43,493 nucleotides of DNA from a virus. Below, piece by piece: positions 1-43,493 of this stretch. The translations under genes and the position numbers were made by a program. How positions within the stretch are numbered: position 1 is the first letter of the stretch; every line of letters begins with the position of its first letter. The notes under the pieces are model-generated. The model had not been told where the DNA came from. It did not search any database and saw nothing but the letters and a program-made list of their open reading frames with translations. The stretch spans positions 1-43,493 of IMG/VR virus record IMGVR_UViG_3300021957_000081; one strand, written 5' to 3'.

Positions 1-166
1 ACTCTTCACTCTCAGCATAGTTGTACATTTCTGTTGCCTGTTCTTCAGTCAGTTCACCGACTTCTTCTACACCAAAATATTCACACACATCTGTGACTGC
101 CCAATCGTATGCAAGTGCTTCGATTTGGTCAGACAACTTGTGTATCTTTTTAACTTCAAACGCCAT
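1..166 (-). CDS. Hypothetical protein, 3'-truncated by window edge
   Basis: An open frame starts at ATG 166, begins MAFEVKKIHKLSDQIEAL and runs without a stop to base 1, so the C-terminus lies outside the window. A GGAG ribosome site sits seven bases before the ATG. The visible 55 residues are acidic and helical (many E, D, A) with no family that I recognise. It is the last visible gene of the minus-strand run of small accessory genes. Confidence 0.7.
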   Translation of the reverse strand, partial: MAFEVKKIHKLSDQIEALAYDWAVTDVCEYFGVEEVGELTEEQATEMYNYAESEE

Positions 167-169
167 TCA

Positions 170-541
170 TTATCTCCTTTTGCCCGTATCTGGGTCATTT
201 GCTTCTCTTGTGGATAGGACTTGTAGTCCACCCTTGTTATATGCCTGTCCAATAACAACATTACCATTATACTCTGGACGTTCTTTTCGGTAGGCATTAC
301 CGATACCATCACCTACTGATGGAATTTTGGCAGGAGAGCAGGGAGTCGAACCCCGGCTGAGTGGTTTGGAATCACTAGTGCTACCATAACACTTCTCTCC
401 TTTAGGTTTGTAACCCATTTTCTTTAGAAACTTTTCGTGTTCTGCCTCTGCAGCCAACAACTTAGAAGTTTTCTTTTGATTCTTTCGCTTTTTCTGATTT
501 GTTGTCGTAAAGTATATCGGCAACATATGCATTCCGCTCAT
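170..541 (-). CDS. Conserved phage protein with a tRNA gene inside it
   Basis: This 123-residue basic protein has two parts that both look coding: an N-terminal half ending in HEKFLKKMGYKPKGEK and a C-terminal half with NVVIGQAYNKGGLQVLS and a DPDTGKRR end, a style seen in small conserved proteins of marine phages. Between them, residues about 47-71 are encoded by a complete tRNA-Trp gene read in frame without stops. The first Met at 541 overlaps the upstream 53-residue gene by 80 bases; Met 526 is an alternative start. Function unknown. The overlap could be real, or the tRNA may have broken the gene; see findings. Confidence 0.6.
   Translation of the reverse strand: MSGMHMLPIYFTTTNQKKRKNQKKTSKLLAAEAEHEKFLKKMGYKPKGEKCYGSTSDSKPLSRGSTPCSPAKIPSVGDGIGNAYRKERPEYNGNVVIGQAYNKGGLQVLSTREANDPDTGKRR
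328..401 (-). tRNA. tRNA-Trp (CCA anticodon)
   Basis: The minus strand folds into a 74-base cloverleaf: a 7-bp acceptor stem AGGAGAG/CTCTCCT, a 3-bp D stem GTG/CAC, anticodon loop TTCCAAA giving CCA, a 5-bp T stem with loop TTCGACT, discriminator G73 and an encoded CCA. G73 and anticodon CCA are both tryptophan identity elements. The base pair next to the anticodon loop is an A-C mismatch. It sits inside an open reading frame on the same strand. Confidence 0.9.
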
Positions 542-623
542 TATAAATTCCTTCCATCAATACTTCTATTGGTAGATTGTCAATAGATTCACCATATTTC
601 TCTGCGAGTTCAACTAGTTTCAT
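462..623 (-). CDS. Small acidic hypothetical protein (53 aa)
   Basis: Starts at ATG 623 (MKLVELAEKYGESIDNL) and ends with TAA at 462. The ATG overlaps the stop of the gene before it (sequence AATGAAACTAGTTGA), the typical phage stop-start coupling, which argues that it is translated. It overlaps the next gene by 80 bases in another frame. No recognised domain; it looks helical and ends in a Lys/Glu-rich tail. Confidence 0.6.
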   Translation of the reverse strand: MKLVELAEKYGESIDNLPIEVLMEGIYNERNAYVADILYDNKSEKAKESKENF

Positions 624-750
624 TAATTGCTCTCGCATACAATAGTTCTTCTAGCACATAGTTCCAGTACTTCTTTGCCCAAGGAGACAATGGCCTACCA
701 CTTAGTAAAGTCTGTACTGAATTGATGCGTTTCTCTTGTAAATCAACCAT
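610..750 (-). CDS. Small hypothetical protein (46 aa)
   Basis: Starts at ATG 750, coupled to the upstream gene by the overlap AATGGTTGA, and ends at 610. The product begins MVDLQEKRINSVQTLL and contains WAKKYWNYVLEELLYAR, a Trp/Tyr-rich helix. No family recognised. It is one of four consecutive overlapping reading frames between 1248 and 170, so it is probably translated from the same message. Confidence 0.6.
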   Translation of the reverse strand: MVDLQEKRINSVQTLLSGRPLSPWAKKYWNYVLEELLYARAINETS

Positions 751-1069
751 TGATAATCTTTTCTGCAATCTCGACAGCTTGATAGTCATTACCACCAATA
801 TGCCAGTCATACTGTTCAGTAGGAATACGTCCTGTCTTCCAACAGTACACAGATAGAGGTTTGTAATAGAAATCATCCTCATCTTCTACCTTTGCATCAA
901 TAGTCCATTCACAGGCAACCTTCTCATAAGGATTTGCCTCAGTGTATGTAGGTTCACCCAAAACCTCTACGAGATTGTCATAGGTCGTCCGTACAGTACC
1001 CATTAGGGACGTTCCGTTTATATTGACACTATCATCTACTTCAAATCCAAACACGTTTAAATCACTCAT
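743..1069 (-). CDS. Conserved marine phage protein with DWHIGG motif
   Basis: A 108-residue acidic protein of unknown function. Its pattern (NLVEVLGEP in the N-terminal third, a CEWTIDAK strand, then YDWHIGGND near residues 88-95) resembles a small protein family I have seen in marine T4-like phages, where it is usually unannotated. It starts at ATG 1069, overlapping the upstream stop by four bases, and is followed by an overlapping 46-residue gene. No catalytic motif can be pointed to. Confidence 0.75.
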   Translation of the reverse strand: MSDLNVFGFEVDDSVNINGTSLMGTVRTTYDNLVEVLGEPTYTEANPYEKVACEWTIDAKVEDEDDFYYKPLSVYCWKTGRIPTEQYDWHIGGNDYQAVEIAEKIING

Positions 1070-1248
1070 TTTTTAACTCCTAAAGCAACACCAACAATTA
1101 TCATTCCAAGTCCTAACATAGTATACTTCATAACCTCAGCCATTGTCAAGGCTTTTTCCATACAATCGCCATCACAATCAGCACCAGCAGTACCAATTAT
1201 CATTATGAACCCTAATGCAGCAAGAACCCATCCAAAAATATTTACCAT
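1066..1248 (-). CDS. Small two-helix membrane protein (60 aa)
   Basis: The protein has two hydrophobic stretches, about residues 3-22 and 41-57, separated by a short loop containing DCDGDC. It ends in GVKK, so both ends probably face the cytoplasm. It overlaps the genes on both sides by four to seven bases. Such small inner-membrane proteins are common in T4-like accessory regions; no specific function can be assigned. The two cysteines of the loop would lie in the periplasm and could form a disulphide. Confidence 0.7.
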   Translation of the reverse strand: MVNIFGWVLAALGFIMIIGTAGADCDGDCMEKALTMAEVMKYTMLGLGMIIVGVALGVKK

Positions 1249-1469
1249 AATTTTACTCCCTTTTCTGCAGCATCTTGCATATCAGAAATCTCTGCCATTT
1301 GTTTCCAAAACATATTTTTAGCACTAATGAAATTAAATTCACCATCTTCATCTTTGACAGTGAACTCAATGTCTGGTTCACTACCATAAGTGACACGTTT
1401 ATCAACGACAATACAACCGTCAACATATTTAGCGTCCCATACTTTATTCATAAAATCATTAAGTTGCAT
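1242..1469 (-). CDS. Hypothetical protein (75 aa)
   Basis: A soluble 75-residue protein starting MQLNDFMNKVWDAKYVDG, with alternating beta-like segments (CIVVDKRVTYG, DIEFTVKDEDGEF) and a C-terminal helix. It is stop-start coupled to the gene on its 5' side at 1469. I do not recognise the family. Confidence 0.65.
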   Translation of the reverse strand: MQLNDFMNKVWDAKYVDGCIVVDKRVTYGSEPDIEFTVKDEDGEFNFISAKNMFWKQMAEISDMQDAAEKGVKLW

Positions 1470-1723
1470 TATGCAGCCTCCCCAAATAATTGTCCCATAC
1501 CTTCGTATACTACGTTGTATGCATTCGCTTCATAGGCATAGTTATCCCAGAATTCATCATCATCCAAGTCACTATGGACACATGGATTAGCACAATGCTC
1601 TTCCCATACACGGTTCATTGCGTTCATGCCTTCAAGACAATCGCCACGTCCAAAGTTTTTCATGGTTTCCCATGCACCTTTGAAACTAACTTGCTCTTGG
1701 TAAAAATTTGGAATACGAAACAT
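1469..1723 (-). CDS. Hypothetical acidic protein (84 aa)
   Basis: I place the start at ATG 1723 because AAAGGAGA lies at the right distance before it; a longer frame back to 1744 has no such signal. The product begins MFRIPNFYQEQVSFKG and carries four cysteine/histidine-type residues (CLEG, CANPCVH) and an acidic DLDDDEFWDN stretch. Family unknown. It is the first gene after the promoter at 1761-1789, so it is probably an early gene. Confidence 0.7.
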   Translation of the reverse strand: MFRIPNFYQEQVSFKGAWETMKNFGRGDCLEGMNAMNRVWEEHCANPCVHSDLDDDEFWDNYAYEANAYNVVYEGMGQLFGEAA

Positions 1724-1760
1724 TTTTTCTCCTTTGCGAATCAACTCATCTTACCTATAC

Positions 1761-1789
1761 AGTATACCTGTTGTGATAACAAATGTCAA
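1761..1789 (-). promoter_or_regulatory. sigma70-type promoter with palindromic spacer (copy 1)
   Basis: On the minus strand, TTGACA (1789-1784) is followed by exactly 17 bases and then TATACT (1766-1761). The spacer carries the partial inverted repeat TGTT-ATCAC-AACA. The same cassette recurs five more times in the window, always before small accessory genes. Confidence 0.85.
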
Positions 1790-1806
1790 GCATAAAATAG
1801 CACTTT

Positions 1807-2103
1807 TTATGAAAAAATTGGCCCTTCTGACCAATACTCTTCACTAAACATCATCCCTGCCATATTTCTGAACATATCTAGAATCAGATTTTCATTACGT
1901 TCATAGGGGGATATTTCTAAACAACATACAAATTCGTGCATCCTGTACACATGATCACTACCATCATATGTCTTATTCTTTACAAACCTATAGATTTCCC
2001 AATCCCATTTGATACAGTCACCATCATCATGTATGGCCTTACTGAGGATATACCCCTTATATGTGTCAAAAGGATCGAAGTCCCTATACTCTGCAAATAA
2101 CAT
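1807..2103 (-). CDS. Hypothetical protein (98 aa)
   Basis: A 98-residue protein starting MLFAEYRDFDPFDTYKG, with a DWEIYRFVKNK segment, a CCLEISPYE segment and an amphipathic Met-rich helix near the C-terminus. No recognised domain. It begins three bases after the stop of the upstream nucleotidase gene and is probably in its operon. The next promoter (1761-1789) follows directly. Confidence 0.7.
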   Translation of the reverse strand: MLFAEYRDFDPFDTYKGYILSKAIHDDGDCIKWDWEIYRFVKNKTYDGSDHVYRMHEFVCCLEISPYERNENLILDMFRNMAGMMFSEEYWSEGPIFS

Positions 2104-2105
2104 TT

Positions 2106-2603
2106 TTAATTCCTTACGGCTTCATTTAGTTTTCTTTTGATAGTTGTTATACTATCTTCGTTTGCTTGATACCTAATACCAATACCACCTTTCTCACACC
2201 ATCTAGAAATGTTGTCTGGTTTATCATCAACTAATATATTAGGTGTACCGTCAAACCTATCTACTGCAAATTGGTGTTTGTTTCCAGTAAAGATTAAGTC
2301 TTCTATTTCATCAGGCATAAACCCATGTCTATTTAACCAAATTCTTTTCCAGAATGCAGAGTTATCCCTGTCACCCCTTAGAGGTGAAGAACAAATGCCG
2401 AATGTACCAATTGATTTAACAAAATCTACTAACTCGGCCGAAGTATCAAACGGTTCAAGTGTGTTGAAGAAATCAGTACACTTCAATCCTGTAATTGACT
2501 GTTCAATCTTAGGTATCTGTTTCCAGTGTTTAACAACAAACTTTTTCTCAAGTCCACTAAAGAAGTCTGCAATGACTCCATCCATATCTAAATATATTTT
2601 CAT
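2106..2603 (-). CDS. HAD-family 5'(3')-deoxyribonucleotidase-like phosphatase
   Basis: A 165-residue HAD-superfamily hydrolase. Motif I is DMDGVIADF at residues 6-14 with the two catalytic aspartates D6 and D8; motif II is CSS near residue 71; the C-terminal acidic motif is LVDDKPDNI near 124-132. The layout and size match the NT5C/5'(3')-deoxyribonucleotidase group, which removes phosphate from dNMPs, so a role in nucleotide pool management during infection is likely. In T4-like phages such genes are common accessories. Exact substrate is inference. It is almost contiguous with the protease gene upstream. Confidence 0.85.
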   Translation of the reverse strand: MKIYLDMDGVIADFFSGLEKKFVVKHWKQIPKIEQSITGLKCTDFFNTLEPFDTSAELVDFVKSIGTFGICSSPLRGDRDNSAFWKRIWLNRHGFMPDEIEDLIFTGNKHQFAVDRFDGTPNILVDDKPDNISRWCEKGGIGIRYQANEDSITTIKRKLNEAVRN

Positions 2604-2604
2604 A

Positions 2605-3258
2605 TTATTTTCCCATAATCATTTTATCACGCATCGCCTCCATACGTTTGTAACTTTCTAACCATTGAAGAGGCGATTTGATTGTCTGTCCCACAGACAT
2701 CTTCAACTTATTCTTACGAAACTGTTTCTTCAGTTCCTTTGCCATGTCAGTTCCCAAGAACCGAGAGACTAACTTTACAAGTGTCACTCGAAATGAAACA
2801 TCATGGTGCATATTTCCTGCTGTGTGTGCCAGTTCATGTAATACAGTGTATTTGTTAGTACCACAGTTAGGACGTAAAGCGATAACACCATTGTACCCAG
2901 CAAAACCAGCTAAACGTGGGCTATTAGATGCCTTCATAAATCGTAGAGTAGGTTTAGTCTGTCCACTATTCCCACATAGGTTCTGATAAGTCTTAGACTT
3001 GACTATGCGATTGAAATACTTCTGACACTCTTTCTCTGTCAAGTTAACTGAACTATCTGGATATAACCGTTGTGTTGCAAACTCACTCTGATAAACTTTA
3101 TTACGTCCACTATCTACACCAGACGCTTGTAAACGTCCTGTACGGATTGCCCGAGTTTTCTTTGAAAAGTAATTTGCATATTTGTTTGCAAGGTCATTAT
3201 TCATTACACCAGTGTCAAGTGCAGCTTGGTATGCGTTATCCATATCCCATAAATTCAT
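2605..3258 (-). CDS. Putative zinc metalloprotease with metzincin motif
   Basis: A 217-residue protein with HELAHTAGNMHHD near residues 141-153, the HExxHxxGxxH zinc motif of metzincin-type peptidases, preceded by a strand-rich segment (GVIALRPNCG). The N-terminal 100 residues are basic and without known domain. Proteins of this length with this motif occur as putative metallohydrolases in marine phages. No signal peptide, so it would act in the cytoplasm or on virion proteins; the target is unknown. Coupled by TAATG to the upstream gene. Confidence 0.75.
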   Translation of the reverse strand: MNLWDMDNAYQAALDTGVMNNDLANKYANYFSKKTRAIRTGRLQASGVDSGRNKVYQSEFATQRLYPDSSVNLTEKECQKYFNRIVKSKTYQNLCGNSGQTKPTLRFMKASNSPRLAGFAGYNGVIALRPNCGTNKYTVLHELAHTAGNMHHDVSFRVTLVKLVSRFLGTDMAKELKKQFRKNKLKMSVGQTIKSPLQWLESYKRMEAMRDKMIMGK

Positions 3259-3473
3259 TATACATTCTCCGTCATTGCGTATTGTGGAACGGTAAACATG
3301 TCATCAAACATCCCTACCTCATCAAAACCATTAAGAACCATTCCTTCGAATGCATCCCCACCCTTCTCATAGACAACTAAGTCGCCCTTAATCAATCCCC
3401 GATAAGAACCAATCTCTATGTCAGTGACTTGCATCTTCATCTCTACACCGTGGTATGTCTGTTCAATAATCAT
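3258..3473 (-). CDS. Hypothetical protein (71 aa)
   Basis: A 71-residue acidic, beta-rich protein (MIIEQTYHGVEMKMQVTD at the start, then GLIKGDLVVYEKGGD). Its leader contains AAAGAGAGAATCACTATG, nearly the same as the leader of the gene starting at 35714; both follow the palindromic-spacer promoter. Function unknown. Its stop overlaps the protease start. Confidence 0.7.
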   Translation of the reverse strand: MIIEQTYHGVEMKMQVTDIEIGSYRGLIKGDLVVYEKGGDAFEGMVLNGFDEVGMFDDMFTVPQYAMTENV

Positions 3474-3505
3474 AGTGATTCTCTCTTTCTTTATCTTACC
3501 TATAC

Positions 3506-3534
3506 AGTATACTTGTTATAATAACAAATGTCAA
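3506..3534 (-). promoter_or_regulatory. sigma70-type promoter with palindromic spacer (copy 2)
   Basis: TTGACA (3534-3529), 17-base spacer, TATACT (3511-3506) on the minus strand. The spacer holds the perfect palindrome TTGTTAT-T-ATAACAA, a likely protein-binding site between the two polymerase contacts. Drives the 3473-1807 gene run. Confidence 0.9.
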
Positions 3535-3545
3535 GCGGTTTAGAC

Positions 3546-3574
3546 AAAAAAAAGCCCTGTAAAAACAGGGCTTT
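3546..3574 (-). terminator. Rho-independent terminator
   Basis: On the minus strand AAAGCCCTG / CAGGGCTTT forms a 9-bp stem with a 6-base loop, followed by a run of eight U. It ends transcription of the kinase gene (3594-4259) just before the next promoter. Confidence 0.9.
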
Positions 3575-3593
3575 AGAAAATAATTTTATTTTT

Positions 3594-4259
3594 TTATCGT
3601 TTTTTCTTTGCAAGTTCCTGTGAAATCCACCGTTTTGCAATATTATTGGACACTTTTTTCCTAACTAACATTGCGATTCGTTTCCAAACCTTAGCAAACA
3701 CATCTTCACCAGCGTCATTGTTATCTACAATGATAAAATCTTTGCTACCGAAAAGTGATTGAAACTTACCTATGTTTCTTTGCACTTCATTCCACATGTT
3801 AGCAACTTCCTTCTCTGGCAAAGTTCTAGAACGCTTTCTGTTACGTTCTTGTGCAGTATCGAGTGAAGTATTAACAAATATCATAGAACATTCATAACCG
3901 ATAGTTCTCAATCCTTGTACTTGTTTTGCAATCTTGTCATAGTCTTTACCAGTGCCATCAATGATAACCCCTAGTCTGCCTGTCAAGAAGTTACCTTGCA
4001 TACGCTTTGTAACCTTTTTTGCTCGTACACGAATCTCCTGTCCTTCATCTGAAAAGATATCTTCTGGTGATGCTTCTAGTCCAGCATCATTTAACATCTT
4101 CTCATAGATATCATCACTATTAACAATCTTCATTCCTAGTCCACCTGTCGTTCTTCGGACAACATATGATTTACCAGAGCCTGGGCCTCCTGCTAAGAAA
4201 ATTGCTTTAAATATATTGGGATCGTATACTCCCTCCTGTAACTTTGTAAATGTCTTCAT
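3594..4259 (-). CDS. P-loop kinase (zeta-toxin / polynucleotide kinase-like)
   Basis: A 221-residue protein with Walker A GGPGSGKS at residues 24-31, a conserved NSDD segment after it, a VIIDGTGKDYDK segment that suits Walker B and substrate contact, and an Arg-rich lid (ERNRKRSRTLP). This is the arrangement of zeta-toxin and polynucleotide-kinase type P-loop kinases; such proteins are common in marine T4-like phages without a proven substrate. The start at 4259 has TTAGGAA ahead of it. It overlaps the upstream small gene by 53 bases and ends at a strong terminator. Confidence 0.8.
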   Translation of the reverse strand: MKTFTKLQEGVYDPNIFKAIFLAGGPGSGKSYVVRRTTGGLGMKIVNSDDIYEKMLNDAGLEASPEDIFSDEGQEIRVRAKKVTKRMQGNFLTGRLGVIIDGTGKDYDKIAKQVQGLRTIGYECSMIFVNTSLDTAQERNRKRSRTLPEKEVANMWNEVQRNIGKFQSLFGSKDFIIVDNNDAGEDVFAKVWKRIAMLVRKKVSNNIAKRWISQELAKKKR

Positions 4260-4404
4260 TTTTATTTCCTAACAACTCCAGCGTTCGTTTTCGATATAGT
4301 TCTTCATAGTATTTATCCTTCTCTAAATTCTGCACCTCGACTTTTCTATCATGTCTAGTTTGAAAAGTCATCTTCTTGATACGGTTTTTGAGTTTAGTAT
4401 TCAT
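4207..4404 (-). CDS. Small basic hypothetical protein (65 aa)
   Basis: Starts at ATG 4404 behind AGAGGTATAAA and encodes a highly charged 65-residue protein (MNTKLKNRIKKMTFQTRHDR at the start). It overlaps the kinase start by 53 bases in another frame, which suggests translational coupling. No family recognised. The good ribosome site makes it likely to be real. Confidence 0.6.
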   Translation of the reverse strand: MNTKLKNRIKKMTFQTRHDRKVEVQNLEKDKYYEELYRKRTLELLGNKNEDIYKVTGGSIRSQYI

Positions 4405-4466
4405 TTTATACCTCTTGTATTGGTTAATAGATTATCATAACAAAACGAGTTGTATTTTGGCCCTCC

Positions 4467-5900
4467 TTAAAATATAATATCGCCAGGGTCTGATGAACCT
4501 CTAGGGATTATTTCTTCAACAGAAGAACCCCCATCTGATGCAACAACACCCTGATTTGGATATTTGGTTTTTACTGTATCTCTTACACAATCTAATAGTA
4601 TTTCGTGTAAGTCTTTACCAGTACCTCTTTTGAAAACATGGTGAAGTTTTCTAACAAGGTATCTTCCTGTTAGTGTTTCATCGTTTTCACCAGTTTTAGT
4701 GTTATTAATAACGATACCAATTAAGTCTCCTGCTTGGAGTGTGGTATTACCGTTAATCTTAATTCTTAATGATACGGCAGAATTTAGTGATGCAAATCTA
4801 GACTTTCTTCTCTGCAACCACTTATCTGTCCCTTTGTAATCAAAACTGCCTGAGTAAGCACCATCAAACAATCCACCCTTAGATTCTCTGTCGATAGTCT
4901 GTACATAGTATACTGACTCTGGGTATTCTGATATTTTGTTATTGTAATCATCAACAAGTTCTGAAACTATTGGGCCTTGTTCTGAACCATACTTGTTAAA
5001 TTCGTCTACATGTACGTCATTTTCAAAGTCTTCCAAATAGTCATATTCATGTTCTTCATAGTCTTTGTTTAGAACATCCAAAAGTAAAAGTTTAGATGAA
5101 TACATACCAGCACGGCGACTGGCCATTGTATCTGTAGAACCAACAACGTCATACTTCAATATGTTCTGTAACAATAGGTCTGTTCTATTACGAAGTTCCG
5201 TTTCGTTGGGTGTAAGTTCACGAAACACCATCTTAGGGTTCTTTCTATCCATCATACTGTCAATGGTTCTAAAGAAGTATCCTCTGCATGTCTCATAGAA
5301 AAGAAATGTTGGTGCATCGTCATACTCTTTTGAGAGGCAACGTCTTGCAATCGAATTGATGAATGCAAAAGGCCTTTGATTTGGTGCAACCAATTTAAAC
5401 CTGTTTGAAGTCTCTTCGTAGTAAAACTCTTTCTTGGAGTTTAGTAATTCTTCATCACGAATAATCTTTTTGATTATTTCGTCAGCTGGTTCACCTTCAT
5501 AGGCCTCAACACACCGAATACGATTGTTTCTAATAATTTCTGATGTAGTGAACGATAAACTAAAGATTGTTGTGTTATCATTGACACTCATCTTATTGTT
5601 TATTTTGTAAATATACAGAGGCATCTCTGTAAAGTTGATAATAGTATTTCTACTATCAGTATCATCTGCATTTGGTGTTGAAAGTTTTAGTTTTAGTTTC
5701 TCTTGACCAACAAGTCTCAATTCACCAACAAGATTATTGGTGTCGGCGAAAGAAATATCACCCGATATAGAGTTTTGAAAAATGTCCTCGTAAATGTCTA
5801 CTGATGCAAGTAAGTCAGATAAATCTAACTCTAAACCATTAACTGTACATAGTTTACATACATCAACTTTATATTCACCAGCGTACTGAATTTCTGCCAT
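4467..5900 (-). CDS. Baseplate hub protein, T4 gp27-like
   Basis: A 477-residue structural protein. The N-terminus (MAEIQYAGEYKVDVCKL, then LLASVDIYEDIFQNSISG) is typical of the first tail-tube-like domain of hub proteins related to T4 gp27 and phage D proteins. The C-terminal part (LQAGDLIGIVINNT, GRYLVRKLHHVF) matches the last barrel of such hubs, which hold the spike at the centre of the baseplate. Longer than T4 gp27 (391 residues). It stands directly downstream of gp53 and the gp48-like gene, fitting a baseplate module. Family assignment is from pattern and synteny. Confidence 0.75.
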   Translation of the reverse strand: MAEIQYAGEYKVDVCKLCTVNGLELDLSDLLASVDIYEDIFQNSISGDISFADTNNLVGELRLVGQEKLKLKLSTPNADDTDSRNTIINFTEMPLYIYKINNKMSVNDNTTIFSLSFTTSEIIRNNRIRCVEAYEGEPADEIIKKIIRDEELLNSKKEFYYEETSNRFKLVAPNQRPFAFINSIARRCLSKEYDDAPTFLFYETCRGYFFRTIDSMMDRKNPKMVFRELTPNETELRNRTDLLLQNILKYDVVGSTDTMASRRAGMYSSKLLLLDVLNKDYEEHEYDYLEDFENDVHVDEFNKYGSEQGPIVSELVDDYNNKISEYPESVYYVQTIDRESKGGLFDGAYSGSFDYKGTDKWLQRRKSRFASLNSAVSLRIKINGNTTLQAGDLIGIVINNTKTGENDETLTGRYLVRKLHHVFKRGTGKDLHEILLDCVRDTVKTKYPNQGVVASDGGSSVEEIIPRGSSDPGDIIF

Positions 5901-5902
5901 TA

Positions 5903-6433
5903 TTAATTACCACTTAGTCTGGATTTTAATTCCTGTTTTATAGTATTAACGTACTGTTTCTTAACAAGTCTAATACGTCTTTTCTTTTGTTGTAAATTAT
6001 CTTCATATTCATAATTTGTTATAGTAACAGCATCAACAGGAATTGTATTTGATGGGTCGAATGGTATTTCTATTACCTTTGAAGTATCACCAGATTCCTG
6101 ATAAACCTCATAATGATGTATATCATTAACATCATCATATTTTTCTGTTACATATGTTTCAAAGTTCTGAACGGACATAGGCCAGTCATCATATACGTCA
6201 ATGATATCATTCGCCATAAGAACAATCCAATGCAATTTTGGATCACCATAAAATTCAGATGCTACATATTCTGGTGTCTCTCCAGCAACAACATCATAGA
6301 AATCATATTGAATGTAGTTCTGTTTTGCGAGATCACTAAAACGAACCTTTCTGGTAATGTCTGTTAACATCACTAGATCAGTATCACCCTTTACATCTAT
6401 TGCAACTTGGGGAAATTTATTAAAGTAAGACAT
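5903..6433 (-). CDS. 53: Baseplate wedge protein gp53
   Basis: A 176-residue protein with the recognisable gp53 core: YDVVAGETPEYVASEFYGDP near residues 47-66 followed by LHWIVLMANDIIDVYDDWP near 68-86. In T4, gp53 joins six wedges around the hub and its LysM-like core is the signature here. The C-terminus is basic (KKRRIRLVKKQY). Spaced two bases from the neighbours on both sides, in the order gp48-like, gp53, hub, so the three are one operon. Confidence 0.9.
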   Translation of the reverse strand: MSYFNKFPQVAIDVKGDTDLVMLTDITRKVRFSDLAKQNYIQYDFYDVVAGETPEYVASEFYGDPKLHWIVLMANDIIDVYDDWPMSVQNFETYVTEKYDDVNDIHHYEVYQESGDTSKVIEIPFDPSNTIPVDAVTITNYEYEDNLQQKKRRIRLVKKQYVNTIKQELKSRLSGN

Positions 6434-6435
6434 GA

Positions 6436-7299
6436 TTAAAACCCTTCTGCGATTTTTTCTTTCGTAACAAGATCGAGTTCTTTAAACTGTAATGTCATTT
6501 CTGTTTCTACTGGTTGGTGGTCAACAAAGAATTGTGGACGCTCTCCACCATACTTTACATTAACTGACTCTAAGGCGCACTCACCAATATGATGCAAATG
6601 AATATTTGGACGATATGTTATATTGAAAGTTGATGGAACAATCATTGTTCTACCAGTACCATCAGCTCCAGCAAACTCAGGCATAGAATGAAATCTGAAT
6701 GTATTTACAATTTCTTCAATTGCTGCAGCTTCTGAAGAACTCTTAGGTAACATTTTAAATGTGAATGAAAAAGAACGTCTATCAATAGATTCAAAAGCCA
6801 TCTCTGTTCTATTATTTGTTATTTTACCCTGTTGGATCTGAACAGCAGCCTTCACACCAGAGACACCAATTCCCTCTAGCATACCAAGTCCAGCATTATT
6901 TATTTCTGCCTTTCCTTTTTCTAAAATACTACCTATGTTAAATCCAGCACCACCAAAACCTTTCAACGCACCAAGAGCAGAGGCTGCAATAAGTCCAATT
7001 TCTGGTTCACCGTAATTTGCTTTATGGGAAACTTCTAGATTAGCAGGCATGTACAGTACAATTGATTGATCAACTTTCTTAGTAGGCGCTCTTGGAACAG
7101 AAACCGTACTAAACTGTGTCGATCCACCTTTAGGTTCTGTTGCGTATGCTTTGGTACTACCGAATGTTACCTCTGATGCAGAAGGAACATTTACGTCAAA
7201 TCTAACATAATGATCAGATTTCTCAGATGTAACATCTTCTGGATATGACACAAGAGGTTTGGTAGATACTCTAGTTTTTAGTGTTGATTGTAAAGCCAT
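6436..7299 (-). CDS. 48: Baseplate tail-tube cap, T4 gp48-like
   Basis: A 287-residue baseplate protein. The C-terminal region (FRFHSMPEF, then TFNITYRPN, then VETEMTLQFKELDLV) has the beta pattern of the gp48/gp54 family that caps the hub and starts the tail tube. A Gly/Ala-rich middle (SALGALKGFGGAGFNIGS) is a flexible or membrane-like insertion. A late-type TATAAATA box lies 26 bases upstream, followed by AGGA as ribosome site. It could be gp54 instead of gp48; the plus-strand gene at 8351 is the other tube-family member. Confidence 0.75.
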   Translation of the reverse strand: MALQSTLKTRVSTKPLVSYPEDVTSEKSDHYVRFDVNVPSASEVTFGSTKAYATEPKGGSTQFSTVSVPRAPTKKVDQSIVLYMPANLEVSHKANYGEPEIGLIAASALGALKGFGGAGFNIGSILEKGKAEINNAGLGMLEGIGVSGVKAAVQIQQGKITNNRTEMAFESIDRRSFSFTFKMLPKSSSEAAAIEEIVNTFRFHSMPEFAGADGTGRTMIVPSTFNITYRPNIHLHHIGECALESVNVKYGGERPQFFVDHQPVETEMTLQFKELDLVTKEKIAEGF

Positions 7300-7324
7300 C
7301 TAAATAGTCCTGTAATTGTGAAAG

Positions 7325-7332
7325 TATTTATA
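7325..7332 (-). promoter_or_regulatory. T4-type late promoter for the baseplate operon
   Basis: TATAAATA on the minus strand, with no -35 element, about 25 bases before ATG 7299. This is the T4 late consensus, and a gp33-type coactivator is encoded in the window. The box lies in the only divergent gap of the window (7300-7339). Confidence 0.75.
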
Positions 7333-7339
7333 TAGACTT

Positions 7340-7771
7340 ATGGCTTACTCAGGCAGATATATCCCAACAAAACCTAAAAAATATAAGGGTGATCCATCTA
7401 AAATTGTATATCGTTCTCTATGGGAACGTAAATTTATGGTATACTGTGATAGAAACAGTGCAGTCCTAGAATGGGGCAGTGAAGAAGTTATCATACCATA
7501 TACATCTCCCCTTGATGGTAGGAGACACAGATACTTTCCAGATTTCTATGTAAAAGTACGTCAAAGGAATGGCACTATCAAAAAATGGTTGATAGAAGTC
7601 AAACCTAAAGCCCAGTGTGGGCCTCCTAAAAAACCTAAAAGAAAAACACCTAGATTTGTTAATGAAGTCCGTACATGGGGCGTCAACCAAGCCAAATGGG
7701 AAGCGGCAATAGATTGGTGTAACGATAGAGGTATAGAATTTAAAATTCTTACTGAAGATCACTTGGGTTAG
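7340..7771 (+). CDS. 4: Head completion protein gp4
   Basis: A 143-residue protein with the gp4 pattern: Y(K)GDPSKIVYRSLWERKFM, then a nuclease-like core VLEWGSEEVIIPYTSPLDG, PDFYV and WLIEVKPK. These acidic and lysine positions correspond to the restriction-endonuclease fold (E..PD..E-x-K) of T4 gp4, which completes filled heads before tail joining. It opens the plus-strand structural island, divergent from gp48-like. Confidence 0.9.
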   Translation: MAYSGRYIPTKPKKYKGDPSKIVYRSLWERKFMVYCDRNSAVLEWGSEEVIIPYTSPLDGRRHRYFPDFYVKVRQRNGTIKKWLIEVKPKAQCGPPKKPKRKTPRFVNEVRTWGVNQAKWEAAIDWCNDRGIEFKILTEDHLG

Positions 7772-7774
7772 TTG

Positions 7775-7782
7775 TATAAATA
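7775..7782 (+). promoter_or_regulatory. T4-type late promoter box, very close to the next ATG
   Basis: TATAAATA on the plus strand, starting 13 bases before ATG 7788. By T4 late spacing the start site would fall on or next to the ATG, so this transcript would be nearly leaderless, although GAGGT is also present as a ribosome site for read-through messages. Confidence 0.6.
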
Positions 7783-7787
7783 GAGGT

Positions 7788-8351
7788 ATGACTTACTTTG
7801 ATCAAATATTAGAAAAAACTGGTGGCAAGGAACGTAGTGTTCGTTGGTTTCGTGATAAGGTGCGAGAACTAGGCACACCCCCCGATAGGAAGTTGATATC
7901 TGAGGGAATAGTTACTGGTCGCCCAAATCTTGGAAACATGAATTTTTTCTTTTATGATCCAAAATATAAAAACGAATTACCGTATTACGATAGGTTTCCT
8001 TTAGTAATGCCAATTGAGAGTTACAATGATGGATTTTTAGGATTGAATTTTCACTACCTATCCATTCCAATGAGACTTAAACTATTGTCTGTAATTACAG
8101 AATATGCAACAGACGATAGGATGGATGAAAACACAAAAATTAGATTAACGTGGAATCGTATAAAAAGAAACCCAATGGTAAAACCTACGGTTAAAAGATA
8201 TCTCGCATCCCATGTAAAATCACCATTCCGTAAAATAGAAGCAGACGAAATGATGTTAGCAGTACTGTTACCTGTACAAAGATTTGTAAAGGCAACTGAT
8301 AACAAGGTTTACTCTGATTCTAGGCGAATGTCAAATCAAAGGAGAGTATAA
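7788..8351 (+). CDS. Conserved T4-like virion or head-tail protein, function unknown
   Basis: A 187-residue protein strongly patterned like a conserved marine T4-like protein: RWFRDKVRELG near the N-terminus, then NMNFFFYDPK, LPYYDRFPLVMPI and GLNFHYLSIPMR. I remember this family next to head-completion and baseplate genes but cannot name its role. In T4 the gp4 neighbour is the DNA end protector gp2, so gp2 is a possible identity from synteny only. Its TAA overlaps the ATG of the next gene (TAATG). Confidence 0.65.
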   Translation: MTYFDQILEKTGGKERSVRWFRDKVRELGTPPDRKLISEGIVTGRPNLGNMNFFFYDPKYKNELPYYDRFPLVMPIESYNDGFLGLNFHYLSIPMRLKLLSVITEYATDDRMDENTKIRLTWNRIKRNPMVKPTVKRYLASHVKSPFRKIEADEMMLAVLLPVQRFVKATDNKVYSDSRRMSNQRRV

Positions 8352-9022
8352 TGGCAGCATTAGACGAATTTATTTCCAGTTTTAGTAAATATGGTGGCCC
8401 TGCTATGCTTAGTAGGTTTGAGGTACGAATATCTGCCCCTGCTACAGCAATACCTTCTTATTCTGATGATAGGCACATGTCACTTCGTGTAGAAACAGTA
8501 ACTATGCCAGGTAAAAACCTTAGAACTGTTACCAATGAAAACATATATGGCCCAACACATGAAATGGCACAAGGTTTAACATATGCAGAAGAAGTCAATA
8601 TGACATTCTTCCTTTCAGCAGAACATTTTGAAAGGAATTATATTCAGTCTTGGATGGATTTTATTTACAAACCAAACAACTATAATCTAGAGTATTATAA
8701 AGAATATAATCGTCCAATCCAAATATTTCAATTGGATAAAAATGGAAAAAGATTAAATGGTATGAATTTGAATGAAGCATTTCCAAAAACTCTTGGCCCA
8801 ATAGAATATACACAAACGTCTACAGAACTTGCAAGACAAGAAGTTTCTTTTGCGTTTAAAGATATTACCTTTATAGATTCTAGTGGAAACAGTATTTCAA
8901 AATCTGATTCTAGAACTTTCCCACAGGATTTGAGATTGCCAGTTACACCACAAGGAGTATCTACATTACCTTCTGTTAGTGTAGATCCATATCAAGATGC
9001 TATTCTTAGAGGAATACAATAA
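8351..9022 (+). CDS. Tail-tube family protein (gp19/gp54-like)
   Basis: A 223-residue protein with the tail-tube fold pattern: FEVRISAPA, MSLRVETVTMPGKNL, then TFFLSAEHFERNYIQSWMDF and TLGPIEYTQTSTELARQEVS, ending in a FAFKDITF strand. This matches gp19-type tubes and the gp54-type tube initiator in marine T4-like phages. Position beside gp26 and baseplate genes favours a baseplate or tube-initiator role, but a main tube role cannot be excluded. Ribosome site AAAGGAGAG. Ends in a Pro/Ser-rich tail. Confidence 0.8.
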   Translation: MAALDEFISSFSKYGGPAMLSRFEVRISAPATAIPSYSDDRHMSLRVETVTMPGKNLRTVTNENIYGPTHEMAQGLTYAEEVNMTFFLSAEHFERNYIQSWMDFIYKPNNYNLEYYKEYNRPIQIFQLDKNGKRLNGMNLNEAFPKTLGPIEYTQTSTELARQEVSFAFKDITFIDSSGNSISKSDSRTFPQDLRLPVTPQGVSTLPSVSVDPYQDAILRGIQ

Positions 9023-9069
9023 CTTACAGATTAAATAAATTTACATAATGCACAATAGGAGATAATATT

Positions 9070-9771
9070 ATGGCATTACCAAAACTGGCCTCGGCCAAGT
9101 ATGAATTGACATTACCATCAACTGGAGAAACAGTTGAATTCCGTCCTTTTCTTGTGAAAGAAGAAAAGGCATTAATGTTAGCACAACAAGAAAACAACCA
9201 AAGTTCAATGATTCGTGCAATAGAAGAGATTATCTCTGCATGTACTTTTGATAAATTAAAACCAAAAGATTTACCCATATTTGATATTGAATATGTGTTT
9301 CTAAAACTGAGAGCAAAATCAGTTGGTGAAATATCTAGACTTAGTATTAAGTGTCCAGATGATAATGAAACTTTAGTTGAAGTTGATATTGATTTATCAA
9401 AGATTGAATGTCACAAAGAAGTTGGACATAATAATAATATCAAAATTACTGATGATGTTGGATTAATTCTAAACTACCCTAACGTGGATACTATGAAGTC
9501 GTTAGATAATAATGATGAAACTGGTGCTACATTTGATGTTATCACATCATGCATTTCTCAAATATACGATGCAGATAATGTGTATGCAAAAAATGATATG
9601 GATAAAGAAGAGTTGAATGATTTTATTGAATCAATGTCTCATATTCAGTTTGAGATGATTCAAGAATTCTTCGCAACTATGCCTAAAGTGAAACATTCTG
9701 TTAAGATTAAAAACCCGAATACTGGTGTTGAGAGTGAAGTTGTATTAGAAGGTCTATCTGATTTTTTTTAA
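9070..9771 (+). CDS. 26: Baseplate hub assembly protein gp26
   Basis: A 233-residue protein of the T4 baseplate gp26 family: MALPKLASAKYELTLPSTGE, then FRPFLVKEEKALMLAQQ, and a middle IEYVFLKLRAKSVGE and CPDDNETLVEVDIDLS. In T4 it is needed for hub assembly; the family also resembles tail assembly chaperones. It ends GAT TTT TTT TAA TAG: a run of eight T just before the stop allows a -1 shift into the next reading frame, which continues for 65 codons. It precedes the tape measure gene by one small gene. Confidence 0.9.
   Translation: MALPKLASAKYELTLPSTGETVEFRPFLVKEEKALMLAQQENNQSSMIRAIEEIISACTFDKLKPKDLPIFDIEYVFLKLRAKSVGEISRLSIKCPDDNETLVEVDIDLSKIECHKEVGHNNNIKITDDVGLILNYPNVDTMKSLDNNDETGATFDVITSCISQIYDADNVYAKNDMDKEELNDFIESMSHIQFEMIQEFFATMPKVKHSVKIKNPNTGVESEVVLEGLSDFF
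9762..9768 (+). promoter_or_regulatory. Candidate -1 ribosomal frameshift site T TTT TTT
   Basis: In the gp26 frame the last codons are TTT TTT followed by TAA. The heptamer T TTT TTT fits the X XXY YYZ rule, so both tRNAs can re-pair one base back. After the shift the frame reads LIALSHNSLEN and stays open to 9965. A stop directly after the slip site slows ribosomes and favours shifting. Confidence 0.6.
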
Positions 9772-9824
9772 TAGCCCTCTCTCACAATAGTCTGGAAAAC
9801 TACTACAAGTTAAACTTCAGTCTA

Positions 9825-9965
9825 ATGCAACACCACAAGTATTCCTTGACGGAAATTGAAGAGATGATGCCATGGGAGAGGGAAGTATATACTACACTGC
9901 TCCAACAGCATTTGGAAGATGAAAGAACAAAAGAAAGACAGCGACAAGCTGATAGTAAGAGATAA
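9825..9965 (+). CDS. 51: gp51-like frame, probably read by frameshift from gp26
   Basis: The open -1 frame runs from 9768 to TAA at 9963-9965. The first ATG is at 9825 but has no Shine-Dalgarno sequence, and the residues before it (SLENYYKLNFSL) look coding. The C-terminal part, YSLTEIEEMMPWEREVY and a charged Gln/Arg-rich helix, resembles the short gp51 baseplate-catalyst proteins of marine T4-like phages and the C-terminal extensions of tail assembly chaperones. I infer a gp26-gp51 fusion of about 298 residues besides gp26 alone. Confidence 0.65.
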   Translation: MQHHKYSLTEIEEMMPWEREVYTTLLQQHLEDERTKERQRQADSKR

Positions 9966-9968
9966 ATA
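9961..9968 (+). promoter_or_regulatory. Late-promoter-like box GATAAATA
   Basis: GATAAATA, one mismatch from the T4 late consensus, lies 19 bases before ATG 9987. The leader carries CAGGAGAGAG. It overlaps the end of the gp51-like frame. Plausible start for the EF-hand and tape measure genes. Confidence 0.4.
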
Positions 9969-9986
9969 GAAGTACAGGAGAGAGTA

Positions 9987-10310
9987 ATGAGTGAAGAAGA
10001 ATTAAAGAAACACCATCCAGCCGATACTAACGGTGATGGTAAAGTTTCTGATGAAGAACATGCAATGTACATGGAATTCAAAAGAAAAGAACTAGAAGAT
10101 AACGATGCCATGAGGGACGCTCAGCGTTCAATGACATGGTTCGCTTTATTTGGATTATTGTTATATCCATTCGCAGTTGTTATCGCATCTTATATTGGTT
10201 TAGGTGAAGCACAAAAAACACTAGGCAGTATGGCACCAACTTATTTTGTTGCTGTTGCTGGTATAGTCGCTGCGTTCTTTGGTTCGCAAGCGTACACCAA
10301 AAAGAAATAG
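9987..10310 (+). CDS. EF-hand motif membrane protein upstream of tape measure
   Basis: A 107-residue protein with a calcium-loop-like DTNGDGKVSDEEH at residues 13-25 (D-x-N-x-D-x-x-x-x-x-x-E spacing of an EF-hand), a charged helix, and two hydrophobic segments near residues 49-70 and 84-100, ending TKKK. This type of gene appears in other marine myoviruses beside tail genes. It may be a membrane-associated tail or entry factor; no proof. Only one EF-hand is present. Ribosome site CAGGAGAGAG. Confidence 0.7.
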   Translation: MSEEELKKHHPADTNGDGKVSDEEHAMYMEFKRKELEDNDAMRDAQRSMTWFALFGLLLYPFAVVIASYIGLGEAQKTLGSMAPTYFVAVAGIVAAFFGSQAYTKKK

Positions 10311-10320
10311 GTAAAGTAAA

Positions 10321-12630
10321 ATGGCAGTCGAGAAGCAAGACGGTAGATTTAAATCTCTAATTCAAACAATTAAAGAACAGAGAGACAAAGATGCAAGACA
10401 ACGGGCAAAAGAATCGTCTGAAGTAAAGTCTGCAATTCTGGATCAGAAACAAGTTCAACAGGACTTGTTGAATCAAGGATTCACGGCAGAAGAATCTGCA
10501 TATCAAGCTCGACAACTGACCATTAAAGCATTAAAAGAATCCAAAGAAGCAATCATAAAAAATAACCCTGTAAAGGGTACAGTGGATGCGATTGGTAAAC
10601 TTACCTCACAGGTGATTGGCCAAAGAAAAGATTCTTTGTTGCAAAGTCTTCAGAGTAAACTTCCGTTTGGTGATAGTGGTGCAAAAGCAACTGAAGACAA
10701 ACGTGATAAGATGAGGATGGATCAAAAAATCCTTAGTACTCTTGGTAAAGTTTCTTCTGGTATTATGGGTCTTGGTTCAACATTAGGTGGATTTCTAAAA
10801 GATAAGGCCAAACAAATTGGTGGTGATATCTTTGGTATGTTAAAAAAGTTTGCTTTTGGCGCAGCAGTCGCTGGTGTTCTTGTATTCCTTAACAGTAAAT
10901 ATTGGGAAGATACCAAAGCGTTTGTAGTAGACAAATTGATGCCTGCACTTAAAAACTTGTGGTTAAATGTTATTTCTCCATTGGTAACAGTATTTAAAGA
11001 TGTAATTGTAAAACAGTTTGAAGCTGTTAAGGCATTATTTGATACTTTAGGAGATGCAATACAGAAGTTCAAAGATGGTGATATCCTTGGTGGTATTACT
11101 ACTCTTGTTGGTGGACTTGGTACATTCTTCAAAGATACCATAGACAATCTAATTACTGGTGTCTATAATCTATTCGCTAGTTTGTTTGGACTAGAACCTA
11201 CAGATTCAGTGTTTGGTTCTATATCCACATTCATTAGTGACACATGGAAAAGTATCAAAACATTCTTCACAAATTTATATGACGGTGTGGTTGGATTATT
11301 CACTGACCCTATAGGAACATTAACTACATTATGGACAGGACTAGTAGGTGAAGGTGGATTGATTGATATCCTCTTTGCTCCTATAGATAGTGCTATAGCA
11401 TGGGTACAAGGTATATTCGGTTGGGGTGATCCAGATGAACCATTTAAAATTTCTACATTTGTAAAGGGAATTTTTGGTAAAGTAAAAGAATGGTTCGTAG
11501 GATTATTTACATGGGGTAAAGATGCTGGCACTGATGCAGCTGGTGATTTTTCACTTTCAACATTGATATCTACTGCCTTTGGTACAATAAAAGAATGGTT
11601 TACTGGACTATTTACATGGGCAAAAGAATCTGGTGAAACTGAAGCAGGAGACTTCTCACTTACTAAACTTGCAACTGCGGCCTTTGGTAAAGTTAAAGAG
11701 TGGATTGGAAATCTATTTTCATGGGCATCTGAACCATCTGCAGCAGATGATGAAGGACAACCATTCAGTTTCTTTGGAACTTTACTGGAAGCAGTAAAAG
11801 CACCCATTAGATTTATCCAAGACCTATTTACCTTTGATTCAGAATTCTTTGAGAAGGGTCTATTAGGAAAATTAGGTATTGTATCTGCAAAACTAGTAGA
11901 CTTAATATTCTATCCTCTAAATCTTGGAATTAACTTTATAAAAGGATTATTTGGTTGGGACGAAGACAAAGATGGAAATAAAACCACATTTAGTCTAAGT
12001 GGACTTATTGCTAGTGCAATAGAAAAGATTTGGAATTGGTTTAAAGGCCTTCTATCTATTGATGTTATGTCAATTGTTAAGTCTATTCCTGGCGCATCCA
12101 CACTATTAAGTTGGTTTGCATCTGATGAACAAGACAAACAACTTGCAAGTGCTGTTGAAACAGGTTTTTATAATAAAGACATTGTTGGTGCATCTGAAAT
12201 AGATGAAAGTATGATGACAAGTGTATCACCAGAACAATTGCAAGCGGTTCTTGCAGATAATGATTTGAGAGAATCAGATAAACAACTTGTTATTGATGAA
12301 CTTGCAAGAAGAGGAATTGAACAGAGAGCATCAGGTGGCCCTGTTAAAGCCGGTGGTATGTATATCGTTGGTGAAGAAGGAAGAGAATTATTTGTTCCTA
12401 AAACAGATGGAATGATTGTTCCAAATTCATCAAATGCATCAAATAAAACAAACTCGATATCTACTGCTTCTATGCAAACACAGACAGCAAATGTTGCTCC
12501 AATCATAGTTAATGCACCAACCGCTAACGTATCTGATGGTGGTGGGGGTTCTAGGGGAATGCAACTAGTACCAATGTCAGTTGGAGAAAGTGATCCAGTG
12601 TTTAGGGCAGTAGCTGCAAACCCATTCTAG
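10321..12630 (+). CDS. 29: Tape measure / tail length protein (gp29-like)
   Basis: A 769-residue protein, longer than T4 gp29 (590). It has a basic, coiled N-terminus (KSLIQTIKEQRDKDARQRAK), hydrophobic segments around residues 160-195, many aromatic amphipathic segments of the F-x-x-L-F-x-W type, and a C-terminal tape measure motif GGPVKAGGMYIVGEEG then REL-FVP near residues 675-700. Position after gp26 fits. Three 35-residue tandem repeats occupy residues 375-479. Gene product sets tail length and enters the tube. Confidence 0.85.
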   Translation: MAVEKQDGRFKSLIQTIKEQRDKDARQRAKESSEVKSAILDQKQVQQDLLNQGFTAEESAYQARQLTIKALKESKEAIIKNNPVKGTVDAIGKLTSQVIGQRKDSLLQSLQSKLPFGDSGAKATEDKRDKMRMDQKILSTLGKVSSGIMGLGSTLGGFLKDKAKQIGGDIFGMLKKFAFGAAVAGVLVFLNSKYWEDTKAFVVDKLMPALKNLWLNVISPLVTVFKDVIVKQFEAVKALFDTLGDAIQKFKDGDILGGITTLVGGLGTFFKDTIDNLITGVYNLFASLFGLEPTDSVFGSISTFISDTWKSIKTFFTNLYDGVVGLFTDPIGTLTTLWTGLVGEGGLIDILFAPIDSAIAWVQGIFGWGDPDEPFKISTFVKGIFGKVKEWFVGLFTWGKDAGTDAAGDFSLSTLISTAFGTIKEWFTGLFTWAKESGETEAGDFSLTKLATAAFGKVKEWIGNLFSWASEPSAADDEGQPFSFFGTLLEAVKAPIRFIQDLFTFDSEFFEKGLLGKLGIVSAKLVDLIFYPLNLGINFIKGLFGWDEDKDGNKTTFSLSGLIASAIEKIWNWFKGLLSIDVMSIVKSIPGASTLLSWFASDEQDKQLASAVETGFYNKDIVGASEIDESMMTSVSPEQLQAVLADNDLRESDKQLVIDELARRGIEQRASGGPVKAGGMYIVGEEGRELFVPKTDGMIVPNSSNASNKTNSISTASMQTQTANVAPIIVNAPTANVSDGGGGSRGMQLVPMSVGESDPVFRAVAANPF
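11443..11757 (+). repeat. Three 105-base tandem repeats inside the tape measure gene
   Basis: Residues 375-409, 410-444 and 445-479 of the tape measure share the pattern F-(S/K)-(L/I)-S-T... then FGKVKEW-(F/I)-x-x-LF-(T/S)-W followed by an acidic GD. The period is 35 residues. Gain or loss of a unit would change tail length by a fixed step. Confidence 0.75.
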
Positions 12631-12818
12631 TCAGTAGTATTTTTACCACAGTATACCAACCATCCGTCTTCATTCACTATGAATCTGTCGTTTGGTTGGT
12701 AAAGATGATGATCGTTCTCACTACCATCCTTCTTTATACCCATTACCTCACCAGGCCATTCACCTCGAATCTTAAAGTTTTTTCCTGCCTGTTCGATATG
12801 GTAGTCTAACCACATCAT
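12627..12818 (-). CDS. Hypothetical protein (63 aa)
   Basis: A 63-residue protein (start MMWLDYHIEQAGKNFKIRGE) with PNDRFIVNEDGWLVYCGK near the C-terminus. The same style of ending (IGDEFRVGPNGYFEYIG) is present in the neighbouring 69-residue product, so the two may be distant paralogues. Its stop shares four bases with the stop of the tape measure gene, the convergent end of the plus-strand island. Confidence 0.65.
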   Translation of the reverse strand: MMWLDYHIEQAGKNFKIRGEWPGEVMGIKKDGSENDHHLYQPNDRFIVNEDGWLVYCGKNTTD

Positions 12819-13024
12819 TGTGCCATTTCCTCTTTTACAAAGTTGTGCATCAATTTGTTGGGATTACCAATGTATTCAAAGTAACCATTTGGGCCAACTC
12901 TAAATTCATCACCGATTTCCAGTTCTACATCATCTAATACGAAGAACTTTTTTTCTTCTTTATTATCTGGCATAACACGAAAACCATTCTTAAATTTTAT
13001 TAGTAGTAAATTTTTCCATAACAT
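12815..13024 (-). CDS. Hypothetical protein (69 aa)
   Basis: A 69-residue protein with a DDVELEIGDEFRVGPNGYFE core, similar in layout to the C-terminus of the product encoded next to it (12627-12818). The core reads like a small beta-barrel with a GD turn. Start ATG 13024; the stop overlaps the next start. Family not recognised. Confidence 0.6.
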   Translation of the reverse strand: MLWKNLLLIKFKNGFRVMPDNKEEKKFFVLDDVELEIGDEFRVGPNGYFEYIGNPNKLMHNFVKEEMAQ

Positions 13025-13037
13025 AGTATAACCTCAT

Positions 13038-15077
13038 TTATTTTGTTGTTGCTATGAAAACACCGTTCCAATCTTTAGGTAGGTCTTGTGTCTTCATGTA
13101 TAGACATCTTTCAATCCACATCTCATAGTACTTATCTAATTGTCCACCAAACTCACCCATTAAATCTTGACACATCCGTATAGATTTGTTGAAATTTTGG
13201 GTAGTATAGTGTTCGTGCATCAAATGATGTTTCTCCTGTGACACCTTGTCACAATTTTTGTCTATAACAGTATATATACGGATACCCACAGTCTTACCTT
13301 TAACTGCAAGGTCGTCTATTTTTAGATAAAAGAAATCATCTTTAGTCTGATTGTAGGTATTCTCACCTACTAATAGGACACATCCATATTCTTTACATTT
13401 TGATTCTATTCTTGCGGCAGTACTTACTGAGTCTCCAAGCACATCATAACTGTGTCGTAAAGTAGAACCCATTTCGCCAAGATAACCAAGACCAGTATTA
13501 ATGCCAGCTCCCATACCCACTGGTGGGCGTCCCTCTTTTGTAATTTTATCATTGAATATCTCCACTGCCTTTAACATATCTAATCCACACTGCACCGCTG
13601 TTTTAGGGTGTTGTGGATCATTAATTGGTGCGTTATGGACATGCATTGATGCATCACCAATGTACTTGATAACCATACCGTCTGCATCTAATATCGGTTG
13701 AGTAATGGCATCCATATACCCATTCATTATTTTTGTCAACCCCTTAACGTCATCACCAAATGATTCGCCCAATGGAGTGAACCCTCGTAGGTCTGAGAAA
13801 CAGATTGATATCTCTTTCTTCATACCGTCTTTAATAAGTGCTGGGTTCTCTTGTAATAGTCGTACAACTGTAGGTGATGCATACCCAGCAAACTGTTTCT
13901 TGATAGCCTGTTTCTCAAAGAATTCCTTTGTGAACCTATTGAATATTGCATGGAATCCAACCAGTGTTGTTACCATAACAACCCAACTCCAATCAATCAA
14001 CCATAGATGATTAATGAAGTAATAGTATGAACCATATACTGCACCAACTGGAATTGCAATAATCATAATACCAGATAACCAGTATGGAGCTCTGTTTGCA
14101 ATAAGTACTAATAACAATCCAAGTCCAAGTGCAGACAACCATTCCAAGAATGTTGATTCTGGAAATCTAATAAGTGTCTCACCGTTTAGGATTGTCTGTA
14201 AGGATGTAGCAACTGGAACATACGAATACTGTTCACCTTTAGGTGTTGCAATAATACTACCAAGTCCCTCAGCAGTAGTCGCAATGATTACTGTCTTACC
14301 AGCAAGGGAACTGTAGTCATTAGATGTTGCGCTTAGTGTAGGGAAATCTGTATTGTATCTCAACCATATTCTACCGAATGTATCAGTTTTGATTGTAGGA
14401 TATGATGGTACACGCATTGCAGTGATACCACCTTCTTGTGTCTTAACTTGATATGATGGGTCGCCTGTTGCAACACGAATAGTTTCCATTGCAATAGATG
14501 GGAATATCTCTTCTCCGACTCTCATTAAAAGTGGTAAACGTCTTACAACTCCGTCTATCTCCGGCACAGTTGATATTACACCAACTCCATCTGCATTTAA
14601 TCCTAGTAACTCTATTGGCCCCAACATACCGTCCCACTCAAATAACCAAGGAAGTGGGTCACCTATCTTAGCGACACCTCTGGGAACTGCATTCTTATTT
14701 GTTTGAGAAGTTCCTGTTTGTGCAATGACAACACCATTACCAGCAAGTGATTGTGCTAAGTCCATATCACCACCAAGTCTATCCTGTTCTGAGAACAAAA
14801 TAGGTAAGATGATTATCCCAGCGCCTGCTTCTCTGAGTTGCCATATCATATCTGCAATGACAGTTCTCTTCCAAGGCCACTGTCCATACTTCTCAATAGA
14901 CTTTTCGTCTATTTCTAGTATCGCAATGTCTGAAGATATCTGTGGAGTATCGTATTGTTGAATTAAATCAAATGATTTTAAACGTAGAGTTTCCTTAACA
15001 AAAGGGTCACTCCACCCAATCCAAGAAATAATACTAAGTGTTATTAGGGCAGTTGCCCAATGCGTAATCCATTTCAT
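13038..15077 (-). CDS. CHASE2-domain membrane adenylate/guanylate cyclase
   Basis: A 679-residue sensor cyclase. Order: one N-terminal membrane helix (residues 5-22), a periplasmic CHASE2 domain (about 30-300: WPWKRTVIADMI, GVGVISTVPEIDGVVRRLPL), three membrane helices (about 310-376) and a class III cyclase domain (about 420-605). Metal aspartates are D429 (FSDLRGF) and D475 (KYIGDA); K471 and D545 are purine-selecting positions typical of adenylate cyclases; R556 is the transition-state arginine. The usual asparagine partner is Ser552. Makes cyclic nucleotide in the host cytoplasm in response to an envelope signal. Last large gene of the curli-like cassette. Confidence 0.92.
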   Translation of the reverse strand: MKWITHWATALITLSIISWIGWSDPFVKETLRLKSFDLIQQYDTPQISSDIAILEIDEKSIEKYGQWPWKRTVIADMIWQLREAGAGIIILPILFSEQDRLGGDMDLAQSLAGNGVVIAQTGTSQTNKNAVPRGVAKIGDPLPWLFEWDGMLGPIELLGLNADGVGVISTVPEIDGVVRRLPLLMRVGEEIFPSIAMETIRVATGDPSYQVKTQEGGITAMRVPSYPTIKTDTFGRIWLRYNTDFPTLSATSNDYSSLAGKTVIIATTAEGLGSIIATPKGEQYSYVPVATSLQTILNGETLIRFPESTFLEWLSALGLGLLLVLIANRAPYWLSGIMIIAIPVGAVYGSYYYFINHLWLIDWSWVVMVTTLVGFHAIFNRFTKEFFEKQAIKKQFAGYASPTVVRLLQENPALIKDGMKKEISICFSDLRGFTPLGESFGDDVKGLTKIMNGYMDAITQPILDADGMVIKYIGDASMHVHNAPINDPQHPKTAVQCGLDMLKAVEIFNDKITKEGRPPVGMGAGINTGLGYLGEMGSTLRHSYDVLGDSVSTAARIESKCKEYGCVLLVGENTYNQTKDDFFYLKIDDLAVKGKTVGIRIYTVIDKNCDKVSQEKHHLMHEHYTTQNFNKSIRMCQDLMGEFGGQLDKYYEMWIERCLYMKTQDLPKDWNGVFIATTK

Positions 15078-15093
15078 ACGGTTATTTAGTAGT

Positions 15094-15810
15094 TTAGTAT
15101 TGTGTTACTGAAACGCTACACCCATTTGAATTGGCACAAAATTGTGTAACACTGTATGAATTTAATCCTGTATCTTGCCAACCACTACCTAGTTGTTGAA
15201 TATTTGCAGTGACAGGGCCACCACCATTAGTTACGTCTACATTAGCAACATTACGCATTGACCTTTGGTATACTATTACACTATTGTCATCACCAGTTAC
15301 ACTGATGTTTGCTTCGACTTCGCCATAACTATCACTTTGGTGTTTTACTGTATTATCATCACCGTCAATCTCAATATTACTTTCTTTAAGTCCACCCCAA
15401 TCCATAGTACTATATGAATGACTTCCGTTACTTGGGTTTGAAAAGATGCTTTGTGCTTTATTGCGGTCACCAACAATATCAATATTGGTTATATTTTCAT
15501 TAGTATTATTTTGTCCAGTTGCATGTGCTACGACAACCGTGTTATCGTCACCAACTGTACTACTTGTTACAGTAGAATCATCACTTGCGACACCATCTGC
15601 CCAACCGTGTGCGTTACCGTTCATATCTGTACAATTTGAATCATTGTTGATAGCACAATACTGAAAGTAGTTGCCACTACCATCTTGAACAACTTCTAAA
15701 GTAAGATCGTCACCAACTTGGTTCACATATATTTCATTTGCCATACAAGATTGTGCATAGAAAAAAGATACGAATAGGACTTTACCTAACTTGGATAATA
15801 GTGATTTCAT
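15094..15810 (-). CDS. Secreted curlin-like repeat protein (CsgA/CsgB-like), copy B
   Basis: Start chosen at ATG 15810 behind GGAGAAGGAAG. The protein has a signal peptide ending near SCMA, then EIYVNQVGDDLTLEVVQDG and further N/D/G/S-rich repeats with V-x-G-D-x-N-x-V units (VGDDNTVVV, DGDDNTVKH, TGDDNSVIV), ending SVSVTQY. These loosely follow the curlin repeat x-Q-x-G-x-x-N. It is probably an extracellular beta-solenoid or amyloid subunit exported through the CsgG encoded upstream. Six cysteines or so are unusual for curlins. It overlaps the FecR gene by 29 bases. Confidence 0.8.
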   Translation of the reverse strand: MKSLLSKLGKVLFVSFFYAQSCMANEIYVNQVGDDLTLEVVQDGSGNYFQYCAINNDSNCTDMNGNAHGWADGVASDDSTVTSSTVGDDNTVVVAHATGQNNTNENITNIDIVGDRNKAQSIFSNPSNGSHSYSTMDWGGLKESNIEIDGDDNTVKHQSDSYGEVEANISVTGDDNSVIVYQRSMRNVANVDVTNGGGPVTANIQQLGSGWQDTGLNSYSVTQFCANSNGCSVSVTQY

Positions 15811-16903
15811 TATTACTTCCTTCTCCAATAGGTATATCGTAGAGTTCTATTTCATCTTGTTTCAAATTAATTCTGTAGTCGTGGTTCTTACTCAAATTAG
15901 CATCAAACACATTATTACCACCATCTCTTCTAAATTTCCAGTTTGTATTGTAATCATATATCTCAACACCTGTATCTGGATTTTTACCTAACGCCACACC
16001 ATCTTGCATTTTAGTAAATTCATCTCTCATCTGCAACGCAAGTTGTTCATTAAGAATATCTAAAATATCTGCAAGCAAATCTGCACCAAGCCAATCTAAG
16101 TCTAATTCAGTTGACCATGTTGAATCTTTAACATCTAATAATTCGTTAGTTTGAAATGCATCAAACTGAAGAAAATCTATTCCTAAGAAATCTGCAAGTT
16201 TCTTCGCTCTTTCAGCTTCATCATCAACTTCTAATTCTATAGGTTTCTTTCGAATTAATAAATTTAAAATACTATTCTCATCCAAATCAAGTATTACTGG
16301 TTTAGAAGGTTCTGAGTATGGACTAGGCACAATTGTTGCTTGGAATGCTTGGTTCATTATAACCATACCAACTTCTGAAGCCACTGTAATTTCACCAACA
16401 ACACAAATACCAAAGTCATTACACGATGGTAGAAGGATAATTGTACTACTACCAAGTTCATCTATTGTCATAGAAAAATCAGTACCCCTAACACCAACTA
16501 CGGCGGTAGGAGTCCTGATCTTTATATTTTGTCTACTGTTTTTTGCAATTTGTCCAGATGCATATCTCATTGTACCAAAAGAGGCCTTCAGAGATAATGA
16601 ACCTGTCTGAGTATTAGGGTCATATACAAATGAATCAATGATTAACTTTGAGTGTTCTGTTACATCCACTCTAGTATCATCTATGAATTCAATAGCAGTT
16701 CTTCCATTCTTTGTACGAACAGTATCCATTGATTCCATACCGAAACCTTTGTCTATAGAGTCAAATCCATCTTCTCCACGTTCAATATTAGTAACACCCT
16801 TTTGTTCTATAACTTGTCCAATATTAGCATACGCCGAACTTGTTATTATAACAAAAAATATACTAGTCAGACTGCACGATATCAATGTCAAAACTATCAC
16901 CAT
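15782..16903 (-). CDS. FecR-domain periplasmic protein
   Basis: About 373 residues with a signal peptide (hydrophobic to residue 25, cleavage after AYA). The FecR-type core is RTPTAVVGVRGTDFSMTID around residue 130, preceded by a beta-rich stretch (TRVDVTEHSKLII, FGTMRYASGQIAK). The C-terminal half is acidic and Leu/Asp-rich. FecR-domain proteins sense or transmit envelope signals and often occur with CHASE2 cyclases in bacteria. It lies between the two curlin-like genes and overlaps both, so production is coupled. The first ATG is 16903, with 40 bases of overlap. Confidence 0.85.
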   Translation of the reverse strand: MVIVLTLISCSLTSIFFVIITSSAYANIGQVIEQKGVTNIERGEDGFDSIDKGFGMESMDTVRTKNGRTAIEFIDDTRVDVTEHSKLIIDSFVYDPNTQTGSLSLKASFGTMRYASGQIAKNSRQNIKIRTPTAVVGVRGTDFSMTIDELGSSTIILLPSCNDFGICVVGEITVASEVGMVIMNQAFQATIVPSPYSEPSKPVILDLDENSILNLLIRKKPIELEVDDEAERAKKLADFLGIDFLQFDAFQTNELLDVKDSTWSTELDLDWLGADLLADILDILNEQLALQMRDEFTKMQDGVALGKNPDTGVEIYDYNTNWKFRRDGGNNVFDANLSKNHDYRINLKQDEIELYDIPIGEGSNNEITIIQVR

Positions 16904-17585
16904 CAATGCTAAGGTCTACAGTCTGGTCTTTAATTCCACTCTGATTAATATCAATTGTACCACCACCGCCAGTTACATCTACTTCTATTCCGTGTCCGTG
17001 TACTCCATTACCTGTCTGTATTGTTGTTACTTTAACACCTTCATCACTATTAGCACTTGTAGTTGCTAATGATGCACTATTATCAATATTAACTGTAAGA
17101 GCAGCATAAGTTCCATTTATTGTAGAGTTAATAATATTATTATCTCCATCAACAACAAAATTAACTACTGAATTTGAAGCGTCAGCTGTCTCTCCAATGT
17201 CAAATGAAAAGGCGTTGGTATCGCCTTCTGTTGTAATATTGAGAGTAATATCGTCACAATTCCCAGCTGCAGAAGTACTACAATCTAAGTCTACTGTGTT
17301 ACTAGAACCAGTAAATTCCCAGAGACCAGTATAGTCTGCACCCTTAATTGTCGCAGTAATTATGTTATAATTACCTTGTTGGGTTATGTCGAAATTCATC
17401 CCATCTCCATTAATCACAGCAGCAGTAGTAGCATTGCCTACTTTGTTATCAGTACCGTCCTGTGTAATGTCTAGGTCTAGATTGTCGCCAACTTGTGTGA
17501 TATAAATTTCATTTGCTCCAAGTATGGAAGGCAACATCAATGCAGTCATCATAATAAAGATTGACCCTACTATATTTTTGGTCAT
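16863..17585 (-). CDS. Secreted curlin-like repeat protein (CsgA/CsgB-like), copy A
   Basis: A 240-residue protein with a signal peptide (MTKNIVGSIFIMMTALMLP, cleavage near LGA) and a mature start NEIYITQVGDNLDLDITQDG, almost the same as the start of copy B (NEIYVNQVGDDL). Repeated I-T-Q-x-G-x-(Y/D)-N units and V-D-G-D-x-N-x-I units follow, with Asn, Gly and Thr enriched and almost no Lys or Arg. Composition and repeats fit an exported curlin-type fibre subunit. Signal-peptide Met has TAAGGAGAAG ahead of it. Sits directly after csgG. Confidence 0.82.
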   Translation of the reverse strand: MTKNIVGSIFIMMTALMLPSILGANEIYITQVGDNLDLDITQDGTDNKVGNATTAAVINGDGMNFDITQQGNYNIITATIKGADYTGLWEFTGSSNTVDLDCSTSAAGNCDDITLNITTEGDTNAFSFDIGETADASNSVVNFVVDGDNNIINSTINGTYAALTVNIDNSASLATTSANSDEGVKVTTIQTGNGVHGHGIEVDVTGGGGTIDINQSGIKDQTVDLSIDGDSFDIDIVQSD

Positions 17586-17594
17586 TTCTTCTCC

Positions 17595-18401
17595 TTATTG
17601 TAAGCTTGCGTCTTCGTAACTCCACAAACCTTTTGTTTCGCCCTTTCTTATCATATCAATAACTGCTTGGTCGATTGCACATTTAACTGCAACAGAAGTC
17701 GGCTCATTTGCGGCCGCACCACTTTCTAATTCAAATGCTTTAGTTCCCAAATCGAAGAATCTAAATACATTCAAATCGTCCTTTACACTGGCAATTGTTT
17801 TAGTAACATTAGTGGCTAATATTACCTTACCAGAATTCACTGAAACAAGTCTCATTGAAACTGTTACTTGATCCGTTCTGTAAGAAGTATCACCGCCTAC
17901 TCCAAAGTAACGCAATCCGTTACCACCGCTGACGATATTGGCATCATAACCTACGATACCTCCTTCTAATATTAAACCAGCTAACTTTAAGGGCTTAAGT
18001 TCTGGTTTTTTTTCGCCTTTTTCATATTGTTCATATGTGGATTTTGCTAGTTGTCTTTCTTTAACTAGGTTATTAAGTCCACCTCTTTCAATCACTATAA
18101 ACCAATCGCCCTTTGAGGCACTTTGTAATGCATCTATAACCCAGGCATCTGCTCCTTGGGTTACAGCAGAAGATAGTGATGAAAATCTTTCATTAGGTTT
18201 TCGTTGTCCTGTTTTATCCTTAAACTCATAAACTGCAATAGTCATTGGAGGAGCATCAAGTTTTGGTAAATCTTCTAATTTTTCTTGAACACCACTTACA
18301 AATTCAGTTGGCGGTAGTACTTCTAATTTATCCTGTACTACTGCTTGTGTACATCCTCCCAATAAGCAAGTTGCAATAATAAATATAACAAGATGTTCCA
18401 T
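17595..18401 (-). CDS. csgG: CsgG-type curli secretion channel lipoprotein
   Basis: A 268-residue lipoprotein: signal MEHLVIFIIATCLLGGC with lipobox LGGC and Cys17. Family signatures are MTIAVYEFKDKTGQRKP, then FIVIERGGLNNLVKERQLA, LAGLILEGGIVGYDANI and RYFGVGGDTSYRTDQVTVS. CsgG forms a nonameric outer-membrane pore that exports curli subunits. The usual start at 18413 in frame is TTG; ATG 18401 directly after the csgF stop is better. In a phage the channel could export the two curlin-like proteins or simply open the outer membrane. Confidence 0.95.
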   Translation of the reverse strand: MEHLVIFIIATCLLGGCTQAVVQDKLEVLPPTEFVSGVQEKLEDLPKLDAPPMTIAVYEFKDKTGQRKPNERFSSLSSAVTQGADAWVIDALQSASKGDWFIVIERGGLNNLVKERQLAKSTYEQYEKGEKKPELKPLKLAGLILEGGIVGYDANIVSGGNGLRYFGVGGDTSYRTDQVTVSMRLVSVNSGKVILATNVTKTIASVKDDLNVFRFFDLGTKAFELESGAAANEPTSVAVKCAIDQAVIDMIRKGETKGLWSYEDASLQ

Positions 18402-18402
18402 A

Positions 18403-18855
18403 CTAAAATCCAAATCCTGTCAATGGAACTACGAGTTCGGTAAATGAACCATCTTCTTCAGTAATCTGAACTGTAATGGTGCCTGCTGTTAAATCCTTTT
18501 CCCAGTATATGGTTGCACCTTCTAAGTCAGCAGTACCAGATAGAGCACCATCATCTTCAAACATACTATCAACTAGATTCTTAGAAATTTGAGCATAAAT
18601 TCTAGATTCTACGTTTTGAATAAATTTGTTTATAGTTTTATTTGCTTCTTCTCTTGCTGCTTCTCGATCAGCTGCATCAAGATCATCTTGTAATTTTTCT
18701 TTCCTATTATGTTCAATCTGAGCGATTGATAAAAAATGTTGTGACTGTCCAATTCCACTAAATGATGGACTTCCAAAACTGTGTACTAAATCGCCTGCAT
18801 AACTAATTGTCGGTATTATTGCTAACAGACTTATTGTTGCTTTTAACGTCTTCAT
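18403..18855 (-). CDS. csgF: CsgF-type curli assembly factor
   Basis: A 150-residue protein with a signal peptide (MKTLKATISLLAIIPTISYA) and the CsgF N-terminal motif GDLVHSFGSPSFSG right after cleavage, the part which enters the CsgG pore in bacterial systems. Then follow Q-rich and coiled helical segments and a beta C-terminus (TITVQITEEDGSF). CsgF caps CsgG on the cell surface and helps nucleate fibres. It is adjacent to csgG, stop and start one base apart. Start 18855 is chosen from the signal peptide; longer in-frame starts overlap the upstream gene more. Confidence 0.9.
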   Translation of the reverse strand: MKTLKATISLLAIIPTISYAGDLVHSFGSPSFSGIGQSQHFLSIAQIEHNRKEKLQDDLDAADREAAREEANKTINKFIQNVESRIYAQISKNLVDSMFEDDGALSGTADLEGATIYWEKDLTAGTITVQITEEDGSFTELVVPLTGFGF

Positions 18856-19144
18856 GTCTAGATCCATATCTTTGTAATATTTCTTCAATATCCCCATCTA
18901 TAGGTTTACCTTCTTTATCATAATGTTCTAATAGCATAGAGAGCTTCATATTGAGTCGTATCATATCATTATCAAGCATTCTTACTCTGTCAACCAGTGC
19001 AATAAGTGTACCCATTGTTTGTCCTATGATTGGATCAATTGTCTCTGTAACCCATTTCCATATGAAGTATACAAAATATCCAAGACCCATCGCTGCTATA
19101 ATAGGGAAACCATAGTCTTTTATTGCATTGGTAAGTTCGTCCAA
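18803..19144 (-). CDS. Small membrane protein with coiled coil, paralogue 2 (holin-like topology)
   Basis: A 113-residue protein: one hydrophobic helix near residues 13-32 (FPIIAAMGLGYFVYFIWKW), followed by an amphipathic or coiled-coil segment and a polar tail. It is similar in layout and sequence to the next upstream gene (19154-19432): both have DxGxPI, a GYFV helix and a V-R/N-x-L-x-N-D segment. One N-terminal helix and a coiled coil is the layout of BhlA/UviB-type holins, but a role in the curli cassette is also possible. Overlaps csgF. Confidence 0.7.
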   Translation of the reverse strand: MDELTNAIKDYGFPIIAAMGLGYFVYFIWKWVTETIDPIIGQTMGTLIALVDRVRMLDNDMIRLNMKLSMLLEHYDKEGKPIDGDIEEILQRYGSRHEDVKSNNKSVSNNTDN

Positions 19145-19153
19145 ATTTATCTC

Positions 19154-19432
19154 CTAATCACGCCTTGCATCTTCTTTACCTTCATTAGCAGCTATTCTGT
19201 CAATGTTAGGTTTTATACCAAACGCATAACTCATCAATGCATCAATTTTCACTAAGTCATTATTCATAGTCTGAACACGATTATCCAAAGAACCAATTAT
19301 TCCTCTTAGTGTGTTTACACTATCAGTAACACCCTTTAATATAAATCTAATTGTAAGGAAAACAAAATAACCAGCAGCAATTGCCCCTGCAATCGGAGCT
19401 CCTACGTCACCGATGAACGATAATATATCCAT
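19154..19432 (-). CDS. Small membrane protein with coiled coil, paralogue 1 (holin-like topology)
   Basis: A 92-residue protein beginning MDILSFIGDVGAPIAGAIAA, with one membrane helix (about residues 12-32, including GYFVFLTIRF) and then a VNTLRGIIGSLDNRVQTM helix. It is related to the 113-residue protein encoded downstream, probably by duplication. Preceded by a late TATAAATA box (19461-19468) and GAGAGAGAAA, so it is expressed late, with csgF and csgG. Function unproven: holin-like or an inner-membrane partner of the secretion channel. Confidence 0.7.
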   Translation of the reverse strand: MDILSFIGDVGAPIAGAIAAGYFVFLTIRFILKGVTDSVNTLRGIIGSLDNRVQTMNNDLVKIDALMSYAFGIKPNIDRIAANEGKEDARRD

Positions 19433-19460
19433 ACTATTTCTCTCTCAATCAATTAGCTAC

Positions 19461-19468
19461 TATTTATA
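19461..19468 (-). promoter_or_regulatory. T4-type late promoter for the curli-like cassette
   Basis: TATAAATA on the minus strand, 29 bases before ATG 19432, with no -35 element. It would drive the paralogous membrane genes, csgF, csgG, curlin-like genes, FecR and the cyclase as a late operon. Confidence 0.75.
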
Positions 19469-19491
19469 AGAAACTCAATCTATCCTGTCTT

Positions 19492-19683
19492 CTAACGAGT
19501 TCTATTTATATCCCAAAATTCTTTGGGGGATACAAATGTATTGTTCCATTCTTGATTGATATTTCTATATTCCCAAAAGATATGATTAACCCACACAAAA
19601 CTCAAAGCAACAAGAATTCCACATATGAGAAAATAAATCTTCTGGCCTTTAGTGAAGAAATGATCGTCATTCCAATTGTCCAT
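19492..19683 (-). CDS. Small single-pass membrane protein (63 aa)
   Basis: I start at ATG 19683, behind AGGTGGTG. The product (MDNWNDDHFFTKGQKIYFLI at the start) has one membrane helix at about residues 16-36 and an aromatic, charged C-terminal half (WEYRNINQEWNN). Family unknown. It is the first gene of the curli-like cassette, directly behind a late promoter box. Confidence 0.65.
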   Translation of the reverse strand: MDNWNDDHFFTKGQKIYFLICGILVALSFVWVNHIFWEYRNINQEWNNTFVSPKEFWDINRTR

Positions 19684-19704
19684 CACCACCTATCCTTTCG
19701 TATA

Positions 19705-19712
19705 TATTTATA
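19705..19712 (-). promoter_or_regulatory. T4-type late promoter upstream of the cassette
   Basis: TATAAATA on the minus strand (context TATATAAATATATACG), 22 bases before ATG 19683. Together with the box at 19461 it gives the curli-like cassette two late promoters. Confidence 0.7.
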
Positions 19713-19749
19713 TAAAAAGGTTGTTTTTACAACAATAAATATTTGACAT

Positions 19750-19784
19750 AAAAAAAGGACAGAGTTTTGACACCCTGTCCTTTT
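19750..19784 (-). terminator. Rho-independent terminator after gp32
   Basis: Minus-strand AAAAGGACAG / CTGTCCTTTT, a 10-bp stem with a 12-base loop, followed by seven U. It separates the gp32 gene from the late curli-like cassette. Confidence 0.88.
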
Positions 19785-19786
19785 CC

Positions 19787-19833
19787 CACACTAAGTTTTC
19801 TTTCTATTCAGTATAGTCTAGCTGTCTAGTGTG
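19787..19833 (-). other. 3'UTR hairpin of the gp32 message
   Basis: CACACTA and TAGTGTG pair across a 33-base loop, directly before the terminator; upstream there is a second short hairpin (GTTGTA/TACAAC at 19833-19847). The 116 bases between the gp32 stop and the terminator hold no gene. Architecture resembles the small RNA at 28637-28726, but I see no good promoter here, so it may be a processed 3'UTR. Confidence 0.4.
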
Positions 19834-19900
19834 TTGTATACTACAACTATACCTAATCTATTTTGGGTCTGTGTGTTACACCGCTACCCTAGCATAGATA

Positions 19901-20803
19901 CTATTCGTTTGCCAACTTTTCAAAGTATGACATGGCATCATCATCGTCATCAGATGCCGCAGCCACCGTAGAAGGTTCTGGGGTTGGTTCTGATTTGAAC
20001 TTTGGAGTGAAATCCACAGTATCTTCATCAACCATTTGAGCAGCAGTTTTACCTGTTGCAACAGTTCCAGTAAGAACTGCATCTAGACGAGCCTTCAATT
20101 CATCATATGATTTAAAGTTTGACGGCGCAAGAAACTCAGCAAGAGAATGCTGTGACTTGTAGATTGTTTCCAACTCTTCATCAGTTGATTTCAATGCAGA
20201 TTTAGCATCCAAACCAGACTTATCGTAGTTCCAATAACCATCTACTTTCCTGATCTTCAACATGAAGTTCGCACCTTCCCAAAAATCAAATGGGTTGATT
20301 GGTGTTTCATCAGGGAACTCAGGTTGCATTGCTTCCATGAGTTTGTCAAAGATTTTCTTACCGAAACGGTAAAGCATAACCTTACCCTCGTTTTGAGGAT
20401 TAGTCGGATCACTTACCACATATACGTTTGCATAGTATTGCAATTTACGTTTCTGTTTACGAGCAATCTCTTTATCACTCTCAATACCAGAGTTCCATAG
20501 TTGCGAGTTATACTCACTAATAGGGTCTTTCTGATTGATTGTGGTTAGAGAGTTCTCAATAAACCATTGTCCAGTTGGGCCTTGGAATGCGTGATTCCAA
20601 ACTCGTACCCAAGGAAGTTCTTCACCCTCTGGTGCTGGTAGGAATCGAAGTACTGCGTACCCATTGCCTGCCTTATCAACCTGTGGTTTCCACAGACGTT
20701 CATCCACATAGGACTTTTTTTCTGTGGATGGTGATTCATCCTTTTGGACTTGTTGTAGTAGTTTATCCAGACTGTTCTGGTTTCTTAGTGCTGAAATTGA
20801 CAT
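19901..20803 (-). CDS. 32: Single-stranded DNA-binding protein gp32
   Basis: A 300-residue gp32: N-terminal cooperativity region (MSISALRNQNSLDKLLQQVQ), OB-fold core with WVRVWNHAFQGPTGQWFIE, TTINQKDPISEYNSQLWNSG and a KRKLQYYANVYVVSDP strand, and a C-terminal acidic tail (SDDDDDAMSYFEKLANE) that in T4 recruits replication proteins. The protein has no cysteine, so the zinc site of T4 gp32 is absent. It has its own sigma70-like promoter and a terminator, so it is expressed alone and strongly. Coats ssDNA in replication and recombination. Confidence 0.95.
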   Translation of the reverse strand: MSISALRNQNSLDKLLQQVQKDESPSTEKKSYVDERLWKPQVDKAGNGYAVLRFLPAPEGEELPWVRVWNHAFQGPTGQWFIENSLTTINQKDPISEYNSQLWNSGIESDKEIARKQKRKLQYYANVYVVSDPTNPQNEGKVMLYRFGKKIFDKLMEAMQPEFPDETPINPFDFWEGANFMLKIRKVDGYWNYDKSGLDAKSALKSTDEELETIYKSQHSLAEFLAPSNFKSYDELKARLDAVLTGTVATGKTAAQMVDEDTVDFTPKFKSEPTPEPSTVAAASDDDDDAMSYFEKLANE

Positions 20804-20868
20804 ATATTTTCTCCGTATGTTTTTCGTATGTTAAAGTATTTCACGTTATTCATTATGTAACAGTATAT

Positions 20869-20897
20869 ATAATACCTAAAACTCATGCATTTGTCAA
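20869..20897 (-). promoter_or_regulatory. sigma70-type promoter of gp32
   Basis: TTGACA (20897-20892), a 17-base spacer and TATTAT (20874-20869) on the minus strand, about 65 bases before ATG 20803. The long leader could hold translational control, as gp32 autoregulates in T4; I see no clear pseudoknot by eye. Confidence 0.75.
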
Positions 20898-20953
20898 TAA
20901 GTTTTTGTAAAATATATATTTTAGTGTAGGGTATTTGCATATGAAACTCATTA

Positions 20954-21655
20954 TTAAAGACTCTTCATCAATGGAAAGATTTTAGCAATCTCAATTGCAC
21001 ATTTCTTTGCAACTTCCATATGTTCTTTTTGTGTTCCATTCGCACTACGAAGTTCAATGTAGTGAACCCATGATCGTAAAGAACCTTGCATATATAATCG
21101 TGTCTTAGTCATACCCTCTGGTAGAACTACACGAGCCTGTTCTTTTGCAATACCATTATCAATCGCCCACTGATACGCTTGTTTTGCTTGATTGATAACG
21201 CCATGTTGTCTACGATTCCAATCTGTAATCAACTCTTGCGTCTTTGTGTCAAGTTGTATCCTTGGGTCATTCTCAATCTCAATTGAGTTTTGACGATTCT
21301 TAGTATCTTGTAAACGACATTCTCTTGTCGTAAACGCATCACCCATTGAAGATGGTTCTGCATACCGTTGAGAGAATTCTTGAAAAGCGAAACTACGATG
21401 CCGCACAATTTGATGTGCAATATCTCTAGTTGTTTCTATTTCAATAGTTGCACTGGCCATTTCTAGTGGACTCCAGTGTTTGTGTTTAACTAGATATTTG
21501 ATTAACTTTTCAGATGTACTTTTGTTTATCTGATTAGCTGGATTAGATACACGAGCACAGTACGCAATTAAGTCCTGTACATCATCAACCCCAATGATAC
21601 CTGTTTCATCATTAGGTGGTTGACTGTAACTAATCAATTTTGCTGATGTTACCAT
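20954..21655 (-). CDS. thyX: Flavin-dependent thymidylate synthase ThyX
   Basis: About 233 residues. The ThyX signature is present as RHRSFAFQEFSQRY, a variant of RHRxxSxNExSxRY in which the serine is Ala and the Asn is Gln. N-terminal VQDLIAYCARVSNP and C-terminal YIELRSANGTQKEH complete the FAD and dUMP site. ThyX makes dTMP from dUMP using methylene-tetrahydrofolate and NADPH. I prefer ATG 21655 (AAGGA nine bases before it); ATG 21685, overlapping the upstream gene, is possible. Works with RNR and the nucleotidase in dNTP supply. Confidence 0.95.
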   Translation of the reverse strand: MVTSAKLISYSQPPNDETGIIGVDDVQDLIAYCARVSNPANQINKSTSEKLIKYLVKHKHWSPLEMASATIEIETTRDIAHQIVRHRSFAFQEFSQRYAEPSSMGDAFTTRECRLQDTKNRQNSIEIENDPRIQLDTKTQELITDWNRRQHGVINQAKQAYQWAIDNGIAKEQARVVLPEGMTKTRLYMQGSLRSWVHYIELRSANGTQKEHMEVAKKCAIEIAKIFPLMKSL

Positions 21656-21674
21656 CGTTTTTAGTCCTTGTGAT

Positions 21675-21869
21675 TCAGTCACCATTATCTTCTTTCTTTT
21701 TCAAACTATAACCACCATCAGGTAGTTCTTCCCATAACAAAGTATCGCCTGTATCCCAGCCAACCGAGTCGATTGATCCTGCTGGAAATTCAAAAAACAA
21801 TTCCTTTGTTTTGCCATCCTGTTGGACTTCTACCAACCATGTATTTTGTGACGTTTGTTTATATTTCAT
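21675..21869 (-). CDS. Small conserved phage protein, AbrB-like layout
   Basis: A 64-residue protein starting MKYKQTSQNTWLVEVQQDG, with VGWDTGDTLLWEELPDGGY and a Lys-rich end. The W-x-x-GDTL-x-WE pattern resembles short phage proteins with a SpoVT/AbrB-like swapped-hairpin fold, but this is only a similarity of pattern. It precedes thyX and overlaps its longer reading frame. Confidence 0.6.
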   Translation of the reverse strand: MKYKQTSQNTWLVEVQQDGKTKELFFEFPAGSIDSVGWDTGDTLLWEELPDGGYSLKKKEDNGD

Positions 21870-21917
21870 AACAACCTTCTAAGTAGAGTAGTTTTATATC
21901 ATACTCAGGATATACTA

Positions 21918-22133
21918 TCACCCTTTTCGGCGTGGCCGAAATGGCACCTTAGTAGAGTTATCTTCTAACCTTTTAGATAGAATACCACAACGCTTCACTA
22001 ACTCTGCGTTATCGTATTCCAAAGATTTAACTCGTTCACCTGTTTCCACAAGCTTTGCACGATAAAAATCTCGTTCTCTAGCAAGTTCATTCGATTCGTT
22101 TGAACGAACTGGATCTGCTGTTTGCACTTCCAT
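21918..22133 (-). CDS. Small coiled-coil protein (71 aa)
   Basis: A 71-residue protein made mostly of one charged coiled coil (ELARERDFYRAKLVETGERV then KSLEYDNAELVKR) and a basic end (PFRPRRKG). It is stop-start coupled to gp59. No known family; possibly a partner of the replication proteins encoded beside it, by position only. Confidence 0.6.
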   Translation of the reverse strand: MEVQTADPVRSNESNELARERDFYRAKLVETGERVKSLEYDNAELVKRCGILSKRLEDNSTKVPFRPRRKG

Positions 22134-22714
22134 TAGAATGTCTCCCTTATCAACTGGAGCAGTTTCGTTTTACATTTCTCTCTATCATAAGAAAGGAATG
22201 CGGCGTACTTGACGATTAAACGTCTATTATCTGGCCATACTAAGTCATCACTTAACCCTTTATCAAATCGTTTCACATAATGCAGTAACCCTTGTAGAAT
22301 CACTGCGGTTTCGATATTGATTCTCTTAGCGAGAATGTTCTTTAATAATACAGGATGTTTACCAGTTTGTAAAGAGAAAATTGAATCAAAATCCTCTACT
22401 TGTGAAAATAAAAAACTCATGTCATTTATGAAGTTATAGGTCAATGCCTGTTTGTACTTCACATATTGATTGTAATTATCTTCACTAAAATCACCTAACC
22501 ATCCTTTAGGCGACTTTACAAAGTTTGCAATATAATACTCTAGTGTCTTATCGTCATACTTCTTAGCTACACGAGCAAAGAAAAATCTATCCCTTCTTTT
22601 TAAGAATGATGCCTTTGTTGCAGAAGTCTTCCCACCATATCTTGTATAGTCGTAATTAGTCGTAAAATGCAACTTGAGACCAAGGTACATTTGGTAGGAC
22701 TCCCATGCTTCCAT
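22133..22714 (-). CDS. 59: Helicase loader gp59
   Basis: A 193-residue, all-helical, basic protein with the gp59 N-terminal pattern: YQMYLGLKLHFTTNYDYTRY, GGKTSATKASFLKRRDRFFF, then YYIANFVKSPKGWLGDF. T4 gp59 (217 residues) binds fork DNA and gp32 and loads the gp41 helicase. AAGGAGTGATCC precedes the ATG. It lies between gp33 and a small gene, with gp32 2 kb downstream, as in other T4-like replication clusters. Confidence 0.85.
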   Translation of the reverse strand: MEAWESYQMYLGLKLHFTTNYDYTRYGGKTSATKASFLKRRDRFFFARVAKKYDDKTLEYYIANFVKSPKGWLGDFSEDNYNQYVKYKQALTYNFINDMSFLFSQVEDFDSIFSLQTGKHPVLLKNILAKRINIETAVILQGLLHYVKRFDKGLSDDLVWPDNRRLIVKYAAFLSYDREKCKTKLLQLIRETF

Positions 22715-22725
22715 TGGATCACTCC

Positions 22726-22965
22726 TTAGATTGGTAGGGTTGCTACTCTAGGCAAGAAGTTTAATTCTCTTGCATCTGCTTCAATTTTTTCTTTAAGTGG
22801 TCTTGAGATGAGCGGTGCAATTGCATCAGGCTCCATCTGATTTTTTTCACAATAATCTAATATAGCATCCATGTATGTAGTAACACCACCACCATTAGCA
22901 ACGACTTTTTCAATTTTGATTGCAAACTTCTTTGGTGTCATAACTGCAATTTCTTCTAGATTCAT
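22726..22965 (-). CDS. 33: Late transcription coactivator gp33
   Basis: A 79-residue protein matching the phage late-transcription coactivator pattern: VMTPKKFAIKIEKVVANGGG, TYMDAILDYCEKNQMEPDA, LISRPLKEKIEADARELNFL. In T4, gp33 links host RNA polymerase to the sliding clamp gp45 so that gp55-polymerase can use TATAAATA promoters, several of which are found here. Shorter than T4 gp33 (112). Followed on its 3' side by a hairpin and the tRNA/tmRNA region reads toward it. Confidence 0.85.
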   Translation of the reverse strand: MNLEEIAVMTPKKFAIKIEKVVANGGGVTTYMDAILDYCEKNQMEPDAIAPLISRPLKEKIEADARELNFLPRVATLPI

Positions 22966-22989
22966 AACAACTCCTATTAAGGTTTAAAA

Positions 22990-23030
22990 GGCAGACTTAC
23001 CGTTGGTCTACACGAGCGTATTAAGTCGCC
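22990..23030 (-). other. Long hairpin between the tRNA array and gp33
   Basis: GGC-GACTTA and TAAGTC-(T)-GCC pair with one bulge around a 22-base loop; flanking AAAAG/CTTTT can extend it. It lies directly 3' of the aberrant tRNA and 5' of gp33. It may be an RNA-processing or stability element. No T-run, so not a terminator. Confidence 0.45.
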
Positions 23031-23045
23031 ACACTTTTCAAAACT

Positions 23046-23119
23046 TGGAGCGGATGGATGGTAATGCACCACCTTCTATTGGTTGGAAACCTATTGTAAT
23101 ACTTTTATACTACATCCGC
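23046..23119 (-). tRNA. tRNA-Gly(UCC)-like gene lacking D-loop GG and TTC motifs
   Basis: Exactly 74 bases like its neighbour and aligned without gaps. The acceptor stem (GCGGATG/CATCCGC), a T stem (GGTGG/CCATC), anticodon loop TTTCCAA (anticodon TCC), T73 and CCA are kept. The D loop is AAAAGTA instead of AGTGGTA and the T loop TGCATTA instead of TTCGATT, and the D and anticodon stems each have one mismatch. Acceptor and T stems changed in compensating pairs relative to the neighbour. Either a decaying duplicate or a specialised tRNA; see findings. Confidence 0.6.
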
Positions 23120-23127
23120 TTAAAACT

Positions 23128-23201
23128 TGGAGCGGGCGAAGAGAATCGAACTCCTATCCATAGGTTGGAAACCTACTGCATTACCACTATGCTACGCCCG
23201 C
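23128..23201 (-). tRNA. tRNA-Gly (TCC anticodon)
   Basis: Complete 74-base cloverleaf: acceptor GCGGGCG/CGCCCGC, D stem GCAT/ATGC with loop AGTGGTA, anticodon stem GTAGG/CCTAT with loop TTTCCAA (UCC), T stem AGGAG/CTCTT with loop TTCGATT, T73 and encoded CCA. Reads GGA and GGG glycine codons, which are plausible rare codons in an AT-rich host. Confidence 0.95.
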
Positions 23202-23215
23202 ATTATTTCTTTAAT

Positions 23216-23350
23216 TCATAATCCTAGTATACCAAAGAGATTAAACCATCCCATTGATGTTCCTATTGCAACTGGCACACCAATCATCATTAGTGCAATA
23301 ATAATAAACGCCAGTCCAGCACCTTTGTTGTGATATGGTTCGTTACTCAT
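23216..23350 (-). CDS. Tiny membrane protein (44 aa)
   Basis: ATG 23350 lies in the last codons of the gene before it, and the frame ends with TGA at 23216. The product has a short polar start (MSNEPYHNKGAG) and then one long hydrophobic segment with LAFIIIALMMIGVPVAIG. Single-pass membrane protein of unknown function. Overlap with the upstream membrane-protein gene suggests that the two are made together. Confidence 0.6.
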   Translation of the reverse strand: MSNEPYHNKGAGLAFIIIALMMIGVPVAIGTSMGWFNLFGILGL

Positions 23351-23774
23351 GTTCACCACCTTTACCACGGCCATTGTAACCACTAAACACACTTGGTTTT
23401 CGTTTAGCTGTTTCGAATGTTGCTACTGTAACTGCAACTGCGGCAAGTAACAATGCATGTAATACCATACTAATTACTCCTGCCCACATACTACTTACTA
23501 TGATAGCAAATACAATACACCACATCCACGCAAGAACTTGCATAATCATATGTCGTGTACTGAAGTCTGGAATATTACTTAACGGATTCTTTTCGTGATC
23601 CATTACTACGTTCCAACAATTATATACCCATTCTCTCATACTTATCACCTTCCTAAAAGTTACCTTTAAAGGATAGTGTGCATCAACATCATCACGATAT
23701 TCGATTGCATCATTTACATTGTGAAACTCTTCAGAAACTTTACTATTTCTAAACCATGCTGTCACTTTATACAT
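23343..23774 (-). CDS. Membrane protein with two helices (143 aa)
   Basis: The first half is soluble (MYKVTAWFRNSKVSEEFHNV, a beta-alpha pattern seen in small phage proteins), followed by two adjacent membrane helices at about residues 78-125 (LAWMWCIVFAIIVSSMWAG, VLHALLLAAVAVTVATF) and a Gly-rich basic tail. No family recognised. It begins about 20 bases after the tmRNA, with GGAAGGATAG as ribosome site, so tmRNA and this gene may share a transcript. Confidence 0.65.
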   Translation of the reverse strand: MYKVTAWFRNSKVSEEFHNVNDAIEYRDDVDAHYPLKVTFRKVISMREWVYNCWNVVMDHEKNPLSNIPDFSTRHMIMQVLAWMWCIVFAIIVSSMWAGVISMVLHALLLAAVAVTVATFETAKRKPSVFSGYNGRGKGGEHE

Positions 23775-23843
23775 TGTCTATCCTTCCCATAATTAAGTAG
23801 TAGGTTATTCTGTTACTAGGAAACCTACCGAAACCCTATCCAA

Positions 23844-23888
23844 TCACGCTGCTAGAGCGAAACCTTGAGGTGCAAAATTATCGTTTGC
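23844..23888 (-). other. tmRNA tag reading frame
   Basis: Resume codon GCA at 23888-23886, then AAC GAT AAT TTT GCA CCT CAA GGT TTC GCT CTA GCA GCG TGA. The 14-residue tag ANDNFAPQGFALAA begins with the AND common to many tags and ends in ALAA, the ClpXP/ClpAP recognition end. It is longer than the 10-residue E. coli tag ANDENYALAA. Confidence 0.92.
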
Positions 23889-23970
23889 GTTTAGTTTTGT
23901 TAGACTATCAGGCGTCTATCCCACAGTTCTACTCTTTCCTATTCCTATCAGTCGATCCTAGTTCGCCCCC

Positions 23971-24055
23971 ATCAAAAATGCATTAACTTCGACATCCCCT
24001 TAGGGCCATCTATGTTCTGCAAAACTTCCTATTGCAGTAGGACGTAATGCACTTT
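23971..24055 (-). other. Intervening segment of the tmRNA precursor
   Basis: 85 bases between the CCA of the acceptor piece and the 5' end of the coding piece. It forms a closing stem (AAAAGTGCATTA/TAATGCATTTTT with one G-U) and inner hairpins CTGCAA/TTGCAG and CCCT/AGGGG. In two-piece tmRNAs this segment is cut out by host tRNA-processing enzymes. Confidence 0.8.
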
Positions 24056-24125
24056 TGGTGGAGGCGTTGGGTACTGCCCCCAAGTCCTGTCTAGTATTCA
24101 GATTGTATCAACAAACTGTATATTA

Positions 24126-24154
24126 TTTATACCATAGTAATGTTTGATTGTCAA
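24126..24154 (-). promoter_or_regulatory. sigma70-type promoter of the tmRNA
   Basis: TTGACA (24154-24149), 17-base spacer, TATAAA (24131-24126) on the minus strand. The predicted start (about 24119) falls exactly at the P2 strand of the acceptor piece. The -10 region also reads TATAAATA, so host and late polymerase forms could both use it. Confidence 0.82.
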
Positions 24155-24164
24155 TAACTTTTTA

Positions 24165-24497
24165 TTATAAATCAACTCCAAGTGTTCTAAGTTTGTCAAA
24201 ACCTCTACCTGTTGCAAGAATACAACCAAGTCCTTTATCTTTTGAAAACTCTAGTACACTCCATGACTTTGTTGATAACCCTACCGAAATAACTAATATA
24301 GTTTCGATATATGTGCCATCATTCTTTTGAGTTATCCCATTCATAGATAAGAATGGAACTTCTCCGAAATTTTTAGTAATCTCAACTAATTCTTGTGCAG
24401 GGCCACACTGGACAGGTTTTTGTGCCCAGAATGGTTCTGCTGAAACTGCACTACTAAGCAGTAACGCTGGTAGTATTGATAACATTACTTTCTTCAT
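24165..24497 (-). CDS. Small secreted protein with signal peptide (110 aa)
   Basis: Start chosen at ATG 24497, where a clear signal peptide begins (MKKVMLSILPALLLSSAVSA, cleavage before EPFW). Mature part is about 90 residues with two cysteines (VQCGPAQE and LGCILATG), possibly a disulphide. Proteins of this type (Q-C-G-P, a short beta region) are common but unannotated in marine phages. Overlaps the end of the nuclease gene by 44 bases. Periplasmic; function unknown. Confidence 0.7.
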   Translation of the reverse strand: MKKVMLSILPALLLSSAVSAEPFWAQKPVQCGPAQELVEITKNFGEVPFLSMNGITQKNDGTYIETILVISVGLSTKSWSVLEFSKDKGLGCILATGRGFDKLRTLGVDL

Positions 24498-25176
24498 TGT
24501 CTTTTTCCCATTGTTCTGTGAACATATCAATGGTTTCTACGAGATGAGGCAGATATTCATGCTTCTCTTTTACAAACTCTTGAACTAGTCCATCTTCTGT
24601 GACAACAAGAATAACAATCTGATTGATTTCAATTCCTGTTCTCTCTTCAAACATTTCTGCATATGCAGATGCTTGCATGTAGTACTCAAAATTATAATCA
24701 TCCTTTCGTTCAGAACGAGAGGTTTTGAAATCAATAATGGATGGTACACCATTCCACTCTGCGATACAGTCCACACGGCCTGCAACACGATACTTCTCAC
24801 TCCACAATCCACACTCTTGTGCGAATATATTATTTATGGACTTCTCCAAAGTTGGTTTTAGTTGTGAGAACAAACACCAAGGTAAGAATTTCTGTTCATC
24901 TTTGACAACCTCTTTATTATTTAAGAAGTCTTCACACATATGGTGAACAGCAGTTCCACGGCCTGCAGCACTACGCATGATATGATTTGCAACATCATTA
25001 CCAACACGTTCACGCCACTTTCGTAGTCCTTCTTTCTTTTCCTTACGAACACCTAACACTGTTGTGATAGATGGATAGAACCCTGTAGGCGTATCATAGA
25101 AACGCTTGCGGTCTATATTTTTAGTAGATACCTCTGGGATATCAATTGGATTATGTATAAACATATTCTTCCTCAT
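24454..25176 (-). CDS. PD-(D/E)XK exonuclease
   Basis: A 240-residue nuclease with RecB-like core: H-M-C-E-D (motif near residue 80), GRVDCIAEW near 133-141, IIDFKTS near 147-153 (the D and E/D-x-K positions) and YYMQASAYAEMFEE near 165-178, which is the QxxxY helix of RecB-family enzymes. Such exonucleases occur in most T4-like marine phages and may degrade host DNA or process recombination ends. ATG 25176 is nine bases after the predicted start site; ATG 25164 behind GAGGAAG is an alternative. Confidence 0.85.
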   Translation of the reverse strand: MRKNMFIHNPIDIPEVSTKNIDRKRFYDTPTGFYPSITTVLGVRKEKKEGLRKWRERVGNDVANHIMRSAAGRGTAVHHMCEDFLNNKEVVKDEQKFLPWCLFSQLKPTLEKSINNIFAQECGLWSEKYRVAGRVDCIAEWNGVPSIIDFKTSRSERKDDYNFEYYMQASAYAEMFEERTGIEINQIVILVVTEDGLVQEFVKEKHEYLPHLVETIDMFTEQWEKDNEESNVINTTSVTA

Positions 25177-25192
25177 TTTATATTGTTACTGT

Positions 25193-25221
25193 ATTATACA
25201 ACAACTTCACACGAAAGTCAA
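25193..25221 (-). promoter_or_regulatory. sigma70-type promoter of the exonuclease gene
   Basis: TTGACT (25221-25216), 17-base spacer, TATAAT (25198-25193) on the minus strand. The -10 is a perfect consensus; predicted start about ten bases before ATG 25176, so the leader is very short. Confidence 0.85.
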
Positions 25222-25224
25222 TAC

Positions 25225-25929
25225 TTATTCAGTATTAGTTTCTTTTTTAATTTTACTAATTAGATATTCTTTTACCATACCAGAACGTACAATGTCACCC
25301 AATGTAAATTCAATATTCGAGAAAGATGGCATATTCTTCAAGATAGACATGAAGTGTTTGATACCTTCTTTTTCTGAATGTTTTTGTAAGTCTGATTGAA
25401 AGAAATCACCACAGAACATAATCTTTGAATCCATACCAACCCTAGTAATGATTGTATCCAATTCATGGAAATTTAAGTTCTGAGCCTCATCAACAATAAT
25501 GATTGCATTGTCCAGAGTGATACCTCTAAGGAATGAAGTAGTAAGGAACATCATTGAACCTTGTGCCTTCAACCTATCGTACAACAAACTGAATGCCTGT
25601 TCGTTTGGTTGTTCAAACATAAACTTAACCATATTTGCATAAGGTACTTGGAATAGTGCTGTCTTGTCTTCTTCATCGCCAGGCAAGAAACCAATCTCAC
25701 GAGTCGGAACTGCACTACGAACAATGTACACTGTATCATATTTTGTTTCGTTTCTCAACACTTCCTGTAGTGCAAGATATAGAGTAACAAATGTTTTACC
25801 TGTACCAGCTGCACCATAAAGAAACAAATTTTTACCACTTGCATAGTCTTGAAATGCCTTTTGTTGATTGTCAGTGGCTGGTGTAACCTTCACCATATCT
25901 TCAAGTCTAATATCTTTTGCTTTTGCCAT
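25225..25929 (-). CDS. phoH: PhoH-like ATPase
   Basis: A 234-residue P-loop protein: Walker A GAAGTGKT at residues 39-46, Walker B IIVDEAQN at 144-151, and the PhoH pattern NQQKAFQDYASGKNLFLYG, RSAVPTREIGFLPG, MFCGDFFQSDL. PhoH is one of the most frequent marine phage genes; it is an ATPase with RNA-related helicase activity proposed, not firmly known. Contiguous with the next small genes in an operon whose promoter lies further upstream. Confidence 0.95.
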   Translation of the reverse strand: MAKAKDIRLEDMVKVTPATDNQQKAFQDYASGKNLFLYGAAGTGKTFVTLYLALQEVLRNETKYDTVYIVRSAVPTREIGFLPGDEEDKTALFQVPYANMVKFMFEQPNEQAFSLLYDRLKAQGSMMFLTTSFLRGITLDNAIIIVDEAQNLNFHELDTIITRVGMDSKIMFCGDFFQSDLQKHSEKEGIKHFMSILKNMPSFSNIEFTLGDIVRSGMVKEYLISKIKKETNTE

Positions 25930-25932
25930 TAA

Positions 25933-26241
25933 TTATTTCCCCTGTCGTTTACGGTGTTTATCCACAACCGCTTGCGTCTTAATATCTTTTGCCGATTTCT
26001 TTACATATCTATCTGCAAGTGAACTGCCTGGATGTGCCTCACCAACCTTCTGCAATACTTCTTGGAAACCGTTATCTGTTTTAAATCCACTAAATCCTGT
26101 ACCACCAATAATCATTGGGGCAGAAGTGATAACATTCTCTTTATTAGGATTTTCTTTTAGATACTCTTGGAGTGAAGAGTAAGACATAAACAACTCTTCC
26201 CATTCTCCAGTATCATTGTCTCTCACGCTATATGTTGGCAT
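25933..26241 (-). CDS. Conserved phage protein, FmdB-like N-terminus without cysteines
   Basis: A 102-residue protein starting MPTYSVRDNDTGEWEELFM. The start resembles FmdB-type zinc ribbons (MPTYEYRC), but the cysteines are missing here. The middle (SAPMIIGGTGFSGFKTDNGF) and the end (DRYVKKSAKDIKTQ, basic) recur in T4-like marine phage proteins next to phoH. No function is known. It overlaps the coiled-coil gene by 14 bases. Confidence 0.7.
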   Translation of the reverse strand: MPTYSVRDNDTGEWEELFMSYSSLQEYLKENPNKENVITSAPMIIGGTGFSGFKTDNGFQEVLQKVGEAHPGSSLADRYVKKSAKDIKTQAVVDKHRKRQGK

Positions 26242-26452
26242 TATTTTTCAATTCTTCAATTTGTAATTTTAGTTCTTGGTTTTCTTCAACCAATTCCTTT
26301 ATCCTATTTATACAAGAATAATAACTAGCATTTAATTCTTTCATTTGATGTTCAAACATTTGAGTTGTACTTATGGTTTGTGGTTTCATATTCTTTATAT
26401 CTTCCTCACGCATTCTTCGCCCCATATAATCATAATACGATTCTCTAGTCAT
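26228..26452 (-). CDS. Small coiled-coil protein (74 aa)
   Basis: A charged 74-residue protein with a Tyr-rich start (MTRESYYDYMGRRMREED) and a long coiled coil at the C-terminal half (RIKELVEENQELKLQIEEL). Overlaps neighbours on both sides by a few bases. Function unknown. A TATAAATA box (26312-26305) lies within it in the minus direction. Confidence 0.65.
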   Translation of the reverse strand: MTRESYYDYMGRRMREEDIKNMKPQTISTTQMFEHQMKELNASYYSCINRIKELVEENQELKLQIEELKNNANI

Positions 26453-27000
26453 GCAGCCACCTCATACCAATCTGGAGCGCCTCTGCGTTTCCATGAAGCC
26501 AAGTGTTGTTTGTATTTGACATAGTAATCACGATATGCAACTAATGAATCATTGTTCTTTACATCATCAGGCATCGCTGGTGTTGGTTCTGTCCATACAC
26601 CTTCCTTCATATTCTTTGGAGTGTTGAACAAGATATCATTTAGTTTACGATAACTCTCATGTGGTGCATCTTTACCATAACGCCACATGAACTCTGTATT
26701 GAGTTCTGTCCACATACGATACAACCATCTATAGTTCTTTGCAGACTGTCGTACCCAAATACCACTAGGATGATTTACATGTGATGCTTTGTATAGAGTT
26801 GTTTCCATAACATCATCGTCCATCTTCCAACGCTTGATTTTTGCACCACTCTTAGTACGTCCATAATACAATTCACCATCCATAGTACGATGTGCAGTAG
26901 ACATTAGTTGAGCGTACTCAATAATCATTTTACTACAATGCGAATCACAATGCATTTGGGCACACATGTCCTCATAAGCACTTAGGTAAAATACGTTCAT
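26449..27000 (-). CDS. Conserved phage protein with H/C-rich N-terminus (183 aa)
   Basis: Start ATG 27000 behind GGGAGAAG. The protein begins MNVFYLSAYEDMCAQMHCDS, with HCSKMIIEYAQLMSTAHR, then ATLYKASHVNHPSGIWVRQS and NYRWLYRMWTELN, and later AMPDDVK and a Tyr-rich C-terminus. This pattern recurs in many phage and bacterial proteins that I remember but cannot name securely. Conserved His and Cys in the N-terminal helix could bind metal or act in catalysis. Overlaps the SleB gene end by four bases. Confidence 0.75.
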   Translation of the reverse strand: MNVFYLSAYEDMCAQMHCDSHCSKMIIEYAQLMSTAHRTMDGELYYGRTKSGAKIKRWKMDDDVMETTLYKASHVNHPSGIWVRQSAKNYRWLYRMWTELNTEFMWRYGKDAPHESYRKLNDILFNTPKNMKEGVWTEPTPAMPDDVKNNDSLVAYRDYYVKYKQHLASWKRRGAPDWYEVAA

Positions 27001-27533
27001 TTCTTCTCCCATCTGTAGAAGATGTGATCTTCTATCTCAATCGTTTTTGTTTTAGTCTTGGCCCAAGAAGGCATTACATAGTCAGCATGATAGTGCGTTG
27101 CACCTTCTGTGATATCAATTACTGTCATTGTACCATCAATAATATCATTTGTCAATAGAAGTAATTCACCAAAGTAATCTTTATTAGCATCATGTATAAC
27201 ATCTGACTTACCATCACAATACCAACTAAACTGACACTTGTTTCTCACTGGTATCATCTCACCAGTACCCTTCCAACTTGGTCGAGATGGGCCTTGTTTC
27301 ACTACACCACAAACTGTATTAGGATATCTAGAATCTACAACTCGATTCATTGTCACAGCAATCACAGCTAATTGTCCAGCGAGTGGTTGATTTCGTGCTT
27401 CGTGATATACATTCTCTGCAAGACACATAGACTCAACTTGATAAAATGTATCAGTCTGTCCTTGCGTCAAAGATGCATCGGCAGATACATTAGGTATTGT
27501 CAATGAAAGTGCAAGGATTAGGTTCTGTATCAT
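26997..27533 (-). CDS. SleB-type cell wall hydrolase with signal peptide
   Basis: A 178-residue protein: signal peptide-like start (MIQNLILALSLTIPNVSADA), then the Hydrolase_2/SleB core CLAENVYHEARNQPLAGQ (catalytic Glu in AENVYHEAR), LAVIAVTMNRVVDSRYP, a CQFSWYCDG motif and the terminal THYHAD segment. SleB enzymes cleave peptidoglycan. Exported, it would act in the periplasm as a second lysin beside the GH19 enzyme, or it may be a virion or tail cell-wall enzyme. Part of the minus-strand operon behind the promoter at 28105. Confidence 0.85.
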   Translation of the reverse strand: MIQNLILALSLTIPNVSADASLTQGQTDTFYQVESMCLAENVYHEARNQPLAGQLAVIAVTMNRVVDSRYPNTVCGVVKQGPSRPSWKGTGEMIPVRNKCQFSWYCDGKSDVIHDANKDYFGELLLLTNDIIDGTMTVIDITEGATHYHADYVMPSWAKTKTKTIEIEDHIFYRWEKK

Positions 27534-27763
27534 ACTTCTACTCCAACAGAGTTATCAGGAACATTACTATTCCAATCCCAATGTGGCTCCATATCATGGT
27601 TATTATTGATTACATCTTCGGCATAGTTACCAAAACTAGGCCCAAATTTATTTATTGCTTTCTTAACAATAGTCTCAGGTGAAGCAGTTAGTTCACCATC
27701 CTCAGTATAGAAGTCATAAACAAAGTCTTCTACATCCATTAACATATCTTTTACTGCACCCAT
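27530..27763 (-). CDS. Hypothetical acidic protein (77 aa)
   Basis: A 77-residue acidic protein beginning MGAVKDMLMDVEDFVYDFYT, with KAINKFGPSFGNYAEDVINN in the middle and a Trp/Asn-rich end. No family recognised. Four-base overlap with the SleB gene and a stop-start overlap with the upstream gene suggest one operon. Confidence 0.65.
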   Translation of the reverse strand: MGAVKDMLMDVEDFVYDFYTEDGELTASPETIVKKAINKFGPSFGNYAEDVINNNHDMEPHWDWNSNVPDNSVGVEV

Positions 27764-28068
27764 TATACAATCTCCTCAAAACCCATTGCGGCAACTTTAT
27801 ACTTTTTATTACCTACTAACATTTGGTCATTCATACTAGTGGAACGTAGTCCGTATGTCTGTCCATCATAAACTGGAAGTTCTGCCATGACAGTTACATC
27901 GTCATTAGCATCCTCTCCAAGTTTCATACTCCAAGAACCCATAATGTTGTTTGTCCAACGATATGCGTACTCAAGAGCTTCATTACCAATACGTTCACCA
28001 ACTTCTACGAAAGCAACTGTTCTTGGCGAATCTTCAAACGCTGTGTGTATTACTGCAACTTGTGTCAT
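27763..28068 (-). CDS. Hypothetical protein (101 aa)
   Basis: A 101-residue protein starting MTQVAVIHTAFEDSPRTVAF, with EALEYAYRWTNNIMGSWSM and LPVYDGQTYGLRSTS segments; it resembles small phage proteins that share the LEYAYRWTQNI pattern, whose function is unknown. First gene after the promoter at 28105-28133, 5' of SleB. Confidence 0.7.
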   Translation of the reverse strand: MTQVAVIHTAFEDSPRTVAFVEVGERIGNEALEYAYRWTNNIMGSWSMKLGEDANDDVTVMAELPVYDGQTYGLRSTSMNDQMLVGNKKYKVAAMGFEEIV

Positions 28069-28104
28069 AATTTAAAATCCTTCATTATCATTCTCTACAT
28101 AGCT

Positions 28105-28133
28105 AATATACTAGCTTGTCAATACATTGTCAA
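28105..28133 (-). promoter_or_regulatory. sigma70-type promoter
   Basis: TTGACA (28133-28128), 17-base spacer, TATATT (28110-28105) on the minus strand, 37 bases before ATG 28068. The spacer contains a second TTGACA and a CTAG element but not the palindrome of the repeated cassette. The upstream context AAAGTGCTTGACA is the same as in that cassette. Confidence 0.75.
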
Positions 28134-28141
28134 GCACTTTT

Positions 28142-28555
28142 TTAAAGAATATTAGCATCCCATACTTCTTGTGTCAGTTTGTCTTCTAGACGGTATGCCT
28201 CTTTCTCCCAAGGCAAGTCCATATAAAGAGTTCCTTCTGCAACTTTAGTCTTTTTCCAACGGCCACCATAACCATCCATCTCATTACGAGCATACTGTTT
28301 AGCATGTACCATTTCGTGACATAGTGCGTTCACATAGTCCTTGAGGGACAGGTCACGACTGACCTCAATGTCAAACTGGCGATTGGTGTCTTCCATCATA
28401 CAATACCCAATGGCATCACCATGCATCTTTTTGATACGAACAGTGATTTCTAGGGTACGCATACGAGGCATTAAAGATGTAATCATCTGAGAGACTACTT
28501 TAAAAGCAACCTCTTTTTGGAATTTGTTTCCACCTTGTACTTCAATCAAATTCAT
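28142..28555 (-). CDS. SprT-like zinc metallopeptidase
   Basis: A 137-residue protein with HEMVHAKQYARNE near residues 81-93 (HExxH plus a downstream acidic residue) and the SprT-type context YVNALCHEMVHA preceded by a beta strand (QFDIEVSRDLSLKDY). SprT-like enzymes are small zincins; DNA-protein crosslink proteases belong to the family. Role in the phage is unknown. Driven by its own palindromic-spacer promoter (28585-28613). Confidence 0.85.
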   Translation of the reverse strand: MNLIEVQGGNKFQKEVAFKVVSQMITSLMPRMRTLEITVRIKKMHGDAIGYCMMEDTNRQFDIEVSRDLSLKDYVNALCHEMVHAKQYARNEMDGYGGRWKKTKVAEGTLYMDLPWEKEAYRLEDKLTQEVWDANIL

Positions 28556-28584
28556 AATTCACCTTTCTCATTAACTATACCTAT

Positions 28585-28613
28585 ATTATACTTGTTATAA
28601 TAACAAATGTCAA
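28585..28613 (-). promoter_or_regulatory. sigma70-type promoter with palindromic spacer (copy 3)
   Basis: TTGACA (28613-28608), spacer of 17 with TTGTTAT-T-ATAACAA, TATAAT (28590-28585) on the minus strand; the best -10 of the six copies. Drives the SprT-like gene at 28555. Confidence 0.92.
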
Positions 28614-28636
28614 GCATTATTTTGAATAAAAGGCAT

Positions 28637-28665
28637 AAAAAAACCCCCTGTAAAAACAGGGGGTT
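28637..28665 (-). terminator. Rho-independent terminator of the small RNA
   Basis: AACCCCCTG / CAGGGGGTT, a 9-bp GC-rich stem with a six-base loop, followed by seven U on the minus strand. The core AACCCCCTGTTTTTACAGG is built like the terminators at 3546 and 35788 (loop of five T). Confidence 0.92.
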
Positions 28666-28726
28666 AGAGGGTAGACACGGACTTTTGTAAGAGAGTCAAT
28701 AAGAAGAGAGAGTTGTGTCTACCCTA
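28637..28726 (-). ncRNA. Candidate phage small RNA with CU-rich loop
   Basis: About 89 bases between a promoter and a terminator. From the predicted start the RNA opens with AGGGTAGACAC, which pairs over 11 bp with GTGTCTACCCT (28678-28668). The 36-base loop has ACTCTCTCTTCTT and GACTCTCTTAC, i.e. two copies of CUCUCUU. This is complementary to AAGAGAG in the leaders of genes starting at 3473 and 35714. The terminator hairpin follows directly. No coding capacity is evident. Function is inference. Confidence 0.7.
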
Positions 28727-28732
28727 TAAACT

Positions 28733-28761
28733 ACAATAACTCATATTGATTCGTTTGTCAA
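28733..28761 (-). promoter_or_regulatory. Promoter of the candidate small RNA
   Basis: TTGACA (28761-28756), 17-base spacer, TATTGT (28738-28733) on the minus strand. The expected start, seven bases further, coincides with the first base of the 11-bp stem at 28725. It lies between the endolysin stop and the hairpin, so it has no protein gene to serve before the terminator. Confidence 0.75.
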
Positions 28762-28767
28762 TATATT

Positions 28768-29625
28768 TTAGTTAAGTAATTCACCTAATGTAGCAGGCCC
28801 AGCGATACCATCTGCGACTAGTCCATTAGCAGACTGCCATTCTTTTAACGCACGTTCAGTGCCTGGGCCGAAGTCACCGTCTGCTGTGATACCTAATGCT
28901 TCTTGCATCATCACAACACCAACTGACTTCATACCTTTTCGCAATACTCCAATATCTTCTGGTGAAGGTTCTTCCACAAACTCATCTTCTGATTCGTGTT
29001 CTGATGCATCACTACCCAACATGTGTAGTGCTTCCTTCCAGTGATGGATACGGTCTTCAAGGCCAATATAACCACCATTGATACGTTTAGTCATTGTTTT
29101 GATATCACCACTATCTGCATAACGGTTCAATTTGTTTTTGTTCCAGTACCAGATTGCAGACATAAGTGCAATCTCTTTGTCTTCTGAAACACTATCTGGA
29201 TTATCAACAACGTCAACATCCATATCAGAGGCAAATGAACTATAGTTTGCTTTACCTGTCAACTGGATTGGGCCTCTGCCACGATACTTCCATCCATCAC
29301 CAGATTCAGTATCACCATTATCCATACGATTTGCATAGACTACGTTAGCAATCTTTTCTGGTTGTCTGTGATATGGTTCTGAATCTCTTGCGGCACGTTT
29401 GAAGTATTTGCCAAAGATTGCATCCAATGCTTTTGCACTGTAGTTTAGGTTTTCAGAGAATACTCTCCAACCACCACTTTCATGTCCACACTGAGCAATG
29501 AAAGATGCAATACGTTCTGGTGTATTGATTTCATACTTAGGGAACACTTCGTTCATTGCATCCACCCATCCATCAGGGTCTTTGCAGTTAGGAAAAAGTT
29601 CTTTGAACTGACTTGCTGTCAACAT
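28768..29625 (-). CDS. GH19 endolysin with C-terminal peptidoglycan-binding domain
   Basis: A 285-residue lysin. Residues about 1-205 are a glycoside hydrolase family 19 domain: IASFIAQCGHESGGWRVF with catalytic Glu49, SENLNYSAKALDAIFGKYF, then GDGWKYRGRGPIQLTGKANY. Residues about 225-285 are a PGB_1 domain with DGDFGPGTERALKEW and ADGIAGPATLG. An acidic linker joins them. No signal peptide, so release needs a holin; spanins are encoded at 42502-43234. It cleaves the glycan chain of the host wall. Confidence 0.92.
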   Translation of the reverse strand: MLTASQFKELFPNCKDPDGWVDAMNEVFPKYEINTPERIASFIAQCGHESGGWRVFSENLNYSAKALDAIFGKYFKRAARDSEPYHRQPEKIANVVYANRMDNGDTESGDGWKYRGRGPIQLTGKANYSSFASDMDVDVVDNPDSVSEDKEIALMSAIWYWNKNKLNRYADSGDIKTMTKRINGGYIGLEDRIHHWKEALHMLGSDASEHESEDEFVEEPSPEDIGVLRKGMKSVGVVMMQEALGITADGDFGPGTERALKEWQSANGLVADGIAGPATLGELLN

Positions 29626-29627
29626 GA

Positions 29628-30083
29628 TTATTGACTCCTTTGATATTTGTCATTCCATCCAAAAGCTTCTTTTACTACATTATCAGAAAGTCCTTTGAAT
29701 ACCTTATGTAAGGATTTGTCTTTTGCGGCTATAATTAGTTCAGCCTCTGAGATATGCAAACCTTCAAGCATTTGAATGAACATATTTTCTTTCTTAAACG
29801 TAGGAAGAGCATTGTTACCACCTTTGATAAAATGATATAGTTTCCTTGATTCTCTACGCAAGACAGTATGTTCAGTACCTTCTTCTGCTTCGTTTGCTTT
29901 GTATGGCACTTCCCCAGCTGGGATTGCCCATTCGATTTCTGGATCAAAAGAAGATTTAATAATCATCCTCAAAGAATCACAATCGTGTTCCTTTAGAATT
30001 TCTATCTTCTTGCCCTTTGTTTTTGCATTATGTACCCGCTTCAATATATCAGAAAGAAGTGGTGTAAAATTGTCTTTTGCCAT
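29628..30083 (-). CDS. Conserved T4-like protein of the DUF6433 type
   Basis: A 151-residue protein with a pattern I associate with DUF6433 of T4-like phages: FTPLLSDILKRVHNAKTKGK, EIEWAIPAGEVPYKANEAEE, then KLYHFIKGGNNALP and LEGLHISEAELIIAAKDKSL, ending EAFGWNDKY. Function unknown. I start at ATG 30083 behind TTGGAG; its ATG lies one base after the RNase H stop, so the two are coupled. Confidence 0.75.
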   Translation of the reverse strand: MAKDNFTPLLSDILKRVHNAKTKGKKIEILKEHDCDSLRMIIKSSFDPEIEWAIPAGEVPYKANEAEEGTEHTVLRRESRKLYHFIKGGNNALPTFKKENMFIQMLEGLHISEAELIIAAKDKSLHKVFKGLSDNVVKEAFGWNDKYQRSQ

Positions 30084-30084
30084 T

Positions 30085-30945
30085 TTAAAAGTCTCCAATG
30101 TCATTCATAAGATTTCTCAATCTTTTTTGTATAAAATAATTTAGTAGTCCGGCCCGATTACCTTTTGGAGGCAATTCATATGCTTCTAGAATTCTCTCCG
30201 TCAAGTCACTTGGAATACACTCCAAATCAATAAGTATTTTGTTTCGTTGATAGTTCCTCATCATATCTTCTGTACAATAATCAGATGGTTCTTGGTCTAC
30301 CCAATTATTCATCTTCTTCTTGGACAAAGGTTTCTGTCTTAGTTCATCAACGAAAGTATTATCTGGTGATAAGAAATTAGGAATACCATCACTCCTATCA
30401 CCTTTTAATACATGTTCTCTAATATATAGGTGAGGGTCTATACCACTCACAAATTTCTTGAGAACTGGACTATACTGTTTAACAAAACTGTGTTTCTGTA
30501 ATTGGATAAAGTCTTTATCACCAGATAAGATTAGAACCTTCTCAAATTCATTAGGAGTTTTAGAGATGTGTTGAATAATGACAGCGATACAATCATCTGC
30601 CTCTGCACCTTCTACCTCTACTACTTTATATGGGAAGACTGTTTTAATCTCATCACGAATATTATTCAGTGTTTCAAAGATTGCATTCCAATCAAGTCCT
30701 GACTTTGCTCTATCCTTTTTACGATTAGCTTTGTAGTTTGGAAAATAATCTCTTCTCCAATACTTTTTGCTATCGTAACAAAGTACAAGTTCACCGTACT
30801 CTTTACCAAACCTAGAACGATACATTCTAAGCGAGTTCAGTACCATGTGTCGTACTAAGTCTTCATCAACATCGTTCTGATGTTTCGAACCAATCTGCAT
30901 CATCAGGTTACTGATTGTTACTTGGTTCATATCAACTATTATCAT
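30085..30945 (-). CDS. rnh: RNase H / 5'-3' exonuclease (T4 Rnh-like)
   Basis: A 286-residue FEN-family nuclease: IIVDMNQVTIS with metal Asp5, CYDSKKYWRRDYFPNYKANR, the EGAEADDCIAVI acid cluster and LSGDKDFIQLQ, GDRSDGIPNFLS. These are the metal-binding aspartates of T4 RNase H, which removes RNA primers from lagging-strand fragments. A C-terminal region follows with ERILEAYEL. The gene begins behind AAGGTGAAAAATT and belongs with gp59, gp32 and gp61 in the replisome. Confidence 0.92.
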   Translation of the reverse strand: MIIVDMNQVTISNLMMQIGSKHQNDVDEDLVRHMVLNSLRMYRSRFGKEYGELVLCYDSKKYWRRDYFPNYKANRKKDRAKSGLDWNAIFETLNNIRDEIKTVFPYKVVEVEGAEADDCIAVIIQHISKTPNEFEKVLILSGDKDFIQLQKHSFVKQYSPVLKKFVSGIDPHLYIREHVLKGDRSDGIPNFLSPDNTFVDELRQKPLSKKKMNNWVDQEPSDYCTEDMMRNYQRNKILIDLECIPSDLTERILEAYELPPKGNRAGLLNYFIQKRLRNLMNDIGDF

Positions 30946-30968
30946 AATTTTTCACCTTATTTTTAATC

Positions 30969-30997
30969 ATGCTATCATATATAAAACCAAATGTCAA
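30969..30997 (-). promoter_or_regulatory. Candidate sigma70-type promoter of RNase H
   Basis: TTGACA (30997-30992), 17-base spacer starting TTTGGTT, and a weak -10 TAGCAT (30974-30969) on the minus strand, 24 bases before ATG 30945. It shares the TTGACATTTG start of the repeated cassette but not its palindrome. Confidence 0.5.
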
Positions 30998-31004
30998 TAG
31001 ATTT

Positions 31005-31081
31005 TGGTCGGAGATGCTGGATTCGAACCAACGACCCTCTGCTCCCAAAGCAGATGCGCTACCAGACTGCGCCAATCTCCG
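31005..31081 (-). tRNA. tRNA-Pro (TGG anticodon)
   Basis: 77-base cloverleaf with acceptor CGGAGAT/ATCTCCG, D arm GCGCAGTCTGGTAGCGC, anticodon loop TTTGGGA (TGG), T loop TTCGAAT, A73 and an encoded CCA. The C1-G72 pair is typical of proline tRNAs. Confidence 0.95.
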
Positions 31082-31109
31082 TATAATTTATGTGTATGTG
31101 AGGGGAGTT

Positions 31110-31232
31110 TCAACGCTTTCGCTCCGCCCACACCTCACTAACGGCAAACACAGTGCCGGCATACTTGCATCGGGTGATTTTATTTACTGTTAAGCGACAC
31201 AGCTTCATCTTCATATGCCTCACCAACGGCAT
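31110..31232 (-). CDS. Possible small basic protein (40 aa)
   Basis: The gap 31082-31264 holds no clear gene. One open frame (MPLVRHMKMKLCRLTVNK at its start) runs to TGA at 31110; the second Met at 31214 has GGTGAGG before it. The gap also contains two imperfect direct repeats (CCTCACTAACGGCA at 31133, CCTCACCAACGGCA at 31218) and a 6-bp hairpin GTTGGG/CCCAAC at 31237-31253. It could equally be a structured leader or an RNA gene. Low confidence as a coding region. Confidence 0.25.
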   Translation of the reverse strand: MPLVRHMKMKLCRLTVNKITRCKYAGTVFAVSEVWAERKR

Positions 31233-31264
31233 ACTAGTTGGGCGCCACCCAACGGGTCTCCAAA

Positions 31265-31663
31265 TTATTCTTTATCATCTGCTCCAGTATTTTGGATGAG
31301 CTCTAAAAGGCCTTCCATATCAAAATCAGTATACATTCTACCAGTATCCACATCCATATCTGTGGCAACAAACATATCTATAAGTCCTTGCATAGGATGT
31401 GATAGTCCCATGTCTTTATAAATTGTACACTTAACTACTTCGATTAGAAATCCAATATTCTTAATAAAGTCTGGATCATCAACATCAACTTCGTTTTCAC
31501 TCAGATTATGAATCAGATTAACAACCAATCCTTCAACAAGATGTTCTGCAAACTTCAAATCACTATGTAAATGGAGTGCCGTATCTGTTATGATAACTTT
31601 ATTGTCATTACTTTTATGCATAGGAAACTGAATTATGTTACCATCTTTATCTTTGTTTGACAT
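31265..31663 (-). CDS. Hypothetical acidic protein (132 aa)
   Basis: A 132-residue acidic protein starting MSNKDKDGNIIQFPMHKSND, with hydrophobic helices (LHSDLKFAEHLVEGLVVNLI, FIKNIGFLIEVVKCTIYKDM) and a Met/Asp-rich C-terminus. Proteins with an IIQFP start occur in many T4-like phages beside DNA metabolism genes, function unknown. Stop-start contact with the next gene. Confidence 0.7.
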   Translation of the reverse strand: MSNKDKDGNIIQFPMHKSNDNKVIITDTALHLHSDLKFAEHLVEGLVVNLIHNLSENEVDVDDPDFIKNIGFLIEVVKCTIYKDMGLSHPMQGLIDMFVATDMDVDTGRMYTDFDMEGLLELIQNTGADDKE

Positions 31664-32161
31664 CTAAGCCTCTTTCATATCATCAGTCCATGTCGCACCG
31701 ATATCAGGATAAAATACGCCAGGCGATCTCTTAGGTGTACCATCAGATTCATATGCCATTGCAACACAACGATACTTAATTACATTCTGTTGATGTTCTC
31801 CATAAGCGGTATCTACATAATCACCATCACGCAAGTATCTCTGAAGATTTCGAACGTATCCCTCATGCATTGCAACACGAGCCTCTGCACCTTTAATCTT
31901 CCTACGAATATCTCCACGAGCAGAAGACAACAATTCTTTCTGCGTCTTAATCCATGACTGTACTTTCTTCATACTCAAAGGGTCATCATCACCCTTTGCA
32001 ACTACAGATGGATGTATACTCTTATATTGTGGGGGATTTTCTGCAAGTCGTTTTTCTCTTGCAAGAGCAAGACGTTCACCAGCGGCCTTCTTTTGTTCGG
32101 CCGTCATTGGTTTACGTTTCTTACGAGGTTTACTTACATTATCTACAGTCTTCCTTGACAT
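31664..32161 (-). CDS. Conserved basic phage protein (165 aa)
   Basis: A 165-residue protein with a Lys/Arg-rich start (SKPRKKRKPMTAEQKKAAGE), a helical middle (MKKVQSWIKTQKELLSSARG) and a C-terminal part with KYRCVAMAYESDGTPKRSPG. The AAGERLALAREKR segment is typical of conserved marine T4-like proteins with unknown role; nucleic-acid binding is plausible from charge. Lies between bS21 and the acidic 132-residue protein. Confidence 0.7.
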   Translation of the reverse strand: MSRKTVDNVSKPRKKRKPMTAEQKKAAGERLALAREKRLAENPPQYKSIHPSVVAKGDDDPLSMKKVQSWIKTQKELLSSARGDIRRKIKGAEARVAMHEGYVRNLQRYLRDGDYVDTAYGEHQQNVIKYRCVAMAYESDGTPKRSPGVFYPDIGATWTDDMKEA

Positions 32162-32171
32162 ATCTCACCTA

Positions 32172-32426
32172 TTAATAACCATTTTCATTTTGTTCTTTTA
32201 ACAATTTGCGTTTCTGTCTACGAGTTGCAGCAGCCTTTTCTTTTCTGCGTTTCGTTCCTCTACTTTCAAAGAACGAGCGTTCTCGTAGTTCTTGAAACAA
32301 ACCATCTCTGATTAGTTTCTTTTTTAGTACACGCATTGCACCATTAACATCACCATTACGCACAACGACAGTTAGTCCTTGTAGTTGGTCTTTGTTATTC
32401 TTTTTCTTGTTTTTAAAGTCTTTCAT
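32172..32426 (-). CDS. rpsU: Ribosomal protein bS21 (phage-encoded)
   Basis: An 84-residue protein with bS21 pattern: LTVVVRNGDVNGAMRVLKKK, LIRDGLFQELRERSFFESRG, then a basic tail RRKEKAAATRRQKRKLLKEQ. Bacterial bS21 sits on the 30S platform near the anti-Shine-Dalgarno end of 16S rRNA and helps start translation. Phage copies are known from marine phages, including relatives infecting SAR11. It could replace host bS21 to favour phage messages. Ribosome site GAGGAAATT; tRNA-Arg lies 17 bases upstream and is co-directional. Confidence 0.93.
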   Translation of the reverse strand: MKDFKNKKKNNKDQLQGLTVVVRNGDVNGAMRVLKKKLIRDGLFQELRERSFFESRGTKRRKEKAAATRRQKRKLLKEQNENGY

Positions 32427-32443
32427 AATTTCCTCTGTTCGAT

Positions 32444-32520
32444 TGGCCTGCCCTGCAAGATTCGAACTTGCGACCTACTGCTTAGAAGGCAGTTGCTCTA
32501 TCCAGCTGAGCTAAGGGCAG
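32444..32520 (-). tRNA. tRNA-Arg (TCT anticodon)
   Basis: 77-base cloverleaf: acceptor CTGCCCT/AGGGCAG, D arm GCTCAGCTGGATAGAGC, anticodon loop CTTCTAA (TCT), T loop TTCGAAT, G73 and encoded CCA. It reads AGA and AGG, codons common in this AT-rich phage. Immediately upstream of bS21. Confidence 0.95.
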
Positions 32521-32537
32521 AATAATCAACCCAGCTG

Positions 32538-32945
32538 TTACTTATTAAATTGTAGTTGATATTGTCTACCACTATGATAGAATGTCACAACACTATGAGA
32601 ATAAACTTCGACTACTTCTTCTTCATATCGTGTCTGAATATGACACACACGTTGAACTTGTCCTTTTTTATTCCCTGCCTTATCAGCACCAATGATACCA
32701 CCCAAGATTGCACCAGCAGCTGCACCCTTGTCATTACCACCAATTACTTTACCAGAAACACCACCAAGTAACATTCCTAGAAATGCGCCCTCTCCAGCGT
32801 TTCCACCACCAACAGTTCGGTTTTCACAAACCTCTACATTGTATGGTACACGGTTCACAACCGTTTTGTTGAAATCTTGCACAGTCTCAGCAATTGCTGA
32901 TGTTGATGCAAACATCATTCCGATAGTCACTAACGTCTTTTTCAT
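32538..32945 (-). CDS. Glycine-zipper (17 kDa-antigen-like) outer membrane protein
   Basis: A 135-residue protein: signal peptide (MKKTLVTIGMMFASTSAIAE), a Gly-rich zipper (GAFLGMLLGGVSGKVIGGND and AAAGAILGGIIGADKAGNKK) and a soluble C-terminal part. This is the Rick_17kDa/glycine-zipper 2TM layout. The N-terminal and C-terminal cysteines (EVCEN, RVCHI) may form a disulphide. Host-derived appearance: such proteins are common envelope proteins in Proteobacteria. Function in the phage is unknown; it may alter the envelope. Ribosome site AAGGACTG. Confidence 0.8.
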   Translation of the reverse strand: MKKTLVTIGMMFASTSAIAETVQDFNKTVVNRVPYNVEVCENRTVGGGNAGEGAFLGMLLGGVSGKVIGGNDKGAAAGAILGGIIGADKAGNKKGQVQRVCHIQTRYEEEVVEVYSHSVVTFYHSGRQYQLQFNK

Positions 32946-32949
32946 TTTA

Positions 32950-33093
32950 TCAGTCCTTAATTTCCATTACAAATTCACCAGTACCAAATAGTTCATATCC
33001 TTTATCACATTTGGTAATCTTCACATAAGTTTCCAATACCTCACACATTTCTTTTGCAGCGAGAATTGCCTCTTCAATAGATTTATATATCAT
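32950..33093 (-). CDS. Small hypothetical protein (47 aa)
   Basis: ATG 33093 to TGA 32950: MIYKSIEEAILAAKEMCEVL, then a beta pair (YVKITKCDKGYELFGTGEFV). The composition and the fit between neighbours support a real gene, though no strong ribosome site is seen. No recognised family. Confidence 0.55.
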   Translation of the reverse strand: MIYKSIEEAILAAKEMCEVLETYVKITKCDKGYELFGTGEFVMEIKD

Positions 33094-33129
33094 TATCAAT
33101 TTTTGTACCTTTCACCTTGATACAGGCTA

Positions 33130-33336
33130 CTACATTGACTTTACTTTGTCAAGAGGTATTAGCTCCTTTTCTCCATTATCATCAGTTTTAACTTGGATAT
33201 AATTCCCATTCTCTAAAGTATCAAGAGTGTGTTCGATAATATCCTCAACTTTTTCTTTTCTTCCCTTCCATACTCCAAAGTAGTAAAACCCTGCCAAGCA
33301 TAAAACGGAAATGATCGAGTGTTCAATAGCTGTCAT
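33130..33336 (-). CDS. Small single-pass membrane protein (68 aa)
   Basis: One N-terminal membrane helix (about residues 6-22, with SVLCLAGFYYFGVW) and a charged cytoplasmic tail with a helix (EKVEDIIEHTLDTLENG) and a KTDDNGEKELIPLDKV end. This layout is frequent in marine phage small genes. Preceded by CTGGAG and by a late TATAAATA box at 33368-33375. Confidence 0.65.
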   Translation of the reverse strand: MTAIEHSIISVLCLAGFYYFGVWKGRKEKVEDIIEHTLDTLENGNYIQVKTDDNGEKELIPLDKVKSM

Positions 33337-33367
33337 TTATTTCTCCAGTATTATAATATCTCTAAAG

Positions 33368-33375
33368 TATTTATA
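33368..33375 (-). promoter_or_regulatory. T4-type late promoter
   Basis: TATAAATA on the minus strand, 32 bases before ATG 33336. It overlaps the gap between the small acidic gene (33381-33560) and the membrane-protein gene. Confidence 0.6.
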
Positions 33376-33380
33376 GAACA

Positions 33381-33560
33381 CTATCCAACCAGTTCAACTT
33401 CATCTGCGTATTCCTTTTCAAAATCATCGACAAGTTTCTTCTTTTTAGCAAGAAGAGATTCGACAGCATTCAATGCTCCACGTTTCTCATCAGACGCACC
33501 CTCATCCATAGCAATCAACAAAGATTCTAGGACACTAATATCTTCTAAAACTTCAACCAT
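33381..33560 (-). CDS. Small acidic helical protein (59 aa)
   Basis: ATG 33560 to TAG 33381. The product (MVEVLEDISVLESLLIAMDE at the start) is nearly all helix, with SLLAKKKKLVDDFEKEY as a charged coiled coil. The ATG overlaps the stop of the upstream gene at 33560, typical of translational coupling. Family unknown. Confidence 0.65.
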   Translation of the reverse strand: MVEVLEDISVLESLLIAMDEGASDEKRGALNAVESLLAKKKKLVDDFEKEYADEVELVG

Positions 33561-33895
33561 TATACAGTTCCTCTCACATAGGTTATCGGATTGACAACCT
33601 TCATATATTTCAATTTGAATTCAAAATGTTCTTTACTGAACTCATCATCCATATCAAAGTCCTCACAGAACTTATCATAGGTCATAACTTGACTTGGAAA
33701 TTCTTTCCAATCAATATGGTTTTCCATACCGATTGCAGCGACAAATGCCATTGCATCTTGTTCTCTGTCCACACCTTCTACGATGTAGTCAGTACCGCCT
33801 TTGAATTTCCAGTAGGCGTTCCCATCATCAAACTTGCCGTTTCCAGCGTGAGCGCCATAGTTTTCCATAGCTTGGGTCATAACAACAAATTTCAT
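33560..33895 (-). CDS. Conserved small phage protein (111 aa)
   Basis: A 111-residue acidic protein starting MKFVVMTQAMENYGAHAGNG, with GNAYWKFKGGTDYIVEGVD and AFVAAIGMENHIDW. The 'M-x-x-ENYGAH' start and 'Y-W-K-x-K-G-G' segment are ones I have met in T4-like phage small proteins. Function unknown. Own promoter at 33924-33952 and leader GAGGAGAGAATC. Confidence 0.7.
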   Translation of the reverse strand: MKFVVMTQAMENYGAHAGNGKFDDGNAYWKFKGGTDYIVEGVDREQDAMAFVAAIGMENHIDWKEFPSQVMTYDKFCEDFDMDDEFSKEHFEFKLKYMKVVNPITYVRGTV

Positions 33896-33923
33896 AACGA
33901 TTCTCTCCTCATCTTTCTATTTC

Positions 33924-33952
33924 ATAATACATGTTTTAATAACAAATGTCAA
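33924..33952 (-). promoter_or_regulatory. sigma70-type promoter with palindromic spacer (copy 4)
   Basis: TTGACA (33952-33947), 17-base spacer with TGTT-ATTAA-AACA, TATTAT (33929-33924) on the minus strand. Palindrome partly decayed relative to copies 2, 3 and 5. Confidence 0.8.
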
Positions 33953-33967
33953 GCACTTTTTTAAATT

Positions 33968-34300
33968 TTATTCAACCCTATCGTGGATTGCAAGCGCACC
34001 ATAGAAGGGCGTACCCATCATTTCTTCAACCTTATCACTGAACCGTGAGTCAGATGTTGAACCGTAATGTCCACCCATCATAGTCCATGAACCTTTTTCA
34101 ATCTCAGCAGTAGGCACGATATGAACAATTGTCCTACCCATAATATTCCTTGAAACCAACTGAGCGGCAGGATAATCATCACTTGGATTAAAAGGGCCAT
34201 CTACGTTTTCAATACAAAGTCCTTGAATATCACCAGAGGTAACTCCACCATTTGTACAGTCCCATTTACCATTTTTATAAACTTCAATATGTAAACCCAT
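33968..34300 (-). CDS. Hypothetical protein (110 aa)
   Basis: A 110-residue protein starting MGLHIEVYKNGKWDCTNGGV, with PSDDYPAAQLVSRNIMGRTI and MGGHYGSTSDSRFSDKVE segments. The 'D-C-T-N-G-G-x-T/S' start resembles small conserved phage proteins without function. Ribosome site AAGGAGAGAG. It is the last gene of the 34913-33968 run behind promoter copy 5. Confidence 0.7.
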   Translation of the reverse strand: MGLHIEVYKNGKWDCTNGGVTSGDIQGLCIENVDGPFNPSDDYPAAQLVSRNIMGRTIVHIVPTAEIEKGSWTMMGGHYGSTSDSRFSDKVEEMMGTPFYGALAIHDRVE

Positions 34301-34311
34301 AATCTCTCTCC

Positions 34312-34497
34312 TTAGTCGTAAGTTATCTGTGCTGCATAATCAATTCGATCAAACTCAGCTTCAAGTTCTGCAATTCGTTCTTTGCATTTCATTTTTGCGA
34401 AACCATTACCTGGCGTCTTTTTCGTAATCTTCTCTATAGACTTCAACATGTCTGTAAAGAAATTATATTCATTTTGAATTTTTGTTATATAATCCAT
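34312..34497 (-). CDS. Small helical protein (61 aa)
   Basis: A 61-residue charged, helical protein (MDYITKIQNEYNFFTDMLKS, then KCKERIAELEAEFDRIDYAA). No recognised domain. Closely spaced with its neighbours in the same direction. Confidence 0.6.
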   Translation of the reverse strand: MDYITKIQNEYNFFTDMLKSIEKITKKTPGNGFAKMKCKERIAELEAEFDRIDYAAQITYD

Positions 34498-34501
34498 AAT
34501 A

Positions 34502-34696
34502 TTATCTTTTCACCCATGTCTCGAAATTTACACCAGACCAAACAAAACCTTGTTCTATCTTGTAGACTTCATAGGCCTCCAATACTGTAATAGTATCATC
34601 AAATCCATTGTCCAACATCTCAACTAATTCTTCTACAGTTTTGCCAAAGAACTTTGCACGTTTATTTAAAACTGTCATTGCACCTTTAATTTTCAT
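34502..34696 (-). CDS. Small helical protein (64 aa)
   Basis: A 64-residue protein starting MKIKGAMTVLNKRAKFFGKT, with EELVEMLDNGFDDTITVLEA and a Trp-containing end. AGGATAATATT precedes the ATG. Resembles small helical phage proteins whose TVLEAYEVYKI-like ends recur; no function known. Confidence 0.6.
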   Translation of the reverse strand: MKIKGAMTVLNKRAKFFGKTVEELVEMLDNGFDDTITVLEAYEVYKIEQGFVWSGVNFETWVKR

Positions 34697-34700
34697 AATA

Positions 34701-34913
34701 TTATCCTAACCATTTTACATTATTATTATCAAGGATGATATCACGAACCTGTTCACGGTCAAAACTATCACCACAGTAATCAACACCATCTGTATTGATG
34801 TGTTTCTGAACAGCTTCAACAATCATCAATTTAGTCATACCCTTAATAGGATATATACCTTCATTTTCATTGTAGAAACTATCAACATAATTTACAAAAT
34901 CTAAATCTACCAT
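34701..34913 (-). CDS. Small acidic protein (70 aa)
   Basis: ATG 34913 chosen because GGAGTGATTCGA precedes it. Product starts MVDLDFVNYVDSFYNENEGI, with MTKLMIVEAVQKHINTDG and REQVRDIILDNNN helices. First gene after promoter copy 5. Family unknown. Confidence 0.65.
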   Translation of the reverse strand: MVDLDFVNYVDSFYNENEGIYPIKGMTKLMIVEAVQKHINTDGVDYCGDSFDREQVRDIILDNNNVKWLG

Positions 34914-34949
34914 TCGAATCACTCCTTAATTTCTCTATCTTACCTATAC

Positions 34950-34978
34950 AGTATACTTGTTATCATAACAAATGTCAA
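34950..34978 (-). promoter_or_regulatory. sigma70-type promoter with palindromic spacer (copy 5)
   Basis: TTGACA (34978-34973), 17-base spacer with the perfect palindrome TTGTTAT-G-ATAACAA, TATACT (34955-34950) on the minus strand. Almost identical to copy 2 over more than 40 bases, including TATACTGTATAGGTAAGAT. Confidence 0.92.
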
Positions 34979-34981
34979 GCA

Positions 34982-35212
34982 TTATTTTGATCTTTTTCTC
35001 ATAAAAAATCCTTCTGAAGTATTCACTGAAGCAAGAAGTTCTTCCCACATAACAGGAGTAATCTCTACCACACTTGAAGATTCAAGATTTTCATCGTCCT
35101 GTACAATGTAAACAACATCATCGAAAGAGTGTACTTTTAAATCTCCAACTTGGCCTGTTTCATCCATTACTGTGATACAAACTTCATCATGTTCAAATTC
35201 AACACTAAACAT
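34982..35212 (-). CDS. Small acidic protein (76 aa)
   Basis: A 76-residue acidic, beta-rich protein (MFSVEFEHDEVCITVMDETG, then FDDVVYIVQDDENLESSSVV) with a basic C-terminus (FFMRKRSK). It ends four bases before promoter copy 5. No family recognised. Confidence 0.65.
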   Translation of the reverse strand: MFSVEFEHDEVCITVMDETGQVGDLKVHSFDDVVYIVQDDENLESSSVVEITPVMWEELLASVNTSEGFFMRKRSK

Positions 35213-35215
35213 ATA

Positions 35216-35473
35216 CTATGCCCACTCTTCTTCTAGTGCTGCTTGTAATAATAAACGTCCCTTCTCACCAGTTGTAACCAACATACGGCGGCCGAGTTCA
35301 TTCTTTATTGCATCTTCTGTGTAAACTTTCGTAGCACCGTCATTGTACATAACGGTTACTAATGTTACATCATCTGCATCTTCGTGTACAGAAGTTATCT
35401 CACCTTCTGCAATATAGTTGTCTTTTCCCAATTGGGGATAAACACGAACAACTTCCATACCAACTTCAAACAT
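35216..35473 (-). CDS. Small protein, beta-rich (85 aa)
   Basis: An 85-residue protein starting MFEVGMEVVRVYPQLGKDNY, with GEITSVHEDADDVTLVTVMY that suggests a small barrel (KOW or SH3-like turn) and a C-terminal helix. Resemblance to a barrel is by pattern only. Starts one base after the stop of the next upstream gene. Confidence 0.65.
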   Translation of the reverse strand: MFEVGMEVVRVYPQLGKDNYIAEGEITSVHEDADDVTLVTVMYNDGATKVYTEDAIKNELGRRMLVTTGEKGRLLLQAALEEEWA

Positions 35474-35474
35474 A

Positions 35475-35714
35475 TTATACTAACTCCATTGCATCATTCC
35501 AAAGTTTCCACGCACCATCGTAGTTCTCAAAACCTTCTTCATCAGCAAAGTCCATTGAAGAACTATGGAAAGCGTTAGAAGAGATACCTTTTGTTTTGAT
35601 AACATAGGCAATCATTTCAACAGTATTGCCATAACCAACAACACCTTCGTTTGAAAACATTTGAATCCCACCGTTGTGGGCAGCGATGAAGTCGATTTCG
35701 TTTTGATTTGTCAT
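35475..35714 (-). CDS. Small acidic protein (79 aa)
   Basis: Start ATG 35714 with leader AAAGAGAGAATCACTATG; a longer frame upstream passes through the promoter and terminator and is not likely. The product (MTNQNEIDFIAAHNGGIQMF at the start) is acidic with a C-terminal FENYDGAWKLWNDAMEL helix. Family unknown. First gene after promoter copy 6. Confidence 0.7.
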   Translation of the reverse strand: MTNQNEIDFIAAHNGGIQMFSNEGVVGYGNTVEMIAYVIKTKGISSNAFHSSSMDFADEEGFENYDGAWKLWNDAMELV

Positions 35715-35747
35715 AGTGATTCTCTCTTTCTCATTAACTATACCTAT

Positions 35748-35776
35748 AATATACCTGTTATCACAGCAAATGTCAA
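35748..35776 (-). promoter_or_regulatory. sigma70-type promoter with palindromic spacer (copy 6)
   Basis: TTGACA (35776-35771), 17-base spacer with CTGT-GATA-ACAG, TATATT (35753-35748) on the minus strand. Both arms of the palindrome changed together relative to copies 2 and 5, which supports selection on the palindrome. Confidence 0.85.
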
Positions 35777-35787
35777 GCAAAAAGAAC

Positions 35788-35816
35788 AAAAAAAAGCCCT
35801 TGAAAAACAAGGGCTT
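35788..35816 (-). terminator. Rho-independent terminator
   Basis: AAGCCCTTG / CAAGGGCTT, 9-bp stem, five-base loop, then eight U on the minus strand. It ends the transcript of the small-gene cluster 36611-35848. Confidence 0.92.
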
Positions 35817-35847
35817 GTAATTTTTTTTAAAAAAAGTTTTGAGAACT

Positions 35848-36066
35848 TTAGTTTGTCCAACCTTTTCTAGGTACAGATTTTCCCATAGAAATGTTTTTGA
35901 TATCTCCACGACATATACCAATGTCTCTTAGTTCCAAGTCTGTCAATGAATGCAATTCTCTATATGTTTTTCTATCCATCTTTGGTATGATACTGTCTCT
36001 GAAGTTTTTATACAAGTCTGATACTATATTACAGAATGCACAATATGTTGTTGTTAGTGTTGTCAT
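35848..36066 (-). CDS. DUF1127 (YjiS-like) small protein
   Basis: Start ATG 36066 (MTTLTTTYCAFCNIVSDLYK). The C-terminal half YRELHSLTDLELRDIGICRG followed by DI is the DUF1127/YjiS signature, (Y/R)-x-x-L-x-x-L-x-D-x-x-L-x-D-I-G-I-x-R. In Alphaproteobacteria these short proteins influence RNA turnover and phosphate or carbon metabolism. The phage copy lacks the strong Arg-rich tail. It could mimic host regulators. Followed by a terminator. Confidence 0.8.
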   Translation of the reverse strand: MTTLTTTYCAFCNIVSDLYKNFRDSIIPKMDRKTYRELHSLTDLELRDIGICRGDIKNISMGKSVPRKGWTN

Positions 36067-36067
36067 C

Positions 36068-36130
36068 TTACTTACCGCCTTTTTTCTTTTCACCTTTAGG
36101 TTTTGTATAACTGTGATCTGGATCTAACAT
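36068..36130 (-). CDS. Possible micro-ORF (20 aa)
   Basis: ATG 36130 overlaps the stop of the upstream 44-residue gene, and its TAA (36068-36070) abuts the DUF1127 start (TAAGATG). The peptide is MLDPDHSYTKPKGEKKKGGK. Precise interlocking with both neighbours is suggestive, but length gives no statistical support. Confidence 0.35.
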   Translation of the reverse strand: MLDPDHSYTKPKGEKKKGGK

Positions 36131-36258
36131 GATGGATACATCTTATGTTTAAACTCAGATATTTCATCAGCCTTTGTAAACTCACCCATATCTCTTAGTT
36201 GTCTTATACTCATGCAATAGCTTCTATATTCCATTGCTTTCAAGAACTTCTTAAACAT
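36124..36258 (-). CDS. Small basic protein (44 aa)
   Basis: ATG 36258 (or 36261) to TAG 36124: MFKKFLKAMEYRSYCMSIRQ, then LRDMGEFTKADEISEFKH. GGAGAGATG precedes it and it overlaps the end of the gene before it. The R-x-L-R-x-M-G core is in the same style as the neighbouring DUF1127-like proteins. Confidence 0.6.
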   Translation of the reverse strand: MFKKFLKAMEYRSYCMSIRQLRDMGEFTKADEISEFKHKMYPSC

Positions 36259-36454
36259 CATCTCTCTCCAACATTAACTTCTTAGCTTCTTCGTGATATC
36301 CCATTCTTGACAATTCAGACGCCGCTCTTGCTCGTCCTGCCGATTCTGCAATTCCAATACTAGTTACAAGCAATACAGTAAATGCATGCCCAATCCACTC
36401 ACATACCTTACATGTATGTTTATATCCATAATTCATTAGTACTTCAACTGACAT
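36251..36454 (-). CDS. Small protein with DUF1127-like end (67 aa)
   Basis: ATG 36454 behind AGAGGAGTAG. Hydrophobic centre (HAFTVLLVTSIGIAES), preceded by a TCKVCEW segment (possible metal or redox pair), then GRARAASELSRMGYHEEAKK, a motif common in small alphaproteobacterial proteins related to DUF1127. Function unknown; probably a host-derived regulator or membrane-linked peptide. Confidence 0.6.
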   Translation of the reverse strand: MSVEVLMNYGYKHTCKVCEWIGHAFTVLLVTSIGIAESAGRARAASELSRMGYHEEAKKLMLERDDV

Positions 36455-36455
36455 T

Positions 36456-36611
36456 CTAGCTACTCCTCTTTTTCTGTGTAATATAATCATAATATGCAAG
36501 AACATCCTCATCTCTAAGGTGTCTTACATCACTCTGATATTCTGTTCTAATAAACCTTACAATATCAGAGGTATTTTTCTTTTTGAATAATTTTATAATC
36601 CAATTTGACAT
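36456..36611 (-). CDS. Small basic protein (51 aa)
   Basis: ATG 36611 with AGAGGAAAAG as ribosome site: MSNWIIKLFKKKNTSDIVRF, then SDVRHLRDEDVLAYYDYITQ. Charged helix with a LRDEDVLAYY segment like the LxDxELxDI part of DUF1127 proteins. First gene in the cluster of four such small proteins behind the elements at 36635-36676. Confidence 0.6.
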   Translation of the reverse strand: MSNWIIKLFKKKNTSDIVRFIRTEYQSDVRHLRDEDVLAYYDYITQKKRSS

Positions 36612-36634
36612 TTTCTTTTCCTCTAAAATTATAG

Positions 36635-36676
36635 GAAGATGCATATACATCTTCTCGTATTTCAGATATATTTATA
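36635..36676 (-). promoter_or_regulatory. Late promoter box and adjacent palindrome
   Basis: TATAAATA on the minus strand at 36676-36669 and, 15 bases further downstream, the palindrome GAAGATG-TATATG-CATCTTC (36654-36635) in the leader of the DUF1127-like cluster. The palindrome could be an operator or a leader hairpin close to the start codon at 36611. Confidence 0.5.
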
Positions 36677-36705
36677 AAAAAAAGTCAATAATACTGTCGC
36701 ATTAT

Positions 36706-37152
36706 TCATGCTAGTTTGGAATAGTCGTTATGCATATGAGGAACTAATGCCTCTTGCAAAACTTTAGAACTGCCGATCCTACAATTGATGATACCATTAT
36801 AGTATTCATCTGTGAGTAAGACTTCTCTATCGAATTGTTCTTTGGCTTCTAGGTAACTTAATTCTCCTCTTCCAGTACAGAAGTGTAGAATTTCTCTGAT
36901 AAACTTATCTTCGCCGAGTTCTTTAACATCAGCATTCAAGTGTTCAGAAGACCCCCAATAGGTCTTCCAATCACTTTCTTTGGTAGAACGTCTTTTATTC
37001 TTTCTACCTTTTAGCGGCGGTTTAGTTACCTTAAACCGAGCTAGTTTCTTACCAACATATTTTCTATTGTTGGTAAGATTAGTTATTAAGTATACAAATC
37101 CTTCGCAACCCTCTGGTAGGGTTTCAATTGGTTTGCCTTGATATGTCCACAT
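36706..37152 (-). CDS. GIY-YIG-type endonuclease
   Basis: A 148-residue protein from ATG 37152 (MWTYQGKPIETLPEGCEGFV). GFVYLITNLTNNRKYVGKKL is the GIY-YIG pattern (F-V-Y ... Y-V-G) near residues 18-37, followed by basic KRRSTKESDWKTYWGSSEHL and a FIREILHFC strand and catalytic-type E in SYLEAKEQFD. Such proteins are homing-type or repair endonucleases in T4-like phages; this one is common in marine T4-like genomes. It lies 3' of RNR genes with a zinc-ribbon gene between. Confidence 0.8.
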   Translation of the reverse strand: MWTYQGKPIETLPEGCEGFVYLITNLTNNRKYVGKKLARFKVTKPPLKGRKNKRRSTKESDWKTYWGSSEHLNADVKELGEDKFIREILHFCTGRGELSYLEAKEQFDREVLLTDEYYNGIINCRIGSSKVLQEALVPHMHNDYSKLA

Positions 37153-37313
37153 TACCACTCATCGTTTTCATCAAATAGTTCATCTTCGTTATCACTATTT
37201 AGAGTGTCGCCGCAGAAAGGGCAGTTACCCACTGAATAATATCGTTCTTCCATATTGTGTTGTATTCTGAATACTGCTTCACATGATTCACATAAAATCT
37301 CTTTCTTACTCAT
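37152..37313 (-). CDS. Small zinc-ribbon protein (53 aa)
   Basis: ATG 37313 to TAA 37152: MSKKEILCESCEAVFRIQHN, then VGNCPFCGDTLNSDNEDELF. Two CxxC pairs 20-odd residues apart form a zinc ribbon. The acidic tail and TAATG overlap with the endonuclease gene suggest co-expression. The type occurs in many marine T4-like phages without known function. Confidence 0.75.
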   Translation of the reverse strand: MSKKEILCESCEAVFRIQHNMEERYYSVGNCPFCGDTLNSDNEDELFDENDEW

Positions 37314-37334
37314 TAAGTCTGCCCTTTTTTATTA

Positions 37335-38540
37335 TTATGCGGCTTCGTAGACATCATCCCACTTACCTGTCAAACCAGCAACTTCATATTCTGTTACTCT
37401 GTTCTCAAAGAAATTAGTATGGTCTGCACCGTTCAGTACCCACTCCAACCAAGGTAGAGGGTTCTCTTTTACTTTGTAGTTTCCTTTTAGTCCTAGTTGA
37501 ATAAGTCGCCTATCAGTAATGTATCTTACATACTGTTTAACTTCTGATTGTTCTAGTCCGTCAATCTCACCTAGTTTGTATGCCAAGTCTACGAAGTTGT
37601 CTTCTAACTTCACTGCCTGTCTTGCCATCTCATATATAGTTGCTTTAAATTCATCGTCAATAATACGAGGATGTTCTGCACAATATGCCTTGAATAGTTT
37701 TGCAATACCCTCAACGTGAATTGATTCGTCACGAATACTCCACTCAACTACTTTACCCATACCTTTCATCTTACCGTAGCGTTGAAAGTTCAACAACATT
37801 ACGAATGATGCAAACAATGCTACACCTTCATTCATTACAGATTTAGCCATTGTAAGTCCAAGTCCACGAACAGTGTTTGGATCACTATCCATCATAAACT
37901 CAATCTTATCTGCCATCTCTTGATATTCTAAGAAGGCATGATACTCGGCATCAGATAACCCAAGTGTCTCATTAAGAAGTGCATATGCACGTTGGTGAAT
38001 GGCTTCTCTATTTGCAAACGAACCAAGCATATTCCGTACTTCATTGTTCTTAAACTTTGGTATAAGTTGGTCATAATAGTTCTGTCCTACTGCAACATCA
38101 GACTGTGTAAACAATCTTAGAATGTTTGTAATATATTCTTTTTCAACTTCACTTACTTTACCAGACTTCCAATCTGCAACGTCTTCAGACAAGTCAAGTT
38201 CATCTTCAATCCAGTGAACCTTTTCGTGTCTTGTTGTGATTTCAACTGCCCAAGGATAATGGAATGGTTTGTATGTTTCTGAGAACACCATCAATCCACC
38301 ACCTTTCTTTTTGACAAAGTTTTCTGATACTTTCATAAAGTCATCATATGTACCAATCAGTTTATCATCAATAAAGATTTGTGGAACTGAGCGTGCATTA
38401 GGAACACGTTGATAAAATGCAAGACGTTCTTCTTCGTTATCCATTTTAATTTCTGTGTATTCATATCCATGCGATTTAAACCAATGTTTGGCCTTCTCGC
38501 AAAATGGACAATGTGATTTACTATAAATTTCTACTTTCAT
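37335..38540 (-). CDS. nrdB: Glutaredoxin-NrdB fusion (class I RNR small subunit)
   Basis: A 401-residue product from ATG 38540 (AAGGAAAAAG before it). Residues 1-78 are a glutaredoxin: CPFC at 11-14, SVPQIFID at 51-58, IGTYDDF. After a KKKGGGLM linker, residues 84-401 are a ribonucleotide reductase R2 chain with iron ligands D148, E179, H182, E238, E272, H275 and radical tyrosine Y186 (EAIHQRAY). R2 makes the radical for dNTP synthesis; the glutaredoxin re-reduces R1. An in-frame ATG (38291) behind AAAGGTGGTGG could also give R2 alone. Confidence 0.93.
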   Translation of the reverse strand: MKVEIYSKSHCPFCEKAKHWFKSHGYEYTEIKMDNEEERLAFYQRVPNARSVPQIFIDDKLIGTYDDFMKVSENFVKKKGGGLMVFSETYKPFHYPWAVEITTRHEKVHWIEDELDLSEDVADWKSGKVSEVEKEYITNILRLFTQSDVAVGQNYYDQLIPKFKNNEVRNMLGSFANREAIHQRAYALLNETLGLSDAEYHAFLEYQEMADKIEFMMDSDPNTVRGLGLTMAKSVMNEGVALFASFVMLLNFQRYGKMKGMGKVVEWSIRDESIHVEGIAKLFKAYCAEHPRIIDDEFKATIYEMARQAVKLEDNFVDLAYKLGEIDGLEQSEVKQYVRYITDRRLIQLGLKGNYKVKENPLPWLEWVLNGADHTNFFENRVTEYEVAGLTGKWDDVYEAA

Positions 38541-38550
38541 TTCTTTTTCC

Positions 38551-40371
38551 TTATCCTTGACACGCAACGCATTCATCTTGTGATTCTGCATCCATAGTTT
38601 GAGTTTCAAAATCTTTCAAAGCATCACGAGCAACTTTCTCTGATACATTCTCTGCTCTCTGTGAAGTCTCTGTTCTTAGATAGTACAGACCCTTCGTTCC
38701 TAACTTCCAAGCGGCAAAGTGTGCCCTATGCAAGTCTTTCTTATCTGCACCAGCAGGGAAGAATAGATTTAGTGATTGTCCTTGACAGAGATATTCTTGT
38801 CTATCTGCGGCCTGTTCTACCAATACTAACTGGTCTAGTTCTATTGCTGTTTTGAAAACATCTTTGATTTCATCTGACAAGAAATCTAAATGTTGTACTG
38901 AACCACCGTTGGTGATGATATCAGACCAAACATCTTGTGTATTCTTTCCAACCTTCTCTAGTTCTTCTTCTAGATATTTGTTGGACACAAGATGTGAACC
39001 AGCCCTTGTTCTATGTGTATATGCGTTTGCTTTTGATGGTTCAATAGATGGTGATGTTCCAACAATAATACTACTATTGGCATTAGGTGCAATTGCTAGT
39101 AGATGAGCGTTGCGTCTGCCAGTACCCATCATATCAGGAGCCTCACCCCTTTCTAGTCCCATTTTCATAGACTCACTATGTGCCTCAGTTTTGATGTGTC
39201 TGAAGACTTGACGGTTCAATTCTCTTGCACCATATGAATCAAATGCAATTCTCTTCTGATGTAGAAGTGAATGCCAACCCATTGCACCTAGTCCAAGACT
39301 ACGTTCTTGAGTGGCTGAGTATCGAGCACGTTGAATTTCATCGCCTGCGTTATCAATGAAAAACTGTAGTACATTGTCAAGGAAACGAATAAGATCACGA
39401 ACAAGAGTTGTATCTTTCCACTCATCATATTTCTCCAAGTTCAAAGAAGACAAACAACAGACGGCAGTTCTGTCTTCAGATGTTGGTAGATGGATTTCAT
39501 TACATAGATTAGAACCATGTATCTTTAATCCTTTTGCTTTCATTGTATGTGGCAATGAACGATTAGCAGTATCAATAAAGTTTAGATATGGTTCACCTGT
39601 ACGATAACGTACTTCTAGGATTTGTTGCCATAAAGTTCTTGCAGGCATTGATTCACGAACTGTGTCATCATTAGGGTCTTTCAAATCCCATATCTCATTA
39701 CGTTCTACTGCCCGCATAAAATCATCTGTGATATTGATTGCGTGGTGTAGGTTAAGGTTCTTACGATTAACGTCACCAGTTGGTACACGCATGTTTAAGA
39801 ATTCAATTAAGTCTGGATGTGATACATCCATGTATGCAGCGTATGAACCTTTACGAGTTTTACCTTGTCTGTATGCAGTCATGTCTGCATCTACTGTGTG
39901 TAGGAATGGCATTGGGCCAGGTGCTTTGTCGGAGATTGCACGAATGTCACTCCAGTGGCCACCGACACCACCACCTTTGACTGATAACCAACGCAACTCA
40001 GCAGAGTGGTCGATTAGTCCTTCTAATGAATCTGGAACGTAAGTCAAGAAACATGAGATAGGTAATGCTTTTGCCTTTTTGCCTGGCGCTGGTGCGTTTG
40101 ACAACACTGGAGATGCAAACATGAACCAACCTTTTGATACTGCATCATATACACGTTGTGCTAGTCCTAAGTCTCCATCACAATATGCAACTGATGCTCG
40201 TGCATATGCCTGTTGTGGTGAGTTTTCTTCTTCGTTACAATAATAGTCCTTGAGTAGTTTGTATGCTTGTTCTGATAAATCTTTGTCTCTTGTTTTGTCA
40301 ATTGTAATGCCGAGGTGGTCAAGACCATCTTCCTCTGCACTTGGGAATGTTACTACGTTCTCAAGGGCCAT
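38551..40371 (-). CDS. nrdA: Ribonucleotide reductase large subunit NrdA, without ATP cone
   Basis: A 606-residue R1 from ATG 40371 (TAGGAGATAC). Catalytic pattern: C107 (ISCFLTYVPDS), N288 and C290, E292 (SNLCNEIHLP), and the second redox cysteine C305/C306 (VCCLSSLNLEK). IAPNANSSIIVGTSPSIEP is the NANSS/GTSPSIEP substrate loop. The C-terminal C601-x-x-C604 pair is present. Compared with E. coli NrdA (761), the N-terminal ATP cone for dATP inhibition is absent, so feedback inhibition is probably lost. Adjacent to grx-nrdB, 10 bases apart. Confidence 0.95.
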   Translation of the reverse strand: MALENVVTFPSAEEDGLDHLGITIDKTRDKDLSEQAYKLLKDYYCNEEENSPQQAYARASVAYCDGDLGLAQRVYDAVSKGWFMFASPVLSNAPAPGKKAKALPISCFLTYVPDSLEGLIDHSAELRWLSVKGGGVGGHWSDIRAISDKAPGPMPFLHTVDADMTAYRQGKTRKGSYAAYMDVSHPDLIEFLNMRVPTGDVNRKNLNLHHAINITDDFMRAVERNEIWDLKDPNDDTVRESMPARTLWQQILEVRYRTGEPYLNFIDTANRSLPHTMKAKGLKIHGSNLCNEIHLPTSEDRTAVCCLSSLNLEKYDEWKDTTLVRDLIRFLDNVLQFFIDNAGDEIQRARYSATQERSLGLGAMGWHSLLHQKRIAFDSYGARELNRQVFRHIKTEAHSESMKMGLERGEAPDMMGTGRRNAHLLAIAPNANSSIIVGTSPSIEPSKANAYTHRTRAGSHLVSNKYLEEELEKVGKNTQDVWSDIITNGGSVQHLDFLSDEIKDVFKTAIELDQLVLVEQAADRQEYLCQGQSLNLFFPAGADKKDLHRAHFAAWKLGTKGLYYLRTETSQRAENVSEKVARDALKDFETQTMDAESQDECVACQG

Positions 40372-40391
40372 GTTTGTATCTCCTACTTTGT

Positions 40392-41411
40392 TTAAATTCG
40401 TTTCCAAGAATTGAAAACTGTTAATGCTTCTAATCCTTTATGGGAGTTACTATGTATAATACTTTGTATCTCTACATTAGTCATTCCAGAAAGAATCATA
40501 TCGTTTACATCTTTTTCTTCTATCGAAGACGGCCATAGACAAACACGATATCCATCGTTTATGCACCGTTCTATTTGTTTGCAAATCTCTGGATTACGAG
40601 GTTCGTTATCTGGAACGAGAATTGCATTCTTCTTATACTTTGGTACACGCAAATCACTTTGTGCAACCGCAATACTATTTTTAAGAAAGAGACTATCAAG
40701 TGGCCCTTCCACAACAAGAATATCATCACTATCGACCAACCTGTCAAGACCAAAAATCTTTGGATGAGTTTCATCTATAATAATAGTAATATACTTTTGT
40801 TTTTCAGTACCGAATGATCTTCCTTGGTAAGCAATAACCTCACCCTTATTATTTCTGAATGGTATCAGAATTCTAGGATGATCTCCATCAAGGGAAGGAA
40901 ACTTATTTGGTATGAACTTGTTCGTAAACTCAAAGAATTTAGGACAGTAATATATATCATTCCACGTTGCTTGAGGCAACTCTCTAGACGAAATAAATTC
41001 AATAGCTGGATGATTCTTTTCTAGTTCTGCAAAACTTTTTAGTCCATGCAATGTTTTGAAAACAGGTTTCTTAAAGTTAAACTCTGGTTTCTTAATTGAT
41101 GCACCTGGCGTCTTGTCACCACGGCCGTTAGAAGTCAATCCTTCCTTATATCTTTCCATAGTATATTCTTTAAATATCGTAGGGTCTACATGTTCGATAA
41201 GTTTAGATAATGTTGTACCCATAGAACAGTTGTGACACTTATAAAACAAATCATTCTTTGTTCTATAAATGAAACCTCTAGCCTTCTTACGATTGGTTTG
41301 AGAATCGCCACAATACGGACAAGAAAAATTCCACAAGAAGTTTGGTTTTCTTGTGAAATTTCTTAGTCTGTGGGATATAAGTGATATATACTTCGTGTCA
41401 ATGTAATTCAT
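40392..41411 (-). CDS. 61: DNA primase gp61
   Basis: A 339-residue primase from ATG 41411 (MNYIDTKYISLISHRLRNF). N-terminal zinc site C31, C34, C59, C62 (CPYCGD and CHNC), and a TOPRIM domain near 225-270 with VVEGPLDSLF and LVPDNEPRNPE in place of the usual D-x-D. A basic C-terminus follows. T4 gp61 makes RNA primers with the gp41 helicase. The ATG lies on the predicted start site of a promoter at 41419-41447, so the mRNA may be leaderless. Confidence 0.93.
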   Translation of the reverse strand: MNYIDTKYISLISHRLRNFTRKPNFLWNFSCPYCGDSQTNRKKARGFIYRTKNDLFYKCHNCSMGTTLSKLIEHVDPTIFKEYTMERYKEGLTSNGRGDKTPGASIKKPEFNFKKPVFKTLHGLKSFAELEKNHPAIEFISSRELPQATWNDIYYCPKFFEFTNKFIPNKFPSLDGDHPRILIPFRNNKGEVIAYQGRSFGTEKQKYITIIIDETHPKIFGLDRLVDSDDILVVEGPLDSLFLKNSIAVAQSDLRVPKYKKNAILVPDNEPRNPEICKQIERCINDGYRVCLWPSSIEEKDVNDMILSGMTNVEIQSIIHSNSHKGLEALTVFNSWKRI

Positions 41412-41418
41412 ACTAAGC

Positions 41419-41447
41419 AATATACAGGATAACTATCCTGTTGTCAA
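41419..41447 (-). promoter_or_regulatory. Promoter of primase with a perfect palindromic spacer
   Basis: TTGACA (41447-41442), 17-base spacer CAGGATA-GT-TATCCTG nearly filling it, TATATT (41424-41419) on the minus strand. The palindrome differs in sequence from the TTGTTAT/ATAACAA type but has the same position. Expected start at about 41412, adjoining the start codon at 41411. Confidence 0.85.
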
Positions 41448-41453
41448 TAGATT

Positions 41454-41909
41454 TTACATTATAGTAGGAAGTATTTCTGTAAGTGCAAAACCTACGACTA
41501 TTGAGCCACCTATGATAAGGTATCTCCATTTTTCTAAAACACCAATTCTATTAGTTATCTCTTCTCGTAGAGCATTAAACTGTTCAGTTTCTTTTCTTTG
41601 GTGTTCTTCCATAGCAATATGAAGTCTGCGCTCCATATCGCCCATCTGAATAGATGATTCTTTGGCATTAGTAGTAATACGTCCATGTAGTTCTTGGACA
41701 GTAGACTTAAATTCTCGTTCTTGTTCGTTCAATTGGTCTTCCTGTCGTATTAATTTTTCTTCATGGACTGCCATGATAGTATGTAAAGACGTTGACACTT
41801 CGGCAATCTTTTCAATTGCAGAGTCGAGTCTAACATGAATTTGCTTCATTTCAAAGACTTCTCTTTTGAGGAGTTCTACCTCAGTATCTAATGTCTTTAC
41901 AGTAGCCAT
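41454..41909 (-). CDS. Tail-anchored coiled-coil protein (151 aa)
   Basis: Residues 1-125 form long coiled coils (LDTEVELLKREVFEMKQIHV, RQEDQLNEQEREFKSTVQEL, with heptads), followed by one membrane helix at the C-terminus (WRYLIIGGSIVVGFALTEIL). Such tail-anchored coiled-coil proteins are seen in T4-like marine phages near the spanin region. Role unknown; may belong to the lysis or membrane-bound replication apparatus. Stop-start contact with the DUF1353 gene. Confidence 0.7.
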   Translation of the reverse strand: MATVKTLDTEVELLKREVFEMKQIHVRLDSAIEKIAEVSTSLHTIMAVHEEKLIRQEDQLNEQEREFKSTVQELHGRITTNAKESSIQMGDMERRLHIAMEEHQRKETEQFNALREEITNRIGVLEKWRYLIIGGSIVVGFALTEILPTIM

Positions 41910-42499
41910 TATTTCTTACTTGCTTTTCTATGTCCATTCCATGCTACGAAACCGCCAAGTCTTAGCGCCCAGTAGGCAAGGTAATTTAAAAAATGAAATC
42001 CATTTACTTCTATATTTATGTCTCTGAATATTTTATCTGAACCTTTTTGATCTAATGTGTGAAAGTTTTTACCTTTCATCTTCAGTCCAGCATATTTGTA
42101 AGCATAGTCGTGTACAAGGCCACCCATAAGCAATACGCCTGTTGGTGATAACCATGTATGTAAGAACTTAGGAATAGATGCTCCGTCAAATTGAAATCCT
42201 TTTGGGATTACATATTCGTTACCAAACATCGTGTAATGGAAGTCTTTTGATACAATCCAATGTCTACTACCAGTAAACCACATCCAGATTGCACCCCAAA
42301 ATCCTTTTCCCTTTGTTGGAATTGGAACTGGTGACATATGAGGCATATCTTTGTATTCAAAACCAATTCTTTTTGTTTTGTTGTCTACACCAAATAAATT
42401 AATACACCAACCTATAACAATTAGAATACCTACTACGGTAAACTGCCACCATGTGACTAGTAAGTCCTGTACGAACTGTACGATTTCTACTGATGCCAT
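41909..42499 (-). CDS. DUF1353 membrane-associated protein
   Basis: A 196-residue protein with a membrane helix at residues 16-36 (WWQFTVVGILIVIGWCINLF), then a DUF1353 domain: PKGFQFDGASIPKFLHTWLS and LLMGGLVHDYAYKYAGLK. DUF1353 proteins occur widely in phages, often in lysis or tail regions; function is not established. The conserved D-G-A-S and HD residues suggest a catalytic or metal site. Adjacent to spanins and the coiled-coil protein. Confidence 0.8.
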   Translation of the reverse strand: MASVEIVQFVQDLLVTWWQFTVVGILIVIGWCINLFGVDNKTKRIGFEYKDMPHMSPVPIPTKGKGFWGAIWMWFTGSRHWIVSKDFHYTMFGNEYVIPKGFQFDGASIPKFLHTWLSPTGVLLMGGLVHDYAYKYAGLKMKGKNFHTLDQKGSDKIFRDINIEVNGFHFLNYLAYWALRLGGFVAWNGHRKASKK

Positions 42500-42501
42500 T
42501 T

Positions 42502-42906
42502 TTATTCTCCTGTTGTGTTGTCCTCTTCTTTTTGAGGGCCAACTGCATTTTCGTAATATACGATAATTTGTTTTTGTTGTTCAATAAACCTTCTAAGTTC
42601 AGCAAAGTTCTTAGATAAGTTTTCATAATCTTTTACTGAAATAGCGATATATGAATCTGTACCATTTTTCTTCTCAAATTCCTTAGTGAACTCATCAAAG
42701 TTCTCTGAAGGTGATACAACATATATCTTTACATCATTTAATTGAACTGGTTTGGGATGTGCAACCAGTGGCACATCTCTGTTAACAAGTTCCGTTACTG
42801 TTACAATTTTAGGTTCTGGTTGTATTGATGAACAACTACTCAGTAGTGTTGTTGCTATCAGAACTAGTAATAGACTCAAGGTCATTCCATAGTTTATCTG
42901 TCGCAT
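42502..42906 (-). CDS. Outer-membrane spanin lipoprotein (Rz1/o-spanin-like)
   Basis: A 134-residue lipoprotein from ATG 42906: MRQINYGMTLSLLLVLIATT then LLSSC, lipobox with Cys25 and Ser26 (outer-membrane sorting). The mature part is polar with a helix near the C-terminus (NFAELRRFIEQQKQIIVYYE). The start codon lies inside the i-spanin gene, 71 bases overlap, as for Rz/Rz1 pairs. It would fuse membranes at the end of lysis. Longer than classical Rz1 (about 60). Assignment by architecture, not by sequence match. Confidence 0.7.
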   Translation of the reverse strand: MRQINYGMTLSLLLVLIATTLLSSCSSIQPEPKIVTVTELVNRDVPLVAHPKPVQLNDVKIYVVSPSENFDEFTKEFEKKNGTDSYIAISVKDYENLSKNFAELRRFIEQQKQIIVYYENAVGPQKEEDNTTGE

Positions 42907-43234
42907 TTTGCATCCTCTTTTCAATTAACCCAGGCTTCTTATTCGCCAAGTGAGTTAAGTTATGTTTATTGAGAGTTGCCCTAAGTTCATCACCATACAG
43001 TTCTGCTTTTTGTAAATCAACAGACAATGTATTTGTCAGTTCATTAAGACGTTTTGTGTCTCTTCCCATCTGTTCTATAGTGGCTTGATTTGTTTCATTT
43101 GCGACTTCAAGTTTCGCATTATTATCACGCAGTTGTGCAATAGTATTTTGAGTGGTGTCGTAATAGTATTTTGCACCATACGCCGCACCACCCAATAAAC
43201 CAACTACAATTAATAGTCCATATAATTTAATCAT
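42836..43234 (-). CDS. Inner-membrane spanin (Rz/i-spanin-like)
   Basis: Start ATG 43234: MIKLYGLLIVVGLLGGAAYG forms an N-terminal membrane anchor, and the rest is coiled coil (IAQLRDNNAKLEVANETNQA, MGRDTKRLNELTNTLSVDLQ) with a polar C-terminus, 132 residues. N-in, C-out with periplasmic coiled coil is the i-spanin layout, and the downstream lipoprotein gene is embedded in its end. Both features support a spanin pair. Earlier starts to 43327 would lengthen the cytoplasmic part. Confidence 0.75.
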   Translation of the reverse strand: MIKLYGLLIVVGLLGGAAYGAKYYYDTTQNTIAQLRDNNAKLEVANETNQATIEQMGRDTKRLNELTNTLSVDLQKAELYGDELRATLNKHNLTHLANKKPGLIEKRMQNATDKLWNDLESITSSDSNNTTE

Positions 43235-43493
43235 TCTTAGGCGCCTTTGTGCCAAACTTTCTTTCGTATGATGGGTCATTTGCATATTCATTTGCCCATC
43301 TGTTTTCAGTGAATGTTGCGAAGTCAATTAAGTCCTCTATATCACTGTAGTTTTGTGCAATCCAACTATCCATATCAGTGATTTTAGATTTCATATCATC
43401 TATATCACGATTCATATTTACATTATCTTCGACTGCCATACGAGAAGTAAGTTCAGTTACCTGTACATTCAATTGTGAAATAGTTTGTGCTTG
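43227..43493 (-). CDS. Coiled-coil phage protein, 5'-truncated by window edge
   Basis: The frame runs in from base 43493 without a start codon and ends at 43227; the visible part reads QLNVQVTELTSRMAVEDNVN and DIDDMKSKITDMDSWIAQNY, coiled coil. The C-terminus is RKFGTKAPKND. The true start is outside the window. It lies just 5' of the i-spanin gene with an eight-base overlap. Function unknown. Confidence 0.6.
   Translation of the reverse strand, partial: QAQTISQLNVQVTELTSRMAVEDNVNMNRDIDDMKSKITDMDSWIAQNYSDIEDLIDFATFTENRWANEYANDPSYERKFGTKAPKND

Follow-up and report, generated by a model that had tools for sequence, protein, structure and literature searches.

Tail assembly chaperones produced by frameshifting are a classic phage system. 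Chaperones of the lambda gpG/gpGT type reportedly arise by programmed −1 frameshifting, in work attributed to Xu, Hendrix and Duda (2004; Mol Cell 16:11). PMC3004832 (Table 2) classes T4 gp26 and gp51 among hub assembly chaperones, and gp51 is needed for assembly and is absent from the particle (PMC3004832). Chaperone genes of T4-like phages were identified by Vladimirov et al. 2022, whom a later paper credits with poly-T slippery sites in the TAC-N genes of these phages (PMC12846349). At the chaperone locus of Vandenendeviridae and Andersonviridae, a −1 extension is present in all genomes, with a poly-T site, GTTTTT, and no separate start (PMC12846349); the locus described here is like theirs, by that description, in its −1 extension, its poly-T slip and the probable lack of a separate start, and differs in the motif. 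A literature search combining gp26, gp51 and frameshift found no T4 paper, and Vladimirov et al. is known to us by its title and citations. As far as these tell, the mechanism class is already known, T4-like phages included, and what is new is this uncultured relative.

The window analysed here is a 43,493-nucleotide stretch of viral DNA (IMG/VR record IMGVR_UViG_3300021957_000081). Sequence comparison makes it very probable that a gene 26 homologue within it, and the fusion of this homologue to a gp51-like extension, are the two tail assembly chaperones, one short and one long, that a T4-like marine phage produces by programmed −1 frameshifting. As in lambda gpG/gpGT, the short and long forms would have a common N-terminus, the −1 slip lies near the end of the short open reading frame and the locus sits between tail tube and tape measure genes; the chaperone-like N-terminal fold of lambda-type proteins (HK97 gp13) is predicted here too. 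Unlike in lambda, the slip is T TTT TTN and lies directly before the stop or at most nine codons from it, the short form, at 233 aa, is larger and extends further beyond the chaperone-like part, and the tape measure gene comes after an additional 107-aa ORF.

Table 1. Features of the chaperone locus in the window and of the relatives that keep the extension without the T6 heptamer
Feature	Position	Strand	Basis
Gene 26 homologue (gp26), predicted short tail assembly chaperone, 233 aa, zero frame	9070..9771	+	PF12322 E 5e-68, phrog_150 E 6e-73
Slippery heptamer T TTT TTT, within T8 run 9762-9769	9762..9768	+	sequence; T TTT TTN in 43/48 relatives
Zero-frame stop TAA, ending the short form	9769..9771	+	sequence
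−1 frame extension, 65 codons + stop, homologous to T4 gp51 C-terminus	9768..9965	+	phrog_634 E 2e-28; extension vs T-even gp51 E 1e-10; pN/pS 0.29
First ATG in −1 frame, not thought to start a separate gene	9825..9827	+	no Shine-Dalgarno-like sequence; constrained coding upstream
GAAGG, possible weak internal Shine-Dalgarno-like stimulator, 9 nt 5' of slip	9748..9752	+	Glu-Gly codons explain most
Tail tube-like gene, upstream; annotated in relatives as tail tube or tube initiator	8351..9022	+	phrog_45 E 1e-31
107-aa ORF between chaperone and tape measure genes	9987..10310	+	similar ORF in Melnitz, HTVC008M
Tape measure-like gene	10321..12630	+	phrog_1535 E 2e-15
−1 extension without T6, Ackermannviridae	L070 2150-2200; L077 2270-2320; L086 2280-2330; L087 2225-2275		
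−1 extension without T6, Vibrio phage K357	L082 2540-2590		

The protein encoded by the first part of the locus is a member of the T4 gp26 family (229 bits against the PF12322 profile, cut-off 24.5), the extension alone matches the baseplate hub assembly catalyst gp51 (phrog_634) and residues 1-283 of the conceptual fusion match phrog_150. The locus lies between the tail tube-like and tape measure-like genes. An earlier note, made from the DNA alone, had the tape measure gene following at 10321; a gene of that kind does start there, and it is the 107-aa ORF that comes immediately next. This ORF encodes an EF-hand-like motif and apparent membrane segments, and ORFs of similar size occupy the same place in Melnitz and HTVC008M. 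The nearest isolate, Methylophilales phage Melnitz, has 77.7% DNA identity over 60% of the locus, and its gp26 and gp51 pieces are annotated as separate genes; the database records examined carry either two genes or gp26 alone.

At its 3' end, gp26 reads GAT (9760-9762), TTT (9763-9765), TTT (9766-9768) and TAA (9769-9771), in agreement with the earlier note's claim that the gene ends TTT TTT TAA inside eight T. The −1 frame is open from 9762 to 9962 and spans a heptamer of the X XXY YYZ type. A ribosome slipping on T TTT TTT would continue with TTA ATA GCC CTC through 65 codons, starting LIALSHNSLENYYKLNFSLMQHHK, to the TAA at 9963-9965, just as had been proposed, and the conceptual long form thus has 233 + 65 = 298 residues. 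Because these are the codons after the slip, the junction peptide given in that note, SDFFLIAL, is correct as a predicted translation. The tryptic peptide across the predicted junction would be NPNTGVESEVVLEGLSDFFLIALSHNSLENYYK in the window virus and NPNTDVESTVVLEGMASFFLIALSHNSLENYFK in Melnitz.

The first ATG of the −1 frame, at 9825, is the 20th codon of the extension. Were gp51 instead a separate small protein made from its own start, at this ATG or at a non-standard codon, there would be no frameshift and the T run would be incidental. Existing records annotate two genes, with gp51 often beginning at a later ATG, and the gp26 stop shares bases with an ATG (TGATG, TAATG) in phages of Rhizobium and Stenotrophomonas and in Vibrio ValKK3; T TTT TTN is retained even there. 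In the window, the −1 stretch before 9825 contains no ATG, GTG or TTG, and no Shine-Dalgarno-like sequence was found before that ATG, as the earlier note had observed. That note had also seen a coding look upstream of the ATG, and this is borne out in 19 representatives that share the window's geometry: over the extension's first 18 codons, the −1 frame has a pN/pS of 0.29 and the other frames 1.31 and 1.39, and none of the 19 has a stop in the −1 frame, whereas each of the other frames is interrupted in all 19. Such constraint upstream of the ATG argues against an independent gp51 beginning at the later ATG. T4 gp51, moreover, corresponds to the full-length fusion and not to the small piece. 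We regard an own start for gp51 as improbable.

Programmed frameshifting also predicts a fixed relation between the two frames, and the earlier note had suggested looking for the T run and the open −1 frame in related phages. Among 48 non-redundant gp26 genes (mutual amino acid identity below 85%), the gp51 part lies in the −1 frame relative to gp26 in all 48. The same relation holds in 61 of 61 viral contigs covering the junction, in Melnitz and in about 20 isolate genomes, and in many of all these sequences the run is ended by C, A or G. It is found in Kyanoviridae (HTVC008M, Mosig, P-SSM7, S-CAM22, DSL-LC03 and Ochrobactrum OC), in Schizotequatrovirus ValKK3, Emmerichvirinae CC2, Menderavirus Moby and Emdodecavirus phiM19, and in Pootjesviridae RHph_I34 and AF3, Vibrio D479 and K357 and Ackermannviridae, that is, in every examined relative outside the T-evens. 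Homopolymers are error-prone, and a misread T run, or a gp51 remnant in decay, could in principle give an apparent frame change; the recurrence of the run in dozens of independent genomes speaks against an error, the shared frame relation and the purifying selection on the extension count against both, and we give this explanation hardly any credence.

An in-frame T TTT TTN is present at the junction in 43 of the 48 relatives, with a last base of T in 19, C in 19, A in 3 and G in 2, so that relatives lacking a slip site and having a clear separate start, which would have told against a frameshift, are not what the survey found. Elsewhere in the same genes, T TTT TT occurs in frame 5 times in 10,904 other gp26 codons. 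At a mostly conserved internal Phe-Phe (residues 200-201), taken as a control, the pattern is found in 3/48 (Fisher P 1e-17, a significance inflated by kinship, since related genomes are not fully independent). GC-rich phages in which nearly all other Phe codons are TTC still use TTT at the junction: Rhizobium phage AF3 (GC3 0.71) has TTT in 1 of 13 other Phe codons, yet reads GAT TTT TTG there. These comparisons indicate that the slip site at the junction is not there by chance.

The length of the run bears on which machinery would slip. Six T are too short for efficient slippage by RNA polymerase and form a standard heptamer for simultaneous slippage by the ribosome. The window's eight T are long enough for some polymerase slippage, on general knowledge, and mRNAs with an altered number of T could encode the fusion. 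Among the 43 relatives with the site, however, the run is exactly six T in 24, followed by C, A or G (seven in 5, eight in 14), and its in-frame phase is fixed. The prevalence of exactly six T favours ribosomal over polymerase slippage, and we rejected transcriptional slippage as the fusion mechanism on these run lengths; it is very unlikely as the general route and may be an addition at the window's own T8.

In five relatives, four Ackermannviridae (SE14, RC2014, RPN242 and 3M) and Vibrio phage K357, the −1 extension is retained and the T6 heptamer is missing. Their junctions read N NTT TTC (GATTTTC, AATTTTC, GGTTTTC and ACTTTTC). A TAATG overlap is present in RC2014, RPN242 and K357 and absent in SE14 and 3M, which have no start codon at the junction. 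In the Ackermannviridae, 22 of 40 differences in the codons after the junction fall at third positions of the −1 frame. GGTTTTC is the slip site of T7 gene 10, and N NTT TTC is possibly a slip site of that type.

Stimulatory elements around the slip are weak at best. Shine-Dalgarno pairing averages −6.0 kcal/mol 5' of the slip and −1.7 kcal/mol in the rest of the gene, but resampling of synonymous codons already gives −4.8 kcal/mol, so the pairing is mostly due to a conserved glycine and the residue beside it (Glu-Gly, Gln-Gly or Arg-Gly). An internal Shine-Dalgarno sequence was rejected as a stimulator on this account and because pairing in the window is weaker than in the resampled sequences. 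RNA folding downstream of the slip has a mean z of −1.67, against −0.51 within the gene, and is strong in a few phages (ValKK3, L059 and Melnitz). Downstream structure was likewise rejected: the window's z of −0.9 is not unusual, and RNAalifold gave no consensus pair for the region.

To place gp26 among proteins of known structure, we compared an AlphaFold2 model built with 29 relatives (pLDDT 85) with solved structures, 727 chains being aligned. Residues 1-95 best match 3fgx (Rbstp2171; Z 7.8 over 85 residues) and 2ob9 (HK97 gp13; Z 7.3 over 84 residues), moderate scores both below 8, and the next PDB match has Z 4.8. Both structures are phage tail assembly chaperones (PMC9603447). A Foldseek search with the model gave no significant E, so the fold match is supportive and not proof; the nearest predicted viral structures were gp26 proteins, and PDB sequence searches with gp26 or its profile returned nothing relevant. 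A fold search with a T-even gp51 model, whose C-terminal part has a pLDDT of only 50-56, listed no chaperone. The modelled resemblance of residues 1-95 to solved tail assembly chaperones is thus supportive but moderate.

T-even phages arrange the same proteins differently. Their gp51, that of T4 included, is a single ORF; hhalign aligns it to the conceptual fusion across 242 columns with a probability of 99.7 (E 1.6e-25), and the extension alone matches it at E 1e-10. T4 gp51 is colinear with the fusion through the junction (fusion segment LSDFFLIALSHNSLENYYKLN). In T4, gp26 is homologous to the short form and gp51 to the whole fusion, encoded, unlike here, by two divergently transcribed paralogous genes; across T-evens, gp26 and gp51 are paralogues (E 2e-18) and their genes are separate and divergently transcribed. 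The T6 slip is absent from the five T-even gp26 genes examined, the T4 gene ending GAG TTC TTT GAG TTA CTA TAA, and separate genes without a slip site are what selection for frameshifting predicts. T4 gene 26 is also annotated with an internal in-frame start, 26' (L067 3803-4090). Genes 26 and 51 are reportedly the chaperone genes that Vladimirov et al. identified. Their separation in T4 fits the title of that study, which argues for a mechanism other than frameshifting (Vladimirov et al. 2022).

Straboviridae hold both kinds, with a slip in ValKK3 and CC2 and split genes in T4 and its relatives, which implies that the change arose within that family; its direction would be from slip to split. 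One strategy, slipping or paralogous genes, has replaced the other within the T4 superfamily. We lean towards the view that programmed frameshifting is ancestral for the two chaperone forms across T4-like phages. T-evens would then have swapped to gene duplication, with gene 26 losing the slip site and extension and gene 51, on the opposite strand, joining the two parts in frame; Ackermannviridae would have moved to a T7-gene-10-like N NTT TTC.

Together, the conservation of heptamer and frame, the constraint before the first ATG, the end-to-end match to T4 gp51 and the chaperone-like predicted fold support the earlier note's proposal that a −1 frameshift links gp26 to the chaperone class. What follows on frameshifting, how frequent it is and what the two forms do is our inference. 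Most ribosomes would stop at the TAA at 9769 and release the 233-aa short form, gp26. In a minority, the tRNA-Phe molecules paired with T TTT TTT in the P and A sites would slip back one base, and these ribosomes would read 65 more codons to give the 298-aa long form, with a tail that is the counterpart of the T4 gp51 C-terminus. If the two forms act like lambda gpG/gpGT, the short form would serve to coat the tape measure protein, and tail tube or hub proteins would be recruited through the extension.

Several other genes in the window were noted. Homologues of CsgG (PF03783, E 4e-47) and CsgF (PF10614, E 5e-11) are encoded at 17595-18897 (−), as published for Melnitz and pelagimyophages. Near them, 15094-15828 (−) and 16863-17585 (−) each encode a secreted protein that matches the curlin repeat weakly (PF07012, E 0.013 and 0.0008, below the cut-off); homologues of these proteins are annotated as curlin-associated in Melnitz and HTVC008M. 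These phages were described as lacking csgA and csgB (PMC9004378, the Melnitz paper); from their sequences, the genes here may form a fuller phage curli operon. Beside the curli-like genes lie a CHASE2 and adenylate/guanylate cyclase protein (13038-15077, −; E 2e-41 and 1e-15) and a FecR-domain protein (15782-16906, −; E 2e-9), a possible phage-encoded cyclic nucleotide signalling module. A tmRNA gene (23753-24150, −), with the tag ANDNFAPQGFALAA, is accompanied by tRNAs Trp, Gly, Pro and Arg; a phage tmRNA has already been published for Melnitz.

The products of genes 26 and 51 have long been catalogued as baseplate hub proteins whose function is uncertain; evidence at the level of sequence points to the tail assembly chaperone class for them. 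The 'gp51' ORFs in many cyanophage and other T4-like genomes would look truncated because each is the C-terminal portion of a product predicted to arise by frameshifting. One slip gene in some phages and two paralogous genes in others make a clean contrast within a single phage superfamily, and if frameshifting is indeed ancestral, these lineages would be natural replicates for the loss or rewiring of a programmed frameshift.

Follow-up and report, generated by a model that had tools for sequence, protein, structure and literature searches.

Ribosome-rescue RNAs are rare in phage genomes and were counted in 402 of 18,146 (PMC9004378). tmRNA genes have been described in the Bxz1 group of mycobacteriophages, Wildcat, Bacillus phage G, and DS6A, the last of which has the tRNA-like domain only (PMC4131195), and an Rfam permuted model has been presented with 79 unique bacteriophage tmRNAs (PMC11915505). 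The closest described system is that of the Methylophilales phage Melnitz, for which a two-piece alpha-type tmRNA with alphaproteobacterial affinity and its proposed roles were published in 2022; permuted tmRNAs were present in 17 of the 47 contigs that clustered with Melnitz (PMC9004378). The type is, thus, known in such phages, a question that the first-pass annotation of the present locus had left open. The roles that it suggested (the rescue of ribosomes stalled by mRNA decay, the retagging of host proteins, and the replacement of the host tmRNA) resemble those already offered in the same paper. In the portions of the literature available to us, we found no function during infection demonstrated for a phage permuted tmRNA.

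The present study concerns a 43,493-nt stretch of viral DNA (IMG/VR record IMGVR_UViG_3300021957_000081), which we call the window. The window phage is marine, and sequence comparisons identify it as a T4-type relative of Melnitz: the large subunit of its ribonucleotide reductase shares 88.5% identity with the Melnitz protein, the next best among the matches listed being 65.1%, and the 4.6-kb region around the tmRNA gene is 74.6% identical over 65% of its length to the four Melnitz records. The features of the locus, all on the minus strand, are as follows.

24454..25176, minus: PDDEXK-type exonuclease, upstream, a synteny anchor (phrog_298, E 5.3e-69)
24124..24154, minus: promoter TTGACA-17-TATAAATA, with an early-type -35 and a -10 that doubles as a T4-type late octamer (from the sequence)
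24056..24120, minus: acceptor piece with the P2 5' strand, T arm, acceptor-stem 3' strand, and CCA (sequence, Rfam, covariation)
24058-24056, minus: encoded CCA (sequence)
23971..24055, minus: intervening segment of 85 nt, with ends that pair in a stem of 11 or more base pairs (sequence, folding)
23799..23970, minus: coding piece with the GGGGGCG start at 23970, P2 3' strand, tag frame, and AACAGAA 3' hairpin; its 3' end is approximate (sequence, Rfam)
23844..23888, minus: tag frame ANDNFAPQGFALAA and TGA stop (ARAGORN, tag conservation), with the tag codons at 23888-23847 and TGA at 23846-23844 (read from the sequence)
22726..22965, minus: gp33-like late-transcription regulator, downstream (phrog_254, E 7.1e-21)
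22133..22714, minus: helicase loader, downstream, a synteny anchor (phrog_269, E 9.1e-59)

In Melnitz, the annotated SsrA occupies the matching syntenic place, flanked by the PDDEXK nuclease gene on one side and those for gp33 and the helicase loader on the other, and this position in the replication gene block is conserved. The Melnitz gene (MZ577095-MZ577098; PMC9004378) is like that of the window in its permuted alpha type, gene neighbors, and promoter form. However, its tag (ANDNYVPVDYALAA) differs from the window tag, its intervening segment is longer, and it is followed by a glutamine riboswitch, whereas none was found in the window. In blastn searches, the window tmRNA was 79.6% identical to that of Melnitz at the DNA level over 70% of the 283-nt query. 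Among 50,697 phage records, it matched seven: four were Melnitz, and the others were short matches to Sinorhizobium phage Phosso and two records of Pelagibacter phage HTVC008M.

The first-pass annotation had interpreted the locus as a permuted two-piece alpha-type tmRNA, and covariance models, ARAGORN, synteny, and covariation all bore this out. Family membership was tested against RF01849 and RF04321, and both scores were above the curated cut-offs. The alpha_tmRNA search, which had been proposed as a check, matched 23799-24158 on the minus strand with 109 bits (cut-off 50, E 5.5e-29), and tmRNA_permuted matched 23844-24117 on the same strand with 101.7 bits (cut-off 47). ARAGORN also called a permuted tmRNA with the tag ANDNFAPQGFALAA, with loose outer bounds (23753-24150). 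The sequence, ARAGORN, and Rfam agree on the order of acceptor piece, intervening segment, and coding piece. We take the mycobacteriophage tmRNAs to be one-piece molecules. The coordinates and structural elements given earlier (acceptor stem, G3-U70, CCA, P2, tag, and TGA) agree with the sequence: the acceptor stem is GGGGGCG/CGCCTCC with the G3-U70 alanine signal, and TACAGTTT (24120-24113) pairs with GAACTGTG in P2. The acceptor piece probably begins at about 24120, as judged from the promoter position, and the intervening segment is expected to be cut out. The fold of the latter (98 nt, -31.8 kcal/mol, z -3.16) was equaled in stability by one of 200 shuffles. Chance or artefact was ruled out by the Rfam scores, the promoter scan, and covariation. 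Near-identical copies of the region occur on two more IMG/VR contigs (3300017724_000100 and 3300028008_000759), which makes an assembly artefact less likely provided that the samples are independent.

We then consider how widely the gene is kept among relatives. The coding-piece start motif was found in at least 120 viral-contig stretches, with an ARAGORN tmRNA in 74 of the 120 listed. Synteny was assessed with the exonuclease (best 80 of 283 relatives) and the helicase loader (47 relatives) as anchors, a sample skewed to close relatives. Among the 67 complete distinct anchor intervals, 48 had an ARAGORN tmRNA, a further 13 had the motif, and six were without a tmRNA. A tmRNA was, thus, present at the syntenic site in 61 of these 67 intervals, or in 40 of 46 clusters at 95% identity (34 by a stricter motif and six by ARAGORN, the sequences of which were inspected). 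The six unoccupied intervals indicate that the gene is dispensable.

Covariation was examined in 111 distinct phage tmRNAs collected by the motif and reduced to 83 non-redundant sequences (<92% identity). Over the acceptor, T-arm, and P2 helices, 94.5% of cells were paired; the 200 shuffles gave a mean of 75.0% and a maximum of 76.5%, and sliding the strands by 1 to 3 gave 41-52%. Two T-arm pairs showed all four Watson-Crick types and were paired in 83/83. The inner P2 pairs were strong, whereas the outer ones were weakly kept (36/68, 46/69, and 47/71 cells). The acceptor stem is near-constant in this set largely because the selection motif fixes it; in a subclade outside the motif set (six sequences, four inspected), two acceptor pairs were changed on both sides (GGGGATG/CATCTCC) with G3-U70 retained. 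These compensatory changes across the 83 tmRNAs indicate that the two pieces pair with each other. The intervening loop had been described as closed by a stem, and the stem of at least 11 pairs read in the window has counterparts in relatives: the ends of the segment paired at -6 kcal/mol or lower in 66/66, against 28% of mismatched pairs, in a test of segments of at least 30 nt that excluded the 17 of 83 that are shorter. The wide, covarying family points to lasting selection. A decaying or accidental copy of a host ssrA without function would be compatible with the many phages of the group that have no tmRNA (17 of 47 related contigs have one [PMC9004378], and six of our 67 intervals have none); however, covariation, the constraint on the tag, and promoter conservation contradict this explanation for the family, and we regard it as very improbable. 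Therefore, we consider it highly probable, on comparative grounds, that the locus is a complete permuted alpha-type ssrA gene in a Melnitz-like T4-type marine phage, selected for ribosome rescue.

The tag frame has 14 codons and ends in ALAA, a protease signal. The 14-residue tag of the first-pass annotation is, thus, correct for what is encoded (ANDNFAPQGFALAA by ARAGORN), with one small correction: the alanine from the charged tmRNA adds one residue, and the tag carried on a protein would have 15. Tags were read in 101 of the 111 phage tmRNAs. Their lengths range from 9 to 29 residues, 14 being the commonest (55/101); 91 start with ANDN and 78 end with ALAA. The final Ala is a condition of tag reading. 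The penultimate codon encodes Ala in 73/73 non-redundant tags, through four synonymous codons. Two of the phage loci (L094 and L114) have a 29-residue tag, ANDNALSNVTFVDFSAPVTAVNEDFALAA, which is about double the usual length. The permuted tmRNA of alphaproteobacterial chromosomes (RF01849) is like that of the window in piece order, tRNA-like domain, and the ANDN...AA tag frame. It differs in that the window gene is phage-borne and in tag length: among at least 120 sampled genome loci, ARAGORN read a tag in 107 of the 120 listed, the commonest having 12 residues, whereas phage tags mostly have 14; the titles listed include neither Pelagibacter nor Methylophilales, both likely host groups.

These tags bear on a second explanation, in which the phage tmRNA chiefly competes for SmpB and ribosomes, or steers degradation through a phage-chosen tag, rather than adding rescue capacity. 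The tag type ANDN-5-[FY]ALAA occurs in 48 of 101 phage tags and in one of 385 alphaproteobacterial genomes, a set that need not include the true hosts. Moreover, the tagging of host proteins has been proposed (PMC9004378), and a DS6A-like molecule consisting of the tRNA-like domain alone was reported to be a strong inhibitor of tmRNA (PMC4131195). Unlike DS6A, the window gene is complete, and its full mRNA-like part and conserved tag frame would be superfluous for a pure decoy. We consider this explanation unlikely.

Selection for ribosome rescue, the reading that we prefer, makes demands on host factors. Huge phages with a tmRNA have been described, some of which bring SmpB with them (PMC7162821). 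In contrast, SmpB was found in none of the 17 virus records searched, one of which was the complete Melnitz genome, and SspB in none of 12; the control searches were positive in 10 of 14 and two of 14 genomes, respectively, and most of the virus records may be fragments. The host factors are, thus, presumably used. Transcription would start near 24120, where P2 begins on its 5' side, and host tRNA enzymes would excise the intervening segment. The host would also supply the alanyl-tRNA synthetase and SmpB that load the phage tmRNA, and during infection the loaded RNA would free ribosomes that had stalled on broken messages. Ala and ANDNFAPQGFALAA would be appended to the unfinished product, which would be directed to ClpXP or similar proteases of the host.

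The gene had also been credited with a promoter of its own, and TTGACA-17-TATAAA is present at 24154-24126 and nowhere else in the window, against an expectation of 0.13 matches and a match in 12 of 100 shuffles. The sigma70 scan omits it because the tool requires T at the last -10 base. Among close relatives (exonuclease >70% identical), TTGAC and the spacer precede TATAAATA in 30/30 distinct loci. TATAAATA was found in 87 of 114 distinct upstream regions, against 2.2% of random 160-nt stretches from the same loci. The octamer alone shows no significant enrichment in the window (nine sites, 4.65 expected, as many in 6 of 100 shuffles). The four Melnitz stretches that we read contain 25 TATAAATA sites, which precede the genes for the tail sheath, major capsid, prohead core, baseplate wedge, and tail fibre as well as some non-virion genes; two of the 25 have TTGAC at the right distance, one being that of the tmRNA. 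Conversely, 14 of the 17 TTGAC-17-TANAAN sites in the window and three Melnitz stretches, a count that omits the Melnitz stretch bearing its tmRNA, end with TATAAT or TACAAT and one with TAAAAG. The remaining two, which read TATAAATA, belong to the window tmRNA and to one Melnitz gene other than the tmRNA.

T4 and KVP40 have TATAAATA as their late promoter, and S-PM2 has NATAAATA (PMC2984593). T4-like late promoters (TATAAAT) are listed for Melnitz, the tmRNA promoter of which is termed early (PMC9004378). Overlapping early and late promoters have been discussed for RB49 and S-PM2 (PMC2984593), so that the idea of a composite promoter is not new in itself; in the available portions of the literature, we found no statement of one for a Melnitz-type tmRNA. 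We infer that the tmRNA promoter would serve both early and late transcription. The conserved composite promoter is an addition to the published picture. It suggests a supply of tmRNA all through infection, when mRNA decay would yield many messages without a stop. We tentatively propose, as a possibility that we hold less likely than its opposite, a rescue RNA dedicated to all stages: it would be transcribed from one composite promoter, by host sigma70 early and by the phage gp55/gp33 polymerase late, and would take over rescue and tagging, with a tag chosen by the phage, after the shutdown of host transcription.

A different control was proposed for Melnitz, the tmRNA of which is said to be regulated by a glutamine riboswitch (PMC9004378). 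A strong riboswitch match adjoins the Melnitz gene (L002 9260-9212; 52.8 bits, Rfam cut-off 35). However, the order on the one strand is the alpha_tmRNA match (9685-9268), the aptamer, and gp33 (8955-8710); the aptamer is, thus, located 3' of the tmRNA and upstream of gp33, whereas an element controlling the tmRNA would be expected upstream of the latter. Its position appears to suit control of the downstream gene better than control of the tmRNA. The core motif of the riboswitch, for which the Rfam check covered Melnitz, was found at 14 loci, Melnitz among them, in every case 193-196 nt past the coding-piece start, and in seven of 40 clusters with a tmRNA and none of six without one. The window has no match down to E 5. 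Control of the tmRNA level by this riboswitch is, thus, hardly credible, and its 3' place corrects the published picture. Both this correction and the composite promoter are testable.

Regarding the host, no lineage could be named by tmRNA DNA identity when the 133-nt coding region was compared with 385 alphaproteobacterial genomes; 20 genomes matched (E ≤0.001), 16 of them within the first 28 nt only. One 4.1-Mb alphaproteobacterial genome (G395; locus L390, C2:778482-778808) carries a phage-like tag of 14 residues, ANDNVASQDFALAA; it is the one of the 385 genomes with the ANDN-5-[FY]ALAA type. A prophage copy is disfavored because this is its sole alpha_tmRNA match and is located between the sspB and thymidylate synthase genes. 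Some of these phages may have hosts in the lineage of G395. When 83 phage and 46 host sequences were placed in a quick tree, with strong support on only 20 of 126 inner branches, the phage label changed three times, against 38 in shuffles. The phage-contig sequences L043 and L114 were placed beside hosts, and L276, a sequence from the genome set, fell among phages. L276 (1-8000) is PBDU01000009.1, titled Euryarchaeota archaeon SP339, and its permuted tmRNA groups with phage tmRNAs. It encodes relatives of two window proteins, the helicase loader (38.9%) and the gp32-type single-strand binding protein (67.7%), which identifies it as a T4-like phage contig that was binned with an archaeal MAG. 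Misbinned bacterial contigs have been suspected as the origin of tmRNA genes in archaeal genomes (PMC11915505). Phage contigs in archaeal MAGs may be another source.

Two further observations were made in the window. Two adjacent tRNA-Gly(TCC) genes are located at 23049-23119 and 23128-23201 on the minus strand; the second scores 47.9 bits against 69.6 and was missed by the ARAGORN default run, and, thus, may be a decaying or diverged duplicate. In addition, a CHASE2 adenylate/guanylate cyclase, a curlin-repeat protein, FecR, and CsgG are encoded in one block (13038-18413, minus strand), as in Melnitz, the curli pore genes of which have been discussed (PMC9004378).
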